NCBI RefSeq assembly: GCF_002874965.1
Contig: NZ_CP025624.1
Span: forward strand, 1,302,001 to 1,366,000
Length of the DNA: 64,000 nucleotides
Direction: 5' to 3'
From: Pseudomonas sp. NC02
Lineage (GTDB): Bacteria; Pseudomonadota; Gammaproteobacteria; Pseudomonadales; Pseudomonadaceae
Of the stretch, positions 1-64,000 are shown one piece after another (positions within the stretch are counted from its first letter, which is position 1; each line of letters begins with the position of its first letter). The notes under the pieces were generated by a model. The model was not told the DNA's origin and did no database searches. It saw nothing but the letters and a program-made list of their open reading frames with translations. The position numbers and the translations under genes were made by a program.

Positions 1-361
1 GGCCACCTACGACATCGAGCAGATGGTGCGCGAGATCCAGTCGGCGGTGTCGGCCGGGGTGATGGGCATGGACAAGTTCTCTGAAGAAGTGCGCCGTGGC
101 ATGTTCGAGGTGCAGCAGGTGGGCGAGCAGCTGTCGCAGATCATCCATCAGGTGCAGGCCCTGGCGCCACGGGTGTTGATGGTCAACGAAGGCATGCAGG
201 CCCAGGCCACCGGCGCCGAGCAGATCAACCATGCGCTGGTGCAGTTGGGCGATGCCAGCAGCCAGACCGTGGAGTCCCTGCGTCAGGCCAGCTTTGCCAT
301 CGACGAGCTGAGCCAGGTCGCCGTTGGCCTGCGCAGCGGCGTGTCGCGTTTTAAAGTCTGA
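1..361 (+). CDS. wspA: Methyl-accepting chemotaxis protein WspA, C-terminal part (cut by window edge)
   Basis: This is the last 119 codons of a chemoreceptor; the frame is open from base 2 and the start lies outside the window. What remains is the end of the cytoplasmic signalling hairpin: long Ala/Gln/Glu-rich helices with no transmembrane segment, including a Gln/Glu methylation-type helix around AQATGAEQIN. The stop codon overlaps the ATG of wspB by one base. In the Wsp system WspA is the membrane receptor that responds to surface contact and signals through WspB/WspD to the kinase WspE. The assignment rests on the complete wspBCDEFR order downstream; the fragment alone would only be called an MCP. 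Confidence 0.9.
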   Translation, partial: ATYDIEQMVREIQSAVSAGVMGMDKFSEEVRRGMFEVQQVGEQLSQIIHQVQALAPRVLMVNEGMQAQATGAEQINHALVQLGDASSQTVESLRQASFAIDELSQVAVGLRSGVSRFKV

Positions 362-873
362 TGAACGACCTCGCGGCTAAACGCGGTGCCGTTGCGGCAG
401 TGAAGAAAGCACTGTTTTTGGTGTTTCACATCGGTAATGAACGGTATGCCCTCAAGGCCACGGAAGTGGCCGAGGTGCTGCCGCGCCTGCCGCTCAAGCC
501 CATTGCCCATGCGCCTGCGTGGGTCGCCGGGATCTTTGCCCATCGCGGGGCAATGGTGCCGGTGATCGATCTCAGTGCCTTGACCTTCGGTACGCCGGCC
601 CAGGCCCGCACCAGCACGCGCCTGGTGTTGGTCAATTATCAGCCGGATGCACTCACTCCGGCACGCTGGCTGGGGCTGATCCTCGAACAGGCCACCGATA
701 CCCTGCGCTGTGACCCGGCGGAGTTCCAGCCCTACGGCCTGGACAACCGCCAGGCCCGTTACCTGGGCCCGGTGCGCGAAGACGAGCGTGGCTTGATGCA
801 GTGGATCGGCGTGGCGGACCTGCTGACGGCTGACGTGCAGGCGCTGCTGTTTGCCGCGGGCGAGGAGGGTTGA
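361..873 (+). CDS. wspB: CheW-like coupling protein WspB
   Basis: A 170-residue protein made almost entirely of one CheW domain, beginning with a beta strand FLVFHIGNERYAL near residue 20 and containing the family segment GIFAHRGAMVPVIDL around residues 59-73. CheW proteins dock receptors to the CheA-type kinase, here presumably WspA to WspE. It overlaps wspA by one base, and its stop overlaps the wspC start, so it is translationally coupled within the operon. WspD is a second CheW-domain protein in the same operon. Nothing appears broken. Confidence 0.93.
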   Translation: MNDLAAKRGAVAAVKKALFLVFHIGNERYALKATEVAEVLPRLPLKPIAHAPAWVAGIFAHRGAMVPVIDLSALTFGTPAQARTSTRLVLVNYQPDALTPARWLGLILEQATDTLRCDPAEFQPYGLDNRQARYLGPVREDERGLMQWIGVADLLTADVQALLFAAGEEG

Positions 874-2135
874 TGAGCAGTGATCAACGCTTCTTCGACT
901 TCCTTAAGGAGCGCATTGGCCTGGACGTTGCCTCGGTGGGCGAAGCGATCATCGAGCGTGCCGTACGCCAGCGCAGCATGGCGCTCAGCGCGCAGACCGC
1001 CGATCAATACTGGCAGCAATTGCAGGCCTCCACCGACGAACAGCAAGCGCTGATCGAAGCGGTGATCGTCCCCGAAACCTGGTTTTTCCGTTACCCCGAA
1101 TCCTTCGCCACCCTGGGTCGGCTGGCGGTCACCCGCCTGGCCGAAATCAAGCAGATGCGCGCCCTGCGGATCCTCAGCCTGCCGTGTTCCACCGGCGAAG
1201 AACCCTATTCGATTGCCATGGCCTTGCTCGACGCCGGGCTGGCACCGCATCAGTTCAAGGTGCAGGGCATGGACGTCAGCCCGCTGTCGGTGGAGCGCGC
1301 CCGCCGTGGGGTGTACGGCAAGAATTCGTTTCGCGGCCAGGACCTCGAGTTCCGCGATCGCCACTTCACCGATCAAACCGACGGCTACCGGATTGCCGAC
1401 CGGGTACGCGAACAAGTGCGCCTGCAGGTGGGCAACCTGCTGGACCCCACGCTGCTGGCCAACGAGCCCACCTACGATTTTGTGTTCTGCCGCAACCTGC
1501 TGATCTACTTCGACCAGCCGACCCAGAAGCAGGTGTTTGAAGTGCTCAAGGGCCTGACCCATGTCGACGGCGTGCTGTTTATCGGTCCTGCCGAAGGCAG
1601 CCTGCTGGGGCGCCTGGGCATGCGTTCGATTGGCGTGCCGCAGTCGTTTGCCTTCAGCCGGCATGCGGAGCCCGCGCCTGAACCGGTATTTGTGCCGATG
1701 CCCGCGCCGATTCCTCAGCGCAGTGCCGCGCCTATCCCGACCAGGCCCCGGCCATTCAGCACCGTCAGTGCCCAAGTGGTACCGATCAAGCCGCCGCCCC
1801 CGCAGTCGGACGCCGCCGATCTGCTCAGTCAGATTGCGACCCTGGCCAATGAAGGCAAGAGCCTGGAAGCCCGTGCTGCCTGCGAGCGTTATTTGCAGAG
1901 CCATCCGCCGGCGGCCCAGGTGTTTTATTGGCTGGGCCTGCTCAGCGATGTGGCCGGCAGCGCCCTGGAAGCCCAGGGTTATTACAGAAAAGCCTTGTAC
2001 CTGGAACCCCAGCACCCGCAGGCCTTGATGCACCTGGCCGCGTTGCTCGAGTCCCAGGGCGATGTCGCCGGCGCCCGGCGTTTGCAGGCTCGTGCCGCGC
2101 GCAGCGAGCGAGCTGACAGTGAGCGTAAATCATGA
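873..2135 (+). CDS. wspC: Chemoreceptor methyltransferase WspC (CheR domain plus TPR)
   Basis: A 420-residue CheR-type methyltransferase that uses S-adenosylmethionine to methylate receptor glutamates, here presumably WspA. The SAM-binding motif LSLPCSTGEEPYS is near residues 104-116, and FVFCRNLLIYFD follows near residues 200-211. After a Pro-rich linker (about 265-315) the C-terminus carries TPR-like helices (about 318-415) that usually aid receptor docking. I chose ATG 873, which has GAGGAG six bases upstream; a TTG at 870 is the alternative. The ATG overlaps the wspB stop as TGATG. WspC opposes the methylesterase WspF. Confidence 0.93.
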   Translation: MSSDQRFFDFLKERIGLDVASVGEAIIERAVRQRSMALSAQTADQYWQQLQASTDEQQALIEAVIVPETWFFRYPESFATLGRLAVTRLAEIKQMRALRILSLPCSTGEEPYSIAMALLDAGLAPHQFKVQGMDVSPLSVERARRGVYGKNSFRGQDLEFRDRHFTDQTDGYRIADRVREQVRLQVGNLLDPTLLANEPTYDFVFCRNLLIYFDQPTQKQVFEVLKGLTHVDGVLFIGPAEGSLLGRLGMRSIGVPQSFAFSRHAEPAPEPVFVPMPAPIPQRSAAPIPTRPRPFSTVSAQVVPIKPPPPQSDAADLLSQIATLANEGKSLEARAACERYLQSHPPAAQVFYWLGLLSDVAGSALEAQGYYRKALYLEPQHPQALMHLAALLESQGDVAGARRLQARAARSERADSERKS

Positions 2136-2818
2136 CCCTGGATCCCGAGCTGAACCTGACCCTGGCCGATACCCAGGCCATCGATGACTGCTGGAACCGC
2201 ATCGGCATCCACGGTGACAAGTCCTGCCCGTTGCTGGCCGAGCACATTCACTGTCGCAATTGCTCGGTGTATTCCGCCGCCGCCACGCGCCTGCTCGACC
2301 GTTATGCCTTGCAGCAGGACGATCACCGCCCCGTCGCGACGCCGGAAGTCGAGGGTGATGTCCTCACCCGTTCGCTGCTGATGTTCCGCCTCGGCGAAGA
2401 ATGGCTGGGCATCGCCACTCGCTGCCTGGTGGAAGTGGCGCCGTTGCAGCCGATCCATTCCTTGCCCCATCAGCGTTCCCGCGCCTTGCTGGGCGTGGCC
2501 AATGTGCGTGGCGCACTGGTGGCGTGCCTGTCACTGGTGGAATTGCTGGGGCTGGACAGCACCGGCAGCGGCCCCAGTGGCGCACGAATCATGCCGCGCA
2601 TGCTGATCATCGCGGCGCAGGACGGCCCCGTGGTGGTGCCGGTGGACGAAGTGGACGGTATCCATGCCATTGATGAACGCACCTTGAACGCGGCGTCTGC
2701 CTCCGGCACCCAGGCCAGCGCCCGCTATACCCAAGGGGTGTTGCAGTGGAAAGGCCGCAGCCTGCGCTGGCTGGACGAGGCGCAATTGTTGTCTGCCGTG
2801 ACCCGGAGCCTCACATGA
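2132..2818 (+). CDS. wspD: CheW-like coupling protein WspD
   Basis: A 228-residue protein with an N-terminal extension of about 80 residues containing a Cys-X7-Cys-X2-Cys cluster (CPLLAEHIHCRNC, about residues 31-43), followed by a CheW domain from about residue 88. The extension is longer than in a minimal CheW; whether its cysteines bind a metal is unknown. It overlaps wspC by four bases (ATGA) and wspE likewise. Role by family: scaffold between WspA and the WspE kinase. Two different CheW proteins, WspB and WspD, are a normal feature of Wsp operons. Confidence 0.92.
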   Translation: MTLDPELNLTLADTQAIDDCWNRIGIHGDKSCPLLAEHIHCRNCSVYSAAATRLLDRYALQQDDHRPVATPEVEGDVLTRSLLMFRLGEEWLGIATRCLVEVAPLQPIHSLPHQRSRALLGVANVRGALVACLSLVELLGLDSTGSGPSGARIMPRMLIIAAQDGPVVVPVDEVDGIHAIDERTLNAASASGTQASARYTQGVLQWKGRSLRWLDEAQLLSAVTRSLT

Positions 2819-5118
2819 CCCCCGACCAGATGCGCGATGCCTCGCTGCTGGAGCTGTTCAGCCTGGAAGCCGACGCCCAGACCCAGGTGCTCAGCGCCGG
2901 CCTGCTGGCCCTGGAGCGCAACCCGACCCAGGCCGACCAGCTCGAAGCCTGCATGCGCGCCGCCCATTCCCTGAAGGGCGCGGCGCGGATTGTCGGGGTG
3001 GACGCGGGGGTCAGCGTGGCCCACGTGATGGAAGATTGCCTGGTCAGCGCCCAGGAAAGCCGCTTGTACCTGCTGCCGGAACATATCGACGCACTGCTGC
3101 AAGGCACCGATTTGCTGATGCGCATTGCTACGCCGGGCAATACCGTGGGCCCGGCGGACATCGAGTCCTATGTGGCATTGATGGAGCGGTTGCTCGATCC
3201 GTCGCAGAAAGTCGCACCGCCCGCTGCGCCAAAGCCTGCGCCGCCGCCCACACCCGCGCCAGAACCTGAATTGTCGATGGAAGCGCTGCTGACCCTGCCG
3301 CCGGAGCCCGAACCCGCGCCGCCGGTCAGTGCCGAACTGCCACGCCAAAATAAGCGCATGACCGAAGGCGGCGAGCGGGTGTTGCGGGTGACCGCCGAAC
3401 GTTTGAACAGCCTGTTGGACCTGTCCAGCAAGTCCCTGGTGGAAACCCAGCGGCTCAAGCCTTACCTCGCCAGTTTGCAACGCCTCAAGCGCATCCAGAG
3501 CAACAGCGCCCGCGCCCTGGAAAACCTCGACGGCCACCTCAAGACCGTCGACCTGAGCCTGGAAGCCCAGGAAGCGCTGGCTGATACCCGCCGCCTGTTG
3601 AGCGAAGCCCAGGCGCTGCTCGCGGAAAAAACCGCCGAAATCGACGAGTTCGGCTGGCAGGCCGGGCAACGCGCCCAAGTCTTGTACGACACGGCGCTGG
3701 CGTGCCGCATGCGGCCGTTTGCCGACGTGCTGGCCGGGCAGGTGCGCATGGTGCGTGACCTGGGCCGCAGCCTTGGTAAACAGGTACGCCTGGAAATCGA
3801 AGGCGAGAAAACCCAGGTCGACCGCGATGTGCTGGAAAAACTCGAAGCGCCGCTGACCCATTTACTGCGCAATGCTGTGGACCACGGCATTGAAATGCCC
3901 GAGCAACGCCTGCTGGCGGGCAAACCGGCTGAAGGCCTGATCCGCCTGCGGGCGTCTCACCAGGCCGGCTTGCTGGTGCTGGAGTTGAGCGACGACGGCA
4001 ACGGTGTCGACCTCGAGCGCCTGCGCGGCACCATCGTCGACCGGCATTTGTCGCCGGTGGAAACCGCCCTGCGCCTGAGCGAAGAGGAACTGCTCACGTT
4101 CCTGTTCCTGCCGGGGTTCAGCCTGCGGGACAAGGTCACCGAGGTCTCGGGGCGCGGGGTCGGCCTGGATGCGGTGCAGCATATGGTGCGCCAGTTGCGC
4201 GGCGCGGTGGTGCTGGAGCAGACGGCGGGGCAGGGCAGTCGCTTCCACCTGGAAGTGCCGTTGACCCTATCGGTAGTGCGCAGCCTGGTGGTGGAAGTTG
4301 GCGAGGAGGCCTACGCCTTCCCGCTGGCCCACATCGAGCGCATGTGCGATCTTGCGCCCGACGACATCGTGCAACTGGAAGGTCGCCAGCATTTCTGGCA
4401 CGAAGGCCGGCATGTCGGCCTGGTCGCCGCCAGCCAGTTGCTGCAGCGCCCGCCGGGGCAGGGCAGTCAGGAAACCCTGAAGGTCGTGGTGATCCGCGAG
4501 CGCGATGCGGTCTACGGGATTGCCGTGGAGCGTTTTATCGGCGAGCGCACGCTGGTGGTATTGCCCCTGGACGACCGGTTGGGCAAGGTCCAGGACATCT
4601 CCGCCGGAGCGTTGCTCGATGACGGCTCGGTGGTGCTGATCGTCGACGTCGAAGACATGCTGCGATCGGTGGACAAACTGCTGAATACCGGTCGTCTGGA
4701 ACGCATCGCCCGACGCACCCAGCAAACCCTCGAAGCACCGCGCAAGCGTATTCTGGTGGTGGATGACTCGCTGACCGTGCGTGAGCTGCAACGCAAATTG
4801 TTACTTAATCGCGGTTATGAAGTGGCCGTGGCGGTCGATGGCATGGATGGCTGGAACGCGCTGCGCTCCGAAGACTTCGACCTGCTGATCACGGACATTG
4901 ATATGCCTCGCATGGACGGTATTGAATTGGTCACACTCTTGCGCCGTGATACTCGCCTGCAATCCCTGCCGGTGATGGTTGTTTCCTACAAGGATCGGGA
5001 AGAAGACCGTCGCCGTGGACTGGACGCCGGCGCCGACTATTATCTAGCCAAGGCCAGCTTCCATGACGACGCGCTGTTGGACGCGGTGGTGGAGCTGATT
5101 GGAGGAGCACGGGCATGA
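2815..5118 (+). CDS. wspE: Hybrid CheA-type histidine kinase/response regulator WspE
   Basis: A 767-residue hybrid kinase. The Hpt domain is N-terminal with the phosphorylatable His at residue 51 (AAHSLKGAARI). A Pro-rich linker spans about 120-185, then come dimerisation and HATPase domains with N-box LLRNAVDHGIE, a CheW-like regulatory domain, and a C-terminal receiver with the phospho-Asp near residue 694 (LITDIDMPRMDG). The start is ATG 2815, which overlaps the wspD stop; an upstream in-frame ATG at 2746 lies inside wspD and is not used. By family knowledge WspE phosphorylates WspR, raising cyclic-di-GMP, and WspF for feedback. Confidence 0.95.
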   Translation: MTPDQMRDASLLELFSLEADAQTQVLSAGLLALERNPTQADQLEACMRAAHSLKGAARIVGVDAGVSVAHVMEDCLVSAQESRLYLLPEHIDALLQGTDLLMRIATPGNTVGPADIESYVALMERLLDPSQKVAPPAAPKPAPPPTPAPEPELSMEALLTLPPEPEPAPPVSAELPRQNKRMTEGGERVLRVTAERLNSLLDLSSKSLVETQRLKPYLASLQRLKRIQSNSARALENLDGHLKTVDLSLEAQEALADTRRLLSEAQALLAEKTAEIDEFGWQAGQRAQVLYDTALACRMRPFADVLAGQVRMVRDLGRSLGKQVRLEIEGEKTQVDRDVLEKLEAPLTHLLRNAVDHGIEMPEQRLLAGKPAEGLIRLRASHQAGLLVLELSDDGNGVDLERLRGTIVDRHLSPVETALRLSEEELLTFLFLPGFSLRDKVTEVSGRGVGLDAVQHMVRQLRGAVVLEQTAGQGSRFHLEVPLTLSVVRSLVVEVGEEAYAFPLAHIERMCDLAPDDIVQLEGRQHFWHEGRHVGLVAASQLLQRPPGQGSQETLKVVVIRERDAVYGIAVERFIGERTLVVLPLDDRLGKVQDISAGALLDDGSVVLIVDVEDMLRSVDKLLNTGRLERIARRTQQTLEAPRKRILVVDDSLTVRELQRKLLLNRGYEVAVAVDGMDGWNALRSEDFDLLITDIDMPRMDGIELVTLLRRDTRLQSLPVMVVSYKDREEDRRRGLDAGADYYLAKASFHDDALLDAVVELIGGARA

Positions 5119-6125
5119 GGATTGCGATCGTCAATGACATGCCCATGGCCGTGGAGGCCTTGCGCCGGGCGTTGAGCCTAGAGCCGGCCCACGAAGTGGT
5201 GTGGGTTGCGGGCAACGGCCTGGAAGCAGTGCAGCGTTGCGCCGAGTTCACGCCCGACCTGATTCTGATGGACCTGATCATGCCGGTGATGGACGGTGTG
5301 GAGGCCACCCGGCAGATCATGGCCGAGACGCCCTGTGCGATCCTGATTGTCACCGTCGACCGCCAGGCCAACGTCAGCCGTGTATTCGAAGCCATGGGCC
5401 ATGGCGCCCTGGACGTGGTTGACACGCCTGCACTGGGCGTGGGCAATCCGAAGGACGCCGCGGCACCGCTGTTGCGCAAGATCCTCAATATCGGCTGGCT
5501 GATTGGCCAGCGTGGCAGCCGCGTGCGGGCCGAGCCTGCGCCCCAGCGGGCCACGGGCAAACGCCAGAGCCTGGTGGCCATCGGTTCGTCCGCAGGCGGC
5601 CCGGCTGCCCTGGAATCCCTGCTCAAGGGCTTGCCCCGGGACTTCTCGCCGGCCATTGTGCTGGTGCAGCATGTGGACCAGGTGTTCGCCGCCGGCATGG
5701 CCGAATGGCTGAGCAGTGCCTCGGGCCTGCCGGTGCGCCTGGCCCGGGAAGGCGAGCCGCCCCAAAGCGGTGTCGTGTTGCTGGCGGGCACCAATCATCA
5801 CATTCGTCTGCTGAAGAACGGCACGCTGGCCTACACCGCAGAGCCTGTGAACGAGATTTACCGGCCGTCCATCGACGTGTTTTTCGAGAGCGTCGCCAGC
5901 TACTGGAATGGCGATGCCGTTGGCGTGCTGCTGACGGGGATGGGGCGTGATGGCGCCCAGGGACTTAAGTTGATGCGTCAGCAAGGCTACCTGACCATCG
6001 CGCAGGACCAGCAAAGCTGTGCTGTTTACGGCATGCCCAAAGCGGCAGCGGCGATTGACGCGGCTGTTGAAATTCGCCCATTGGACAGAATTGCGCCACG
6101 ATTGCTGGAGGTATTCGCAAAATGA
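5115..6125 (+). CDS. wspF: Chemotaxis-type protein-glutamate methylesterase WspF
   Basis: A 336-residue CheB-type protein: receiver domain with phospho-Asp at residue 53 (LMDLIMPVMDG), then a methylesterase domain whose catalytic triad residues are visible as Ser in GSSAGGPAA, His in LVQHVDQVF and Asp in GMGRDGAQG. It removes methyl groups from the receptor and so damps the pathway. In fluorescent pseudomonads loss-of-function wspF mutations are a classic source of wrinkly, cyclic-di-GMP-high colonies (established knowledge). The frame here is intact and full length. It overlaps wspE by four bases. Confidence 0.95.
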   Translation: MRIAIVNDMPMAVEALRRALSLEPAHEVVWVAGNGLEAVQRCAEFTPDLILMDLIMPVMDGVEATRQIMAETPCAILIVTVDRQANVSRVFEAMGHGALDVVDTPALGVGNPKDAAAPLLRKILNIGWLIGQRGSRVRAEPAPQRATGKRQSLVAIGSSAGGPAALESLLKGLPRDFSPAIVLVQHVDQVFAAGMAEWLSSASGLPVRLAREGEPPQSGVVLLAGTNHHIRLLKNGTLAYTAEPVNEIYRPSIDVFFESVASYWNGDAVGVLLTGMGRDGAQGLKLMRQQGYLTIAQDQQSCAVYGMPKAAAAIDAAVEIRPLDRIAPRLLEVFAK

Positions 6126-6176
6126 CCGATATCACACGCTGTCCTGGCCTGCAGGTAGTAATTCAGGTGACCGTAA

Positions 6177-7178
6177 ATGAATGATTTGCAGCTCGACGAC
6201 TTCAAGACCGACGAAAACGCCGCCATGGTGCTGCTCGTCGACGACCAGGCGATGATCGGCGAGGCCGTACGCCGGGGCCTGGCCCATGAAGACAATATCG
6301 ACTTCCACTTTTGCGCCGACCCGCACCAGGCCATTGCCCAGGCGATCCGTATCAAGCCGACGGTGATCCTGCAGGACCTGGTGATGCCGGGTCTCGATGG
6401 CCTGACCCTGGTGCGCGAATACCGCAATCACCCGGCGACGCAGAACATCCCGATCATCGTGCTTTCCACCAAGGAAGACCCGCTGATCAAGAGCGCGGCG
6501 TTTGCTGCCGGGGCCAACGATTACCTGGTCAAGCTGCCGGATAACATCGAACTGGTGGCGCGCATCCGCTATCACTCGCGCTCCTACATGACCCTGTTGC
6601 AACGGGACGCGGCCTACCGGGCGCTGCGGGTCAGCCAACAGCAGTTGCTGGACACCAACCTGGTGCTGCAACGGCTGATGAACTCCGACGGCCTGACCGG
6701 GCTGTCCAATCGCCGGCATTTCGACGAATACCTGGAACTGGAATGGCGCCGCGCCATGCGTGACCAGACCCAACTGTCGCTGCTGATGATCGACGTGGAC
6801 TTCTTCAAGACCTACAACGACAGTTTCGGCCACCTGGAAGGCGACGAGGCGTTGCGCAAGGTGGCGGCGACCATTCGTGATGCCAGCAGCCGTCCTTCGG
6901 ATTTGCCGGCGCGTTATGGCGGTGAAGAGTTTGCCCTGGTGCTGCCCAATACCTCGCCGGGCGGTGCGCGGCTGGTGGCCGAGAAACTGCGCCAGGCGGT
7001 GGCGAGCCTGAAAATCCCGCACATTGCCCCGGCAGAAGGGGCGAGCCTGACCATCAGTATTGGCTTGGCGACCATGACCCCGGTGCAGGGCACCGATTGC
7101 CGGCAATTGATCTCGGCGGCGGACAAGGGCCTGTACCTGGCCAAGCACAATGGGCGCAATCAGGTGGGGATCGAGTAG
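6177..7178 (+). CDS. wspR: Response regulator / diguanylate cyclase WspR
   Basis: A 333-residue output protein of the Wsp system. The receiver domain covers about residues 17-130 with phospho-Asp at D67 ([12 protein letters not shown]). A helical stalk follows (about 140-170), then a GGDEF domain with the active-site form GGEEF at 248-252. The RxxD inhibitory site for product feedback is intact at 239-242, five residues before GGEEF. It makes cyclic-di-GMP from two GTP. The ATG has AGGTGA seven bases upstream. It lies 51 bases after wspF and is last in the operon. Confidence 0.96.
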
Positions 7179-7185
7179 GGAATAC

Positions 7186-7207
7186 GGTCTGCGGGATGTC
7201 GCAGACC
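7186..7207 (+). terminator. Hairpin just after wspR (possible weak terminator)
   Basis: An eight-base perfect stem, GGTCTGCG / CGCAGACC, with a six-base loop begins 7 bases after the wspR stop. There is no T-run, so it is not a canonical intrinsic terminator. It may stabilise or help end the wsp transcript together with the REPIN right behind it. Confidence 0.35.
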
Positions 7208-7210
7208 TAA

Positions 7211-7300
7211 TGTGGGAGCGGGCTTGCTCGCGAATGCGGTGTGTCAGTCAATGCATCTGGCGACTGAACCACCGCATTCGCGAGCAAGCCCGCTCCCACA
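7211..7300. repeat. REPIN (paired inverted REP), copy 1
   Basis: Two inverted copies of a REP sequence containing GGGAGCGGGCTTGCTCGCGA bracket a spacer of about 40 bases, so the whole unit can fold into a long hairpin. It lies in the gap between wspR and prfB. The same unit occurs at 12864, 26258, 36519, 39105 and 42935. Confidence 0.93.
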
Positions 7301-7380
7301 TTTGATCTTCATCGCTGTCTGGATGGTGCATATCCCCGCCTTTTCGGCCAAGCGGACTGCCGTTATCAGCCGTTTGTCGT

Positions 7381-7386
7381 TATACT
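7381..7386 (+). promoter_or_regulatory. Possible -10 element for prfB
   Basis: TATACT lies 39 bases before the prfB ATG in the only gap that could hold a prfB promoter. A hexamer 17 bases upstream matches the -35 consensus poorly, so this is a tentative call. Confidence 0.35.
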
Positions 7387-7425
7387 CGTCGGCTTTCAAA
7401 AGTTCGCCAACGAGTGCTGCCCGCC

Positions 7426-8521
7426 ATGGAAATCAACCCGATCCTTAACACCATCAAGGACCTGTCCGAGCGCTCCGAAACTATTCGGGGGTATCTTTGA
7501 CTACGATCAAAAGCATGAGCGTCTGACCGAAGTCAATCGCGAGCTTGAAGATCCGGCTGTCTGGAACAAACCTGAATACGCCCAGGAACTGGGCCGCGAG
7601 CGCGCTGCGCTGGCGCAGATCGTCGACACCCTCGACGAATTGAACACCGGTCTGGGCGATTGCCGCGACCTGCTGGACATGGCCGTCGAAGAAAACGACG
7701 AAGGCGCAGTGGGCGATGTCGTCGCCGAGCTGGCCCGTCTCGAGGAAAACCTCGCCAAACTCGAATTCCGCCGCATGTTCAGCCATGAAATGGACCCGAA
7801 CAACGCCTACCTGGACATCCAGGCCGGTTCCGGCGGCACCGAAGCCCAGGACTGGGCCAACATCCTGTTGCGCATGTACCTGCGCTGGGCCGACAAACGC
7901 GGTTTCGACGCGACCATCATGGAACTGTCGGCCGGTGAGGTCGCCGGCATCAAGGGCGCGACCGTGCACATCAAGGGCGAATACGCCTTTGGCTGGCTGC
8001 GGACCGAGATCGGCGTACACCGCCTGGTGCGCAAGAGCCCGTTCGACTCCGGCAACCGTCGCCACACGTCGTTCTCCGCCGTTTTCGTCTCGCCAGAGAT
8101 CGACGACAAGGTGGAAATCGAGATCAACCCGGCAGACCTGCGGATCGACACCTACCGTTCCTCCGGTGCCGGTGGCCAGCACGTAAACACCACCGACTCG
8201 GCCGTACGTATTACCCACGTACCGACCAATACCGTGGTGAGCTGCCAGAACGAACGTTCCCAGCACGCGAACAAGGACACCGCCATGAAAATGCTGCGGG
8301 CCAAGTTGTACGAGCAGGAAATGCAGAAACGCAACGCCGCGTCCCAGGCGCTGGAAGACACCAAGTCGGATATCGGCTGGGGTCACCAGATCCGCTCGTA
8401 TGTGCTCGACGCGTCGCGGATCAAGGATCTGCGTACCAACATCGAACGCAGCGACTGCGACAAGGTGCTCGACGGTGATATCGACGAATACCTGGAAGCC
8501 AGCCTGAAATCTGGCCTGTAA
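7426..8521 (+). CDS. prfB: Peptide chain release factor 2, with programmed +1 ribosomal frameshift
   Basis: The gene starts at ATG 7426 ([13 protein letters not shown]), runs 24 codons to an in-frame TGA at 7498-7500, and continues in the +1 frame from GAC at 7499. The joined product is 364 residues, the normal RF2 length. The slippery context CTT-TGA-C is the canonical one, with CGGGGGTAT just upstream as an internal Shine-Dalgarno-like stimulator. The specificity tripeptide SPF (RKSPFDSG) and the catalytic GGQ ([11 protein letters not shown]) are intact. RF2 reads UGA and UAA stops; low RF2 lets the ribosome slip and make more RF2. lysS follows 78 bases on, as in other proteobacteria. Confidence 0.97.
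7491..7501 (+). promoter_or_regulatory. RF2 autoregulatory frameshift site
   Basis: CTT TGA C at 7495-7501, preceded by GGGGGTAT, forms the conserved +1 shift site. Slippage of the CTT-decoding tRNA onto TTT when the UGA stays unread moves the ribosome into the prfB main frame. Confidence 0.95.
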
Positions 8522-8527
8522 CTCCTT

Positions 8528-8572
8528 TGTAGGAGCCGGCTTGCCGGCGATCCCCGGCCGCAGGCCGGGGAC
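8528..8572. repeat. Short palindromic repeat between prfB and lysS
   Basis: Two adjacent hairpins, GCCGGC-TT-GCCGGC and CCCCGGCC-GCA-GGCCGGGG, lie between the prfB stop and the lysS start. The style (TGTAGGAGCCGGCTTGCCGG) resembles another Pseudomonas REP family. Only one copy is in the window. Confidence 0.6.
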
Positions 8573-8599
8573 AACGAACCTGATGGAAAATTTAAAGAC

Positions 8600-10102
8600 A
8601 TGAGCGACCAACAACTCGACCCGCAAGCCCTGCAACAGGAAGAAAACTCCCTGATCGCCCTGCGCAAGGAAAAGCTTGCTGCCGAGCGCGCCAAGGGCAA
8701 TGCCTTCCCGAACGACTTCCGCCGCGAAAACTACTGCGATGCCTTGCAGAAACAGTACGCGGACAAGACCAAGGAAGAGCTGGCAGAGGCTGCAATCCCG
8801 GTCAAGGTTGCCGGTCGCATCATGCTCAACCGTGGCTCGTTCATGGTGATCCAGGACATGACCGGTCGCATCCAGGTCTACGTCAACCGTAAAACCCTGT
8901 CCGAAGAAACCCTGGCCTCGGTAAAAACCTGGGACATGGGCGACATCATTGCCGCCGAAGGCACCCTGGCGCGTTCCGGCAAGGGTGACCTGTACGTTGA
9001 AATGACCAGCGTGCGCCTGCTGACCAAATCCCTGCGCCCGCTGCCGGACAAGCACCACGGCCTGACCGACACCGAGCAGCGCTATCGCCAGCGCTACGTT
9101 GACCTGATCGTCAACGAAGAAGTGCGCCAGACCTTCCGCGTGCGTTCGCAGGTTATTGCGCACATCCGCAGCTTCCTGATGAAGCGCGACTTCCTCGAAG
9201 TTGAAACACCGATGCTGCAAACCATCCCGGGTGGTGCCGCAGCCAAGCCGTTCGAAACCCACCACAACGCGCTGGACATGGAAATGTTCCTGCGTATTGC
9301 GCCTGAGCTGTACCTCAAGCGGCTTGTTGTTGGCGGCTTCGAAAAAGTGTTCGAGATCAACCGCAACTTCCGTAACGAAGGCGTTTCGACTCGTCACAAC
9401 CCTGAATTCACCATGTTGGAGTTCTACCAGGCCTACGCCGACTACGAAGACAACATGGACCTGACCGAGGAACTGTTCCGCGAACTGGCGCAACTGGTCC
9501 TGGGCACCACCGACGTGCCATACGGCGACAAGGTGTTCCACTTCGGCGAGCCGTTCGTGCGCCTGTCGGTGTTCGACTCGATCCTCAAGTACAACCCTGA
9601 GCTGACCGCCGATGACCTGAACGACATCGACAAGGCCCGCGCCATCGCCAAGAAAGCCGGCGCCAAGGTGCTGGGCTTCGAAGGCCTGGGCAAATTGCAG
9701 GTGATGATTTTCGAAGAGCTGGTGGAGCACAAGCTGGAGCAGCCGCACTTCATTACCCAGTACCCGTTCGAAGTGTCGCCGCTGGCCCGTCGCAACGATG
9801 ACAACCCGAACGTCACCGACCGTTTCGAGCTGTTCATCGGCGGCCGTGAAATCGCCAACGCCTACTCCGAGCTGAACGATGCCGAAGACCAGGCCGAGCG
9901 CTTCATGGCCCAGGTGGCTGACAAGGACGCTGGCGACGACGAGGCGATGCACTACGACGCCGACTTCGTACGCGCCCTGGAATACGGCATGCCGCCTACC
10001 GCCGGTGAAGGTATCGGCATCGACCGGTTGGTGATGTTGTTGACCAACTCGCCGTCGATCCGTGACGTGATCTTGTTCCCGCACATGCGGCCACAAGCGT
10101 AA
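8600..10102 (+). CDS. lysS: Lysyl-tRNA synthetase, class II
   Basis: A 500-residue class II synthetase that charges tRNA-Lys. An N-terminal OB-fold anticodon-binding domain (about 65-150, [20 protein letters not shown]) precedes the catalytic domain. Class II motif 2 is visible as [18 protein letters not shown] and motif 3 as [16 protein letters not shown] near the C-terminus. The length matches bacterial LysRS (about 500). ATG 8600 begins [12 protein letters not shown]. It lies 78 bases downstream of prfB, a widely conserved pairing, and ends in a clear intrinsic terminator. Confidence 0.98.
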
Positions 10103-10118
10103 CCGTAGCGAAATCCGA

Positions 10119-10146
10119 AGCCGCCTTTTATAAGGCGGCTTTTTTA
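10119..10146 (+). terminator. Intrinsic terminator after lysS
   Basis: AGCCGCC / GGCGGCT stem with a short A/T loop followed by six T residues, 17 bases after the lysS stop. Confidence 0.9.
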
Positions 10147-10183
10147 TGTGGCGTTTATAAGCGTCAAGTAAACAGCGCCAGGT

Positions 10184-10235
10184 GATCGTTCCCACGCTCT
10201 GCGTGGGAACGCAGCCCGTGACGCTCCGCGTCACA
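10184..10235. repeat. Interspersed palindromic repeat upstream of the TetR gene
   Basis: Two adjacent palindromes, GTTCCCACGC-TCT-GCGTGGGAAC and GTGACGC-TCC-GCGTCAC. This tandem hairpin form is a recognisable dispersed repeat of fluorescent pseudomonads and differs from the REPIN family seen elsewhere here. It ends about 20 bases before the next start codon, so it lies in the 5' leader. Confidence 0.75.
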
Positions 10236-10254
10236 CTGTGGAGGAAGATCCGTC

Positions 10255-10971
10255 GTGAACCGCGTAATGGCTCAAAAGGGTGCCGCCGGCATTGCCGCTG
10301 CCGTGGCTGAAAGTGTTCAGTACCAGGGCCGCAAGGCCAGTCGCCGGGGCAGTGAGCAGCGCAGGCAGGACATTCTCGATGCAGCGATGCGCATCGTGGT
10401 ACGCGAAGGCGTGCGTGCCGTGCGTCACCGTGCGGTGGCGGCGGAAGCCGGTGTGCCGTTGTCGGCCACCACCTATTACTTCAAGGACATCGACGACCTG
10501 CTCACCGACACCTTCGCCCAATATGTGGAGCGCAGCGCCGCGTTCATGGGCAAGTTGTGGGTGCGTAACGAAGGCCTGCTGCGCGAGATGGTGGCTTATG
10601 GCGACGGCAGCCCGCAGTCGCGCTCGCAACTGGCCGATGACATCGCGCGCCTGACCGCCGATTACGTGCAACGCCAATTGCTCAACCGCCGTGAGCACCT
10701 GATGGCCGAGCAGGCGTTTCGCCAGGAAGCGCTGCTGAACCCGCGCCTGGGCGAGCTGGTGCGCTCCCACCAGCAAATCCTGCTGCAGGGCACTTGCCAG
10801 TTTTTCCAGGTATTGGGTTCCCGCGAGCCGCAACAGGATGCCAAAGTGTTGACGGCGATTATCGGTCGGATGGAATATCAGGGCCTGCTGGGCGGCTCAG
10901 AGCCTCTGACCAGCGAAGAAATGCTTGAGATCCTCAAGCGTTACATGCATTTGGTGTTGGCTTCGGTCTGA
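10255..10971 (+). CDS. TetR family transcriptional regulator
   Basis: A 238-residue regulator. A basic N-terminal tail (to about residue 35) precedes the TetR helix-turn-helix (about 38-85: RRQDILDAAMRIVVREG ... AGVPLSATTYYFKDIDDLL), followed by an all-helical ligand domain. GTG 10255 has GGAGGA upstream; an in-frame ATG at 10267 is the alternative start. The ligand and targets are unknown. It lies in the conserved position after lysS, and the downstream lipoprotein gene starts 16 bases after its stop, so the two may be co-transcribed. No operator could be recognised. Confidence 0.9.
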   Translation: MNRVMAQKGAAGIAAAVAESVQYQGRKASRRGSEQRRQDILDAAMRIVVREGVRAVRHRAVAAEAGVPLSATTYYFKDIDDLLTDTFAQYVERSAAFMGKLWVRNEGLLREMVAYGDGSPQSRSQLADDIARLTADYVQRQLLNRREHLMAEQAFRQEALLNPRLGELVRSHQQILLQGTCQFFQVLGSREPQQDAKVLTAIIGRMEYQGLLGGSEPLTSEEMLEILKRYMHLVLASV

Positions 10972-10987
10972 CACAGGGGATTGTCCA

Positions 10988-11536
10988 ATGAAAGCCTGGC
11001 GCGTCGTCGTGATCGCCTTGTCGTTCCTGTTGCTCAGCGGTTGCCTGGTGACCTTCAAGGACCCGTTGCCCGCCAGCGAGGCGGCGCCTGATGGTCTGCT
11101 TGGCAAATGGGCCAGCAAAAACGCCTGGGGTGAGCCGCTCAACCTGCAAATCAGCCGCGTCGGTAAGCACCGCTACAAAGCCGTGAGCTACCCTAAGGCC
11201 AAGCCGGGCCAGCGGGATGAATACCTGTTCACGGTTTCCCGGCATGGCAGCCGCTGGTATCTGTCGGCGCCATTGCCGGCCAGGTTCGGCGGGCATTACA
11301 TCCTCGCCGGGTTCGAATTGAATGATGAGCACGAGCTGGTGGTCTACAACCTCGACCTGGATCAGGTCCACCAGGCGGTCGGCCAGAAGGTCCTGAGTGG
11401 CAGCACCGTCGAAACCGTCGAGGGTGCCGGTGTGTTGATCGACAGTTCCATGGCCCGGGTATTTGCGTACCTGGATGATCCGGCCAATGCCGATGTGTTC
11501 GTCGAAGCCGTGCGCTACCAGCGTGCAGGCAAATAA
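10988..11536 (+). CDS. Conserved hypothetical lipoprotein
   Basis: A 182-residue protein with a lipoprotein signal peptide: basic start MKAWR, a hydrophobic stretch, then the lipobox LLSGC with Cys at about residue 19. The mature part contains GLLGKWASKNAWGEPLNL and an Asp/Glu-rich beta-type segment; I recognise no domain. An upstream in-frame start at 10925 lies inside the TetR gene and would destroy the signal peptide, so ATG 10988 is preferred. It sits between the TetR regulator and the QEGLA protein in one direction with short gaps, suggesting one transcription unit. Function unknown. Confidence 0.8.
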   Translation: MKAWRVVVIALSFLLLSGCLVTFKDPLPASEAAPDGLLGKWASKNAWGEPLNLQISRVGKHRYKAVSYPKAKPGQRDEYLFTVSRHGSRWYLSAPLPARFGGHYILAGFELNDEHELVVYNLDLDQVHQAVGQKVLSGSTVETVEGAGVLIDSSMARVFAYLDDPANADVFVEAVRYQRAGK

Positions 11537-11557
11537 CGTTTAAAGAGGAAGTACCGG

Positions 11558-12835
11558 GTGGACGATTACCAGCAGACGATACGCGCCTTGTCCGATCGCA
11601 TTGTGCTGGCGCAAACACCGATTCGCGTCCTCGACGCCGTGAAGTGGGACGAGAATATTCGCCAGGGATTCCTCAAGGCCAAGGGCAAGGAAATGCCGGC
11701 GGTGGACCGCGACTACTACCTGACCCGGCCGCTGTCGTTCGATTCCAGCGCGGTGAAGCTGGAGTTCCAGAACATCGAGCGTGACATCACCCGTCAGCTT
11801 GGCCAGTTCAACCCGGTCGGGCAGATCATGCGGCGCATGTGCAAGGAGTACCGCATGGTGGTGCGCATGCTCGAAGCGCGGGGCACCGAGGATTTCGGCC
11901 TGATCTCCCAGGAGCTGTACGGTGCCGCTTCCGATGCGTTCCATGCCGGTGACCCGACCCTGGCCGACCTCGGCCTGATGATGTCGGACTACCTGAACAA
12001 TATCGATGGCCGTGGCGACCTCAAGGACGAAGCCAAGACCCTGACCGCCAAGGACGCCGTCAACCTGCTGCAGAGCCGCCTGAACAAGGTATTCGGCGAG
12101 GCCGAGGAAACCATCCGGGTGTTCGAGTCCGACGGTATCGTGGCGGATGCGGCGGCAGGTGCCGACTACATCAAGATCCGCGCCGACGCGATGTTCAACG
12201 ACCGCGACGTGCGCGCCCTGGAGGTCCATGAAGGCCTGGTGCACGTGGGCACCACCCTCAATGGGCAAAACCAGCCGATCTGCACCTTCCTGTCCAAGGG
12301 CCCGCCCTCGTCGACCGTGACCCAGGAAGGCCTGGCGATCCTGATGGAAATCATCACCTTCGCCTCCTACCCCAGCCGTCTGCGCAAGCTGACCAACCGC
12401 ACTCGCGCCATTCATATGGTGGAGCAGGGAGCCGACTTCCTGCAGGTGTTCGAGTTCTTCCGTGAGCAGGGCTTTGAGATGGCGGAAAGCTACGGCAACG
12501 CGAGCCGGGTTTTCCGTGGGTCGACGCCTACGGGTCTGCCGTTTACCAAGGATTTGTCCTACCTCAAGGGCTTTATCATGGTTTACAACTACATTCAGTT
12601 GGCCGTGCGCAAAGGCAAGCTGGAGCAAGTGCCGTTGTTGTTCTGCGGCAAGACCACCCTGGAAGACATGCGTACCCTGCGCCAACTGGTGGACGAAGGC
12701 CTGGTGGTGCCACCCAAATACCTGCCGGATCAGTTCCGCGACATGAATGCGTTGGCGGCGTGGATGTGTTTCTCCAACTTCCTCAACCATTTGAGCCTGG
12801 ACCGGATCGAGGCGGATTACTCCAATATCCTTTAA
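11558..12835 (+). CDS. QEGLA-motif (DUF1704) putative zinc metallopeptidase
   Basis: A 425-residue cytoplasmic protein of the family named for its QEGLA motif, annotated in genomes as 'flavohemoglobin expression-modulating'. The zinc-type motif HEGLVH (HExxxH) is at residues 224-229 and QEGLA at 256-260; its Glu is a plausible third metal ligand. DUF1704 is the family that includes the eukaryotic tubulin tyrosine carboxypeptidase MATCAP, so a peptidase role is a reasonable inference, but the bacterial substrate is unknown. GTG 11558 has AGAGGAAG upstream. It follows the lipoprotein gene by 21 bases. Confidence 0.85.
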   Translation: MDDYQQTIRALSDRIVLAQTPIRVLDAVKWDENIRQGFLKAKGKEMPAVDRDYYLTRPLSFDSSAVKLEFQNIERDITRQLGQFNPVGQIMRRMCKEYRMVVRMLEARGTEDFGLISQELYGAASDAFHAGDPTLADLGLMMSDYLNNIDGRGDLKDEAKTLTAKDAVNLLQSRLNKVFGEAEETIRVFESDGIVADAAAGADYIKIRADAMFNDRDVRALEVHEGLVHVGTTLNGQNQPICTFLSKGPPSSTVTQEGLAILMEIITFASYPSRLRKLTNRTRAIHMVEQGADFLQVFEFFREQGFEMAESYGNASRVFRGSTPTGLPFTKDLSYLKGFIMVYNYIQLAVRKGKLEQVPLLFCGKTTLEDMRTLRQLVDEGLVVPPKYLPDQFRDMNALAAWMCFSNFLNHLSLDRIEADYSNIL

Positions 12836-12863
12836 CGATATCTCTGAAGGAACTCAGTCAAAA

Positions 12864-12951
12864 TGTGGGAGCGGGCTTGCTCGCGAATGCGGTGTATCAG
12901 CAACAGATGTGGTTACTGAATCACCGCATTCGCGAGCAAGCCCGCTCCCAC
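12864..12951. repeat. REPIN, copy 2
   Basis: Inverted REP pair with GGGAGCGGGCTTGCTCGCGA at each end, between the QEGLA gene and the alpha/beta hydrolase gene. Confidence 0.93.
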
Positions 12952-13008
12952 CTTTGATCTCCATAGGTCTTCAGGATCGTTCCCAACCCATTCACGAGGC
13001 TTCAACGG

Positions 13009-13914
13009 ATGAGAATCCTCGGCATTCTTTGCCTGCTACTGACCCTTAACGGCTGCAGCTCCTTATTGTTCTATCCGGAGCGCGGCATGCCGTTCACCCC
13101 GGAAAAGGCTCGTCTGCAATACCGTGACGTCACATTGACCACCGCCGATGGCCTGAAGCTCCACGCCTGGTGGCTGCCGGCCAAGGCCGGCGTGCCGCTC
13201 AAGGGCACGGTGCTGCACCTGCACGGCAATGGCGGCAATCTCGCCTGGCACCTCGGCGGCAGCTGGTGGCTGCCGGAGCAGGGCTATCAAGTGCTGTTGG
13301 TGGACTATCGCGGCTACGGGTTGTCCGAAGGCGAACCTTCGCTGCCGGCGGTTTACCAGGACATCGACGCCGCTTTCAAGTGGATCGACAGCGCCCCCGA
13401 AACCCAGGGCCAGCCACTGATCGTGCTGGGCCAAAGCCTGGGCGGCGCGCTAGTGGTGCACTACCTGGCGGAACATCCCGAACGTCAGCCGCAGCTCAAG
13501 GCGCTGGTACTGGACGGTGTGCCGGCCAGTTATCGTGACGTAGGACAATTCGCCCTCAGCACCTCCTGGCTAACATGGCCATTCCAGGTGCCGTTGTCGT
13601 GGCTGGTGCCGGACGCCGACAGTGCGATCAACGCCATGCCCCGGCTGACCGGCGTGCCGAAATTGTTATTCCATAGCCTGGATGACCCGATCGTGCCGCT
13701 CTCCAACGGCATTCGTCTGTATCAGGCTGCGCCGCCACCGCGGGTGCTGCAACTGACCCGGGGTGGCCACGTGCAAACCTTTGCCGACAAGACCTGGCAA
13801 ACCGTGATGCTGCGCTACCTGGACGACCCCCAGCATTTCAACGGGCTGCGCCGCCTGGGGGAAATCCCCAATTACCCGGCGGCCCCGAATTCCAACGCAG
13901 AGAACCCGCAATGA
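13009..13914 (+). CDS. Lipid-anchored alpha/beta hydrolase
   Basis: A 301-residue alpha/beta-fold hydrolase with a lipoprotein-type N-terminus (MRILGILCLLLTLNGC, Cys at residue 16). The nucleophile elbow GQSLGG places Ser143; the acid is Asp225 or Asp226 (SLDDPIVP) and the base His254 (RGGHVQTF). An oxyanion-type HLHGNGGN motif is near residues 70-77. The layout resembles the serine hydrolases annotated as BEM46/ABHD13-like. Substrate unknown; location is probably the periplasmic face of a membrane. Its stop overlaps the start of the next gene by four bases (ATGA), so the two are coupled. Confidence 0.88.
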   Translation: MRILGILCLLLTLNGCSSLLFYPERGMPFTPEKARLQYRDVTLTTADGLKLHAWWLPAKAGVPLKGTVLHLHGNGGNLAWHLGGSWWLPEQGYQVLLVDYRGYGLSEGEPSLPAVYQDIDAAFKWIDSAPETQGQPLIVLGQSLGGALVVHYLAEHPERQPQLKALVLDGVPASYRDVGQFALSTSWLTWPFQVPLSWLVPDADSAINAMPRLTGVPKLLFHSLDDPIVPLSNGIRLYQAAPPPRVLQLTRGGHVQTFADKTWQTVMLRYLDDPQHFNGLRRLGEIPNYPAAPNSNAENPQ

Positions 13915-14237
13915 GCGAAGAACGCAACATGATCCCCCTGATCCTCACCGGCATCGGCACCATCATCGGTACCGTTGGCTGCCTGTGGTACTACGGCTAT
14001 TTGCACTTCGCCAAGCCCGAGGATGCGTTGCTGCTCAGCGACTTCACCATGCTCAAGACCGTGCCGGGCGAGGACTACAAAATCTCCCTGACCCCGGCCG
14101 CCCAGGTGGCGCAATGCGTTGATGGCGTGCTGGTGCTGTTTGATACCGAACAGAAAGGGCTGACCGGCGTACTGGTGAACAGCAAGAAACAGGCGGTGCG
14201 TTGCATGGGGCAGGAAACGCCGCAATTGGAGCAGTAG
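13911..14237 (+). CDS. Small conserved membrane protein of unknown function
   Basis: A 108-residue protein with one N-terminal membrane segment (about residues 8-30, IPLILTGIGTIIGTVGCLWYYGYL) and a soluble tail with two Cys residues. No known domain recognised. The ATGA overlap with the alpha/beta hydrolase gene suggests co-translation and perhaps a shared membrane location. Function unknown. Confidence 0.75.
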   Translation: MSEERNMIPLILTGIGTIIGTVGCLWYYGYLHFAKPEDALLLSDFTMLKTVPGEDYKISLTPAAQVAQCVDGVLVLFDTEQKGLTGVLVNSKKQAVRCMGQETPQLEQ

Positions 14238-14260
14238 CGCGAGTCAAGTGGGAAAGGTCT

Positions 14261-14288
14261 GGAACCATTTTAAGTGGATTACCACAGA
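14261..14288 (+). promoter_or_regulatory. hrp box (HrpL-type ECF sigma promoter) 1
   Basis: GGAACC-N15-CCACAGA, a perfect match to the hrp-box consensus GGAACC-N15/16-CCACNNA recognised by the type III secretion sigma factor HrpL in plant-associated pseudomonads. It lies 61 bases before the ATG of the next gene, in intergenic DNA and in the correct orientation. Confidence 0.85.
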
Positions 14289-14349
14289 TTCCGTACTGGC
14301 CAGCAGCGCTGGATCGGTTATCTCGGATACTTAATTTGGAGTCACTTGA

Positions 14350-14604
14350 ATGGACATTCCTCGCGTAAACAACTCGTCTTCCCCATTCACTGCAGGTGCG
14401 GGGGGAGGTGATTCGCGACTTCAGCAATTGGAACAAGAGATTCAGAAGTTGAAGAACCAGATCGCCCAAGGAGGCGGTGGTGCACAGGGCGCGCAGGGCG
14501 AAGAAAGCCTTGAGGAAAGGCTCAAGAGGCTCGAGGCGGAGCTGGCCCAACTCAAAGGGCAGGCGGCTCCGGAGCAGGATAACTCGGCGCAAGTAAGCTA
14601 CTGA
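14350..14604 (+). CDS. Small coiled-coil protein under hrp-box control (unknown, FlxA-like style)
   Basis: An 84-residue protein with no Cys or Trp. The first 23 residues are Ser/Gly/Asn-rich and unstructured in style (MDIPRVNNSSSPF...), a pattern compatible with a type III export signal. Two predicted coiled-coil helices follow (about 24-40 and 51-71, rich in Leu, Gln, Glu, Lys) joined by a Gly-rich linker. This organisation resembles small FlxA-like proteins, but similarity is weak. ATG 14350 has GGAG eight bases upstream. It has its own hrp box and its own terminator, so it is a single-gene unit. Function unknown; helper or substrate of a type III system is an inference. Confidence 0.75.
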   Translation: MDIPRVNNSSSPFTAGAGGGDSRLQQLEQEIQKLKNQIAQGGGGAQGAQGEESLEERLKRLEAELAQLKGQAAPEQDNSAQVSY

Positions 14605-14660
14605 CCCGATGCTCTTGAAGCGCACTGGGACCTCTTGATTCCTGGCCTGCAAATAAAAGA

Positions 14661-14685
14661 ATCCCGCCATTTGGCGGGATTTTTC
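14661..14685 (+). terminator. Intrinsic terminator after the coiled-coil gene
   Basis: Eight-base stem ATCCCGCC / GGCGGGAT with a four-base loop followed by TTTT, 56 bases after the stop codon. Confidence 0.88.
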
Positions 14686-14779
14686 ATGCGGCCTCAAACG
14701 ATCATTCAGCGACGGAGCGGTCGGCGTGGTGTGCGGGCTGGGCCCTCCGGTGCAGTCGTAGTTGATGATGGAAATATCT

Positions 14780-14807
14780 GGAACCGTATTGCGTAACGCA
14801 CCACAGA
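14780..14807 (+). promoter_or_regulatory. hrp box 2
   Basis: GGAACC-N15-CCACAGA, again a perfect HrpL-type promoter. It shares TCTGGAACC and CCACAGA with hrp box 1, while the spacer differs, so the motif is conserved and the flanks are not. Confidence 0.85.
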
Positions 14808-14813
14808 AGCGAT

Positions 14814-15047
14814 GTGATTTACACGAGTCGGGGCGAGAAGGTGGCGATAGATATTGCTGCAATAAGCAACATGGTGAACATGCTCAGGGGGCACGAGAAG
14901 CTGGAAATGCTCGACGCCGAGGATCATAAGCTCAAGCACTTGCTCGACAAGCTGTCGGAACATGGCTACGGCGGGAAGATAGAGCTACCAGCCGAGGATC
15001 CCAACCGACCTGTCCGGTTCGACGACCCGAAAAAAAACCCACAGTAA
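14814..15047 (+). CDS. Small protein under hrp-box control, unknown function
   Basis: The open frame from GTG 14814 gives 77 residues, but that start is only seven bases after the hrp box -10 half, where transcription itself should begin. GTG 14841 (68 residues, GGGG seven bases upstream) or ATG 14871 (58 residues) are more likely starts. The protein has a helical central part (NMVNMLRGHEKLEMLDAEDHKLKHLL) and a Pro/Asp/Lys-rich tail (LPAEDPNRPVRFDDPKKNPQ). No domain recognised, no signal peptide. It is followed directly by a terminator, so it is a one-gene unit. A small effector, chaperone-like protein or regulator of a type III system are all possible. Confidence 0.65.
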   Translation: MIYTSRGEKVAIDIAAISNMVNMLRGHEKLEMLDAEDHKLKHLLDKLSEHGYGGKIELPAEDPNRPVRFDDPKKNPQ

Positions 15048-15060
15048 CGTGGGTTTTTTT
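15029..15060. terminator. Bidirectional terminator between the hrp-box gene and lptF
   Basis: A-run, stem AACCCAC-AGTAAC-GTGGGTT and T-run; it can end the rightward small gene and the leftward lptF transcript, whose stop is at 15075. Confidence 0.88.
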
Positions 15061-15074
15061 CCAGCATCAATCGA

Positions 15075-15860
15075 TCAGTTGGCCATCGAAGAACGTGGCT
15101 TGACCGGCTGGTTGTCGTTGGAGATGGTCACTTCAACGCGGCGGTTCATGGCGCGGCCCGAAACGCTGCCGTTATCGGCAACCGGGTATTCCTTGCCATA
15201 GCCCTGGGTCACGATGCGCGAGATATCCACACCCTGGTTGGCCAGTGCGCGCTGTACGGAAGCGGCGCGGCGCTCGGACAGGCTCTGGTTGTACGAGTCG
15301 GAACCGGTGCTGTCGGTGTAGCCTTCGACGATCACTTTACGGTCCGGGTTATCGCGCAGGAACTGCGCCAGCTTGGTGATGTTCACCAGGCCGCTGGACT
15401 TGAGGTCCGACTTGTTGGTGGCGAACAGCACGTCACCAAAGGTCACCAGTGTGCCGCGATCAGTCTGCTTGGCGTTCAAGCTGTCTTGCAGTTGCTTGAT
15501 CTGCGCGTCACGGGCCTGCAGCAGGGCGCGGGCACGTTCGTCACCGGCGTTTTTCAGCTTGGCTTCGGACTCACGCAGGACGATGGTGTCCTTGGCCACT
15601 TCAACGCGCTGGTTGGTCAGGTAGGCCAACTGGTCGACCTTCTTCTGGTCTTCCTTGTCGCGGTAGGCCTTGTCAGCCTTGTCCAGCCAGTCGCTGGCGT
15701 CTTTGGTTTCCAGCGCCGCTACCTTGGTAGCTTGCGGGTTGGCTTGCAGGGCCGAGAAGTTGGTCCGAGCATTTTCCAGGTTCTGGTTCGGCGGGGTGGA
15801 GCAAGCCGCCAAAGCAACGCTCATCGCCAGCAGGGCAGGGATCATCAATTGTTTACGCAT
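15075..15860 (-). CDS. lptF: OmpA-family outer-membrane lipoprotein LptF
   Basis: A 261-residue lipoprotein: signal peptide with lipobox ALAAC (Cys20), a helical N-terminal region of DUF4398 type (about 25-125), then an OmpA C-terminal peptidoglycan-binding domain (about 135-250) with VEGYTDSTGSDSYNQSLSER and GRAMNRRVEV. It tethers the outer membrane to the cell wall. Length and position match lptF of P. aeruginosa, known to belong to the AlgU (sigma 22) envelope-stress regulon. It lies 55 bases downstream of a DUF4398 lipoprotein gene, with which it probably forms an operon. Confidence 0.88.
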   Translation of the reverse strand: MRKQLMIPALLAMSVALAACSTPPNQNLENARTNFSALQANPQATKVAALETKDASDWLDKADKAYRDKEDQKKVDQLAYLTNQRVEVAKDTIVLRESEAKLKNAGDERARALLQARDAQIKQLQDSLNAKQTDRGTLVTFGDVLFATNKSDLKSSGLVNITKLAQFLRDNPDRKVIVEGYTDSTGSDSYNQSLSERRAASVQRALANQGVDISRIVTQGYGKEYPVADNGSVSGRAMNRRVEVTISNDNQPVKPRSSMAN

Positions 15861-15915
15861 AGTCGTGTCGTCCTTTCAATTCGGTTTCGGGTGCAATGCA
15901 ATCAGGGGCGGCGGC

Positions 15916-16344
15916 TTATTGTTGCGGCTGGATCACAGCCGGGCGCATGCCTTCCTGACGCAGCTCCTGAACAGCTTTCTGGGAATCCTTCACAGCCTGT
16001 TCGGCCTTGGCAGCCTGGGCTTTACGCTCTGCTACGCGAGCGTCCCACTCGGACTGTTCGGCCAGGCGACGGGCTTCGTCGTAGTTCTTGTCGTGCATGG
16101 CGATTTCAGCTTGCTTCAGTTTGTCCTGGGCAGACTTCATCTCCACGGCTGCGAACTCGGTACCGCCGGCGCTGACAGCGCTGTTCACCGCAGATTGGGT
16201 CACAGCGTATTGCTCGGTCGGCGGGTTGCCGGCGCAGCCAGCCAGTACGAAGCTGGTGCCGATTGCCAGCGCGGCCAATTTAAGCCCGCGCAGGTGGTTA
16301 AACGAGGTTTTGGCAGTGCTGGTCTTCATCGTCTTCAACTCCAT
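15916..16344 (-). CDS. DUF4398 lipoprotein
   Basis: A 142-residue lipoprotein with lipobox VLAGC (Cys37 from this start) and an all-helical mature part rich in Ala, Glu, Lys and Gln, as in DUF4398 proteins. Two good starts exist: ATG at 16344 (AGGAG eight bases before) and ATG at 16329 (GGAG about nine bases before, giving Cys32). The longer in-frame extension to 16428 has no ribosome site. The mature domain is the same kind as the N-terminal half of LptF downstream, so the two may pack together at the outer membrane. Precise role unknown. Confidence 0.85.
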   Translation of the reverse strand: MELKTMKTSTAKTSFNHLRGLKLAALAIGTSFVLAGCAGNPPTEQYAVTQSAVNSAVSAGGTEFAAVEMKSAQDKLKQAEIAMHDKNYDEARRLAEQSEWDARVAERKAQAAKAEQAVKDSQKAVQELRQEGMRPAVIQPQQ

Positions 16345-16517
16345 TAGGTAACTCCTGAAAAACATCAAATCCATCTCCGGCTTGCAGTGTCTGCGGGGCC
16401 CGGCGGTTAGCTCAGGACGCCTATTCAAACGGCTGTTCCAAGTGATGGCTTACTGGCTGTGACCGGAGGCTTTTTTGAATAGTTCAGCGAAGATGGCGAT
16501 TTGCCTAAAAAAATATT

Positions 16518-16556
16518 TGACTGAACGGTCAGCGTTTAAAAGTTGGAACTTTTGCA
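16518..16556 (-). promoter_or_regulatory. Candidate promoter region for the DUF4398-lptF operon
   Basis: An A/T-rich stretch in an otherwise GC-rich gap. Read on the minus strand it has CAACTT followed 15 bases later by TCAGTCAAA, an imperfect match to an AlgU/RpoE-type promoter (GAACTT-N16-TCTGA/TCAAA). It also contains the part-palindrome TGACTGAACGGTCA. AlgU control of lptF is known in P. aeruginosa; the site here is inference. Confidence 0.35.
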
Positions 16557-16569
16557 TGGCGCAGCGGTA

Positions 16570-16592
16570 TCCAGGGCCTTTGGGAGGCCCTG
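16570..16592. terminator. Strong GC hairpin between divergent-unit ends
   Basis: CCAGGGCCT-TTGGG-AGGCCCTG forms an eight-base stem without a T-run on either strand. It lies 37 bases beyond the 3' end of the leftward gene at 16629-16973 and could slow or stop that transcript. Confidence 0.4.
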
Positions 16593-16628
16593 AATACGGG
16601 AGGTTAAGGGTTTTGAGGCGCAGGTTTA

Positions 16629-16973
16629 CTAGTGTTTCTGCTTGTCGGACTGAGCTGACAAATCGTGTAGGTAACGCCGTGACAGGCTGAGAAAACGTGG
16701 GGTTGGGCCGACATCCTCATACAGCGGATCGCCTTCCTCATCGGTGGCAATCACCTGCTTGCCCTTGATATAGGGAAAGCTCGCTTCCAGCTCTTCGAGG
16801 GCTGCGCCAATCAACTCGCCGAGCAGTTCTTCGGTATGGCGTTTGGGGTACATCTCGGAGATCGCCGCCAGCCTGGCGGCGGCTTCCACGTCCAGATGGA
16901 TGGCGTATTCGGTTTTGGTCAGGCGACCCTTGGCGTTTTCTTCCCAATGCTGGGCCAGTTCTCGGATTTTCAT
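16629..16973 (-). CDS. Small conserved cytoplasmic protein next to ppc
   Basis: A 114-residue acidic protein starting MKIRELAQHWEENAKG, with a ribbon-helix-helix-like or helical centre (DVEAAARLAAISEMYP ... ELLGELIGAALEELEASFPY) and a basic C-terminus. Some Pseudomonas genomes label its homologues 'type 1 pili tip component' or 'pilin assembly protein'; nothing in the sequence supports a pilus role: no signal peptide, no membrane segment. The start at 16973 has GAGG upstream; the frame is open to 17069 but without a ribosome site. Divergent from ppc. Function unknown. Confidence 0.75.
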   Translation of the reverse strand: MKIRELAQHWEENAKGRLTKTEYAIHLDVEAAARLAAISEMYPKRHTEELLGELIGAALEELEASFPYIKGKQVIATDEEGDPLYEDVGPTPRFLSLSRRYLHDLSAQSDKQKH

Positions 16974-17160
16974 GGCAACCTCAATGGAGCCCACGGTACG
17001 CGGGCGATGATGAGTGACCAGCCGGCCAGCGCGGATAACGCTGCGGCTTACTGTTGAGACTAGCTGCAACTCACAAGGTTTAAAGTTCCTTGTAAGACGT
17101 CGCCGTGGGCGGCACTCTTGAAGATCAAAGCGTCCCGGATTTTCTGCTGGAGATTGGCTG

Positions 17161-19806
17161 ATGAGCGATATCGATGCACGTTTGCGTGAGGATGTTCACC
17201 TGCTGGGTGAACTGTTGGGCAACACGATTCGAGAACAGTACGGCGATGAATTCCTCGACAAGATCGAGCAGATCCGTAAAGGCGCCAAGGCCGACCGCCG
17301 TGGCGCAGCCTCGGAGCAGGTGGCCGGCGAAGAGCTGAGCGCCAGCCTCAATCAACTCAAGGAAGACGAACTGCTGCCGGTGGCGCGGGCCTTCAACCAG
17401 TTTCTCAACCTGGCCAATATCGCCGAACAGTATCAGTTGATCCACCGCCGTGATGAATCAACCCCGGCGCCGTTCGAGTCGCGGGTGCTGCCGGAACTGC
17501 TGGCGCGCCTGCAGAGTGAAGGCCACAGCAGCGAATCCCTGGCGCGCCAGTTGGGTCGGTTGGAAATCGAACTGGTGCTCACCGCTCACCCCACCGAAGT
17601 CGCCCGCCGCACCCTGATCCAGAAATACGACGCCATCGCCGCACAACTGGCCCTGCAGGATCACCGCGACCTCACCACCGCCGAGCGCGAGCAGATCCGC
17701 AATCGCCTGCAACGCCTGATCGCTGAAGCCTGGCACACCGAAGAAATTCGCCGCACCCGGCCCACGCCGGTAGACGAAGCCAAGTGGGGCTTTGCGGTGA
17801 TCGAGCATTCGTTGTGGCACGCCATCCCGAATTATTTGCGCAAGGCCGATCACGCCTTGCACGCGGCTACCGGCCTGCGCCTGCCTCTGGAGGCCGCGCC
17901 GATTCGCTTCGCTTCCTGGATGGGCGGCGACCGCGACGGCAACCCCAACGTCACCGCCCCGGTCACCCGCGAAGTGCTGTTGCTGGCGCGCTGGATGGCG
18001 GCTGACCTGTACTTGCGCGACATCGACCACCTCGCCTCCGAACTGTCGATGCAACAGGCCAGCCCGGCATTGCAGGCCAAGGTGGGTGACAGCGTCGAAC
18101 CTTACCGGGCGTTGCTCAAGCAATTGCGTGAGCGGCTGCGCGCCACACGCCAATGGGCCCACACCTCGTTGACCAGCACCACGCCGGCGCCCGCCGATGT
18201 GCTGCAAAATAACCGCGACCTGCTCGAGCCTTTGCAACTGTGCTACGAGTCGCTGCATAGCTGCGGCATGGGCGTGATTGCCGACGGCCCGCTGCTGGAT
18301 TGCTTGCGTCGGGCGGTCACGTTCGGGCTGTTCCTGGTGCGCCTCGACGTACGCCAGGACTCCACCCGCCACTGCGCGGCCATGACCGAAATCACCGACT
18401 ACCTGGGCCTTGGCCGGTACGAGGATTGGGACGAAGAGGCGCGCATCAGCTTCCTGATGAAGGAACTGGCCAACCGTCGACCCCTGTTGCCAGGCTACTT
18501 CAAGCCTTCGGCAGACACCGCCGAAGTGCTGAACACCTGTAAGGAAATCGCTGCCGCACCGGCTGCGTCCCTGGGTTCCTACGTCATCTCCATGGCCGGC
18601 GCCGCGTCGGACGTGTTGGCCGTGCAACTGCTGCTCAAGGAGTCTGGCGTACAACGGCCGATGCGTGTGGTGCCGTTGTTCGAGACCCTGGCTGACCTGG
18701 ACAACGCAGGCCCGGTGATCGAGAAACTGCTGCTGTTGCCGGGCTACCGCGCCCGCCTGCAGGGCCCGCAGGAAGTGATGATCGGCTACTCGGATTCGGC
18801 CAAGGACGCCGGCACTACCGCCGCCGCCTGGGCGCAATACCGGGCCCAGGAACGGCTGGTGGAAATCTGCCGCGAACAACAAGTCGAACTGCTGCTGTTC
18901 CACGGTCGTGGCGGCACCGTAGGCCGCGGCGGCGGCCCGGCTCACGCGGCGATTCTGTCGCAGCCTCCTGGGTCGGTGGCGGGGCGTTTCCGTACCACTG
19001 AGCAGGGCGAGATGATCCGCTTCAAGTTCGGCCTGCCGGACATCGCCGAGCAGAACCTCAACCTGTACCTGGCGGCGGTGCTGGAGGCAACCTTGCTGCC
19101 ACCGCCACCACCGGAGCCGGCCTGGCGCCACTTGATGGACGAATTGGCCGCCGACGGTGTCAGTGCTTACCGCGCCGTGGTGCGGGAAAATCCGCAGTTC
19201 GTCGAGTATTTCCGCCAGTCGACCCCGGAGCAGGAACTGGGTCGCTTGCCCCTGGGCAGTCGTCCGGCCAAGCGCCGGGCTGGTGGCATTGAAAGCCTGC
19301 GGGCGATCCCGTGGATCTTCGGCTGGACCCAGACACGCCTGATGCTGCCCGCCTGGCTCGGCTGGGAAGCGGCGTTGAACAATGCCCTGGAGCGTGGCGA
19401 AGGCGAGTTGCTGGGGCAGATGCGCGAGCAGTGGCCGTTCTTTCGTACCCGCATCGATATGCTGGAAATGGTGCTGGCCAAGGCCGACGCCGACATCGCC
19501 CGGCTGTATGACGAGCGATTGGTGCAGCCCGATCTGCTGCCATTGGGTGCGCACTTACGCGACCTATTGTCGCAGGCGTGCAGTGTGGTGCTTGGCCTGA
19601 CTGGCCAGTCTCAGCTGCTGGCCCACAGCCCCGATACGCTTGAGTTCATCCGCCTGCGCAACACCTACCTGGACCCGTTGCACCTGCTGCAGGCCGAATT
19701 GCTGGCCCGATCGCGGCAACAGGAAGCGGCACAAGACAGCCCTCTGGAACAGGCGCTGCTGGTGTCTGTGGCCGGTATTGCCGCTGGTTTGCGCAACACC
19801 GGCTGA
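17161..19806 (+). CDS. ppc: Phosphoenolpyruvate carboxylase
   Basis: An 881-residue enzyme that adds bicarbonate to phosphoenolpyruvate to make oxaloacetate, refilling the TCA cycle. The catalytic His is H143 in [12 protein letters not shown], and the second catalytic motif [14 protein letters not shown] is at about residues 580-593. The C-terminus ends RNTG as in nearly all bacterial PEPCs, and the length matches E. coli (883). Hallmark segments [13 protein letters not shown] and [10 protein letters not shown] are intact. Monocistronic by layout, with a terminator hairpin 40 bases after the stop. Confidence 0.98.
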
Positions 19807-19845
19807 CATTTATGGCGTGTTCTCAATAGCTTGCAGATACCCCGC

Positions 19846-19878
19846 GCCGGTCGCCGTAAAATTGGCGACCGGCGTTTT
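19846..19878 (+). terminator. Intrinsic terminator after ppc
   Basis: Ten-base stem GCCGGTCGCC / GGCGACCGGC with an eight-base loop, followed by GTTTT. Confidence 0.8.
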
Positions 19879-19972
19879 GCTGTCAGGGTTGTACCTGCCT
19901 ATAAAGCCAGCGCGGCGCGGGTTTCTCCTACTTTCGGCGGCTTGTGTGGTTTGGGCCTGCTGTGTATCTTGA

Positions 19973-20722
<750 letters not shown>

Positions 20723-20741
20723 TCGTTCATCCGCTTGATTG

Positions 20742-20772
20742 ACAACGGCCCGCTTGCGGGCCGTTGTTGTTT
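20742..20772 (+). terminator. Intrinsic terminator between adk and tsaB
   Basis: ACAACGGCCCGC / GCGGGCCGTTGT, a near-perfect stem with a four-base loop, followed by a T-rich tract. Confidence 0.88.
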
Positions 20773-20811
20773 ATACTGACGCACTTTTTTTCAACGTGGA
20801 TGCATACACCG

Positions 20812-21498
20812 ATGAGCACCTTGCTGGCCCTGGACACCGCGACTGAAGCTTGCTCCGTTGCCCTGCTGCACGATGGCAAGGTTACGAGCCACTACGAGGT
20901 GATCCCGCGCCTGCACGCGCAGAAGCTGTTGCCGATGATCAAGCAATTGCTGCTGGACGCGGGCACCACCTTGTCGGCGGTGGACGCCATCGCATTCGGG
21001 CGTGGCCCGGGCGCGTTCACCGGCGTGCGCATCGCTATCGGTGTGGTCCAGGGGTTGGCGTTTGCGCTGGAGCGTCCGGTATTGCCGGTGTCCAACCTGG
21101 CGGTGCTGGCGCAGCGCGCGTTTCGCGAGCACGGTGCAAGCCAGGTTGCAGCAGCCATCGATGCGCGCATGGACGAAGTGTATTGGGGCTGCTACCGCGA
21201 AACCGCTGGCGAGATGCGCCTGATCGGCGCTGAGGCCGTGCTGCCACCTGAAGCGGCGGCGTTGCCGGGCGATGCCAGCGGCGACTGGTTCGGTGCCGGC
21301 ACCGGCTGGGGCTACGGCGAGCGCATTGGCGTGACGCTTGCCGACCAGGATGCGGGGATGCTGCCCCACGCCGAAGACCTGCTGGCCCTGGCACGCTTTG
21401 CCTGGGAGCGAGGCGAGGCGATTCCGGCGGACCAGGCGGCGCCCGTGTACCTGCGGGATAAAGTGGCGCAGACCAAGGCTGAACGCGGGATTATTTGA
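20812..21498 (+). CDS. tsaB: tRNA t6A biosynthesis protein TsaB
   Basis: A 228-residue protein of the ASKHA-fold TsaB/YeaZ family, partner of TsaD and TsaE in making N6-threonylcarbamoyladenosine at position 37 of ANN-decoding tRNAs. Family markers visible: LLALDTATEACSVAL at the start, AFGRGPGAFTGVRI (about 60-73) and a C-terminal PVYLRDKVA. TsaB lacks catalysis of its own. The frame opens further upstream (20764) but ATG 20812 gives the conserved start. The final product of the same modification is cyclised by TcdA, encoded at 42099 in this window. Confidence 0.93.
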   Translation: MSTLLALDTATEACSVALLHDGKVTSHYEVIPRLHAQKLLPMIKQLLLDAGTTLSAVDAIAFGRGPGAFTGVRIAIGVVQGLAFALERPVLPVSNLAVLAQRAFREHGASQVAAAIDARMDEVYWGCYRETAGEMRLIGAEAVLPPEAAALPGDASGDWFGAGTGWGYGERIGVTLADQDAGMLPHAEDLLALARFAWERGEAIPADQAAPVYLRDKVAQTKAERGII

Positions 21499-21658
21499 CG
21501 TCAAAAGTGCGGGCAATTTCAGACAAAAATAGCCAATCGTCAGAATTTGCCCGCGCTTTTAAACCTTTTACCAATTATGTGTTCTAGTTATCACCAGAGC
21601 ATTTGCGCGCCATGGAAAGCGCCACTAAAATGCCATCACCGATACCGAGTTCGCATGT

Positions 21659-21970
21659 ATGCGCATAGACGGCTTTTCATCACAGTCCTACCCCCTCAAG
21701 CGCAAGCCTCGCAAGGCGAACGTGACGGTAGACGACTCCGTCGAAGACTCGCCCGATTTTGTTGAAATCCAGTCCGACAACACTGCTGTTTCAACCCGTT
21801 CCCAGGGTTCCGGCGGTGCACGCACCAGCGGCGTTCCTGCCCGCCAGCAAGACATGATCTTCCCGCGCTCCATGAGCAAAAACGTCGCCAATGCCCTGGC
21901 CAGCTACCTGACCACTGCCGGCTTTGTCGAATGGGATATGGAAGTGCTGGGCCTCGATATCCATATCTGA
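21659..21970 (+). CDS. Conserved hypothetical protein
   Basis: A 103-residue protein with a basic, disordered N-terminus (LKRKPRKANVTV), an acidic Ser/Thr-rich middle and a more ordered C-terminus ending GFVEWDMEVLGLDIHI. No signal peptide, membrane segment or known domain. ATG 21659 begins MRIDGFSSQSY. Its stop overlaps the start of the DUF72 gene by one base (TGATG), indicating coupling. Function unknown. Confidence 0.75.
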   Translation: MRIDGFSSQSYPLKRKPRKANVTVDDSVEDSPDFVEIQSDNTAVSTRSQGSGGARTSGVPARQQDMIFPRSMSKNVANALASYLTTAGFVEWDMEVLGLDIHI

Positions 21971-22830
21971 TGCTGTTGCCTTACTACCTCGGTTGTCCGT
22001 CCTGGAGTGAAAACGCCTGGCGCGAATACCTGTATCCCGCCGACGCCCGCTCCAGCGATTACCTTGCCCTGTATTCCCAGGTCTTCAACGCCGTCGAGGG
22101 CAACACCACGTTCTACGCCCGTCCTTCCGTCGCTACCGTGCAGCGCTGGGCTGAAATCATGCCCGAGCATTTTCGCTTCACGGCCAAGTTTCCGGGGGAT
22201 ATCAGCCACAGCGGCAATCTGATCGAGCAGTTGCCGGCGGCGGAAAGTTTCCTGGGGTTGATGAGCCCGTTGGGCGAACGTATTTCGCCGTTGTGGCTGC
22301 AGCTGCCGGCCAGTTTTACCCCGCAGCGCCTGGGTGAGTTGGCCGGGTTTATCGACGGGCTGGAGCGACCGTTGGCGGTGGAGGTGCGTCACTCGGAATT
22401 TTTCGCCAAGGGCGATGCCGAGCGCAGTCTCAACCGCTTGCTGCGCGACCGCGGAGTCGAGCGCATCTGCCTGGACCCGCGTGCGTTGTTCAGTTGCACC
22501 TCCACCTCGGCAGCCGTGCTGCACGCCCAATCGAAAAAGCCCAAGGTGCCGCCTCGCCCGGCGGCGCTGACGCAGTTTCCGCAAGTGCGCTTTATTGGCC
22601 ATCCGGAGTTGGAAGCCAATGATCCGTTCCTGATGCCCTGGATTGAAAAGGTCGCCGGCTGGATCGAAGAGGGGCGTACGCCCTACGTGTTTCTTCACAC
22701 TTCCGACAATCGCCTGGCCGCCCAACTGGCCTTGCGCTTTCATGAGAAATTGATGCTGCGCTTGCCCGGCTTGCCGGCATTGCCCACCCTGCATCGAGAA
22801 CCCGAAGCGGAGCAACTGGGGTTACTCTAA
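21970..22830 (+). CDS. DUF72 family protein
   Basis: A 286-residue DUF72 (YecE-like) TIM-barrel-type protein. Marker segments are YLGCPSWSENAWREYLYP at the N-terminus, FNAVEGNTTFYARPS (about 38-52), RFTAKFPGDISH (about 75-86) and VFLHTSDNRLA near the C-terminus. The family's biochemical function is not established. ATG 21970 is chosen because it overlaps the upstream stop and matches the family start; the frame opens 39 bases earlier. Confidence 0.9.
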   Translation: MLLPYYLGCPSWSENAWREYLYPADARSSDYLALYSQVFNAVEGNTTFYARPSVATVQRWAEIMPEHFRFTAKFPGDISHSGNLIEQLPAAESFLGLMSPLGERISPLWLQLPASFTPQRLGELAGFIDGLERPLAVEVRHSEFFAKGDAERSLNRLLRDRGVERICLDPRALFSCTSTSAAVLHAQSKKPKVPPRPAALTQFPQVRFIGHPELEANDPFLMPWIEKVAGWIEEGRTPYVFLHTSDNRLAAQLALRFHEKLMLRLPGLPALPTLHREPEAEQLGLL

Positions 22831-22856
22831 GGCTCCTTTCCCGACAGGAGTCAGTC

Positions 22857-23684
22857 ATGGATGCCCAAACCCTTCGCGCCGAAACCTTCAAGGCCCTGCA
22901 TGAGCGTGACCGCGCGTTCGTGATGCCCAATCCATGGGATGCCGGCTCCGCAAAAATGCTCGCCAGCCTGGGGTTTGAAGCCCTGGCCACCACCAGCGCC
23001 GGCTTTGCCTTCAGCCTCGGCCGCCCGGATGCCGAAGGTGCGTTGTCCCTGGAAGACACCTTGGGCAATGCCGGGGCGATCGTCCAGGCGACCTCGCTGC
23101 CCGTCGCCGCCGACCTGGAAAACTGCTTCAGTGACACCCCTGAAGGCTGCGCCGAGACTATCCTGCGGGCGGCAGCGACTGGGATTGTCGGTGGCTCCAT
23201 CGAAGACGCCACCGGAATTGCCGTCGACCCGATCTATCCCTTTGATCTTTCCGTGGAGCGCGTCGAAGCCGCAGTCGCCGCTGCCCGCAGTTTGCCATTC
23301 CCCTTCACCCTGACCGCCCGCGCGGAAAACCTCCTGCATGGCCGGCTGGATTTGCCCGACACCATTCGCCGCCTGCAGGCCTACGCCGAAGCTGGCGCCG
23401 ACGTGCTCTATGCACCGGCCCTGCGCAGTGCCGAGGAAGTATTGGCGGTGGTGAAGGCGGTTGCACCCAAGCCCGTGAATATCTTGATGTCAGGCGCCCT
23501 GAAACTCAGCGTGGCGCAGTTGAGCGAGATGGGCGTCAAGCGCATCAGCGTCGGCTCGGCCATGGCCCTGGCGGCTTATGGCGAGTTCTTCAGGGCGGCC
23601 CAGGAGGTTCATGAGTTGGGCACGTTTACCTTCACTGAGCGCTCGATGCCGTTCAGCCAGGCCAATCAACTGTTCAAGGGCTGA
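22857..23684 (+). CDS. Isocitrate lyase/PEP mutase family enzyme
   Basis: A 275-residue TIM-barrel enzyme of the PEP mutase/isocitrate lyase superfamily (ICL-like). Visible signatures are VMPNPWDAGSAKML (about 22-35), ATTSAGFAFSLG (about 45-56), PVAADLENCFSD (about 81-92) and GGSIEDATG (about 115-123), where Asp and Glu normally bind Mg. Members cleave or form C-C or C-P bonds next to a carboxylate; the substrate cannot be assigned here. Genomes often label it oxaloacetate decarboxylase. ATG 22857 follows AGGAG. It is three bases upstream of the extensin-family gene. Confidence 0.87.
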   Translation: MDAQTLRAETFKALHERDRAFVMPNPWDAGSAKMLASLGFEALATTSAGFAFSLGRPDAEGALSLEDTLGNAGAIVQATSLPVAADLENCFSDTPEGCAETILRAAATGIVGGSIEDATGIAVDPIYPFDLSVERVEAAVAAARSLPFPFTLTARAENLLHGRLDLPDTIRRLQAYAEAGADVLYAPALRSAEEVLAVVKAVAPKPVNILMSGALKLSVAQLSEMGVKRISVGSAMALAAYGEFFRAAQEVHELGTFTFTERSMPFSQANQLFKG

Positions 23685-23687
23685 GGC

Positions 23688-24386
23688 GTGCGTTTCTTCA
23701 AGGTGCTGGGCGTGCTGCTGGTGTTGGCAGGTGGTGTGTTGGTTGGCGTGTGGCGGGGCTGGGTGCCGCTGCCCGATGAGTGGAACCCGTGGGCGCCGCT
23801 GGACGTGCGGGCAAGCCCGAACCTGCTGACCCGATTCAAGCTTGGGCGTTTGCAGGATGATCCCGCCCTATGTGACCAAGTGCTGAAGACCTCCGGGCTG
23901 CGAGTCGCCCATCAGGCGGACAGCCCTGCCGACGCGGCTTGCCCGCTGCGCAATACATTGCGGGTCCAAGGCGCTGATGTCGGCTTGAGCAGCAGCTTTC
24001 TCGCCAGTTGCCCGCTGGCCGTGGCGTTCGCCCTGTTCGAGCGCCATAGCCTGCAACCAGCGGCCCAGGCGGTGTTTGGCCAGGCAGTGACGCGGGTCGA
24101 TCACCTGGGCAGCTTTGCCTGTCGCAATATCTACAACCGCGCCAACGGACGACTCAGCCAGCATGCGTCGGCCAATGCGTTGGATATCGCCGGGTTTCGC
24201 CTGGCGGACGGGCGCACCATCAGTGTGCTCAAGGATTGGCCGGGTGACGGCGAGCGTGCGCGCTTCCTGCGGCAAGTACGCGACGGCGCCTGCAAGGATT
24301 TCAATGTGGTGTTGAGCCCGGATTACAACGCCGCCCACCGTAATCACTTTCATCTGGACATGGGTCGGTGGTGGGTATGTCGCTGA
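23688..24386 (+). CDS. Extensin-family protein
   Basis: A 232-residue protein with an N-terminal membrane anchor or signal (about 3-22, FKVLGVLLVLAGGVLVGVW) and a C-terminal extensin-like domain (about 80-232) containing HASANALDIAGFRLADG and AHRNHFHLDMGRWW. The His/Asp spacing resembles D-Ala-D-Ala carboxypeptidase-like (peptidase M15-type) folds, suggesting cell-wall work in the periplasm; that is an inference. The start is GTG 23688, three bases after the upstream stop. Confidence 0.83.
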   Translation: MRFFKVLGVLLVLAGGVLVGVWRGWVPLPDEWNPWAPLDVRASPNLLTRFKLGRLQDDPALCDQVLKTSGLRVAHQADSPADAACPLRNTLRVQGADVGLSSSFLASCPLAVAFALFERHSLQPAAQAVFGQAVTRVDHLGSFACRNIYNRANGRLSQHASANALDIAGFRLADGRTISVLKDWPGDGERARFLRQVRDGACKDFNVVLSPDYNAAHRNHFHLDMGRWWVCR

Positions 24387-24389
24387 GGG

Positions 24390-25010
24390 TCAGGCGGCCA
24401 GGCGCAGGTTGTGCAGGATCAGCGGACGCGCCCAGCGGCTGTCGAAATCCAGGGCTTTCTGTTGCTCAACCAGCTCTTCTGCCGGGAACGGTGGCGGTGG
24501 TGGTGGCAGCAGGTCCAGTTCGAATTCGGCGATCGGCAAATGCAGCGGGCGTGGTTGCGGCGCCGGACCCGGTTCGGGCAGCGGTTGGCCGGCGGCCAGG
24601 ACGATCGGGCGCACCCAGGCGCTTTCGAAGTTTTGCTGCTTTTGCTGGGCGACCACTTCTTCCGCCGGGTACGGTGGCGGGGCCGGTGGCAGCAGTTCCA
24701 GTTCGAATTCGGCGATAGGCAGGAACAGCGGCTCGGGCGGGGCGATCTCGGTGTCTGTCACATCACAGGCGCGCTGGGTGACGATCTGCGACAGCAGGTC
24801 ACTGCCTTCGCTGGGTTCTACCGCCGGGTCCACAGGTTTCGCCACCGACTTGGCGAGCGCGCCCGGCGTGTCGCCGAGCTGTTCGGCCAACGCCTGGGCG
24901 AAGAAGTCCTGCCACACATGACTGACGCCGGCCAGCGCTTGGGTATTGCGCAGGCCGAAGTGGTTGTGGGTCGGCAGTACACCGGTGAATAGCGAAGGAA
25001 TGTCTGACAT
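24390..25010 (-). CDS. Proline-rich protein with internal duplication, unknown function
   Basis: A 206-residue protein with no signal peptide or membrane helix. An N-terminal part (1-90) contains WQDFFAQALAEQL. Two copies of a unit of about 45 residues follow, at about 94-138 and 155-199. Each unit reads PIAEFELxLLPP, a Pro run, YPAEE or FPAEE, xxxQQK, FxSxWxRP, then IVL or LIL. The Pro runs recall TonB-type linkers and some homologues may carry that label, but no TonB C-terminal domain or anchor is present. ATG 25010 has GAGA upstream; the frame opens to 25103. It meets the extensin-family gene tail to tail and is divergent from rsmJ. Confidence 0.75.
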   Translation of the reverse strand: MSDIPSLFTGVLPTHNHFGLRNTQALAGVSHVWQDFFAQALAEQLGDTPGALAKSVAKPVDPAVEPSEGSDLLSQIVTQRACDVTDTEIAPPEPLFLPIAEFELELLPPAPPPYPAEEVVAQQKQQNFESAWVRPIVLAAGQPLPEPGPAPQPRPLHLPIAEFELDLLPPPPPPFPAEELVEQQKALDFDSRWARPLILHNLRLAA

Positions 25011-25105
25011 TTCTCTCGATCGTCGCTCAGCTCTGGCAAAATGCCGGATCCTTTTTTTATCGGCCGCTTTTTGCCGATCCTTAATATTTTTGAGCGTAGT
25101 CACCG

Positions 25106-25888
25106 ATGAGCGAACAACCAGCGGCCAGCCGCATTCGGGTCGAGGCCTTGGCCGAAGGTTTTCAGGCGCGTGCGCAGCACTGGGCCGAGCAGCTGGGGTT
25201 GCCTTTGCAACTGGATGAGGCGGACTTTGCCTTGCAGGTGGGGGAGCAGGGGCTGCAGTTGCAACAGCTGGGGCCTGAGGCGCCGGGGCCGGTGCGGGTG
25301 GATTTTGTGGAGGGTGGGGCGGCGCACCGGCGTCTGTATGGCGGCGGCAGCGGGCAAATGATTGCCAAGGCGGTGGGTGTGGCGCAGGGCGTGCGGCCCA
25401 GGGTGCTGGATGCTACCGCGGGGTTGGGAAAGGATGCATTTGTGTTGGCCAGCCTGGGTTGCGAGATGAGCCTGATTGAACGCCAGCCGTTGATTGGGGC
25501 GTTGCTGGAAGATGGATTGGCGCGAGGTGCAGAGGATTTTGAGGTGGCGCCGATTGTGGCGCGGATGAGGTTGCTCAAGGGCAACTCCATTGAGGTGATG
25601 CGCGATTGGGAGGGGGAGCCGCCTCAGGTGATTTATCTGGATCCGATGTTTCCGCATCGGGAGAAGACGGCGTTGGTGAAGAAGGAGATGAGGTTGTTTC
25701 GGCCGCTGGTGGGGGATGATCCGGATGCGCCGGCGTTGTTGGCGGCGGCGTTGGCTTTGGCCAGTCATCGTGTGGTGGTCAAGCGGCCGCGTAAGGCGCC
25801 TTGTATTGAGGGGGTGAAGCCGAGTCATGCGTTGGATGGGAAGTCCAGTCGGTATGACATTTATCCTAAGAAGGCGCTGAAATCCTGA
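25106..25888 (+). CDS. rsmJ: 16S rRNA (guanine-1516-N2) methyltransferase RsmJ
   Basis: A 260-residue SAM-dependent methyltransferase (YhiQ/RsmJ family) that modifies G1516 of 16S rRNA. SAM motif I is [17 protein letters not shown] (about 108-124), and the catalytic-type motif [11 protein letters not shown] is near 175-185. The length fits the family (about 250). The second half is markedly G-rich on the coding strand with frequent TTG, GGG, AGG and GCG codons, unlike the C-ending codons of its neighbours. The divergent gap to the proline-rich protein gene is only 95 bases. Confidence 0.92.
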
Positions 25889-25895
25889 GGGTTGA

Positions 25896-26242
25896 GTACA
25901 TATCCGTTATTTAGGTAACGGCCGCTTATGGTTCCGCTCTTACAGCGGGTCACTTTTGGCAAACGCCCGGAATGCCGGCCCAGCCAAAAGTAACCAAAAG
26001 GTCTTTGCCCCACCACTCGGTGCCTCGCTTAGGCTCGGCATGCCCGCACTCCGGCACGGTTCCGCGGGCCGCCGCGACGGGCCATCCATGGCCCGGCGCG
26101 GCTAAATCGGCATCCCTGCCGATTTACCCGCTCCACCGTGCCTACTTGCGGCCATCGTGGTTGACGGGGCCCGCAGATCAAAAGCAGAGCACAGCGGCCT
26201 CCCGGCCGGCTTGAGTGTTAAAAGCAAAATCAAAAGCTAAAG
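25896..26242. repeat. Left arm of a large inverted repeat
   Basis: About 345 bases beginning GTACATATCCGTT and ending at GTGTTAAAAGCAAAATC. Read inward it matches, imperfectly but along its full length, the reverse complement of 26376-26718. Shared blocks include GGCCGCTTATGGTTCCGCTC and CACCACTCGG...CCTCGCTTAGGCTCGG. No convincing gene lies inside. Confidence 0.88.
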
Positions 26243-26257
26243 CGGGCACGGTCCAAA

Positions 26258-26357
26258 TGTGGGAGCGGGCTTGCTCGCGAAGGTCGTTAACGATGACGTG
26301 GGTATCCTGATTCAACGCGGCGTCCTCTGGTTTTTCGCGAGCAAGCCCGCTCCCACA
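26258..26357. repeat. REPIN, copy 3, at the centre of the large inverted repeat
   Basis: REP pair with GGGAGCGGGCTTGCTCGCGA at both ends and a spacer longer than in the other copies. It sits almost exactly at the symmetry centre of the two 340-base arms. Confidence 0.92.
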
Positions 26358-26375
26358 GAAAAGCAGAGCTGTTTT

Positions 26376-26718
26376 CGCTCTGGTATTTGCTTTTGCTTTT
26401 AACACTCAAGCCGGCCGGTAGGCCGCTGTGCTGTTGATCTGCTTTTGATTTTGATCTTAGGCGCCCCGTTAAACCACGCTGGCCGAACGCAGGCTTTGGA
26501 GCGTGGGTAACCCGGCAGGACGCCGGGTTAGCCGTCCTGGGCCAAGGATGGCCCATGACGGCGGCCCACGGTCCAAAGCCGGAGTGAGGGCACACCGAGC
26601 CTAAGCGAGGTGCCGAGTGGTGGGGCAAGAGCGTTTTGCTTACTTTTGCGCTGTTCAAAAGTGAGCCGCTGTAAGAGCGGAACCATAAGCGGCCCTGACC
26701 CAAAAAACGGATATGTAC
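26376..26718. repeat. Right arm of the large inverted repeat
   Basis: Reverse-complement counterpart of 25896-26242, ending AACGGATATGTAC, five bases before the end of the mexL reading frame. Together the arms and REPIN fill the 835-base gap between rsmJ and mexL, in which I see no gene. Confidence 0.88.
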
Positions 26719-26723
26719 CCAGT

Positions 26724-27362
26724 TCAAAAAGCCCGATAAGCCCGCATGAACAACCCAACCACTTCCTGCACATGCTCCTCGGCCGCCTCAGCGCTCAGTT
26801 GCCCCCCACACCCATACAACAAACAAAAATTCGCCGTCCCCTTGAGCAAGCAAAAAAAATGCTCCGCCGCGGTGAACGGCTTGGCAATACGCAATGCGCC
26901 ACTCTGGTCGATCTTACCGAGCAGCCGCTCCATCCCCTGCAACATACGCATCGGCCCGGCCTCGAAAAAGATCTGCGACAACTTCGGATCCTGACTCCCG
27001 GAAGTCATCATCAACCGATGCAGGTTCACCGACTCCTCGCTATTGATCAGCACATGAAACCCGCGGGCGATATTGAGCAGCACCTTCTCCACCGGCACAC
27101 CCTCGGGCAGCTCGAAATACATCACCGGTAACTGCTCTTCGCACTTGGCAACCACCGCCGCCGAGAACAGCGTCTCCTTGTCGGTGAAATGGCTGTACAC
27201 CGTCAGCTTCGACACCCCGGCCTCCACTGCCACGGCATCCATGCTGGTACTGGCATACCCATTACTCAAAAACAGGATCTTCGCCGCATCAAGAATCGCC
27301 TGGCGTTTTGCCATGTCCTTGGGACGCCCGGGGCTATTGGTGTTCACAGGATTGTCGGACAT
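26724..27362 (-). CDS. mexL: TetR-family repressor, MexL type
   Basis: A 212-residue TetR regulator divergent from mexJK. The DNA-binding domain covers about residues 18-65 (RQAILDAAKILFLSNGY ... VSKLTVYSHFTDKETLF), followed by a helical ligand-binding domain with CysLeuLeu and CysGlyGly near the C-terminus. I chose ATG 27362; a GTG at 27368 would add two residues. Length and position match MexL of P. aeruginosa, repressor of the mexJK efflux genes. The perfect palindrome between it and mexJ is a likely operator for both genes. Confidence 0.85.
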   Translation of the reverse strand: MSDNPVNTNSPGRPKDMAKRQAILDAAKILFLSNGYASTSMDAVAVEAGVSKLTVYSHFTDKETLFSAAVVAKCEEQLPVMYFELPEGVPVEKVLLNIARGFHVLINSEESVNLHRLMMTSGSQDPKLSQIFFEAGPMRMLQGMERLLGKIDQSGALRIAKPFTAAEHFFCLLKGTANFCLLYGCGGQLSAEAAEEHVQEVVGLFMRAYRAF

Positions 27363-27403
27363 TTTCACTTTATTACTGGACTGGTGAGTTTGGTATTAAT
27401 AAC

Positions 27404-27417
27404 ATACTGGCCAGTAT
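27404..27417. promoter_or_regulatory. Probable MexL operator overlapping the mexJ -10
   Basis: ATACTGGCCAGTAT is a perfect 14-base palindrome in the mexL-mexJ divergent gap. TATAAT at 27415-27420 overlaps its right half and could be the mexJ -10, so repressor binding would block it. A weaker related sequence, TTACTGGACTGGTGA, lies at about 27373. Confidence 0.7.
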
Positions 27418-27454
27418 AATTATTCCTAGCACCATTAGCGAAAGGTCCTTCAGC

Positions 27455-28555
27455 ATGCGCAGCTATTTCCTGCCACTCGCTTTGCCTGCCAGCTTGTTAT
27501 TCCTGTTGGCTGCCTGTGGCCATGAAGAAGCGGCGCAAACCACCGTCCGCCCGGCCATGGTGGTTCAGCCAGAGCCTTCGGCGCAGGCTTCCGACAGCTA
27601 CCCGGGCGAGGTGCGTGCACGCTATGAACCCGACCTGGCCTTTCGCATTGGCGGCAAAGTCAGCCGACGACTGGTGGAGGAGGGCGAGCGCGTCAAGGCC
27701 AACCAGCCCCTGGCCGAACTCGACCCTCAGGACGTACGCCTGCAACTGGAAGCCACCCGCGCCCAGGTCGCCGCTGCCGACGCCAACCTGAGCCTGGTAC
27801 GCGCCGAGCGTGACCGCTACAAGACCCTGATGGACCGTCAGATGGTCAGCCGCTCCCAGTACGACAACTCCGAAAACCTCTACCGCACCGGTGAAGCACG
27901 CCTCAAGCAGATCAAGGCCGAATTCGACGTGGCCAATAACCAGGCCGGTTACGCCGTGTTGCGCGCACCCCAGGATGGCGTGGTCGCCAAGCGTGCAGTG
28001 GAAGTCGGCCAGGTGGTGTCGGCCGGCCAGACCGTATTCACCCTGGCCACCGATGGCGAGCGGGAGGTGTTGATCAGCCTGCCGGAGCAAAGCTTCGGGC
28101 GTTTCAAGATTGGCCAGCCGGTGTCCGTGGAACTGTGGAGCCAGCCTGACCAGCGCTTCAACGGCCGCATCCGCGAACTGTCGCCGGCTGCCGATCCAAA
28201 GTCGCGAACCTTCGCCGCCCGCGTCGCGTTTACCGGCGGCAAAGTGCCTGCGGAACTGGGGCAGAGCGCTCGCGTCTTCATCCAGGCTGACGGGGTGATT
28301 CCCCTGGCGGTGCCGCTGTCTGCCCTGAGCGCGGAGAACGGCGCGTCCTACGTCTGGGTGGTGCAGCCCGACAATACCCTCAAGCGCACACCGGTGCGGA
28401 TCGGCGCCTTTGGCGAGAAAACCGTGCCGGTACTGGAAGGCTTGAACCCCACTGATTGGGTGATCGCCGCCGGTGTGCATGTACTCCATGAGGGCCAGCA
28501 AGTGCGCCCGGTGGATCGCGCCAATCGAGTGGTAAGTCTGGCGGCCAAGGAGTAG
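27455..28555 (+). CDS. mexJ: RND efflux periplasmic adaptor, MexJ type
   Basis: A 366-residue membrane-fusion protein: lipoprotein signal with lipobox LLAAC (Cys21), then the lipoyl/beta-barrel pattern of RND adaptors, with YPGEVRARYEPDLAFRIGGK (about 49-68) and the returning VLRAPQDGVVAKRAVEVGQV (about 168-187), separated by a coiled-coil hairpin. It links the inner-membrane pump to an outer-membrane channel. ATG 27455 gives the signal peptide; the frame opens upstream to 27308. Six bases separate it from mexK, so they form an operon. Confidence 0.88.
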   Translation: MRSYFLPLALPASLLFLLAACGHEEAAQTTVRPAMVVQPEPSAQASDSYPGEVRARYEPDLAFRIGGKVSRRLVEEGERVKANQPLAELDPQDVRLQLEATRAQVAAADANLSLVRAERDRYKTLMDRQMVSRSQYDNSENLYRTGEARLKQIKAEFDVANNQAGYAVLRAPQDGVVAKRAVEVGQVVSAGQTVFTLATDGEREVLISLPEQSFGRFKIGQPVSVELWSQPDQRFNGRIRELSPAADPKSRTFAARVAFTGGKVPAELGQSARVFIQADGVIPLAVPLSALSAENGASYVWVVQPDNTLKRTPVRIGAFGEKTVPVLEGLNPTDWVIAAGVHVLHEGQQVRPVDRANRVVSLAAKE

Positions 28556-28561
28556 TCCCCG

Positions 28562-31500
28562 ATGGGTTTCAATCTTTCCGAATGGGCGTTGCGTAATCGC
28601 CAGATCGTACTGTTCCTGATGATCCTGCTGGCAGTGGTCGGCACCTTGTCCTACACCAAGCTGGGACAAAGCGAAGACCCGCCGTTTACCTTCAAGGCCA
28701 TGGTGATCAAGACCAACTGGCCAGGCGCTACGGCCCAGGAAGTGTCGCGCCAGGTCACCGAGCGTATTGAAAAGAAATTGATGGAGACCGGCGACTACGA
28801 GCGCATCGTCTCCTTCTCGCGACCCGGTGAATCCCAGGTCACCTTCATGGCCCGGGACTCGATGCACTCCGCAGAGATCCCGGACCTCTGGTACCAGGTG
28901 CGCAAGAAAATCAGCGATATTCGCCAGACCCTGCCACCGGATATCCAGGGCCCGTTTTTCAACGATGAATTCGGTACCACCTTCGGCAATATCTACGCCC
29001 TGACCGGCGATGGCTTTGACTACGCCGTGCTCAAGGACTACGCCGACCGCATCCAGATTCAGCTGCAACGGGTGCCGGATGTCGGCAAGGTCGAACTGCT
29101 GGGCTTGCAGGACGAGAAGATCTGGATCGAGCTGTCCAACCTCAAGCTCGCCACCCTCGGCCTGCCGCTGGCGACGGTGCAGCAGGCGTTGCAGGAACAG
29201 AACGCGGTGTCCACCGCCGGCTTCTTTGAAACCCCGAGCGAGCGCGTGCAGTTAAGGGTGTCCGGCAACTTCAAGACCGTTAAGGAGATTCGCGACTTCC
29301 CGATCCGCGTCGGTGATCGTACGTTCCGTATCGGTGACGTGGCCGAGATTCATCGTGGCTTCAACGATCCACCGGCACCGCGCATGCGCTACATGGGCGC
29401 CGACGCCATCGGGCTGGCCGTGGCCATGCGTGATGGTGGCGACATCCTGGTGCTGGGCAAGGCCCTGGAAGGCGAATTCGCACGCCTGCAGAAGAACCTT
29501 CCTGCCGGTATGGAACTGCGCAAGGTGTCGGACCAGCCGGCAGCGGTAAAAACCAGTGTCGGCGAATTCGTCCAGGTGCTCGCCGAGGCCCTGGCGATTG
29601 TGTTGCTGGTGAGCTTTTTCTCTCTGGGCGTGCGCACCGGCATGGTGGTCGCCCTGGCGATTCCGCTGGTGTTGGCCATGACGTTTGCCACCATGTATTA
29701 CCTCGGCATCGGCCTGCACAAAATCTCCCTCGGCGCGCTGGTGCTGGCGCTGGGCTTGCTGGTGGACGATGCGATCATCGCCGTGGAAATGATGGCGATC
29801 AAAATGGAGCAGGGGTACGACCGGCTCAAGGCCGCCAGTTTCGCCTGGACCAGCACAGCCTTCCCGATGCTCACCGGCACCCTGATCACGGCCGCGGGTT
29901 TCCTGCCGATTGCCACGGCGCAATCGAGCACCGGTGAATACACCCGCTCGATCTTCCAGGTGGTGACCATTGCGCTGCTGGCCTCGTGGGTCGCCGCCGT
30001 GATGTTCGTGCCGTACCTGGGGGAAAAACTCCTGCCGGACCTGGCGAAGATTCATGCGGCCAAGCATGGCACCGACGGGCCGGATCCCTACGGCACACCC
30101 TTCTATCAGCGCGTAAGACGCCTGGTGGAGTGGTGTGTGCGTCGGCGCAAGACGGTGATCGTCCTGACCTTGCTGCTGTTTATCGGCTCGGTGGCGCTGT
30201 TCCGCTTTGTGCCCCAGCAGTTCTTCCCGGCTTCCGGGCGACTGGAACTGATGGTCGACCTGAAACTGGCTGAAGGCGCGTCCCTGAGCAATACGGCTGA
30301 CCAGGTCAAACGCCTTGAAGCCTTGCTCAAGGAACATGCAGGTATTGAAAATTATGTGGCCTACGTCGGTACCGGTTCGCCACGTTTCTACCTGCCGCTG
30401 GACCAGCAACTGCCGGCCGCCAGCTTTGCCCAGTTTGTGGTGTTGGCCAAGACCATCGAGGAGCGCGAAAGCTTGCGCACCTGGCTGATCGAAACCCTCA
30501 ACGAACAATTCCCGGACCTGCGTTCGCGGGTTACGCGGCTTGAAAACGGCCCGCCGGTTGGCTACCCCGTGCAGTTTCGGGTAACGGGCGAGCACATCGA
30601 AGAAGTCCGGGCCCTGGCGCGGAAAGTGGCGGCCAAGGTTCGCGAAAATACCCACGTGGTCAACGTGCACCTGGACTGGGAAGAACCGAGCAAGATCGTC
30701 TACCTCAACGTTGACCAGGACCGCGCCCGTGCCCTCGGCGTGAGCACCGCCAACCTGTCGAAATTCCTCCAGAGTTCCCTCACGGGCTCCAGCGTCAGCC
30801 AGTACCGCGAGGACAACGAGTTGATCGAAATCCTGCTGCGCGGCACGGTGCATGAGCGCACCGAGCTGTCGCTGCTGCCAAGCCTGGCGGTGCCGACCGA
30901 CAACGGCAAGAGCGTGGCGCTGTCGCAGATCGCGACCCTGGAATACGGCTTTGAGGAAGGCATCATCTGGCACCGTAATCGCCTGCCGACCGTGACCGTT
31001 CGCGCCGATATCTACGGCAAGGAACAACCGGCCACCCTGGTGCAGCAGATCCTGCCGACCCTCGAAGGCGTGCGTGCTGAACTGCCGGACGGCTACCTGC
31101 TGGAAGTTGGCGGCACGGTCGAGGATTCCGCCCGTGGGCAGAACTCGGTCAAGGCCGGTGTGCCGCTGTTTATCGTGGTGGTGCTGACCTTGCTGATGCT
31201 GCAATTGCGCAGCTTCTCCCGCACCGCGATGGTGTTTCTCACGGCGCCCTTGGGCCTGATCGGGGTGACACTGTTCCTGCTGGTGTTCCGCCAGCCCTTT
31301 GGGTTCGTGGCGATGCTGGGGACCATCGCGCTGTCGGGGATGATCATGCGTAACTCGGTGATCCTGGTGGACCAGATCGAGCAGGACATCAAGGCCGGCC
31401 TGGCTCCCTGGCAGGCGATTATCGAGGCGACCGTGCGGCGCTTCCGGCCGATTGTGCTGACGGCGCTGGCGGCCGTACTGGCGATGATCCCGCTGTCCCG

Positions 31501-31627
31501 CAGCGTGTTCTTCGGGCCGATGGCCGTGGCGATCATGGGCGGCTTGATTGTTGCGACGGCATTGACCCTGTTGTTCCTGCCCGCGCTGTATGCGGCGTGG
31601 TTTCGGGTCCGCAAGGAGGCGGTGTAA
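28562..31627 (+). CDS. mexK: RND multidrug efflux permease, MexK type
   Basis: A 1021-residue inner-membrane proton-driven pump of the HAE1/RND family with the usual 12 membrane segments in two halves, each with a large periplasmic loop. The proton-relay Asp pair is visible in LGLLVDDAIIAVE (about 400-412), and the second half has MLGTIALSGMIMRNSVILVDQIEQD. By synteny with P. aeruginosa it is MexK; MexJK there uses an outer-membrane channel encoded elsewhere, and none is encoded here. Substrates cannot be read from the sequence. Confidence 0.9.
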   Translation: MGFNLSEWALRNRQIVLFLMILLAVVGTLSYTKLGQSEDPPFTFKAMVIKTNWPGATAQEVSRQVTERIEKKLMETGDYERIVSFSRPGESQVTFMARDSMHSAEIPDLWYQVRKKISDIRQTLPPDIQGPFFNDEFGTTFGNIYALTGDGFDYAVLKDYADRIQIQLQRVPDVGKVELLGLQDEKIWIELSNLKLATLGLPLATVQQALQEQNAVSTAGFFETPSERVQLRVSGNFKTVKEIRDFPIRVGDRTFRIGDVAEIHRGFNDPPAPRMRYMGADAIGLAVAMRDGGDILVLGKALEGEFARLQKNLPAGMELRKVSDQPAAVKTSVGEFVQVLAEALAIVLLVSFFSLGVRTGMVVALAIPLVLAMTFATMYYLGIGLHKISLGALVLALGLLVDDAIIAVEMMAIKMEQGYDRLKAASFAWTSTAFPMLTGTLITAAGFLPIATAQSSTGEYTRSIFQVVTIALLASWVAAVMFVPYLGEKLLPDLAKIHAAKHGTDGPDPYGTPFYQRVRRLVEWCVRRRKTVIVLTLLLFIGSVALFRFVPQQFFPASGRLELMVDLKLAEGASLSNTADQVKRLEALLKEHAGIENYVAYVGTGSPRFYLPLDQQLPAASFAQFVVLAKTIEERESLRTWLIETLNEQFPDLRSRVTRLENGPPVGYPVQFRVTGEHIEEVRALARKVAAKVRENTHVVNVHLDWEEPSKIVYLNVDQDRARALGVSTANLSKFLQSSLTGSSVSQYREDNELIEILLRGTVHERTELSLLPSLAVPTDNGKSVALSQIATLEYGFEEGIIWHRNRLPTVTVRADIYGKEQPATLVQQILPTLEGVRAELPDGYLLEVGGTVEDSARGQNSVKAGVPLFIVVVLTLLMLQLRSFSRTAMVFLTAPLGLIGVTLFLLVFRQPFGFVAMLGTIALSGMIMRNSVILVDQIEQDIKAGLAPWQAIIEATVRRFRPIVLTALAAVLAMIPLSRSVFFGPMAVAIMGGLIVATALTLLFLPALYAAWFRVRKEAV

Positions 31628-31707
31628 GGCTGCGAGTGGCAGGGGTGTCCTGTAAGGAAATGCCTCTGGTCATTCACACATAGACGCAAACTGCGACCCT
31701 GGGCGAC

Positions 31708-31735
31708 GGAACGTTTGCCCGTGGTGCTCCACTCA
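31708..31735 (+). promoter_or_regulatory. hrp box 3 (one mismatch)
   Basis: GGAACG-N15-CCACTCA fits the HrpL consensus except for G in place of C/T at position six of the upstream half. It lies 82 bases before the next start codon, same orientation. Confidence 0.72.
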
Positions 31736-31740
31736 GAATT

Positions 31741-31786
31741 GTCTGATTGACAGACGTCGTTGTCGGGGCCGCAAGCCTGCGGTCCC
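31741..31786 (+). other. Two hairpins in the leader of the hrp-box gene
   Basis: GTCTG-ATTGA-CAGAC at 31741-31755 is followed by GGGGCCGCA-AGCC-TGCGGTCCC around 31765-31786. Both lie between hrp box 3 and the start codon, so they would form the 5' end of that mRNA. Neither has a T-run. Confidence 0.55.
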
Positions 31787-31817
31787 GATGAACAACAATG
31801 AGTTCATGGAGTGTCAT

Positions 31818-32084
31818 ATGTTTATTTTGTCTGCCCTGGCAGCTTTCAAAGGTGCTTTCCTGGGGTCACTGCTGGGCAATCTGTTGCCTGGTTCCAATAA
31901 AGAAGCTGATACGGCGCGACCGCACAAGCCCGGCCATGGACGGCCCGGTTTCAACCACGGCCATCACTCCCGACCAACGGGGCCTGTCCTGCCTGCGCGG
32001 CCCAAGCCGTATCACCAGGCGCCGGTGCATGAGGCCCACCAACCCTACCAGAGGTCGTCGGCACTCTTTCCGATCCATCGGTAG
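31818..32084 (+). CDS. Small His/Pro-rich protein under hrp-box control, unknown function
   Basis: An 88-residue protein from ATG 31818 (GGAG six bases upstream); in-frame starts at 31788 and 31806 are alternatives. It has a hydrophobic N-terminus (about 2-23, FILSALAAFKGAFLGSLLGN) and then a tail very rich in His, Pro, Arg and Gly (HGRPGF..HGHHSRP, PYHQAPVHEAHQPYQ). I recognise no family. The hydrophobic part could be a membrane segment or an amphipathic export signal. A one-gene unit between two hrp boxes; a type III-related role is an inference from the promoter only. Confidence 0.68.
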   Translation: MFILSALAAFKGAFLGSLLGNLLPGSNKEADTARPHKPGHGRPGFNHGHHSRPTGPVLPARPKPYHQAPVHEAHQPYQRSSALFPIHR

Positions 32085-32092
32085 CCGCTGAC

Positions 32093-32124
32093 TCGAGGCA
32101 GCCCGGGAACCACTCGGGCTGCCT
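32093..32124 (+). terminator. Hairpin after the His/Pro-rich gene, overlapping hrp box 4
   Basis: AGCCCG-GGAACCACT-CGGGCT is a six-base stem (32100-32120) whose loop contains the upstream half of hrp box 4; CTT-type T content is low. It could end the upstream transcript while serving as promoter DNA for the next. Confidence 0.4.
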
Positions 32125-32133
32125 TGCCACTCA
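32106..32133 (+). promoter_or_regulatory. hrp box 4
   Basis: GGAACC-N15-CCACTCA, a perfect HrpL-type promoter. It shares CCACTCAGA with hrp box 3 and stands 37 bases before the next start codon. Confidence 0.85.
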
Positions 32134-32169
32134 GAGGGGGCTTTTGACCATAGATATCGAGGAGTGTGT

Positions 32170-32361
32170 ATGATTTTTCCAGTACTGGTTTCACCACTGC
32201 ACCTGTTGGGGGCTGTATTTGGAATAGGGCCGAATTTCGGTCGGTCCAATGGCAATGGCCAGCCCGAGATCAACATTAATATCAAAACCGAAAACAACAC
32301 CACCAACAGCAGCAACAGCAATGCCGTGGGTAGTGATTTGCCTTGCAAGTGCCGCTATTAA
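32170..32361 (+). CDS. Small Asn/Thr/Ser-rich protein under hrp-box control, unknown function
   Basis: A 63-residue protein from ATG 32170 (GGAG five bases upstream; GTG 32164 is in frame). It begins with a hydrophobic segment (IFPVLVSPLHLLGAVFGIG), continues with an Asn/Gly stretch and a run of the type INIKTENNTTNSSNSN, and ends in CKCRY with two Cys. Its overall plan, a hydrophobic head and a polar low-complexity tail, matches the upstream hrp-box gene although the sequences are not similar. No family recognised. A terminator follows at once. Confidence 0.65.
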   Translation: MIFPVLVSPLHLLGAVFGIGPNFGRSNGNGQPEININIKTENNTTNSSNSNAVGSDLPCKCRY

Positions 32362-32394
32362 AAAAAACGCCCTGAATAGTTCAGGGCGTTTTTA
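32361..32394. terminator. Bidirectional terminator
   Basis: A-run, stem ACGCCCTGA-ATAGT-TCAGGGCGT and T-run. It serves the rightward hrp-box gene and the leftward DUF4197 gene, which ends at 32410. Confidence 0.93.
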
Positions 32395-32409
32395 GTTGCC
32401 GGGTATGGT

Positions 32410-33099
32410 CTACAGCGCCCCGAACACCTTCTTGGCCAAGCTGGTGGCAGCCGCCGCCGGGTTCTTGCGAATGGTTTCTTCCTGCTGGGCGATCATCTTG
32501 AACAGCCCGTCCAGCGCCTGTTCGGTCACGTAGCTTTCGACATTGGCGCTCTTGGCATCAATGGCGCCAAAGGTGGCGGCCTTGCCGGCGAGCGCGTTGT
32601 ACTGCTGGGCCACGCCGACCTTGTCGGTAGCGGCCTTGACGATCGGCAGGAACTTGGCCCGGATCTCGTCACGGCTGCTTTTGTTCAGGTACTGGGTGGC
32701 CGAGTCCTGGCCGCCGGTGAGGATGCCCTTGGCATCGGTCACGCTCATGTTTTTCACCGCGTTTACCAGGATCGGCTGGGCCTGGGTGACAGCAGACTCG
32801 GCCGCCTTGTTCATGCTGGTTTCAAGTTGCGTGACCTGGTCACCCATGCCGAACATTTTCAACTTGTCAGCGACTTTGCCCAACTTGCCCGGCAGGCCGA
32901 TCTTCACTTCGGGGTTGTTGCTGAAACCACCGGGCACACCCAGTTGTTTCACGGCAATCTGTGCGCCTTGGGTCAGTGCATCCTTGAGGCCGCCGGTGGC
33001 GTCGCCCTGGGACAGGCTGCCGAGGGACAAGGCCATGGCGTTGGCACCGAGCAGCAAGCCGGCGCACAGGGCAGTGAGGCGAAGGGAGTTACGGAGCAT
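32410..33099 (-). CDS. DUF4197 periplasmic protein
   Basis: A 229-residue protein with a signal peptide (MLRNSLRLTALCAGLLLGANAMA) and a mature all-helical domain of DUF4197 type: GGLKDALTQGAQIAVKQLG at the start, FGMGDQVTQLETSMNKAAE in the middle, and TEQALDGLFKMIAQQEETIRKNP near the end. Family function is unknown. It lies just downstream of a YbaY-type lipoprotein gene on the same strand (28-base gap), so they are probably co-transcribed. Confidence 0.9.
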   Translation of the reverse strand: MLRNSLRLTALCAGLLLGANAMALSLGSLSQGDATGGLKDALTQGAQIAVKQLGVPGGFSNNPEVKIGLPGKLGKVADKLKMFGMGDQVTQLETSMNKAAESAVTQAQPILVNAVKNMSVTDAKGILTGGQDSATQYLNKSSRDEIRAKFLPIVKAATDKVGVAQQYNALAGKAATFGAIDAKSANVESYVTEQALDGLFKMIAQQEETIRKNPAAAATSLAKKVFGAL

Positions 33100-33127
33100 G
33101 GGCGCTTCCTTATGTTCGATATTTTAA

Positions 33128-33529
33128 TCAGTGTGCAACCGCATCCACGCGCAGGCGCAGCGGTTGTGGGTCCTGGCCGTTCAACTGCACGGAGTGCCGT
33201 TCGGTGGTGATAAACAGTAGCTTGCCCTCCAGTTCGATGCGAGCGCTCACTGAGTAACTGTGGCCAGGCTTGACCTGGGTCGGGTCGTAGCTCAGATGAA
33301 AGGGCAGCGGCACCTGGCCTTTCACCGGGCCTTTCTGCTCGGCCAGGGTCACGGCCGGGGCATCCATCAAGGACACATCCTGCAGGGTCACACTCAAGGT
33401 GGCGGCGGGCGGCAGGGCGATGCGTTGCAGGTAGAACACTTCGCCATCGAGGCTGGCTTTGGGCGCGGGGCTCATGGTCTGGCAGGCTCCCAGCAGGGCG
33501 GTCAGGCCCAGGAGGATGATTTTTTTCAT
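33128..33529 (-). CDS. YbaY-type lipoprotein
   Basis: A 133-residue lipoprotein (MKKIILLGLTALLGAC, Cys16) with one YbaY/'type III secretion lipoprotein chaperone-like' beta domain: VFYLQRIALPPAATLSVTLQDVS followed by LPFHLSYDPTQVKPGHSYSVSARIE. The old family name does not imply a secretion role. The start at 33529 has GGAG upstream; the frame is open to 33562. It lies 51 bases from the plsB stop on the same strand. Confidence 0.87.
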   Translation of the reverse strand: MKKIILLGLTALLGACQTMSPAPKASLDGEVFYLQRIALPPAATLSVTLQDVSLMDAPAVTLAEQKGPVKGQVPLPFHLSYDPTQVKPGHSYSVSARIELEGKLLFITTERHSVQLNGQDPQPLRLRVDAVAH

Positions 33530-33580
33530 GGTGCAGCTCCTTGTCAACGGCGCCAGAAACACCCTGGCGCCTCGGTCACT

Positions 33581-36085
33581 CTAGTGTGTTTCTTCGGGTA
33601 CCACAGGCTGGTCTGGCGCCTCTTCGCTGCGATGCAGTGCGACCTGGCGAATCGACAGGCGAATCTCCGCGGGCAATACGCGTTTGGCTGCACCTTCGGC
33701 CAGCTCACCCAGCAGCGGGTGATAGCTCAGTTTGCCGGCCTCGTCGCGACGCAGCACATCTTGCTCCAGCAGGGTCTGGATAAAATGTCGGAAAAGGCTC
33801 TTGTCGAAGAACTCCGGGGCATTCAGGCCGTGCAGGATCGACAGGCGCTGGGCCATGACCGTGCACAGGTCTTCCAGCTCTTCGGCGCTGATGCTGTTCT
33901 GGCCGCTGTTGAGCAGCAGCGAGATCGCCATGTAGAAGCGTTGCAGGGTCTGGGCGATGCTCTTGGACAGCAGGGTCAACAGCACAAACTGCCGTGAGCT
34001 CGGCGCCGGGCGCAGGTACACGTCGTTTTCAAAACGCAGCAGGCCTTGTTCGACGAAGGCTTCGAGCCACTGGTCGACCACAGCGTCCAGTTCGTCCAGG
34101 GACCAGCGGATAAACAGCTCCGATTGCAGGTACGGGTAGAGCGCACGGGTATAGCGCAGGATCTGTTCGCGGCTCATCCGCGAGCTGCTCTGGAAGAAAC
34201 TTGCCAGCAGCGCCGGCAGGGCGAAGATGTGTAGCACGTTGTTGCGGTAGTAGGTCATCAGGACGGCGTTCTGCTCGTCCAGGTAGAGGATCTTGCCCAG
34301 TGCATCGCTCTGTTCCGACAGCAGGTGCATGTCCTTGACGTGCTTGATCAGCGCCAGGCCGTCGCCTTCCGGCAGGGTGGTGTGGGGCGAGTAGGGCACC
34401 TTGCGCAGCAGTGCCAGGTACAGATCCAGCTGGCGCGCCATCGCCTGTTCGTCCAGGGCCAGGCGGGTGGTGGACAGCAGCGCGAGGGCCACCAGGTTCA
34501 CCGGATTGATCGCCGCCGCTTCGTTCAAGTGTTGCGCCACCCGTTCTCCGAGGCGGTTGGTGGTTTCGTTGAGCCACGCCGGCTTGTAGTTCGGGCCCAG
34601 CTCCTGGGAGCGCCAGTCGGGCTGCTCGCTGTCGAGGAATTCAGCCAGCTTGATCGGTTCGCCGAAGTTCACGGCGACCTGGCCAAAGCGCTGCTTGAGG
34701 GCGCCGACCACTTTGAAAATATCGAAAATCGACTCTTTCTTCTTGCTCGCACCGCGCAGTTCGCCCAGGTAAGTGCGGCCTTCCAGCACCCGCTCATAGC
34801 CGATGTACACCGGCACGAACACGATGGGCATGCGCGAGGAACGCAGGAAGCTGCGCAGGGTGATCGCCAGCATCCCGGTCTTCGGTTGCAGCATGCGCCC
34901 GGTGCGCGAGCGTCCGCCTTCGACGAAGTATTCCACCGGGAAACCCTTGGTGAACAAGGTGTGCAGGTATTCGTTGAACACCGAGGTGTACAGCGGGTTG
35001 CCCTTGAAAGTACGGCGCATGAAAAACGCCCCGCCACGGCGCAACAGGCTGCCGATCACCGGCATGTTCAGGTTGATCCCGGCGGCGATGTGCGGCGGGG
35101 TCAAGCCATTCTTGAACAGGAGATAGGAGAGCAGCAGGTAGTCGATATGGCTGCGATGGCACGGTACATAGATCACCTCGTAGCCCTGGGCGACCTTTTG
35201 CACACCTTCGATGTTGTTGACCTTGATGCCGTCGTAGATCTTGTTCCAGAACCAGCTCAGCACCACTTCGAGGAAACGGATGGCGGTGTAGGTGTAGTCC
35301 GAGGCGATCTCGTTGCCATAGCGCAGGGCCTGGGCCTTGGCTTTCTCGGGGGTGATTTTCTCGCGTTCGGCCTCGTCGAGGATCGCCTGGCGTACCAGTG
35401 GCATGTTCACCAGGCCCTTCACCAGGTTGCGCCGGTGGGACAGGTCGGGGCCGATCACTGCGGTTTTCAGGTTGCGAAAGTGCACCCGCAGGATGCGCTG
35501 GGCCATGCGCACGGTGCGTTCGTGGCCTTTATTGTGCTCGATCAACTCACGCAGGTTGATGGGCGCGGAGAATTGCACCCGGGTCTTGCGGCCCAGGATC
35601 AGGATGCTCAGCAGCCGGCGCAGGCGGCCGGTGACGGCCCAGCTGTCGGCGAACAGCAGTTTCCAGGGGCTGGACTCGCTGTCGGGCGACTGGCCCCAGA
35701 ACACGCTGACTGGAATGATCTGTGCATTCTCTTCGGCGTGTTCGGTGAGCACATCCACCAGGCGGGTCAGGGTGGGTGGGGCGCCACGCTTGTCCTGGCG
35801 CCCCAGCCAGTCGGGGTCGGGCGTCAGGTAGAAGAAGGCTGCCGGCTCCATCAGCGGGCCGACCGACACCGGCAGCACCGGGCGCGGCAGGCCGGCCTTG
35901 GTACATTCGGTATCAACCACCGCCAATTCGGTGAGGGATGGAGATTGCAGGACGTAAAACACCGGACGACTGCGGTCGAGGTTCAAGGTAAGGGACGACT
36001 GGTTGATCGTCTCTGAGCGAACCCAGAGGTACAACAGCCGGCGCAAGGTGCCAAATACCAGACGGCGAAAGGGAGAACGGGTCAT
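33581..36085 (-). CDS. plsB: Glycerol-3-phosphate 1-O-acyltransferase PlsB
   Basis: An 834-residue inner-membrane-associated enzyme that puts the first acyl chain on glycerol-3-phosphate, starting phospholipid synthesis. The catalytic HX4D motif is HRSHID at about residues 305-310, with the further acyltransferase blocks [23 protein letters not shown] and [13 protein letters not shown] in order. Length agrees with gammaproteobacterial PlsB (about 810-835). It is the same gene as PA3673 by neighbourhood. Confidence 0.97.
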
Positions 36086-36188
36086 ACGGCTTCTGCTTTG
36101 AGTGGGGAAAAAAACCGGGCAGGTGCTCGGGGCGCTAGTGTGCAGTATTAGCCGAAAATCGGCAAAAAAGCGGCGAAGTAATCTTGAG

Positions 36189-36216
36189 TTGAAGCTTTTT
36201 GAGCCTGTCTTATACT
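36189..36216 (+). promoter_or_regulatory. Sigma-70 promoter of the cold-shock gene
   Basis: TTGAAG-N16-TATACT, leaving a leader of about 60 bases before the ATG. A long leader is common in cold-shock genes. Confidence 0.65.
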
Positions 36217-36281
36217 CGGCAGTTCAACTGCGACGACTCAACAATAAACGTACTTATAAAAAGCATGTGGGAGCAAAACAG

Positions 36282-36491
36282 ATGGCAACTCGCGAAACCG
36301 GCAATGTGAAGTGGTTCAACGACGCCAAGGGCTATGGCTTTATCCAGCGGGAAGATGGCAAGGATGTGTTTGTGCACTACCGCGCCATTCGCGGTGAAGG
36401 GCATCGTTCATTGGCCGAAGGCCAGCAGGTGGAATACGCCGTGGTGACGGGCGAGAAGGGCTTGCAGGCTGAGGATGTGGTGGGCCTGTAA
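36282..36491 (+). CDS. Cold-shock domain (CspA-family) protein
   Basis: A 69-residue single cold-shock domain. RNP1 is KGYGFIQ (about residues 16-22) and RNP2 is DVFVHY (about 28-33); the common Phe in the first motif and the Val-Phe-Val-His core are present. It binds single-stranded RNA or DNA and loosens mRNA structure. [16 protein letters not shown] is the usual loop region, with Tyr in place of the common Phe. ATG 36282 gives the family start; the frame is open far upstream to 36102 without support. Which paralogue it is cannot be told. Confidence 0.93.
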
Positions 36492-36518
36492 ACAATTGCA
36501 GCGACACCGGATAACCCA

Positions 36519-36607
36519 TGTGGGAGCGGGCTTGCTCGCGAAAGCGGAGTGACAGTTGATACTCAGGTGACTGACACACTGCATTCGCGAGCAAGCCCGC
36601 TCCCACA
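36519..36607. repeat. REPIN, copy 4
   Basis: Inverted REP pair carrying GGGAGCGGGCTTGCTCGCGA, in the gap between the cold-shock gene and the convergent hypothetical gene. Confidence 0.93.
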
Positions 36608-36633
36608 TTCTTGATTGGATTTACAGCGTTAGA

Positions 36634-37011
36634 TCAGGTTGTTTTCCAGGTGATCTGCTCTTCACCGTCGGCGCTGATACGAATCCAGGTATCCGCGCTT
36701 TCTTCACCTTCTTCTTCTATCCAGCTGCCCGGCGCGCAACGCACTTCGACGTTCAGCGCGGCAAAGGCTGCGCGGGCGCAGGCGATGTCGTCTTCCCACG
36801 GGGTCTGGTCGCTTTCCAGGTACAGGCTGTTCCATTTGCCTACGGCTTTCGGCAGCCAGGTGACCGGTACGCTGCCGGCTTTGCACTTGTAGGTCTGGCC
36901 GCGCTGGACCCAGTCGGTGCACGGGCCCAGGGCGGCGCCCAACCAGGCGGCGATGGCCTTGTGGTCGACGTCGGCGTCCTTGAGGTAAATCTCGATATCA
37001 GGTTGGCGCAT
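36634..37011 (-). CDS. Conserved hypothetical protein
   Basis: A 125-residue acidic protein starting MRQPDIEIYLKDAD. It has three Trp-containing segments (AAWLGAALG, VTWLPKAVGKWNSLYL, DTWIRISADGEEQITW) and four Cys. No signal peptide or membrane segment, and no domain I can name. The start at 37011 is preferred over the open frame to 37080 because GAGG lies just upstream of it. It follows rlmA on the same strand by 78 bases and may share its transcript. Confidence 0.75.
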   Translation of the reverse strand: MRQPDIEIYLKDADVDHKAIAAWLGAALGPCTDWVQRGQTYKCKAGSVPVTWLPKAVGKWNSLYLESDQTPWEDDIACARAAFAALNVEVRCAPGSWIEEEGEESADTWIRISADGEEQITWKTT

Positions 37012-37089
37012 GGATGTTCCTCGTTGCGGGATTTTGAAAATCCATTCGCGGATTCGGCGCGGGCCCCAAGAGGCCCACAAAATATTGGG

Positions 37090-37899
37090 TTATTGAAGCA
37101 CGAAATAGTCGTAGCGCATCGACACAGTGACCAGCAGCGGTTCGGCGGCTTCGATCACCCGGGCCCGGCGTTCGGCACTGGCGCGCCAGCCGTGGGGCGT
37201 CATCGCCAGCAGGTTGGCGCGATCCTTGGGATCGGCCAGGCTGAGCTTGAACTCCAGGGTTTCGCTGTGTTGCAGGCTCATGCCCTGCGGCACCAGCGCC
37301 AGGTGCTTGTCGTCGGTGTACTCGCGCACTTCGTCGTACAAACGCTCACGCAGCTCCATCAGGTGGCCGCGGGTCGGGCCGACTTTCATCAAGCCGCCGC
37401 CCGGGCTGAGCAGGCGCTTGGCCTCCAGCCAGTCCAGCGGGCTGAACACGCTGGCCAGGAACTGGCAACTGGCATCGGCCAACGGCACCCGGGCCATGCT
37501 GGCGATCAACCAGGTCACCGTGGGGTTGCGCTTGCAGGCGCGCTTGACCGCTTCCCTGGAAATATCCAGGGCATAACCATCGGCGCGCAGCAGGGCGTCG
37601 GCGATCTGTGCGGTGTAGTAACCCTCGCCACAGCCGATGTCGAGCCAGCGCTGGGGTTTGCGTTCAGCGGCCAGTTCGGCCAGGCGCCTGGCCACCGGGG
37701 CGTAATGCCCGGCGTTGAGAAAGTCGCGGCGCGCTTCCACCATCGCCAGGTTGTCGCCCGGGTCACGGCTGTTCTTGTGCTGCACCGGCAACAGGTTCAG
37801 GTAACCCTGGCGCGCCCGGTCGAAACGGTGCCCGGCCGGGCAGGCTACACCGTTGTCCACTTCCTGTAGCGGTGCGCTGCAAATGGGGCAAGCGAGCAT
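37090..37899 (-). CDS. rlmA: 23S rRNA (guanine-745-N1) methyltransferase RlmA
   Basis: A 269-residue methyltransferase with an N-terminal zinc site (C4, C7, C20, H24 in [10 protein letters not shown]...CPAGHRF) and a SAM-binding motif LDIGCGEGYY at 86-95. This arrangement is typical of RlmA(I)/RrmA, which methylates G745 in 23S rRNA. The post-motif SVFSPLDWLEAKRLLSPGG is in the expected place. The true start is 37899, whose first base overlaps the dapE stop; the frame stays open much further upstream inside dapE. Confidence 0.92.
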   Translation of the reverse strand: MLACPICSAPLQEVDNGVACPAGHRFDRARQGYLNLLPVQHKNSRDPGDNLAMVEARRDFLNAGHYAPVARRLAELAAERKPQRWLDIGCGEGYYTAQIADALLRADGYALDISREAVKRACKRNPTVTWLIASMARVPLADASCQFLASVFSPLDWLEAKRLLSPGGGLMKVGPTRGHLMELRERLYDEVREYTDDKHLALVPQGMSLQHSETLEFKLSLADPKDRANLLAMTPHGWRASAERRARVIEAAEPLLVTVSMRYDYFVLQ

Positions 37900-39050
37900 C
37901 AGGCGAGCAACTTGATCAGGGTCTGGTAGTAGATTTCGGTCAGCACATCGAGGTCGCTGGCGAGGATGCGCTCGTTGACCTGATGGATCGTCGCGTTGAC
38001 CGGGCCCAGCTCCACCACCTGAGTGCCGAGGGTCGCGATGAAGCGCCCATCGGAGGTGCCGCCGCTGGTGGACGCCTGGGTCTCGCGACCGGTGACGGCC
38101 TTGATGCTGGCGGAGACCGCATCGAGCAACGCGCCCGGTTCGGTGAGGAACGGCAGGCCCGACAGCGCCCACTCCACATGCCAGTCCAGGCCATGCTTGT
38201 CGAGAATCGCCGCGACCCGCTGCTGCAGGCCTTCGACGGTGGACTCGGTGGAGAAGCGGAAGTTGAACACCGCCGTCAGGTCGCCCGGGATCACGTTGGT
38301 GGCGCCGGTGCCGGAGTTGAGGTTGGAAATCTGGAAGCTGGTAGGCGGGAAGAAGGTGTTGCCATCGTCCCAGTGCTCGGCGGCCAGTTCGGCCAGGGCC
38401 GGAGCGGCCAGGTGGATCGGGTTCTTCGCCAGGTGCGGGTAGGCCACATGGCCTTGCACGCCGCGCACGGTCAGGGTGGCGCCGAGGGAGCCGCGACGGC
38501 CGTTCTTGACCACGTCGCCCACCAGGGTGGTGCTCGACGGTTCGCCGACGATGCACCAGTCCAGGCGCTCCTTGCGGGCTGCCAGGCGTTCGATCACCGC
38601 CTTGGTGCCGTGGTGCGCCGGGCCTTCTTCGTCACTGGTGATCAGGAATGCGACCGAACCCTTGTGGTCCGGGTAGTCGGTCACGAAGCGCTCGGAAGCG
38701 ACCAGCATCGCCGCCAGGCTGCCTTTCATGTCGGCTGCGCCACGGCCACAGAGCATGCCGTTTTCATCGATCAGCGCGTCGAACGGGTCGTTCTGCCAGG
38801 CCTTGACCGGGCCGGTCGGCACCACGTCGGTGTGGCCGGCGAAGCACAATACCGGGCCTTCGTGTTTGCCGTGGGTGGCCCAGAAGTTATCCACATCCTC
38901 GATGCGCATCGGCTCAAGCGCAAAACCGGCGTCGCCCAGGCGCTGCATCATCAGCTTCTGGCAATCGGCGTCGACCGGCGTCACCGACGGGCGGCGGATC
39001 AGGTCGATAGCGAGTTGGAGGGTCGGCGAAAGGTCGGCGTGGGCCGTCAT
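37899..39050 (-). CDS. dapE: Succinyl-diaminopimelate desuccinylase
   Basis: A 383-residue M20-family zinc hydrolase that removes succinate from N-succinyl-L,L-diaminopimelate, late in lysine and peptidoglycan precursor synthesis. Metal ligands are visible in [10 protein letters not shown] and in the [13 protein letters not shown] segment with the catalytic Glu pair, and the dimerisation loop includes [12 protein letters not shown]. Length fits DapE (about 375-385). It overlaps rlmA by one base. dapD and dapC of the same pathway lie 6 and 9 kb away on the same strand. Confidence 0.96.
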
Positions 39051-39104
39051 GTAAAAACTCCAGAAGCATGTCAGGGCGCAAGGCTTATGTGGGAGGGGGG
39101 CTTG

Positions 39105-39193
39105 TGTGGGAGCGGGCTTGCTCGCGAATACGGAGTGTCAGTCAACAATGTATGAACTGACCCGGCGCATTCGCGAGCAAGCCCGCTCCCACA
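39105..39193. repeat. REPIN, copy 5, next to a second-family REP remnant
   Basis: REP pair with GGGAGCGGGCTTGCTCGCGA. Just upstream, at about 39088-39104, stands TGTGGGAGGGGGGCTTG, a single fragment resembling a different REP group, joined directly to this unit. Confidence 0.92.
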
Positions 39194-39245
39194 CAAAGCA
39201 ATGGCCTGGGCCAAGTCTCACAAAATGGCCGTTATCTTATAGCAA

Positions 39246-39272
39246 AACGGCGGCCAGAGGCCGCCGTTTAGT
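39246..39272 (-). terminator. Terminator of the glucan synthase gene
   Basis: ACGGCGGCC-AGA-GGCCGCCGT stem; on the minus strand it is followed by TTTTGCT. It lies 16 bases beyond the gene end. Confidence 0.78.
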
Positions 39273-39287
39273 GCATTGCGCAGGATT

Positions 39288-41879
39288 TTAAGCAGCGGCC
39301 ACAGGCTCTTGCTTCGGTGCCGGTTTCGGCAGCGACGACAGGAACGCCATGATCAGCGCCGCCACATACGGCAGCGACTGCACCAGCAACATCACCACCC
39401 AGAAGCGCATGTCATTGCTTGGCAGCCCCTGCACCAGGTAAATCCCCAGTGCCGCACCCCACAACAGCAGCATGATGAACATCTCTTCCCGGGCTTCGGA
39501 AATCGCCACCCAGAAACCGTGGTTATCGGCATTCTTCGGTGTACGGAAGAACGGAATGCTGGTGGTGAAGAACCCGTACAGCACCGCCTTGGCGATGGTG
39601 TGCGACAACGCCAGCCCGGCCAGTGCCGCGCAGAACGCATCTTTCAGGTTCACACCCACCGCACGACGGTAGAGGAAGATGATCTTGCCGACCTTGAACA
39701 CGAACAACGCCAGTGGCGGGATCGCGAAAATCAGCAGCGGCGGGTCAACCCGCGTCGGCACGATAATCATCGCCGCCGACCACAACAAGGCGCCCACGGT
39801 GAAGAAGATGTTCATGCCGTCGGCCACCCACGGCAACCAACCCGCGAGGAAGTGGTAGCGCTGGCCACGGGTCAGCTCGGTGTCCTTGCCGCGCAAGAGG
39901 CTCGCAGTGTGACGCTTGATGATCTGGATCGCGCCGTAGGCCCAGCGGAAACGCTGTTTCTTGAAGTCGATAAAGGTATCGGGCATCAGGCCCTTGCCGT
40001 AGCTGTCGTGGTAGTACGCCGCCGACAGGCCCTTCTCGAAGACCCGCAGGCCCAGCTCGGCATCCTCACAGATGCACCAGTCGGCCCAGCCCAGCTCTTC
40101 CAGCACCGAGCGACGGGTCATGGTCATGGTGCCGTGCTGGATGATCGCGTCACGGTCGTTGCGGGTGACCATGCCGATATGGAAGAAGCCTTTGTATTCC
40201 GCGTAGCAGAGCTTCTTGAAGGTGCTTTCGTTCTGGTCGCGATAATCCTGTGGCGACTGCACCACGGCGATTTTCGGGTCGGCGAAGTGCGGCACCATGT
40301 GCTTGAGCCAGTTTGGCGACACGCAGTAATCGGAGTCGATCACCGCGATCACTTCGGCATCCTTGGCGGTGTGCGGGATCAGGTAGTTCAGTGCGCCGCC
40401 CTTGAAACCGGCCAGGGGCGAGACGTGGAAGAACTTGAAGCGCGGGCCGAGGGTTTCGCAGTAGTCGCGCACCGGCTCCCACACGGCCGGGTCCTTGGTG
40501 TTGTTGTCGATGATCAGGACTTCGTAGTCCGGATAATCGAGGGCGGCCAGGGCGTCGAGGGTCTGTTTGACCATCTCCGGCGGCTCGTTGTAGCACGGCA
40601 CGTGGATCGAGACTTTCGGGCGGTAGTCCGAATCCCCTTCAACCGGCAGGAATTCACGCCGGCGTTTGTGGGTCCAGACTGCTTCGGCCAGCTCATGGGC
40701 TTCGGTCAGCAACACGATAAATACGCCCAGGGCGCCGAGTGCCAGCAGGAAGCCCACCGTCAAGCTGAACCAGGTGCTGTATTGCTGGCTGTAGTCATAA
40801 CCGATCCACACCAATACCGACCCGCACAGGAACGCGATAAAGGTCAGGAACGTACGGCCGCGCTGGCGCAGGGCCGAGCCGTCGATCATCAGCAGGGTCA
40901 GGGACAGCAGCGCAAGCACCACCGAGCCGATCGCCAGCACTCGCCATTGCGGAATCGCGACCACCGGGCCATCAAAGTTGAATTTCTGCTGGCGTGCGGC
41001 GTTGAACACGCCCCAATAGGCGCCTACAGAGCCTTCGTCGCTGGCTTTCCATGGCTGGTCAAACGCTTCGATCACGAAGTAGTTGTAGCCCTGGCGGTTC
41101 AGCGTGTTAACCAACGTGCGCAGGTAAATCGCTTGGTCGGCGGGGGAGGCGTCAGCACCGCCACGCATCCGTCCGTTGCTCGGCCAGCCAACCTCCGACA
41201 GCAACAGCGGCTTTTTCGGGAAGGTCTTCTTCAGGTCCCGTGCGCGATCGAGGACGAACTGGCCGGCCTTGTCCACCGGGATATGTTCCCAGTACGGCAG
41301 GATGTGCGCGGCGATCAGGTCGACGTGCTTGGCCAGTTGCGGGTTGTGTTCCCAGATGTGCCATTGCTCTGAGGTGGTTACGGGCACCTTGACGGCGGCC
41401 CGTACCCGATCCAGCAGCACGATCAGCGCTTCCGGAGTGATTTCCTCACGGAACAGCGCCTCGTTGCCCACCACTACCCGCACTACGCTGCGGGAGCTGT
41501 TGGCGATTTCGATGGCGCGCTGGATCTCGCGCTCGTTGCGCTCGAGGTCCGGACTGATCCAGATCCCCAGGGTCACCCGCAGGCCGAATTCTTCCGCCAG
41601 CTTGGGGATATCCCCCAGGGTGCCGTCGACCGAGTAGGTACGGATGTTGTCCGTCAGCTTGCTCATGATCGCAAGGTCCTGACGCATTTGATCGTCGGTC
41701 GGATACTGGTCTTTCTGTGGGTACTGGCCTTGCTGGAACGGCGAGTACGAAAAACCGGAGATCTGCTCGGGCCAGTTAGGGGCATTGACCGGGCGGTTGA
41801 TCAGCGCCCAGAAGCCGGTGAACAGCGCGGCAATTGCCAGCACCACCACCAGGTTGAGTCCAAATTTACGCGATGACAT
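39288..41879 (-). CDS. NdvB-like glucan synthase: GH17-like domain fused to GT2 glycosyltransferase
   Basis: An 863-residue membrane protein. After an N-terminal membrane segment (about 8-28), residues 40-300 resemble a family-17 beta-1,3-glucosidase/transglucosylase, with VVVGNEALFRE and LLLSEVGWPSNGR carrying the likely acid/base and nucleophile Glu. Membrane helices lie at about 310-400, then a processive GT2 domain from about 420 (VSIHVPCYNEPPEM, then the DSDYCVSPNW Asp site) with the QxxRW motif QRFRW near 641, and C-terminal helices. Pseudomonas NdvB makes periplasmic beta-1,3-glucans; the same role is likely here. The start is ATG 41879; the frame opens further to 42008. Confidence 0.85.
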   Translation of the reverse strand: MSSRKFGLNLVVVLAIAALFTGFWALINRPVNAPNWPEQISGFSYSPFQQGQYPQKDQYPTDDQMRQDLAIMSKLTDNIRTYSVDGTLGDIPKLAEEFGLRVTLGIWISPDLERNEREIQRAIEIANSSRSVVRVVVGNEALFREEITPEALIVLLDRVRAAVKVPVTTSEQWHIWEHNPQLAKHVDLIAAHILPYWEHIPVDKAGQFVLDRARDLKKTFPKKPLLLSEVGWPSNGRMRGGADASPADQAIYLRTLVNTLNRQGYNYFVIEAFDQPWKASDEGSVGAYWGVFNAARQQKFNFDGPVVAIPQWRVLAIGSVVLALLSLTLLMIDGSALRQRGRTFLTFIAFLCGSVLVWIGYDYSQQYSTWFSLTVGFLLALGALGVFIVLLTEAHELAEAVWTHKRRREFLPVEGDSDYRPKVSIHVPCYNEPPEMVKQTLDALAALDYPDYEVLIIDNNTKDPAVWEPVRDYCETLGPRFKFFHVSPLAGFKGGALNYLIPHTAKDAEVIAVIDSDYCVSPNWLKHMVPHFADPKIAVVQSPQDYRDQNESTFKKLCYAEYKGFFHIGMVTRNDRDAIIQHGTMTMTRRSVLEELGWADWCICEDAELGLRVFEKGLSAAYYHDSYGKGLMPDTFIDFKKQRFRWAYGAIQIIKRHTASLLRGKDTELTRGQRYHFLAGWLPWVADGMNIFFTVGALLWSAAMIIVPTRVDPPLLIFAIPPLALFVFKVGKIIFLYRRAVGVNLKDAFCAALAGLALSHTIAKAVLYGFFTTSIPFFRTPKNADNHGFWVAISEAREEMFIMLLLWGAALGIYLVQGLPSNDMRFWVVMLLVQSLPYVAALIMAFLSSLPKPAPKQEPVAAA

Positions 41880-42098
41880 GGCTATTTCGGGTTCCAAAGG
41901 GTGTGGAACGAAAAGAGGTGTCGGCCTGCGCCGAACGGCGCGCATCCTACACTGGCCTTTCACCGACCGTACAGCAAGCCGGGAAAAACCGGACATTGGG
42001 CAGTGCAACTCGTCGTAAGTTCTCTTACTTGTAGCTTGTAGTTTAAAACTTGTCGCTGTGTAGCCCTATAATGCGCGCCGGTTTTTGGGGTAATGGTC

Positions 42099-42908
42099 AT
42101 GAGTACAGAAGATCCACGGTTTGCCGGCGTCGCCCGCTTGTATGGCATTGAAGGCCTGGAGCGCCTGAAGGCGGCCCATGTGGCCATCGTCGGCGTGGGC
42201 GGGGTGGGTTCGTGGGCGGCGGAAGCCATCGCTCGCTGCGGCGTGGGCGAGATTTCGCTGTTTGACCTCGATGATGTATGCGTCAGCAACAGCAACCGCC
42301 AGCTGCATGCGCTGGACAGCACCGTGGGCAAGGCCAAGGTCGAGGTCATGGCCGAGCGCCTGAAAGGCATCAACCCGGATTGCACCGTGCACGCTGTGGC
42401 GGACTTCGTGACCCGCGAGACGATGGCCGAGTACATCACGCCCAATATCGATTGCGTGATCGACTGCATCGACAGTGTGAACGCCAAGGCCGCACTGATT
42501 GCCTGGTGCAAGCGGCGCAAGATCCAGATCATCACCACCGGCGGCGCGGGCGGGCAGATTGATCCGACGTTGATTCAGGTGTGTGACTTGAACCGTACGT
42601 TCAATGACCCGCTGGCGTCGAAGGTGCGCTCCACGTTGCGTCGCGATTATGGCTTCTCCCGCACTGTGACCCGCCATTACAGCGTGCCCTGCGTGTTCTC
42701 CACCGAACAGCTGCGTTACCCGAAGCCGGACGGCAGCATCTGTTTGCAGAAGAGTTTTGTCGGGGATGGCGTGAAGCTGGACTGCGCCGGCGGGTTTGGC
42801 GCGGTGATGATGGTGACTGCGACCTTCGGCATGGTGGCCGCGACCAAGGCGGTGGACAAGATAGTGGCCGGGGTGCGCCGGCCTGCTGACAGGGTCAAGG
42901 CCCCTTAG
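42099..42908 (+). CDS. tcdA: tRNA threonylcarbamoyladenosine dehydratase TcdA (CsdL)
   Basis: A 269-residue E1-like enzyme that uses ATP to cyclise t6A37 of tRNA into ct6A. The nucleotide-binding motif GVGGVGSWAAEAIARCG is near residues 34-50, with LFDLDDVCVSNSNRQ (about 57-71) and the catalytic-region DCIDSVNAK after it. The length matches E. coli TcdA. ATG 42099 has GGGGT eight bases upstream; an ATG at 42093 is too close to that site. It faces csdE-csdA tail to tail; in E. coli csdE, csdA and csdL(tcdA) are adjacent and functionally linked by sulfur transfer. Confidence 0.95.
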   Translation: MSTEDPRFAGVARLYGIEGLERLKAAHVAIVGVGGVGSWAAEAIARCGVGEISLFDLDDVCVSNSNRQLHALDSTVGKAKVEVMAERLKGINPDCTVHAVADFVTRETMAEYITPNIDCVIDCIDSVNAKAALIAWCKRRKIQIITTGGAGGQIDPTLIQVCDLNRTFNDPLASKVRSTLRRDYGFSRTVTRHYSVPCVFSTEQLRYPKPDGSICLQKSFVGDGVKLDCAGGFGAVMMVTATFGMVAATKAVDKIVAGVRRPADRVKAP

Positions 42909-42934
42909 ATCTCAGTCTGGAATGAAGATCAAAA

Positions 42935-43024
42935 TGTGGGAGCGGGCTTGCTCGCGAAAGCGGTGTATCAGTCGACATCTCCGGTGACTGACACGCCGCC
43001 TTCGCGAGCAAGCCCGCTCCCACA
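42935..43024. repeat. REPIN, copy 6
   Basis: REP pair with GGGAGCGGGCTTGCTCGCGA filling the whole gap between the convergent tcdA and csdE genes. Confidence 0.93.
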
Positions 43025-43025
43025 T

Positions 43026-43439
43026 TTAGTTTTGTATAAGGCTCAACTCCCGCATGCGCTGCAACACCGCATTCAACCCATTGCTGCGCGACGGCGATAA
43101 CTGCCGCGACAGGCCCAGTTGCTCAAACCAGCCGGGCAAGTCGACCGCCTGCAACTCAGCGGCAGACAAGCTGTTGACCCGCGCCAGCAACAACGCCACC
43201 AGCCCGCGTATCAGCCGTGCATCGCTGCTGGCGGCAAACTGCCAATGCCCATCCTGCAAGCGCCCCACCAGCCACACCAGGCTTTCACAGCCCTGCACCA
43301 GGTTGACGTCTACCTTGTCTTCGTCCGGCAAGGCGGGCAGCCGCTCGCCCCATTGCATCAGCAGGCGGGCTCGTTGCTCCCAACTGCCGACTGCCTGGAA
43401 CGCTTCCAGCGCGACAACGGCCTCAGTCGGCAAGCTCAT
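43026..43439 (-). CDS. csdE: SufE-family sulfur acceptor CsdE
   Basis: A 137-residue SufE/CsdE-type protein that takes persulfide sulfur from a cysteine desulfurase. The acceptor Cys lies in the conserved VQGCESLVWL segment (about residue 51). The domain is complete. Its ATG overlaps the csdA stop (ATGA), so it is translated with csdA; the pair matches the CsdA-CsdE system. The 3' end is directly at the REPIN shared with tcdA. Confidence 0.9.
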   Translation of the reverse strand: MSLPTEAVVALEAFQAVGSWEQRARLLMQWGERLPALPDEDKVDVNLVQGCESLVWLVGRLQDGHWQFAASSDARLIRGLVALLLARVNSLSAAELQAVDLPGWFEQLGLSRQLSPSRSNGLNAVLQRMRELSLIQN

Positions 43440-44641
43440 CGCAACATATCCAGGGCTTGATCCAGCGCTTCAAAAAAGCGCTCCAGGTCATCGGAGTCGT
43501 TGTACAGCGCCAATGACACCCGAATCGCCCCCGACAATCCCATCTGCTTGAGCAGCGGCATCGCACAATGATGGCCGGCGCGCACCGCAATCCCTTGTTC
43601 GGTCAGCAAGTGGGCGAGGTCGGCGTTGTGCACGCCTTCCACCACGAAGCTGGCCAGGGCGACGTGCGGCGACCCCAGCAAGCGCACGCCATTGCGCGCT
43701 TGCAAGCCACGCAACAGGTAGTCGTGCAGGGCGGCTTCGTGAGCCGTCACCGCCTGCTGGTCCAGGGAACTCAGGTAATCCAGGGTTGCCCCCAGGCCGA
43801 TCACGCTGGCGATCGGCGGAGTCCCGGCTTCGAAACCGAGGGGCGCCGGGCGGAAACTGGCGCTTTGATAATCAGCCTGCTGCACCATCTCGCCCCCAAA
43901 CTGCCAGTGGCGCAGGTGATGCAGGGCTTCGGTGCGGCCATACAGCACGCCGACGCCGTCCGGCCCGTAGAGTTTATGGCTGGAAAACACGTAGAAGTCG
44001 CAGCCCAGGGCCTGCATATCATGGCGACCATGCACGATGCCCTGGGCGCCATCGACCACCGTCAGTGCATCGTGGGCCTTGGCCAGCGCCAGCAGTTGCG
44101 GCAACGGCTGCCAGGCGCCAAGTACGTTGGACAGTTGGCTCACCGCCAGCAGGCGGGTGCGCGGGCCGATCAGTTGGGCGGCGGCTTGCAGGTCGATCAA
44201 GCCGCCAGCGTCAAGCGGCAGTACCACCAGCGCCAGCTCGCGACGCTTGGCCAGTTGCTGCCACGGCAGCAGGTTGGCGTGGTGCTCCAGGGCGCTGATG
44301 ACAATCTCGTCGCCCGGGTTGAATAGGTGCTCAAGGCCATAAGCCAGGAGGTTCAGCGCCGATGTCGCGCCGTGGGTGAAGATGATTTGCCCCTCGTCAC
44401 CGACGTTCAGCCACTGTGCCACCTTGCTGCGACTGTCCTCGAAAGCCTGGGTCGCGTGGGCGCCCGGCAAATGCTGGGCACGGTGCACATTGGCTGCGCC
44501 ATTGGCGTAGTAATGGCTGATGGCGTCCAGCAGGGCTTGAGGTTTTTGCGTGGTGGCGGCGTTGTCCAGATAGGTCTGGTCTTGCCGTTGCAGGGTGGCG
44601 ATGGCCGGAAAATCGGCGCGCCAGGGAGAGGGCACAAGCAT
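43436..44641 (-). CDS. csdA: Cysteine desulfurase CsdA (SufS-like, class II)
   Basis: A 401-residue PLP enzyme that removes sulfur from cysteine as an enzyme persulfide. The PLP Lys lies in FSSHKLYGP (about residue 222), the PLP phosphate region in YLDNAATTQKP near the start, and the active Cys in AGHHCAMP (about residue 360), typical of group II desulfurases. The start ATG 44641 has a poor ribosome site; TTG 44650, three codons upstream, is possible. It overlaps csdE by four bases. Confidence 0.92.
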   Translation of the reverse strand: MLVPSPWRADFPAIATLQRQDQTYLDNAATTQKPQALLDAISHYYANGAANVHRAQHLPGAHATQAFEDSRSKVAQWLNVGDEGQIIFTHGATSALNLLAYGLEHLFNPGDEIVISALEHHANLLPWQQLAKRRELALVVLPLDAGGLIDLQAAAQLIGPRTRLLAVSQLSNVLGAWQPLPQLLALAKAHDALTVVDGAQGIVHGRHDMQALGCDFYVFSSHKLYGPDGVGVLYGRTEALHHLRHWQFGGEMVQQADYQSASFRPAPLGFEAGTPPIASVIGLGATLDYLSSLDQQAVTAHEAALHDYLLRGLQARNGVRLLGSPHVALASFVVEGVHNADLAHLLTEQGIAVRAGHHCAMPLLKQMGLSGAIRVSLALYNDSDDLERFFEALDQALDMLR

Positions 44642-44660
44642 GGTGATCAAGACTCGTATA

Positions 44661-44692
44661 AACGGCCCGCACCGGTCAGGCGCGGGCCGTTA
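44661..44692 (-). terminator. Hairpin between dapD and csdA
   Basis: AACGGCCCGC / GCGGGCCGTT, a strong stem with a 10-12-base loop; on the minus strand it runs into TTTATA. Probable terminator of dapD. Confidence 0.65.
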
Positions 44693-44710
44693 GTGGCATC
44701 GAGTCGCTGC

Positions 44711-45745
44711 TTAGTTGTGAGCGTGCAGCGCTGCGTTCAGTTCGATGGCCGATTTGTGGGTTTTGCACTCCACGGCACCGGTCTCGGAGTTGCGGCGGAA
44801 CAGCAGGTCCGGTTGGCCGGCCAGCTCGCGGGCCTTGACCACCTTGACCAGCTGGTTCTGCTCGTCCAGCAGCGCAACCTTGGTGCCGGCGGTCACGTAC
44901 AGGCCCGACTCCACGGTGTTGCGGTCGCCCAACGGGATACCGATACCGGCGTTGGCGCCGATCAGGCAGCCTTCGCCGACCTTGATCACGATGTTGCCGC
45001 CACCCGACAGGGTGCCCATGGTGGAGCAACCGCCGCCCAGGTCCGAACCCTTGCCGACGAACACGCCAGCCGACACGCGGCCTTCGATCATGCCCGGGCC
45101 TTCGGTACCGGCGTTGAAGTTGACGAAACCTTCGTGCATCACGGTGGTGCCTTCGCCTACGTAGGCGCCCAGGCGGATGCGCGCGGCATCAGCGATACGC
45201 ACGCCGCTCGGCACCACGTAGTCGGTCATCTTCGGGAACTTGTCCACCGAGAACACTTCCAGCAGGTCGCCACGCAGGCGCGCTTCCAGTTGACGCTCGG
45301 CCAGCTCATTGATGTCGATTGCGCCCTGGCTGGTCCAGGCCACGTTCGGCAACTGCGGGAACACACCGGCCAGGCTCAGGCCGTGAGGCTTGACCAGGCG
45401 ATGGGACAGCAGGTGCAGCTTGAGGTAGGCCTCAGGCGTGGAGGTCAGTGCGGCGTCTTCGGCCAGCAGGGTGGCGACCAGCGGCGTGTGGCTTTCAGCC
45501 AGGCGGCTCAACAGGGCGGCTTGGGCAGCGTCGACGCCCTTGAGCGCGTCAGCCAGTTGCAGGGCCTGGGTGACGGTGAAAGTGATCGCCTGGTTGCCTT
45601 CGGTGTAACCGAGGATCGGCGCGATGGCCGCGATGATTTCAGCCGATGGATTGAGCAGCGGTTGTGCGTAAAACACTTCCAGCCAAGCACCTTGGCGGTT
45701 CTGAGTGCCGACGCCGAAGCCCAGGCTGAACAGGGAATTGGACAT
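44711..45745 (-). CDS. dapD: 2,3,4,5-tetrahydropyridine-2,6-dicarboxylate N-succinyltransferase
   Basis: A 344-residue enzyme that transfers succinate from succinyl-CoA to tetrahydrodipicolinate, the entry step of the succinylase branch of lysine synthesis. The C-terminal half has the left-handed beta-helix hexapeptide pattern, e.g. IRLGAYVGEGTTVMHEGFVNFNAGTEG and LIGANAGIGIPLGD. The length (344) is that of the longer Pseudomonas/actinobacterial type, not the 274-residue E. coli type. It stands alone between csdA and the YffB gene. Confidence 0.95.
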   Translation of the reverse strand: MSNSLFSLGFGVGTQNRQGAWLEVFYAQPLLNPSAEIIAAIAPILGYTEGNQAITFTVTQALQLADALKGVDAAQAALLSRLAESHTPLVATLLAEDAALTSTPEAYLKLHLLSHRLVKPHGLSLAGVFPQLPNVAWTSQGAIDINELAERQLEARLRGDLLEVFSVDKFPKMTDYVVPSGVRIADAARIRLGAYVGEGTTVMHEGFVNFNAGTEGPGMIEGRVSAGVFVGKGSDLGGGCSTMGTLSGGGNIVIKVGEGCLIGANAGIGIPLGDRNTVESGLYVTAGTKVALLDEQNQLVKVVKARELAGQPDLLFRRNSETGAVECKTHKSAIELNAALHAHN

Positions 45746-45778
45746 GCTGTTACCTCTACAGAAATGGAGTGGGCTGGC

Positions 45779-46141
45779 CTACTTGAGGGCCGCCGAATAG
45801 CTATCTGGCTTGAAGCCAATCAGGGTTTTGTCACCGAGATCAAGCACCGGGCGCTTGATCATCGAGGGTTGCGCGAGCATCAATTCAATGGCTTTCGCTT
45901 GGTCGAGATCGGCTTTGCGTTCGTCTTCGAGTTTGCGAAAGGTGGTGCCCGCACGGTTCAAAACCACCTGCCAACCGTGCTCATTGCACCATTGGGTCAA
46001 GTGTTCGCGGTCGATACCGGCCGTCTTGTAGTCATGAAACTCATACTGGATAGCGTGCTCATCGAGCCAGGTGCGCGCCTTTTTCATGGTGTCGCAGGCT
46101 TTGATGCCGAAAAGGTGCAACGTTTTGCTTGAAGCGGTCAA
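45779..46141 (-). CDS. ArsC/YffB-family thioredoxin-fold protein
   Basis: A 120-residue ArsC-like protein with the active-site style GIKACDTMKKARTWLD (single Cys, CxxxK) near the N-terminus and KRPVLDLGDKTLIGFKPD near the end, as in YffB/Spx-like reductases. It is probably a glutathione-dependent thiol protein, not a true arsenate reductase, since no ars gene is near. I chose TTG 46141, preceded by AAAGGGGGG at good spacing; GTG 46165 is the alternative with no ribosome site. It is 33 bases upstream of dapD on the same strand. Confidence 0.85.
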   Translation of the reverse strand: MTASSKTLHLFGIKACDTMKKARTWLDEHAIQYEFHDYKTAGIDREHLTQWCNEHGWQVVLNRAGTTFRKLEDERKADLDQAKAIELMLAQPSMIKRPVLDLGDKTLIGFKPDSYSAALK

Positions 46142-46354
46142 GGAATTGCCCCCCTTTGGGCTCACGCAGATTAAAGGTCACGGATTATGCCATGGCCAGC
46201 GGCTTTCGGCGCCGCTCGTCACACTTACGTTTTGCTCGTGTGCGACTTTTGTGCAAAGGCCATCGCGCAGCATAGGCGGCTAATATGGCACTTCAACGGC
46301 GAGTTGTTGCCTGATGTGTGTTGTTGCAAGTTGATTGTCTGGGAATCCCGCGTT

Positions 46355-47998
46355 ATGCAAACCGCCTACACCGTACTTATCCTGCTGATGCTGGTCAGCG
46401 TTTCGCGCCTTGTCGGGCGTGTGATCCCACTGCCGTTGCCACTGGTGCAGATCGCCGCCGGTGCGTTGCTGGCCTGGCCGACCCTGGGGCTGCATGTCGC
46501 CCTGGACCCTGAGTTGTTTCTTTTCCTGTTTCTGCCGCCGCTGCTGTTCTCCGATGGCTGGCGCATGCCCAAGCGTGAATTGTGGCGCCTGCGCGGGCCG
46601 ATCCTGACGCTGGCGGTGGGGTTGGTGCTGTTTACGGTGGTGGGGGCCGGTTACTTCATTCACTGGTTGTTGCCGAGTATTCCCCTGCCGGTGGCCTTCG
46701 CCCTGGCGGCCGTGTTGTCGCCGACGGATGCCGTGGCGGTGTCGGCCATTTCCCAGAACCGCTTGCCGACGCCACTGATGCACATGCTCCAGGGCGAGGC
46801 GTTGATGAATGATGCCTCGGGCCTGGTGACCTTCAAGTTCGCCCTGGCGGCGGCGCTGACCGGCGTGTTCTCGCTGGCGGATGCGAGCCTCACCTTTGTG
46901 CTGGTGGCCGTGGGTGGGCTGGCGGTCGGTGTGGCGTTGAGCTGGCTGGTCGGCCGCCTGCGTGCCTGGATGATCGCCCGGGGCTGGGACGACCCGGCGA
47001 CGCACGTGGTGTTCATGTTGTTGCTGCCATTCGCCGCCTACGTGCTGGCGGAACGCCTTGGCGCATCGGGCATCCTGTCGGCGGTGGCTGCGGGCATGAT
47101 GCAAAGCTGGCTCGACCTGCTGCCGCGCCAGACCAGCACCCGGTTGCTCAATCGCAGCGTCTGGTCGCTGCTGGAGTTTGCGTTCAACGGCTTGATCTTC
47201 CTGCTGCTGGGCCTGCAACTGCCTGACATCATCAAGGCGGTGGTCAGCCATGAGCCGACGCTGTGGCCGACCTTGTTGTATCGCTGCCTGGACGTGATCG
47301 CGATTTTCCTGGTGCTGGTGGTGTTGCGGTTTATCTGGGTGCAAAGCATCTGGCGACTGTCGGGTTTATTGCGCCGGATTCGTGGGAAAAGTGAGCTGAC
47401 GCTGGTGCCCACCGCGCGGTCCTGCTGGTTGCTGACCGTCGGTGGCGTACGCGGTGCCGTGACCCTGGCGGGTGTGATGTCAGTACCGTTACTGCTTGCG
47501 CCGGGGCAGGATTTTCCCGAGCGCGACCTGCTGATCTTCATCGCCGCCGGTGTGATCCTGCTTTCGCTCGTCGCGGCCTGCATCGCTTTGCCGCTGCTGT
47601 TGCGCGGCATCGAGAAGAGCCCGGATGAGAAACGCCACAATGAAGTGCGCGAGGCCTGGAAGAAGACCGCCGTGGCTGCTATCCATGCCCTGGAAGCCGA
47701 AGAACCCGCTGAAGCTGCACCCCAGGATGCCGCCCAAGCAGCCTTGGCCACCGAGCTCAAGGCGCGGTTGATGTCGGAGTATCGTCATCAACTGGAAGTG
47801 TTCAACGATTCGGCCGAAGCCCAGGCGCTGGCGTTGCAGATGGATCAACTGGAGCGCAAGTTGCGGCTCAAGGCCCTGCGGGCGCAGCGTCTGGAACTGT
47901 ATAGCCTGAGCCGTCACCATCAGATTGGTGATGATGTGCTACGGGAGGTGTTGGCGGATCTGGATATGAGCGAGGCGAATCTGGGTCATATCAAATAA
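46355..47998 (+). CDS. Na+/H+ antiporter (CPA1 family)
   Basis: A 547-residue cation:proton antiporter. About 12 hydrophobic segments fill residues 1-420, with the CPA1 signature region AVLSPTDAVAVSAI (about 115-128) carrying the ion-binding Asp, GEALMNDASGLVTFKF (about 147-162), and a late GGVRGAVTLAGVMSVPLLL. A hydrophilic tail (about 440-547) is Glu/Ala-rich and helical. It exchanges Na+ (or K+) for H+ across the inner membrane. ATG 46355 starts a typical hydrophobic N-terminus; the frame opens at 46187 without support. Confidence 0.9.
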   Translation: MQTAYTVLILLMLVSVSRLVGRVIPLPLPLVQIAAGALLAWPTLGLHVALDPELFLFLFLPPLLFSDGWRMPKRELWRLRGPILTLAVGLVLFTVVGAGYFIHWLLPSIPLPVAFALAAVLSPTDAVAVSAISQNRLPTPLMHMLQGEALMNDASGLVTFKFALAAALTGVFSLADASLTFVLVAVGGLAVGVALSWLVGRLRAWMIARGWDDPATHVVFMLLLPFAAYVLAERLGASGILSAVAAGMMQSWLDLLPRQTSTRLLNRSVWSLLEFAFNGLIFLLLGLQLPDIIKAVVSHEPTLWPTLLYRCLDVIAIFLVLVVLRFIWVQSIWRLSGLLRRIRGKSELTLVPTARSCWLLTVGGVRGAVTLAGVMSVPLLLAPGQDFPERDLLIFIAAGVILLSLVAACIALPLLLRGIEKSPDEKRHNEVREAWKKTAVAAIHALEAEEPAEAAPQDAAQAALATELKARLMSEYRHQLEVFNDSAEAQALALQMDQLERKLRLKALRAQRLELYSLSRHHQIGDDVLREVLADLDMSEANLGHIK

Positions 47999-48014
47999 CA
48001 CCGCGGTGCTTGCT

Positions 48015-48108
48015 TGTGGCGAGGGAGCTTGCTCCCGCTGGGCTGCGTAGCGGCCCCAAAAAAGCGGGAGCGCTGCGCACTCCAGCGGGAGCAAGCTCCC
48101 TCGCCACA
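48015..48108. repeat. REPIN of a second REP family
   Basis: Inverted pair built on TGTGGCGAGGGAGCTTGCTC and its complement, with an inner palindrome. It belongs to a different REP group from the six units above and lies between the antiporter gene and the end of dapC. Confidence 0.9.
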
Positions 48109-48118
48109 TTCAGCGCAG

Positions 48119-49318
48119 TTATTTATTGCGGGTAATAAAGTCGCGAATCCGCGTCGCCGCTTCCACGCACTCCGCCAGCGGCGCGACCAGCGCCAGGCGC
48201 ACACGCCCGGCGCCCGGGTTGACCCCGTCCACTTCCCGCGACAGGTACGAGCCCGGTACCACGGTCACGTGTTCTTCCACGAACAAGTCCCGGCAGAACG
48301 CCGCATCGTCGCCCTTCACGTTCGGCCACAGGTAGAAGCCGCCGTCCGGGTTTTGCACGTCCAGCACCGGCTTCAGGATCGTCAGCACGGCATCGAACTT
48401 TTCCCGGTACAGATCACGGTTGGCCTGCACGTGGGCTTCGTCCTGCCAGGCAGCAATGCTCGCCAGTTGGGTTTGCACCGGCATCGCGCAACCGTGGTAG
48501 GTGCGGTACAGCAGGAAGCCCTTGAGGATATCGGCGTCGCCGGCCACAAAGCCCGAACGCAGGCCCGGCAGGTTGGAGCGCTTGGACAGGCTGTGGAACA
48601 CCACGCAACGCTTGAAGTCCTGGCGGCCCAGTTCCACGCAGGCGCTGAGCAGGCCTGGCGGCGGGGTTTGTTCGTCGAAGTACAGCTCGCTGTAGCACTC
48701 GTCGGCGGCGATCACGAAGTCGTATTCGTCGGCCAGGGCGATCAGCTTTTTCAGGGTGTCGACGGGAATCAGTGCACCGGTGGGGTTGCCTGGCGAGCAC
48801 AGGAACAGGATCTGGCAGCGTTTCCAGATGTCCGGCGATACCGCGTCGAAATCCGGGTTGAAGCCGTTTTCATCCAGGCACGGCAGGTAATGCGGCTTGG
48901 CCCCGGCGAGGAACGCCGCCCCTTCGTAGATCTGGTAGAACGGGTTCGGGCTGACCACCAGCGCGTCGTCGCCACGGTTGACCACGGTCTGGGTGAAGGC
49001 GAACAGCGCTTCACGGGTGCCATTCACCGGCAGGATGTTGCGCGCCGGGTCCAGCCAGCCCTTGGGCACGCTGAAACGACGTTCACACCAGGCGCCAATG
49101 GCTTCGCGCAGGGCGGGAATGCCCAGGGTGGTGGGGTACACCGCCATCTGGTCCAGGTTGTTGGCCAGCGCCTCGGCGACAAACTGCGGGGATTTGTGCT
49201 TCGGCTCACCGATGGACAGGGCGATGGGGCGTTTGTCCGGGTTCGGCGTGACGCTGCCCAGCAGGACGCGCAATTTCTCGAACGGGTAGGGCTGCAGCTG
49301 GTTCAGGGCGTTGTTCAT
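48119..49318 (-). CDS. dapC: N-succinyldiaminopimelate aminotransferase
   Basis: A 399-residue fold-type I aminotransferase. The PLP Lys lies in HSLSKRSNLPGLRSGF (about residues 237-252), the conserved Asp-Tyr region in AADECYSELYFDEQ, and the carboxylate-binding Arg near the C-terminus (PGAGRVRLALV). In pseudomonads this gene upstream of glnD is dapC, which makes N-succinyl-LL-DAP, acting between DapD and DapE. It is 46 bases downstream of glnD on the same strand. Confidence 0.9.
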   Translation of the reverse strand: MNNALNQLQPYPFEKLRVLLGSVTPNPDKRPIALSIGEPKHKSPQFVAEALANNLDQMAVYPTTLGIPALREAIGAWCERRFSVPKGWLDPARNILPVNGTREALFAFTQTVVNRGDDALVVSPNPFYQIYEGAAFLAGAKPHYLPCLDENGFNPDFDAVSPDIWKRCQILFLCSPGNPTGALIPVDTLKKLIALADEYDFVIAADECYSELYFDEQTPPPGLLSACVELGRQDFKRCVVFHSLSKRSNLPGLRSGFVAGDADILKGFLLYRTYHGCAMPVQTQLASIAAWQDEAHVQANRDLYREKFDAVLTILKPVLDVQNPDGGFYLWPNVKGDDAAFCRDLFVEEHVTVVPGSYLSREVDGVNPGAGRVRLALVAPLAECVEAATRIRDFITRNK

Positions 49319-49364
49319 CGATAAATCTCGTTCAATTCATTGGAAGCTGAAAATGGGCGGTCGG

Positions 49365-52067
49365 TCAGATGCTCAAGCGTGACATCTCGACGCCGGTCTC
49401 CTGATTGACGCTCAACTGCTGGACGATGGCTTCCTGCAAGCGTCGGCACAGTTCAGGGTCGGAAAGCGGCTGGTTGTCGGCATCGGTAATGAAGAACACG
49501 TCTTCCACCCGCTCGCCCAGGGTCGCAATCTTGGCGTTCTGCAACGACAGGTCGAACTCCAGGAATATCGTGCCGATCCGTGCCAGCAGGCCCGGGCGGT
49601 CCGGCGCGCTGAGTTCCAGCACCGTCACCGGGCGCTGGGCGTCGTTGTGGATGGTCACCTCGGGGGCAAAAGCAAAGTGCTTGAGCTGGCGCGGCACCCG
49701 ACGCTGGATGATGGTCGGGTAGTCGTCAGGATTGCGCAGCGCGTCGGTCAGGCCTTTGCGGATCTTTTTCACCCGCTCCGGGTTGTCGCCGATGGACTCG
49801 CCTTCCGTGTCGAGCACGATGTAGGTGTCGAGGGTGAACTGGCTGCTGGAGGTGATGACCCGGGCGTCGTGAATGTTCAGGTTGAGCTGGTCCATCGCCG
49901 CCACGGTCACGGCGAAGAAGTCGTGCTGGTCGGGCGCGTAGATGAAGATCTGGGTGCCACCCTCGAACTCGCGCTGGGTGGTTTCCTTGATCAGCACCAG
50001 TGGGCCGCCATCGGCCGGCTGCTGCAGGATCGCGTCGCTGTGCCAGGCCACGTCGCCGGCGGTGTGGCGCAGGAAGTAGTCGTCTCCCAGTTGCGACCAG
50101 AGTTGCTCGACGTCGTCCGGGTCGTTGCCGCCACGCACCAGAATATCCAGGGCCGCGCTTTGGGTGCGGCGGATCTGCTCTTCGCGGTCCACCGGGTTCT
50201 CCAGGCCGCGACGCAGCGCGCGCTTGGTCTCGGTGTAGAGCTGGCGCAACAGGCTGGCGCGCCAGGAATTCCACAGCGTCGGGTTGGTGGCGTTGATGTC
50301 GGACACGGTGAGCACGTACAGGTAGTCGAGGCGGGTTTCGTCGCCGACGGCCTGGGCGAAATCATGGATCACCTGCGGGTCGGACAAGTCCTTGCGCTGG
50401 GCGGTGGTGGACATCACCAGGTGGTTCTGCACCAGCCACACAATCAGGCGGCTGTCCCACAGCGGCAACTGGTGACGCTGGCAGAACGCTTCGGCGTCCA
50501 CTGCGCCAATTTCCGAGTGATCACCATGCCGGCCCTTGCCGATGTCGTGGTACAGGCCGGTGAGGTAGATCAATTCCGGCTTGGGCAGACGCGCCATGAG
50601 CTTGCTGGCCAGTGGGAATTTCTCTGACACCTGGGTGTACTGCAACTTACGCAGGTGCTTGATCAGGTTCAGGGTGTGGGCGTCCACCGTGTAGATGTGG
50701 AACAGGTCGTGCTGCATCTGCCCGACGATAAAACCGAACTCCGGCAGGTAGCGCCCCAGGATCCCGTAGCGGTTCATGCGACGCAGGTTGCGGTGGATGC
50801 CGATCTTGCACTTGAACAGCTCGATAAACAGACTGGTATTGCGGATGTCGTGGCGGAAATCGTCGTCGATCAGGTGACGGTTTTCCCGCAGCAGGCGAAT
50901 GGTGTCGGCGCGTACGCCCTTGATTTCCGGCTGCTGGGCCATCAACACGAAGATTTCCAGCATGGCGAACGGCGTGCGTTTGAACACGTTGTCGTTGCGT
51001 GCCTCGATATAGCCATCGTGGAGCTGGAAGCGCGCGTTGATCGGCTGCGGCGGTGCTTCGTCTTCCGGGGCCAGGATCACTTCTTCGAAGTGCTGGATGA
51101 TCAGGTCGCTGAGCTGGGCAATGCTCATTACCACGCGGTAGTACTGCTGCATGAAACTTTCGATGCTGGTCTTCGCGTCTTCGCCTTCAAACCCCAGCAG
51201 GGTGGCGATGGAGCGCTGGTGGTCGAACAGCAGGCGGTCTTCGGAGCGCCCGGCCAGCATGTGCAGCGCGTAGCGCACTTTCCAGAGGAATTCCTGGGAG
51301 GAGGCCAGCAGGGCGTTTTCGCTCTCCACCAGGAAGCCTTCCCCGGCCAGGGCGCGCAGGTTCAGGGTGCCGTACTGGCGACGGGCGACCCACAAAATCG
51401 TCTGGATGTCCCGCAGCCCGCCCGGGGAGCCTTTGACGTTGGGTTCCAAGTTGTATTCGGTGTCGTTGTACTTGTGGTGCCGGGCTTTCTGCTCGGCACG
51501 CTTGGCCAGGAAGAAGTCCTTGCTCGGCCACATGTGCGCGGTGCTGGTGACTTCCAGCATGCGCTGGCGCAGGCGCTCGGGGCCGGCGATGGTGCGGCTT
51601 TCCATCAGGTTGGTGATCACCGTCAGGTCGGCGCGGGCTTCCTGGGCACACTCGTCCACCGAGCGTACGCTTTGGCCGACTTCCAGGCCGATGTCCCACA
51701 ACAGCGTCAGAAAACGCTCGATGGAGTCGCGAAAGATCTCGTGATCGGCGCTGTCCAGCAAGATCAGCAGGTCGATGTCGGAGTAGGGGTGCAGTTCGCC
51801 ACGGCCGTAGCCGCCGACCGCCACCAGGGCGATATCGGCGTCTTCACTCCAGCTGAACTGTTCCCAGGCCTTTTGCAGGATGTTGTCGACGAACCAGGCG
51901 CGGTCCTCGATCAGCCGGCGGATATCGCGGCCGGTACGAAAGCGCCCGTCGAGCACCTCGCGGGCCTGACGAATGGCCTTCTTGAAGGCGGCGATGGGGC
52001 TGGCCTTCAGTGCCAGTTCCGCCTGGAACTGGCCACGGTCGAAGAGTTCGGGATCCACCTGGGGCAT
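49365..52067 (-). CDS. glnD: [Protein-PII] uridylyltransferase/uridylyl-removing enzyme
   Basis: A 900-residue bifunctional nitrogen sensor that adds or removes UMP on PII proteins according to glutamine. The N-terminal nucleotidyltransferase motif is [20 protein letters not shown] (about 88-107), the HD phosphohydrolase site is [17 protein letters not shown] (about 515-531), and two C-terminal ACT domains (from about 708 and 815) sense glutamine. Length matches E. coli GlnD (890). It lies 61 bases downstream of map, same strand. Confidence 0.97.
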
Positions 52068-52128
52068 CGATCGGTTTTCCTTTCTATCTATGGGTCACAG
52101 CGTCGCTATTAGAAAACCGGTGCAAACA

Positions 52129-52911
52129 TTACGCCGAAACGCGGGGAATCGTGTCGTCGGCACGCAGGGTGAAGATCTCGTAGCCGGTGTCGGTCACCAG
52201 CAGGGTGTGTTCCCACTGCGCCGAGAGCTTGCGGTCCTTGGTGATGGCGGTCCAGCCGTCGCCCAGCACCTTGGTGTCGGCCTTGCCCTGGTTGATCATC
52301 GGCTCGATGGTGAAGGTCATGCCTGCCTTGAGCTCCATGCCGGTGCCGGCGCGGCCGTAGTGCAGGATCTGTGGCTCTTCGTGGAACACCTTGCCGATGC
52401 CGTGGCCGCAGAACTCGCGCACCACCGAGAAGCCGTTCTTTTCAGCGTGCTTCTGGATGATTTCACCGATGTCGCCCAGGCGGCAGCCAGGCTTGACGAT
52501 CTCGATGGCCTTGTACATGCATTCCTGGGTGACTTGCGACAGGCGCTCGGCCCAGACCGGCACGGTGCCGACGTGGAACATGCGGCTGGTGTCGCCGTGG
52601 TAGCCGTCCTTGATGACGGTGACGTCGATGTTCAGGGTGTCGCCGTCCTTCAGCGGCTTGTCGCCGGGAATCCCGTGGCACACCACGTGGTTGATCGAGG
52701 TGCAGATCGACTTGGGGAAACCCTTGTAGTTCAGCGGCGCAGGGATGGCCTTTTGCACGTCGACGATATAGTCGTGGCAAATGCGGTCCAGCGCTTCGGT
52801 GGTGACGCCGGGCTTGACGTGTTCGGCAATCATTTCCAGGACGTCGGCAGCCAGTTTGCCGGCAACACGCATGCCAGCGATATCTTCGGCGGTTTTGAGG
52901 GTTACGGTCAT
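52129..52911 (-). CDS. map: Methionine aminopeptidase, type I
   Basis: A 260-residue metalloprotease that removes the initiator methionine. The ligand-bearing segments are in order: HGIPGDKPLKDGDTLNIDVT with the first Asp, GDTSRMF with the second, CGHGIGKVFHEEP with the His, and GMTFTIEPMI and WEHTLLV with the Glu pair. Length fits type I bacterial MAP. It is divergent from rpsB across a 385-base gap, the usual arrangement in gammaproteobacteria. Confidence 0.97.
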   Translation of the reverse strand: MTVTLKTAEDIAGMRVAGKLAADVLEMIAEHVKPGVTTEALDRICHDYIVDVQKAIPAPLNYKGFPKSICTSINHVVCHGIPGDKPLKDGDTLNIDVTVIKDGYHGDTSRMFHVGTVPVWAERLSQVTQECMYKAIEIVKPGCRLGDIGEIIQKHAEKNGFSVVREFCGHGIGKVFHEEPQILHYGRAGTGMELKAGMTFTIEPMINQGKADTKVLGDGWTAITKDRKLSAQWEHTLLVTDTGYEIFTLRADDTIPRVSA

Positions 52912-53296
52912 ACAGGCTCTCTCTAGCGCGACGCGCTGAAATCAATACGGTTTACGGGTGTGCGACAAAAGGTTGCAGAATTCGCACAAGCCCAAAAAAC
53001 GCGATTCTAGCAGACGCAAGGGTGAAACCATGAGCGTCTGGCGATCGCTTCTGTCTATAAGGATGGGGGCATTCTGGCTCTATTCAAAGGCTTAGGCAAA
53101 AGCGACTGACGGCAAATGTGATTGCGGGTTTCGTTTTTGCAAGCTCTGTGGTATAAAATGCGCCGCTTTCCGGGGATACCCCGCAAAGCTTAAATCCACA
53201 CACGTGTCGACACGATGACCTGGGTGCCGGAGGCGAATGCCGCTGGTTGGTCATTGGGATACGTGGAGGCCAAACCCGACTTATTAAGGAACTATC
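52912..53296 (+). promoter_or_regulatory. map/rpsB divergent control region with rpsB promoter and leader
   Basis: A 385-base gap without a gene. A likely rpsB -10, TATAAA, is at 53152-53157 (poor -35). From about 53165 to 53297 the leader holds a hairpin CGGGGATACCCCG and a longer foldable stretch containing GGTGCCGGAGGCGAATGCCG. In gammaproteobacteria the rpsB leader binds ribosomal protein S2 for feedback control of rpsB-tsf; that this region does so is inferred from position and foldability. Confidence 0.5.
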
Positions 53297-54034
53297 ATGT
53301 CCCAAGTCAACATGCGCGATATGCTGAAGGCCGGTGTGCACTTCGGTCACCAGACCCGTTACTGGAACCCGAAAATGGGTAAGTACATTTTCGGCGCGCG
53401 TAACAAGATCCACATCATCAACCTTGAAAAAACCCTGCCAATGTTCAACGAAGCTCTGACTTTCGTAGAGCGCCTGGCCCAGGGCAAAAACAAGATTCTG
53501 TTCGTCGGCACCAAGCGTTCCGCTGGCAAGATCGTTGCTGAAGAAGCAGCACGTTGCGGTTCGCCGTACGTCGATCACCGCTGGTTGGGCGGCATGCTGA
53601 CCAACTTCAAAACCATCCGTGCTTCCATCAAGCGTCTGCGTGACCTTGAAGTGCAAGCCGAAGACGGTACTTTCGCCAAGCTGACCAAGAAAGAGGCGCT
53701 GATGCGCACTCGCGACCTGGAAAAGCTCGATCGTTCCCTGGGTGGTATCAAGGACATGGGCGGTCTGCCTGACGCACTGTTCGTTATCGACGTTGATCAC
53801 GAGCGCATCGCGATCACCGAAGCCAACAAGCTGGGCATCCCGGTTATCGGCGTAGTCGATACCAACAGCAGCCCGGAAGGCGTTGACTACATCATCCCAG
53901 GCAACGATGACGCAATCCGCGCTATCCAGTTGTACATGGGTTCGATGGCTGACGCTGTAATCCGTGGTCGCAACCACGTTGCTGGCGGTACCGAGCAGTT
54001 CGTTGAAGAAGCTCCGGTAGCTGCAGCTGAGTAA
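53297..54034 (+). CDS. rpsB: 30S ribosomal protein S2
   Basis: A 245-residue S2 protein. Markers include [22 protein letters not shown] at the N-terminus, the [13 protein letters not shown] block, the [16 protein letters not shown] block and the C-terminal [24 protein letters not shown]2 joins the 30S subunit late with S1. It is followed by tsf after a strong hairpin, the conserved rpsB-tsf pair. The start has AAGGA ten bases upstream. Confidence 0.98.
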
Positions 54035-54062
54035 CTGACGCCTTGGCGTTGACTCAGTAAGC

Positions 54063-54089
54063 AAAAAGGGGGCTTGGCCCCCTTTTTGC
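54063..54089 (+). terminator. Terminator or attenuator between rpsB and tsf
   Basis: AAAAAGGGGG-CTTGG-CCCCCTTTTT, a ten-base stem with a T-run. In other bacteria a hairpin here lowers tsf relative to rpsB expression; transcription can still read through. Confidence 0.9.
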
Positions 54090-54226
54090 CACCTCGAAAA
54101 CCATTTGTCGGCAGCGCAGCTACAACATCTGTAACGTGCAGCGGCCTACAAGGGTGGTTCGGGAAGAATTGATCGCCCGTTCAATCGGGTGGAATGGTTG
54201 AAAACCTATCCAAGAGGATTTTGAAA

Positions 54227-55090
54227 ATGGCAGAGATTACTGCAGCGTTGGTTAAAGAACTGCGTGAGCGTACCGGCGAAGGCATGATGGATTGCAAAAA
54301 GGCCTTGACCAAGGCCGGCGGCGACATCGAAAAAGCCATTGATGACATGCGTGCTTCGGGCGCCATCAAGGCTGCCAAGAAAGCAGGCAACGTCGCTGCT
54401 GAAGGCGCCATCGCAATCAAGGAAGACGGCAAATCGGCCGTTATCCTGGAAGTTAACTCGCAGACCGACTTCCTGGCCCTGCAAGACGACTTCAAGAACT
54501 TCGTCGCTGCCAGCGTTGAAAAAGCATTCGCTGACAAGCTGACCGACGCCGCTCCGCTGATCGAAGCTCAAGAAGCTGATCGTCTGGTTCTGGTGGGTAA
54601 AGTAGGCGAGAACGTTAACATTCGTCGCCTGACCCGCGTTGAAGGTGACGTTGTGGGTGCTTACCTGCACGGCAACAAGATCGGTGTTGTGGTTGCCCTG
54701 AAAGGCGGCAACGTTGAACTGGCCAAAGACATCGCTATGCACGTAGCGGCCAGCAACCCTGAATTCCTGCTGCCATCGGAAGTTTCTGCTGAAGCCATCG
54801 AACGCGAGAAAGCCGTGTTCCTGCAGCTGAACGAAGAGAAAATCAAAGGCAAGCCTGAAAACATCGTTGAAAACATGGTCAAGGGCCGTATCAGCAAGTT
54901 CCTGGCTGAGGCTTCCCTGGTTGAGCAGGCGTTCGTCAAGAACCCTGAAATCAAGGTTGGCGAACTGGCTAAGAAAGCCGGTGCTGAAATCGTTTCCTTC
55001 ACCTACTACAAAGTAGGCGACGGCATCGAGAAGCCGGTCGACAACTTCGCTGAAGAAGTTGCTGCCCAGCTGGCTGCCACCAAGAAGTAA
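54227..55090 (+). CDS. tsf: Elongation factor Ts
   Basis: A 287-residue guanine nucleotide exchange factor for EF-Tu. The EF-Ts signature TGEGMMDCKKAL is at about residues 16-27 in the UBA-like N-terminal domain, followed by the core region EVNSQTDFLALQDDF. The C-terminus ends with the usual helical module. ATG 54227 has AGAGGA upstream. Length agrees with the family (about 285). Confidence 0.98.
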   Translation: MAEITAALVKELRERTGEGMMDCKKALTKAGGDIEKAIDDMRASGAIKAAKKAGNVAAEGAIAIKEDGKSAVILEVNSQTDFLALQDDFKNFVAASVEKAFADKLTDAAPLIEAQEADRLVLVGKVGENVNIRRLTRVEGDVVGAYLHGNKIGVVVALKGGNVELAKDIAMHVAASNPEFLLPSEVSAEAIEREKAVFLQLNEEKIKGKPENIVENMVKGRISKFLAEASLVEQAFVKNPEIKVGELAKKAGAEIVSFTYYKVGDGIEKPVDNFAEEVAAQLAATKK

Positions 55091-55111
55091 GACAGTTTTT
55101 AACTGTCGCCC

Positions 55112-55147
55112 AAAAGAGGCTGCCCGCTTACGCGCGCAGCCTCTTTT
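55112..55147 (+). terminator. Terminator after tsf
   Basis: AAAAGAGGCTGC / GCAGCCTCTTTT, a 12-base stem with T-run, 21 bases beyond the tsf stop. Confidence 0.92.
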
Positions 55148-55301
55148 CAAATGGGGTGATCGATTTTTATTGGTTTCCCTTTGGAACTGGCTTACAAAGC
55201 CGTGTTCCGATGGCGCTGTGACAGCGTCAAGCTAGAGTGAACGCAGGCCGTAAACGGCTTGCCAAGAATTTTCAAAAAATACGCCGCAGGAGAGATTCGC
55301 A

Positions 55302-56045
55302 ATGGCTCAGCAGGGCAGTGGTCATCAGGCTCGCTATAAACGCATTCTACTCAAGCTTAGCGGCGAGGCCCTGATGGGCTCGGAAGAGTTTGGGATCGAT
55401 CCCAAAGTACTCGATCGCATGGCGCTGGAAGTCGGCCAACTGGTCGGTATCGGTGTCCAGGTCGGTCTGGTGATCGGCGGCGGCAACCTGTTCCGTGGTG
55501 CGGCACTCAGCGCTGCCGGCATGGATCGGGTGACAGGCGACCACATGGGCATGCTGGCCACTGTGATGAACGCCCTGGCCATGCGTGATGCGCTGGAGCG
55601 CGCCAATATCACCGCGATCGTGATGTCGGCTATTTCCATGGTTGGCGTAACGGATCACTATGATCGTCGCAAGGCCATGCGTCACCTGGATGCCAAGGAA
55701 GTCGTGATTTTTGCGGCCGGTACCGGCAACCCATTCTTTACCACCGATTCGGCAGCTTGCCTGCGTGGTATCGAGATCAACGCGGACGTGGTGCTCAAGG
55801 CCACCAAGGTTGACGGTGTCTACACTGCAGACCCATTCAAAGACCCGCATGCCGAGAAGTTCGATCATCTGACTTATGATGAAGTACTGGATCGCAAGCT
55901 GGGCGTGATGGACCTGACGGCAATTTGCTTGTGCCGCGACCACAAGATGCCGCTGCGCGTATTTAACATGAACAAGCCCGGCGCCCTGCTGAACATCGTA
56001 CACGGCGGCGCGGAAGGGACTCTGATCGAGGAAATCGAACAATGA
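55302..56045 (+). CDS. pyrH: UMP kinase
   Basis: A 247-residue bacterial-type hexameric UMP kinase of the amino-acid-kinase fold that makes UDP. Visible are [14 protein letters not shown] (about 13-26), [15 protein letters not shown] and the [19 protein letters not shown] block. It is followed by frr with a four-base overlap, the standard pyrH-frr pair. ATG 55302 has AGGAGAG upstream. It probably starts the transcription unit running to lpxD, since a terminator stands before it. Confidence 0.98.
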
Positions 56046-56599
56046 TCAACGAAATCAAAAAAGACGCTCAAGAGCGCATGCAAAAATCCCTGGAATCCCT
56101 GAACCATGCGTTTGGCCAGATTCGTACCGGCAAGGCCCACCCAAGCATCCTGGGCAGCGTGATGGTGCCTTACTACGGCGCTGATACCTCGATCACCCAA
56201 GTGGCCAACATCACTGTAAAAGATTCGCGCACCCTGCAAGTCGTTGCTTTCGAGCGCAACATGCTCGGCGCCGTCGACAAGGCCATCCAGAGCGCCGGTT
56301 TGAACCTCAATCCGACCAACCTGGGCGAATTGCTGCTGATCTCCATGCCTGCCCTGACCGAAGAAACCCGCAAGGGCTTCACCAAGCAGGCGCGCAGTGC
56401 AGCAGAAGACGCACGTGTTGCCGTGCGCAACATCCGTCGTGATGCCTTGGGTGACCTGAAGAAGCTGGTCAAGGACAAGGAAATCAGCGAAGACGAAGAG
56501 CGCCGTGCCGTTGCTGATATCGACAAGCTGACTAAAGATGCCGAGGCCCAGATCACCAAGGCCACGGAAGATAAAGAAAAGGACCTGATGGCCGTATAA
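56042..56599 (+). CDS. frr: Ribosome recycling factor
   Basis: A 185-residue RRF that, with EF-G, splits post-termination ribosomes. It is all helical outside a small beta domain, with the markers [17 protein letters not shown] near the N-terminus and [30 protein letters not shown] in the three-helix bundle. The length is exactly typical. It overlaps pyrH by four bases and is followed 17 bases later by uppS. Confidence 0.98.
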
Positions 56600-56616
56600 G
56601 GGGTCAGGACGCCTTC

Positions 56617-57372
56617 ATGGAAAAGACCAAGCAGACTGTGCCCTCCGTGGTGCCGCGCCATGTCGCGATCATCATGGACGGGAATAATCGCTGGGCGAAG
56701 AAGCGCTTTATGCCGGGCGTTGCCGGGCATAAGGCGGGTGTCGACGCTGTACGAGCCGTGATTGAGGTGTGCGCCGAGGCCAAGGTCGAAGTATTGACCC
56801 TGTTCGCGTTCTCCAGTGAAAACTGGCAGCGCCCGGCCGAGGAGGTCAGTGCCTTGATGGACCTGTTCTTCAAGGCCCTGCGCCGCGAGGCCAAGCGCCT
56901 GAACGAGAACAACATCAGCCTGCGTATCATCGGTGACCGTTCTCGGTTTCATCCGGAGCTGCAGGCGGCCATGCGCGAAGCCGAGGCGATCACTGCCGGC
57001 AGCAACCGTTTTGTGCTGCAGATCGCAGCCAATTACGGCGGCCAGTGGGATATTGCCCAGGCTGCGCAGCGTCTGGCGCGGGAAGTGCAGGCCGGCCATC
57101 TGCGCCCGGAAGACATTACCCCCGAACTCTTGCAAACCTGCCTGGTGACCGGCGACCTGCCGTTGCCGGACCTGTGCATTCGTACCGGTGGCGACCATCG
57201 CATCAGCAACTTCCTGTTGTGGCAGTTGGCCTATACCGAACTGTACTTCTCCGACCTGTTCTGGCCGGACTTCAAACACGATGCCATGCGCAATGCGCTG
57301 GCCGATTTCGCTTCCCGTCAGCGTCGCTTCGGTAAAACGAGCGAGCAGATCGAAGCTGGAGCCCGGGTTTAA
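56617..57372 (+). CDS. uppS: Undecaprenyl diphosphate synthase
   Basis: A 251-residue cis-prenyltransferase that builds the C55 lipid carrier for peptidoglycan and O-antigen. The catalytic Asp lies in IIMDGNNRWAKKR (about residues 19-28), and FAFSSENWQRP (about 64-74) and the C-terminal RTGGDHRISNFLLWQLAYTELYFSD are intact. It overlaps the cdsA start by one base. Confidence 0.97.
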   Translation: MEKTKQTVPSVVPRHVAIIMDGNNRWAKKRFMPGVAGHKAGVDAVRAVIEVCAEAKVEVLTLFAFSSENWQRPAEEVSALMDLFFKALRREAKRLNENNISLRIIGDRSRFHPELQAAMREAEAITAGSNRFVLQIAANYGGQWDIAQAAQRLAREVQAGHLRPEDITPELLQTCLVTGDLPLPDLCIRTGGDHRISNFLLWQLAYTELYFSDLFWPDFKHDAMRNALADFASRQRRFGKTSEQIEAGARV

Positions 57373-58178
57373 TGCTTAAACAACGAATCATCACGGCGCT
57401 GATCCTGCTGCCTATTGCCCTGTGCGGGTTTTTCCTGCTTGAAGGTGCGAACTTCGCGCTGTTCATCGGCCTGGTTGTGACCCTGGGTGCCTGGGAATGG
57501 GCGCGCCTGGCGGGTTTCGCCGCGCAGTTGCCTCGTGTGGTGTATGCCGCTGTCGTGGCGTTGTTGATGTTCCTGATGTACATCCTGCCGGACGTGGCGC
57601 CCTGGGTGCTGGGTGCGGCGGTGTTGTGGTGGGCGTTGGCGACCTATCTGGTGCTGACCTATCCGGGCACCAGCAGTCATTGGTCCAGTGTCGCCTGCAA
57701 GCTGGTGATTGGCCTTTTGATTCTGTTGCCTGCCTGGCAAGGCCTGGTCTACATCAAGCACATGCAACTGGGTAACTGGCTGATCATGGCGGTGATGGTT
57801 CTGGTGTGGGGTGCCGATATCGGCGCCTATTTCTCCGGGCGTGCCTTCGGCAAGCGCAAGCTGGCGCCGGCTGTCAGCCCGGGCAAAAGCTGGGAAGGTG
57901 TGTATGGCGGCCTGGCGTTGACCCTGGTGATTACCGTGGTGGTCGGTGTGGTGCGTGACTGGACCGTCAAGGAAATGCTCCTGGGCCTGGTGGGCGCAGC
58001 CGTGGTGGTGTTCATCTCGGTAGTCGGTGACCTGACCGAAAGCATGTTCAAGCGCCAGGCCGGGATCAAGGACAGCAGTAACCTGCTGCCGGGTCACGGT
58101 GGCGTGCTGGACCGTATCGACAGCCTGACTGCCGCGATCCCGATCTTTGCCGTACTGCTGTGGATGGCTGCCTCGTGA
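57372..58178 (+). CDS. cdsA: Phosphatidate cytidylyltransferase
   Basis: A 268-residue multi-pass inner-membrane enzyme that makes CDP-diacylglycerol from phosphatidate and CTP. The CdsA signature at the C-terminus is present: [19 protein letters not shown] followed by [15 protein letters not shown]. Seven to eight hydrophobic helices fill the rest. It overlaps uppS by one base and dxr by four. Confidence 0.97.
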
Positions 58179-59365
58179 GCCGCCTGCAACAGGTAACCGT
58201 GCTGGGCGCTACCGGCTCGGTGGGGCTAAGCACCCTGGATGTGATTGCCCGTCATCCCGAGCGTTATCAAGTATTCGCCTTGACCGGTTTCAGTCGCCTG
58301 AGTGAACTGCTGGCACTGTGTGTGCGGCACGCGCCGCAATACGCAGTAGTGCCCGAAGCGGCAGTTGCACGTGGTTTGCAGGATGACTTGCGCGCTGCGG
58401 GCCTGGCGACTCAGGTATTGGTGGGGGAGGAGGGGTTGTGCCAGGTTTCGGCAGACCCTGAGGTCGACACCGTGGTTGCGGCGATTGTCGGCGCTGCCGG
58501 CTTGCGCCCGACCCTGGCGGCCGTTGATGCGGGCAAGAAGATTCTGCTGGCCAACAAAGAAGCCCTGGTGATGTCCGGGGCACTCTTCATGCAGGCGGTG
58601 CGCAAGAGCGGCGCCGTGCTGTTGCCGCTCGACAGCGAGCACAACGCGATTTTCCAATGCATGCCTGGTGATTTCGCCCGCGGGTTGAGCCAGGTCGGCG
58701 TGCGCCGGATTCTGCTGACAGCCTCCGGTGGTCCGTTCCGGCAGACGCCGCTGGCCGATCTGGAGCATGTTTCTCCCGATCAGGCGTGCGCTCACCCGAA
58801 CTGGTCCATGGGGCGCAAGATCTCGGTGGATTCAGCGAGCATGATGAACAAGGGCCTGGAGCTGATTGAGGCCTGCTGGTTGTTCGATGCCCGGCCGGAC
58901 CAGGTCGAGGTGGTGATCCACCCGCAAAGTGTGATTCATTCCCTGGTGGACTATGTGGATGGCTCGGTATTGGCCCAACTGGGCAATCCGGACATGCGTA
59001 CGCCGATCGCCAATGCCCTGGCATGGCCTGAGCGGATTGACTCGGGTGTTGCGCCGTTGGATCTGTTTGCCATTGCCCGTCTGGACTTCGAAGCGCCCGA
59101 CGAGCAACGCTTCCCTTGCCTGCGTCTTGCGCGGCAAGCTGCGGAGGCGGGTAACAGTGCCCCGGCGATGCTGAATGCGGCCAATGAAGTGGCTGTGGCG
59201 GCGTTTCTGGACCGGCGCATCCGCTTTCCGCAGATCGCGGGTATCATCGAGGACGTTTTGAGCCTTGAGCCCGTCGTCCCGGTGAATGATCTGGGCGCGG
59301 TGTTCGAAGCGGATGCAAAGGCCCGGGCCTTGACCGAGCAGTGGTTGAGCCGCAATACGCGTTAG
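58175..59365 (+). CDS. dxr: 1-deoxy-D-xylulose 5-phosphate reductoisomerase
   Basis: A 396-residue NADPH enzyme, second step of the MEP isoprenoid pathway that feeds uppS. The NADPH-binding motif [14 protein letters not shown] is near residues 10-23, [10 protein letters not shown] near 130, and the substrate site [12 protein letters not shown] and [21 protein letters not shown] follow. The start is GTG 58175, inside the cdsA stop (GTGA). An upstream ATG at 58160 is in frame but within cdsA. Confidence 0.97.
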
Positions 59366-59418
59366 CCTCTGGGTGTGTTCAAGCCTTCAGGCACTGGATT
59401 GAAATGCGGAGAAATTAG

Positions 59419-60771
59419 ATGAGTGCGCTCTACATGATTGTCGGCACCCTGGTTGCTCTGGGTGTGCTGGTTACCTTCCACGAGTTCGGCCATTTCTGGG
59501 TCGCGCGTCGTTGCGGCGTCAAGGTACTGCGCTTTTCCGTAGGCTTCGGCATGCCGTTGCTGCGCTGGCACGACCGTCGTGGCACCGAGTTCGTAATTGC
59601 GGCCATTCCATTGGGCGGCTACGTCAAGATGCTCGACGAGCGCGAAGGCGAAGTGCCGGCTGATCAGTTGGATCAATCCTTCAACCGCAAGACCGTTCGT
59701 CAGCGCATCGCCATCGTCGCGGCAGGCCCGATCGCGAATTTCCTGTTGGCGATGGTGTTCTTCTGGGTCCTGGCCATGTTGGGTAGCCAGCAGGTGCGTC
59801 CGGTGATCGGTGCCGTCGAGGCCGACAGCATGGCGGCGAAGGCCGGCCTGACTGCCGGGCAAGAAATTGTTGCAGTTGATGGCGAACCAACCACCGGCTG
59901 GGGTGCCGTCAATTTGCAGTTAGTGCGTCGCCTGGGTGAAAGCGGCATCGTGAAACTGGTGGTGCGCGATCAGGATTCCACCACCGAAACCTCGCGCGAG
60001 CTGGCCCTGGACCACTGGCTGAAAGGCTCCGATGAGCCTGACCCGATCAAATCCCTGGGCATTCGCCCATGGCGTCCGGCCTTGCCGCCGGTGCTGGCGG
60101 AGCTGGATCCGAAGGGGCCGGCCCAGGCCGCGGGTCTGAAAACCGGTGATCGCCTGCTGGCCCTCGATGGCCAGGCGCTGAGTGACTGGCAGCAGGTGGT
60201 CGACCTGGTGCGTGTACGCCCTGATACCAAAATTGTGCTGAAAGTTGAGCGCGATGGTGCTCAAATCGACGTCCCTGTGACCCTGGCGGTTCGTGGGGAA
60301 GCCAAGGCAGCCGGGGGTTACCTGGGGGCCGGCGTCAAAGGTGTCGATTGGCCACCTTCGATGGTTCGAGAGGTCAGCTTCGGGCCGTTGGCGGCGATTG
60401 GCGAGGGTGCGAGACGCACCTGGACCATGAGTGTGCTGACCCTCGATTCCCTCAAGAAAATGTTGTTCGGCGAGCTCTCGGTAAAAAACTTGAGTGGACC
60501 GATAACCATTGCTAAAGTGGCGGGCGCTTCTGCCCAGTCGGGCGTTGTAGATTTCCTGAATTTCCTGGCTTATCTGAGTATTAGCCTTGGGGTTCTGAAT
60601 TTGTTGCCCATTCCAGTATTGGATGGGGGGCATCTGTTGTTTTATCTGGTCGAGTGGGCGCGTGGTCGCCCCTTGTCGGATCGGGTGCAGGGTTGGGGGA
60701 TACAGATCGGTATCAGTTTGGTGGTCGGGGTGATGTTATTAGCCCTGGTCAACGATCTGGGACGACTGTAA
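59419..60771 (+). CDS. rseP: RIP metalloprotease RseP (site-2 protease)
   Basis: A 450-residue inner-membrane zinc protease that cleaves the anti-sigma factor in the AlgU/RpoE envelope-stress cascade. The HExxH site is HEFGH (about residues 22-26) in the first membrane segment, two PDZ domains lie in the middle (about 110-200 and 210-300), and the third ligand motif NLLPIPVLDGGHLLFY is near 394-409. In Pseudomonas it activates AlgU, the regulator of lptF encoded at 15 kb. Confidence 0.96.
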   Translation: MSALYMIVGTLVALGVLVTFHEFGHFWVARRCGVKVLRFSVGFGMPLLRWHDRRGTEFVIAAIPLGGYVKMLDEREGEVPADQLDQSFNRKTVRQRIAIVAAGPIANFLLAMVFFWVLAMLGSQQVRPVIGAVEADSMAAKAGLTAGQEIVAVDGEPTTGWGAVNLQLVRRLGESGIVKLVVRDQDSTTETSRELALDHWLKGSDEPDPIKSLGIRPWRPALPPVLAELDPKGPAQAAGLKTGDRLLALDGQALSDWQQVVDLVRVRPDTKIVLKVERDGAQIDVPVTLAVRGEAKAAGGYLGAGVKGVDWPPSMVREVSFGPLAAIGEGARRTWTMSVLTLDSLKKMLFGELSVKNLSGPITIAKVAGASAQSGVVDFLNFLAYLSISLGVLNLLPIPVLDGGHLLFYLVEWARGRPLSDRVQGWGIQIGISLVVGVMLLALVNDLGRL

Positions 60772-60791
60772 CGCTTCGCTGAATTGCGAAT

Positions 60792-60817
60792 CTGCCGCAT
60801 TTTGCGGCAGTTTGTTT
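60792..60817 (+). terminator. Hairpin between rseP and bamA
   Basis: CTGCCGCA / TGCGGCAG stem followed by TTTGTTT. Partial termination or processing within the operon is likely. Confidence 0.7.
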
Positions 60818-60845
60818 ATTGCCAGTTGGAATAAGAAAGGACTTC

Positions 60846-63233
60846 ATGAAACGTCTGCTGCTAACTGCGGTTCTCACCGTATTGATGATCGCCGAAGTTC
60901 ACGCCGAGTCCTTCACCATCTCCGATATTCGCGTCAACGGCCTCCAGCGGGTTTCCGCGGGTAGCGTCTTTGGTGCCTTGCCGTTGAACGTCGGGGAACA
61001 GGCTGATGACCGTCGCCTGGTGGAATCCACTCGTGCGCTGTTCAAAACCGGGTTCTTTCAAGATATCCAACTGGGTCGCGAAGGTAACGTCCTCGTCATT
61101 ACTGTCGTCGAGCGACCTTCTGTCGCCAGTATCGAGATCGAAGGCAACAAGGCGATCTCCACTGAAGACTTGATGAAAGGCCTCAAGCAATCCGGCCTTG
61201 CCGAAGGCGAGATCTTCCAGCGTGCCACCCTCGAAGGCGTGCGTAACGAACTGCAACGCCAGTACGTTGCCCAGGGTCGTTACTCGGCTACCGTCGAGAC
61301 CGAAGTGGTGCCGCAACCGCGTAACCGCGTCGGCCTGAAGGTCAATATCAACGAAGGCACCGTGGCGGCCATCCAGCACATCAACGTGGTGGGTAACACC
61401 AAGTTTGCTGATGACGACCTGATCGACCTGTTCGAACTCAAGACCACCAACTGGCTGTCGTTCTTCAAGAACGATGACAAGTATGCCCGTGAAAAACTCT
61501 CCGGTGACCTGGAGCGCCTGCGTTCCTACTACCTGGACCGCGGCTATATCAACATGGATATCGCTTCGACCCAGGTGTCCATCACCCCGGACAAGAAGCA
61601 CGTCTATATCACTGTCAACGTCAACGAAGGCGAGAAGTACAAGGTTCGTGACGTCAAGCTCAGCGGCGACTTGAAAGTGCCTGAAGACCAGGTCAAGTCC
61701 CTGTTGCTGGTGCAGAAGGACCAGGTGTTCTCGCGCAAGCTGATGACCACCACCTCCGAGCTGATCACCCGCCGCCTGGGTAACGAAGGCTATACCTTCG
61801 CCAACGTCAACGGCGTACCGACCCCGCACGACGAAGACCACACCGTGGACATCACCTTCGTTGTAGACCCGGGCAAGCGTGCCTACGTGAACCGCATCAA
61901 CTTCCGTGGCAACACCAAGTCTGCCGACGAAGTGCTGCGCCGCGAAATGCGTCAGATGGAAGGTGGCTGGGCGTCGACTTACCTGATCGACCAGTCCAAG
62001 GTTCGCCTCGAGCGCCTGGGCTTCTTTAAGGAAGTCAACGTTGAAACCCCGGCTGTACCGGGTGTGGATGACCAGGTTGACGTGAACTACGCCGTAGAAG
62101 AGCAAGCGTCCGGTTCGATTACCGCCAGCGTCGGTTTTGCCCAGAGTGCCGGTCTGATCCTCGGTGGTTCGATCACCCAGAACAACTTCCTCGGTACCGG
62201 TAACAAGGTTTCCATCGGCCTGACCCGAAGCGAATACCAGAGCCGCTATAACTTCGGTTATGTCGACCCCTACTGGACTGCTGACGGCGTGAGCCTGGGC
62301 TACAACGCCTTTTATCGCACAACCGACTACAAAGACCTCGACGTTGACGTTGCAAGCTATGCAATCGACAGCTTCGGTGTTGGTGCCAACATTGGTTACC
62401 CGATCAGTGAGACCTCGCGTCTGACCTTCGGCCTGACCGCGCAGCAGGACAAGATCAAGACCGGTGTGTACACCGTGGATGAGATCTTCAACTTCGTGCG
62501 TAAAGAAGGCGACCAGTTCCTGAACTTCAAGGCTTCGGCCGGTTGGTCGGAATCGACCCTGAACAAAGGCGTACTCGCGACCCGCGGCCATTCCCAGAGC
62601 CTGACCCTGGAAGCCACCACGCCGGGCAGCGACCTGTCGTTCTTCAAACTCGACTACCGTGGCCAGTTGTTCCAGCCATTGAGCGAAAACTACACCATGC
62701 GCCTGCACACCGAGCTGGGTTATGGCGACGGTTACGGTTCGACCAGCGGCTTGCCGTTCTATGAGAACTACTATGCGGGTGGTTTCAACTCGGTACGTGG
62801 TTTCAAGGACAGCACCTTGGGTCCTCGTGGTACCCCAAGCCGTGGCGTGGGTGTGACCGGTAACCAGGGGACTGTGGCTGACTCGGACAACGACCCGCTG
62901 CCATTCGGTGGTAACGTGCTGATCCAGGGTGGTGCTGAGATTCTGTTCCCGCTGCCATTCGTTAAAGATCAACGTTCCCTGCGTACTTCGGTCTTCTGGG
63001 ATGTGGGTAACGTATTCGACTCCAAGTGCGAACAGGTCACCAACCCGAATGGCTCGAAGTCCAACACGCAGTGCAACGACGTGAGCTTCAGCAACCTGGC
63101 AAGCTCTGTCGGTGTCGGTGTGACCTGGGTTACCGCGCTTGGCCCATTGAGCTTTGCTCTGGCCATGCCGGTCAAGAAACCGGATAACGCTGAAACCCAG
63201 ATTTTCCAATTCTCCCTCGGCCAGACGTTCTAA
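60846..63233 (+). CDS. bamA: Outer-membrane protein assembly factor BamA
   Basis: A 795-residue Omp85 protein. A signal peptide (MKRLLLTAVLTVLMIAEVHA) precedes five POTRA domains (about 22-420) and a 16-stranded barrel. The barrel loop motif VRGF is seen in GGFNSVRGFKDSTLGPRG (about 645), and the protein ends in Phe (SLGQTF), the beta-signal. It folds and inserts outer-membrane proteins and is essential. ATG 60846 gives the signal peptide; the frame opens at 60819. The chaperone gene skp follows. Confidence 0.98.
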   Translation: MKRLLLTAVLTVLMIAEVHAESFTISDIRVNGLQRVSAGSVFGALPLNVGEQADDRRLVESTRALFKTGFFQDIQLGREGNVLVITVVERPSVASIEIEGNKAISTEDLMKGLKQSGLAEGEIFQRATLEGVRNELQRQYVAQGRYSATVETEVVPQPRNRVGLKVNINEGTVAAIQHINVVGNTKFADDDLIDLFELKTTNWLSFFKNDDKYAREKLSGDLERLRSYYLDRGYINMDIASTQVSITPDKKHVYITVNVNEGEKYKVRDVKLSGDLKVPEDQVKSLLLVQKDQVFSRKLMTTTSELITRRLGNEGYTFANVNGVPTPHDEDHTVDITFVVDPGKRAYVNRINFRGNTKSADEVLRREMRQMEGGWASTYLIDQSKVRLERLGFFKEVNVETPAVPGVDDQVDVNYAVEEQASGSITASVGFAQSAGLILGGSITQNNFLGTGNKVSIGLTRSEYQSRYNFGYVDPYWTADGVSLGYNAFYRTTDYKDLDVDVASYAIDSFGVGANIGYPISETSRLTFGLTAQQDKIKTGVYTVDEIFNFVRKEGDQFLNFKASAGWSESTLNKGVLATRGHSQSLTLEATTPGSDLSFFKLDYRGQLFQPLSENYTMRLHTELGYGDGYGSTSGLPFYENYYAGGFNSVRGFKDSTLGPRGTPSRGVGVTGNQGTVADSDNDPLPFGGNVLIQGGAEILFPLPFVKDQRSLRTSVFWDVGNVFDSKCEQVTNPNGSKSNTQCNDVSFSNLASSVGVGVTWVTALGPLSFALAMPVKKPDNAETQIFQFSLGQTF

Positions 63234-63278
63234 GCGTCTGACCCAAGATAACGACAACGGATTCTGTAGGAGTGCATC

Positions 63279-63782
63279 GTGCGTAAGTTGACTCAATTGG
63301 TTCTCCTGGCGACTGTCCTGGTAGCGACCCCGGCCTTTGCCGAAATGAAAATTGCCGTTCTGAACTATCAGATGGCGCTGCTGGAATCCGATGCGGCCAA
63401 GAAATATGCCGTAGATGCCGAGAAGAAATTCGGTCCTCAACTGACCAAGCTCAAGACGCTGGAAAGCAGCGCCAAAGGCATCCAGGATCGTCTGGTAGCC
63501 GGTGGCGACAAGATGCAGCAAGGCGAGCGCGAGCGTCTGGAGCTTGAATTCAAGCAAAAGGCCCGTGACTACCAGTTCCAGTCCAAGGAGCTGAACGAAG
63601 CCAAGGCTGTTGCCGACCGCGAAATGCTCAAGCAGCTGAAGCCGAAACTCGACAGCGCTGTGGAAGAAGTCATCAAGAAAGGTGCCTTTGACCTGGTATT
63701 CGAACGCGGTGCAGTCATCGACGTTAAACCTCAGTACGACATCACCCGTCAGGTGATCGAGCGCATGAATCAGCTGAAGTAA
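63279..63782 (+). CDS. skp: Periplasmic chaperone Skp (OmpH)
   Basis: A 167-residue OmpH-family chaperone that carries unfolded outer-membrane proteins to BamA. A signal peptide (MRKLTQLVLLATVLVATPAFA) is followed by a short beta core (KIAVLNYQMALLESDAAKKY) and a long coiled-coil pair rich in Lys, Glu and Leu. The start is GTG 63279 with AGGAG upstream. It lies between bamA and lpxD as usual. Confidence 0.95.
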   Translation: MRKLTQLVLLATVLVATPAFAEMKIAVLNYQMALLESDAAKKYAVDAEKKFGPQLTKLKTLESSAKGIQDRLVAGGDKMQQGERERLELEFKQKARDYQFQSKELNEAKAVADREMLKQLKPKLDSAVEEVIKKGAFDLVFERGAVIDVKPQYDITRQVIERMNQLK

Positions 63783-63786
63783 GCCA

Positions 63787-64000
63787 TGACTGCGACTATC
63801 AAGCTCGGCCAATTGGCCGAGTTCCTGGGAGCCACCTTGCGTGGCTCCGCGGAGAAGGAAATCACTGGGCTAGCCACCTTGCAGGAGGCTGGCCCAGCTC
63901 AGTTGAGCTTCCTGGCAAACCCCCAATACCGTAAATACCTGGGCGAAAGCCGCGCCGCAGCCGTGCTGCTGAAGGCCGCTGACGCCGAAGGTTTTGCCGG
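63787..64000 (+). CDS. lpxD: UDP-3-O-acylglucosamine N-acyltransferase LpxD, N-terminal part (cut by window edge)
   Basis: The first 71 codons of lpxD, starting [20 protein letters not shown], four bases after the skp stop. The visible part is the N-terminal uridine-binding domain ([13 protein letters not shown] at about 41-53). The hexapeptide beta-helix that does the acyl transfer in lipid A synthesis lies beyond the window. Confidence 0.95.

Follow-up and report, generated by a model that had tools for sequence, protein, structure and literature searches.

The closest described system to the locus reported here is the HrpL/RspL regulon, with which it shares the sequence and spacing of the promoter box as well as a sigma factor whose gene adjoins the rsp/rsc cluster. 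Further points of comparison are the harpins, which are small, low-complexity hrp-box products that by definition hold no Cys, and the 5'-terminal stem-loops that stabilise mRNA, for example in ompA. Putative RspL-dependent effectors have been reported for strains A506, SS101 and BG33R (PMC3390384), WCS374 and WCS417 (PMC6647874, PMC4509608), and WH6 (PMC2997014), while the function of rsp type III systems in fluorescent pseudomonads has been called enigmatic (PMC3390384). As far as the available parts of these reports go, their lists resemble our genes in naming hypothetical proteins behind hrp boxes, some of which may stem from the same locus, but most of them required effector-like N-termini, and the main texts in those parts give neither a hotspot nor a leader. 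Compared by eye, the WH6 box table (PMC2997014) holds no box from this locus, and in the parts of main texts covered no description of the locus or its leader was found. Our locus differs from the known regulon in that the sixth base of the box is often G or T, that most boxed genes have a structured leader in common, and that small ORFs are replaceable at a single site; the common leader is newly described here.

The window analysed, a 64,000-nucleotide stretch of Pseudomonas sp. NC02, contains two boxed small genes between mexK and the DUF4197 gene, and both boxes and both ORFs were present as claimed by a sequence-only reading of this DNA, each ORF with a Shine-Dalgarno sequence. All features given here lie on the + strand. 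The first hrp/rsp box (GGAACG-N15-CCACTCA, 31708..31735) is followed by an 82-nt leader up to the start codon (31736..31817), which holds hairpin 1 directly 3' of the box (GTCTG-ATTGA-CAGAC, 31741..31755), hairpin 2 (31759..31793) and a Shine-Dalgarno GGAG (31808..31811) that is kept in 16 of 17 leaders of its family (family A, see below). The encoded 88-aa family A protein (31818..32084) has a hydrophobic head, a His/Pro-rich tail and a C-terminal Arg. A strong hairpin with a 14-bp stem (32094..32126), possibly the terminator of the 88-aa gene, overlaps the second hrp/rsp box (GGAACC-N15-CCACTCA, 32106..32133), which precedes a Shine-Dalgarno AGGAG (32160..32164) and the gene of a 63-aa family B protein (32170..32361) with a hydrophobic head, a DININI-type Asn/Thr/Ser-rich tail and a C-terminal Arg-Tyr. 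Between this gene and DUF4197, an A-run, the inverted repeat ACGCCCTGAA..TTCAGGGCGT and a T-run (32362..32393) form what, from its sequence, is likely a two-way terminator.

Loci of named Pseudomonas genomes were taken from a DUF4197 protein scan (the best 80 of 190) and the gap was cut in each, which together with the window gave 81 gaps. The core synteny had been described as conserved, and mexK was indeed found beside DUF4197 in 78 of the 80 loci (best 80 of 190), but the gap between them varied from 50 to 4,673 bases in these 78. We identified 51 boxes (GGAACN-N15/16-CCACNNA) in 46 of the 81 gaps (best 80 of 190 loci plus the window), all of them oriented like mexK and none on the opposite strand; 20 shuffle sets gave 0–1. 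The other 35 gaps were boxless, and the 20 of these that were inspected were either short (65–172 bases) or held other genes, often LysE-like transporters as judged by eye. A reverse test by protein similarity retrieved 25 loci in the gap (17 of family A, 8 of family B), and every one of them was boxed at the position expected, 23 by full matches and two (L079 and L081) with one mismatch; since these loci were found through their proteins and were boxed anyway, the association with the box is not circular. One weak similarity match in L106 lay outside the gap and was dropped. At the DNA level, the gap of the window matched only two others among 144 relatives, across the part with the 88-aa gene. 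Seven boxless gaps of length 632 (L048, L049, L056, L059, L062, L070 and L092) carry a 197-aa ORF that is LysE-like by eye, and the site thus accepts other cargo.

Within the window, the pattern GGAACN-N14-16-CCACNNA occurred five times against 0.39 expected (highest among 100 shuffles: 3), which agrees with the claim that four sites in this stretch exceed chance, whereas across the whole 6.89-Mb genome the motif was not enriched, GGAACY-N15/16-CCACNNA giving 20 matches versus 42 for the reversed pattern. The motif alone therefore proves little, and conviction comes from its conservation in relatives. The further claim that all sites sit at the right place and spacing suits box 31708, which lies 82 bp before its ATG as in relatives (57–92 bp), but not box 32106, which lies 36 bp from its ATG and overlaps a strong hairpin, nor box 14780, which lies 6 bp from a GTG ORF. 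A matrix of 35 conserved N15 boxes, with box 31708 among them and box 32106 outside, had G or T as the sixth base in 20 of the 35 and scored box 31708 at 30.1 (itself in the matrix), box 32106 at 22.9 (outside it) and the fifth window match (GGAACG-N15-CCACATA, 39341-39368) lowest at 12.5; this last match is probably due to chance. The two further boxes of the window are 519 bp apart (regions 14261-14604 and 14780-15047). The first precedes the gene of an 84-aa coiled-coil protein just below the Pfam FlxA cut-off, and the second a 77-aa ORF with a GTG start; by eye, the latter box resembles the one given for WH6 gene 1252 (PMC2997014).

The ORFs downstream of the gap boxes encode 60–144 aa, and 49 of them were sorted by eye into families A (17), B (10), C (9), D (5), E (4) and F (4), with the ORF of L087 standing alone outside these. 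One more box, the 51st, in L091, precedes an ORF that by eye belongs to family C but is left outside the ORF counts on account of its start codon; the start of the L072 ORF was set to the family E start, and the family A genes behind the mismatched boxes of L079 and L081 are not part of the family counts. The sequence-only reading had seen one body plan without sequence similarity in two proteins, and this observation holds, now for at least six families. A common ancestry of all families was rejected: in hhalign comparisons family B paired with C alone (probability 70%, 13 columns), D and F gave a weak link (48%), and family A had no match above 4%. No Pfam or NCBIfam family exceeded its cut-off for eight representatives, the Cornifin hit of a family D member reaching 33.8 bits (cut-off 34.8). 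A family A profile retrieved 37 proteins from a set of 5.8 billion, of which those with names were called 'hypothetical protein' and those with listed organisms all came from Pseudomonas, and the 63-aa protein as sole query gave two matches (98% and 86% identical). Where dN/dS could be computed (six closest pairs listed per family), values of 0.12–0.55 pointed to purifying selection, as did the 0.27 of the 88-aa protein against L033, and the tail was the most variable part within family A. The 88-aa gene shows all features of the boxed family and is a typical member of it. In family D, the protein of L071 (5766-6197) carries tandem KPKPPEYC-type repeats and is 144 aa long against 104 aa in L041, which amounts to a repeat expansion.

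At least six small-protein families replace each other at this one site. Their distribution on a DUF4197 tree appears patchy, with 32 state changes over 81 rows (best 80 of 190 loci plus the window); the tree was built quickly, and support is weak for 29 of its 78 inner branches. Copy number of families A and B was scanned in a set of 24 genomes, made up of the window's genome, 12 whose locus has only A, seven whose locus has only B and four whose locus has neither of them. Family A was single in 13 genomes and B in eight, both occurred together only in the window's genome, and no second copy of A or B was found elsewhere in the 24 genomes at E up to 0.001. Two-gene loci numbered seven including the window (best 80 of 190 loci plus the window), always A with B or C. 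Such pairs, together with the turnover and the glycine-spaced hydrophobic heads, would be explained if the products were small antibacterial peptides resembling two-peptide bacteriocins, and seven loci do combine family A with B or C. Most boxed loci, however, hold a single gene, gaps of 400–500 bases are too small to hold immunity or export genes as well, and in all 19 genomes with only A or only B the other of the two was absent elsewhere, and we consider bacteriocin-like products very unlikely. The single copy of the locus, its link to RspL and the fast swapping of its alleles point to products that work where the producer meets another organism.

The leaders between box and start codon are about 80 nt long (57–92, except for the 36 of the window's 63-aa gene), and most begin with a CCTG-N4/5-CAGG hairpin located 4–6 nt 3' of the box. 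The leader structure was drawn by eye, and 44 of the 49 aligned leaders (43 distinct rows) were tested for pairing, the excluded five being family B leaders that by eye are without hairpin 1. For hairpin 1, 97.3% of the cells in the 44 leaders were paired and 18 cells were changed on both sides; none of 500 shuffles reached the paired percentage, the two-sided changes or the covariation score, while two of the five measures were reached by shuffles (65/500 and 500/500), and slid versions of the hairpin paired in 13–44%. The stem reads GTCTG/CAGAC in the window, whereas most relatives have either GCCTG/CAGGC or ACCTG/CAGGT, and L034 shows a U-G step. At hrp boxes, transcription should start about where this palindrome sits, and its symmetry and position would also suit an operator at which a second regulator binds the DNA, with no RNA hairpin formed; the spacing between CCTG and CAGG, however, varies between 4 and 5, and the U-G of L034 stands midway between the C-G that is common and the U-A of the window, which makes an operator unlikely in our judgement.

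We favour an RNA hairpin. The segment 31737-31825, with the leader of the 88-aa gene, folds with an MFE of −33.4 kcal/mol (z −3.69). Most leaders of family A have a counterpart of hairpin 2 (76.7% of cells pair; mean z −1.85 once hairpin 1 is taken off the leader), and the covariation score of both hairpins together in family A was reached by 13 of 500 shuffles; in families B and C hairpin 2 is weak, being unconvincing in B (mean z −0.25) and hardly supported in C (−0.71). RNAalifold predicted no pairs over all 49 leaders, and on family A it returned hairpin 1 plus a pairing of the box with the ribosome-binding site, which was set aside as the box should not be transcribed. Like the stem-loops of the ompA type, hairpin 1 is placed at or near the 5' end, before the ribosome-binding site, but unlike these it goes with an ECF-sigma promoter and a single locus, and it has no match in Rfam; between 31000 and 33000 the sole Rfam hit was Thr_leader, near the terminator and with a score far short of the gathering score. 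A covariance model of box plus hairpin (R1) was trained on the 44 rows, the window's included, and in the window's genome gave one strong match, at the 88-aa gene (54.8 bits, a training row). In a leader search of 274 genomes of the class under strict filters, matches at E up to 0.001 were found only in the window's genome. RsmA/CsrA, whose site is ANGGA, was considered as a partner of the loop; the AUGGA loop of most family A leaders fits, but in the window, in L033 and in L034 the loop is AUUGA, and the other families are without a GGA loop, and hence this candidate is not general.

That ORFs without detectable similarity share a leader hairpin at a single locus is, to our knowledge, unusual and suggests post-transcriptional control within the regulon. 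One tentative idea, which we would call rather improbable as it stands, is that promoter and structured leader form a fixed chromosomal docking site for exchanged, unrelated small exported proteins, with the leader contributing by coupling translation of whichever ORF comes next to the type III programme.

The second gene of the window departs from this plan, being a true family B member whose leader has been shortened and is in effect missing. The sequence-only reading had noticed neither this displaced, leaderless box nor the common leader and the one-locus swapping. Its box lies 36 bp from the ATG, as against 57–92 bp elsewhere, and scores 17.2 bits with R1, hairpin 1 being absent. This closeness, the missing leader and the overlap with the 14-bp hairpin behind the 88-aa gene would fit a chance match inside that hairpin, a doubtful though not negligible reading given that the box shows the full consensus, that its matrix score of 22.9 falls within the 17.3–33.9 of the 35 matrix boxes and that all eight homologous family B genes are boxed. 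The last ~24 nt before the ATG moreover look, by eye, like the terminal part of the leader in L032, which is what an internal deletion would be expected to leave behind. From the sequence, the simplest reading is such a deletion, joining box 32106 to the ribosome-binding site, and we predict with reasonable confidence that the box is functional.

The candidate regulator is encoded in the same genome, where rspL (181 aa, C1:1006762-1007307) adjoins rscV in a cluster near 1.0 Mb that has boxes of its own. Boxed loci occurred in 45 of 64 RspL-positive and in 0 of 15 RspL-negative genomes (79 genomes, from the best 80 of 190 loci without L049), three of the 15 having a 30–31% identical sigma factor that was counted as absent. 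A sample of 398 Pseudomonas genomes, taken under strict filters, including the window's and partly overlapping the 79, was searched with R1, which matched 54 genomes with E no higher than 0.01, 45 of them with E no higher than 1e-7. RspL was found in 120 of the 398 (E up to 1e-30, some only 42–54% identical), including all 54, and the strong R1 match thus fell in 45 of 120 RspL-positive versus 0 of 278 RspL-negative genomes; among the 64 genomes with an RspL of the subgroup type, 45 had the strong match and 19 had none. We opened 29 of the 44 other strong-match genomes, and all 29 loci adjoin DUF4197.

HrpL-type control, as proposed in the sequence-only reading, is likely, RspL being encoded beside rscV and the genomes without RspL being without boxed genes. 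The comparison with genomes lacking the regulator, which that reading had suggested, gave counts in its favour (0/15 and 0/278) that are nonetheless confounded with descent. On the DUF4197 tree (best 80 of 190 loci plus the window), RspL changes three times and the boxes 14 times; in the three independent RspL contrasts the boxes follow in about two and never go the opposite way (sign test p 0.5), which gives no statistical power, and descent may explain much of the co-occurrence. The correspondence is also not complete in single genomes: the RspL-positive L095 and L097 have no box, and in G313 the rspL match covers only residues 82-179, yet the family A gene is open. L105 (labelled P. putida), which supplies one of the three contrasts, is RspL-negative, groups on the DUF4197 tree with the species that carry family F and has an empty gap of 50 bases, a possible joint loss of RspL and the boxed gene. 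In G437 (L149, L150), rspL matches occur in two frames and the tail of the family D protein departs by eye from that of L058, which may reflect either joint decay or sequencing or assembly errors.

Taken from the genome data, the window pair probably belongs to an RspL-controlled, allele-swapping accessory locus of the type III programme, at which many fluorescent Pseudomonas species have one or two very small, quickly evolving genes, and the window would hold one version of this single-copy, fast-swapping locus in the regulon of the HrpL-type sigma factor. Box conservation and co-occurrence suggest that RspL would transcribe each small gene from its hrp box, with the transcript in most cases starting at about the short hairpin; in many cases a second hairpin would come next, ahead of the ribosome-binding site. 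The leader, of which hairpin 1 is supported by the pairing tests, would probably stabilise the mRNA or time its translation during type III induction. The products (60–144 aa) have mostly hydrophobic, glycine-containing heads that may insert in or bind to a membrane, and fast-changing, low-complexity tails. Working alongside the type III machine, they would have their place of action at the envelope or beyond the cell, for example as secreted harpin-like or pore-helping accessories, and contact with a host or predator may drive the swapping. With harpins they share small size, low complexity and origin from hrp-box genes; unlike harpins, many members hold Cys (two in the 63-aa protein, none in the 88-aa protein), and no family match was found for the eight representatives. 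The locus offers a small, testable target for the function of rsp type III systems.

The RspL-type boxes, which in the same genome also precede larger effector-like ORFs, would be expected as well if the products were ordinary injected type III effectors that are merely short and fast-evolving. All three P. syringae substrate patterns were, however, found in only 8 of 50 proteins and in neither window protein, whose N-terminal 50 residues hold 3 and 5 Ser. A Ser content above 10% over that stretch was reached by only 9 of the 50 proteins, and the heads are hydrophobic. Such N-terminal patterns are not absolutely required, according to one report (PMC3338616). Since the patterns mostly fail, we did not file the proteins as effectors, and we hold ordinary effectors to be an improbable reading. 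A somewhat better, if still minor, prospect is that the products stay in the membrane of the producer, as small inner-membrane or stress proteins that are co-expressed with the T3SS and not secreted. The hydrophobic N-terminal stretch (best 18-residue Kyte-Doolittle mean 1.24–2.01 in families A and B), the lack of Lys/Arg at positions 2-8 in 42 of 50 proteins, and helix 2-20 in a low-confidence single-sequence structure model of the 88-aa protein (mean pLDDT 66.5) would agree with this; the model of the 63-aa protein gave nothing firm (pLDDT 57.4). The frequent swapping of whole families, however, suggests an outside partner, and within family A it is the tails that vary most, both of which speak against such retention.

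Elsewhere in the window's genome (G000), boxes at C1:2252983, C1:4385406 and C1:4912521 (L017, L022 and L023) precede ORFs of 431, 323 and 488 aa, respectively, whose polar N-termini make them look like type III effectors, as judged from their sequences. The same genome encodes a third FHIPEP protein (C1:4495114-4497066, L030), besides a probable FlhA and the RscV of the rsp cluster, which perhaps belongs to a second type III system.
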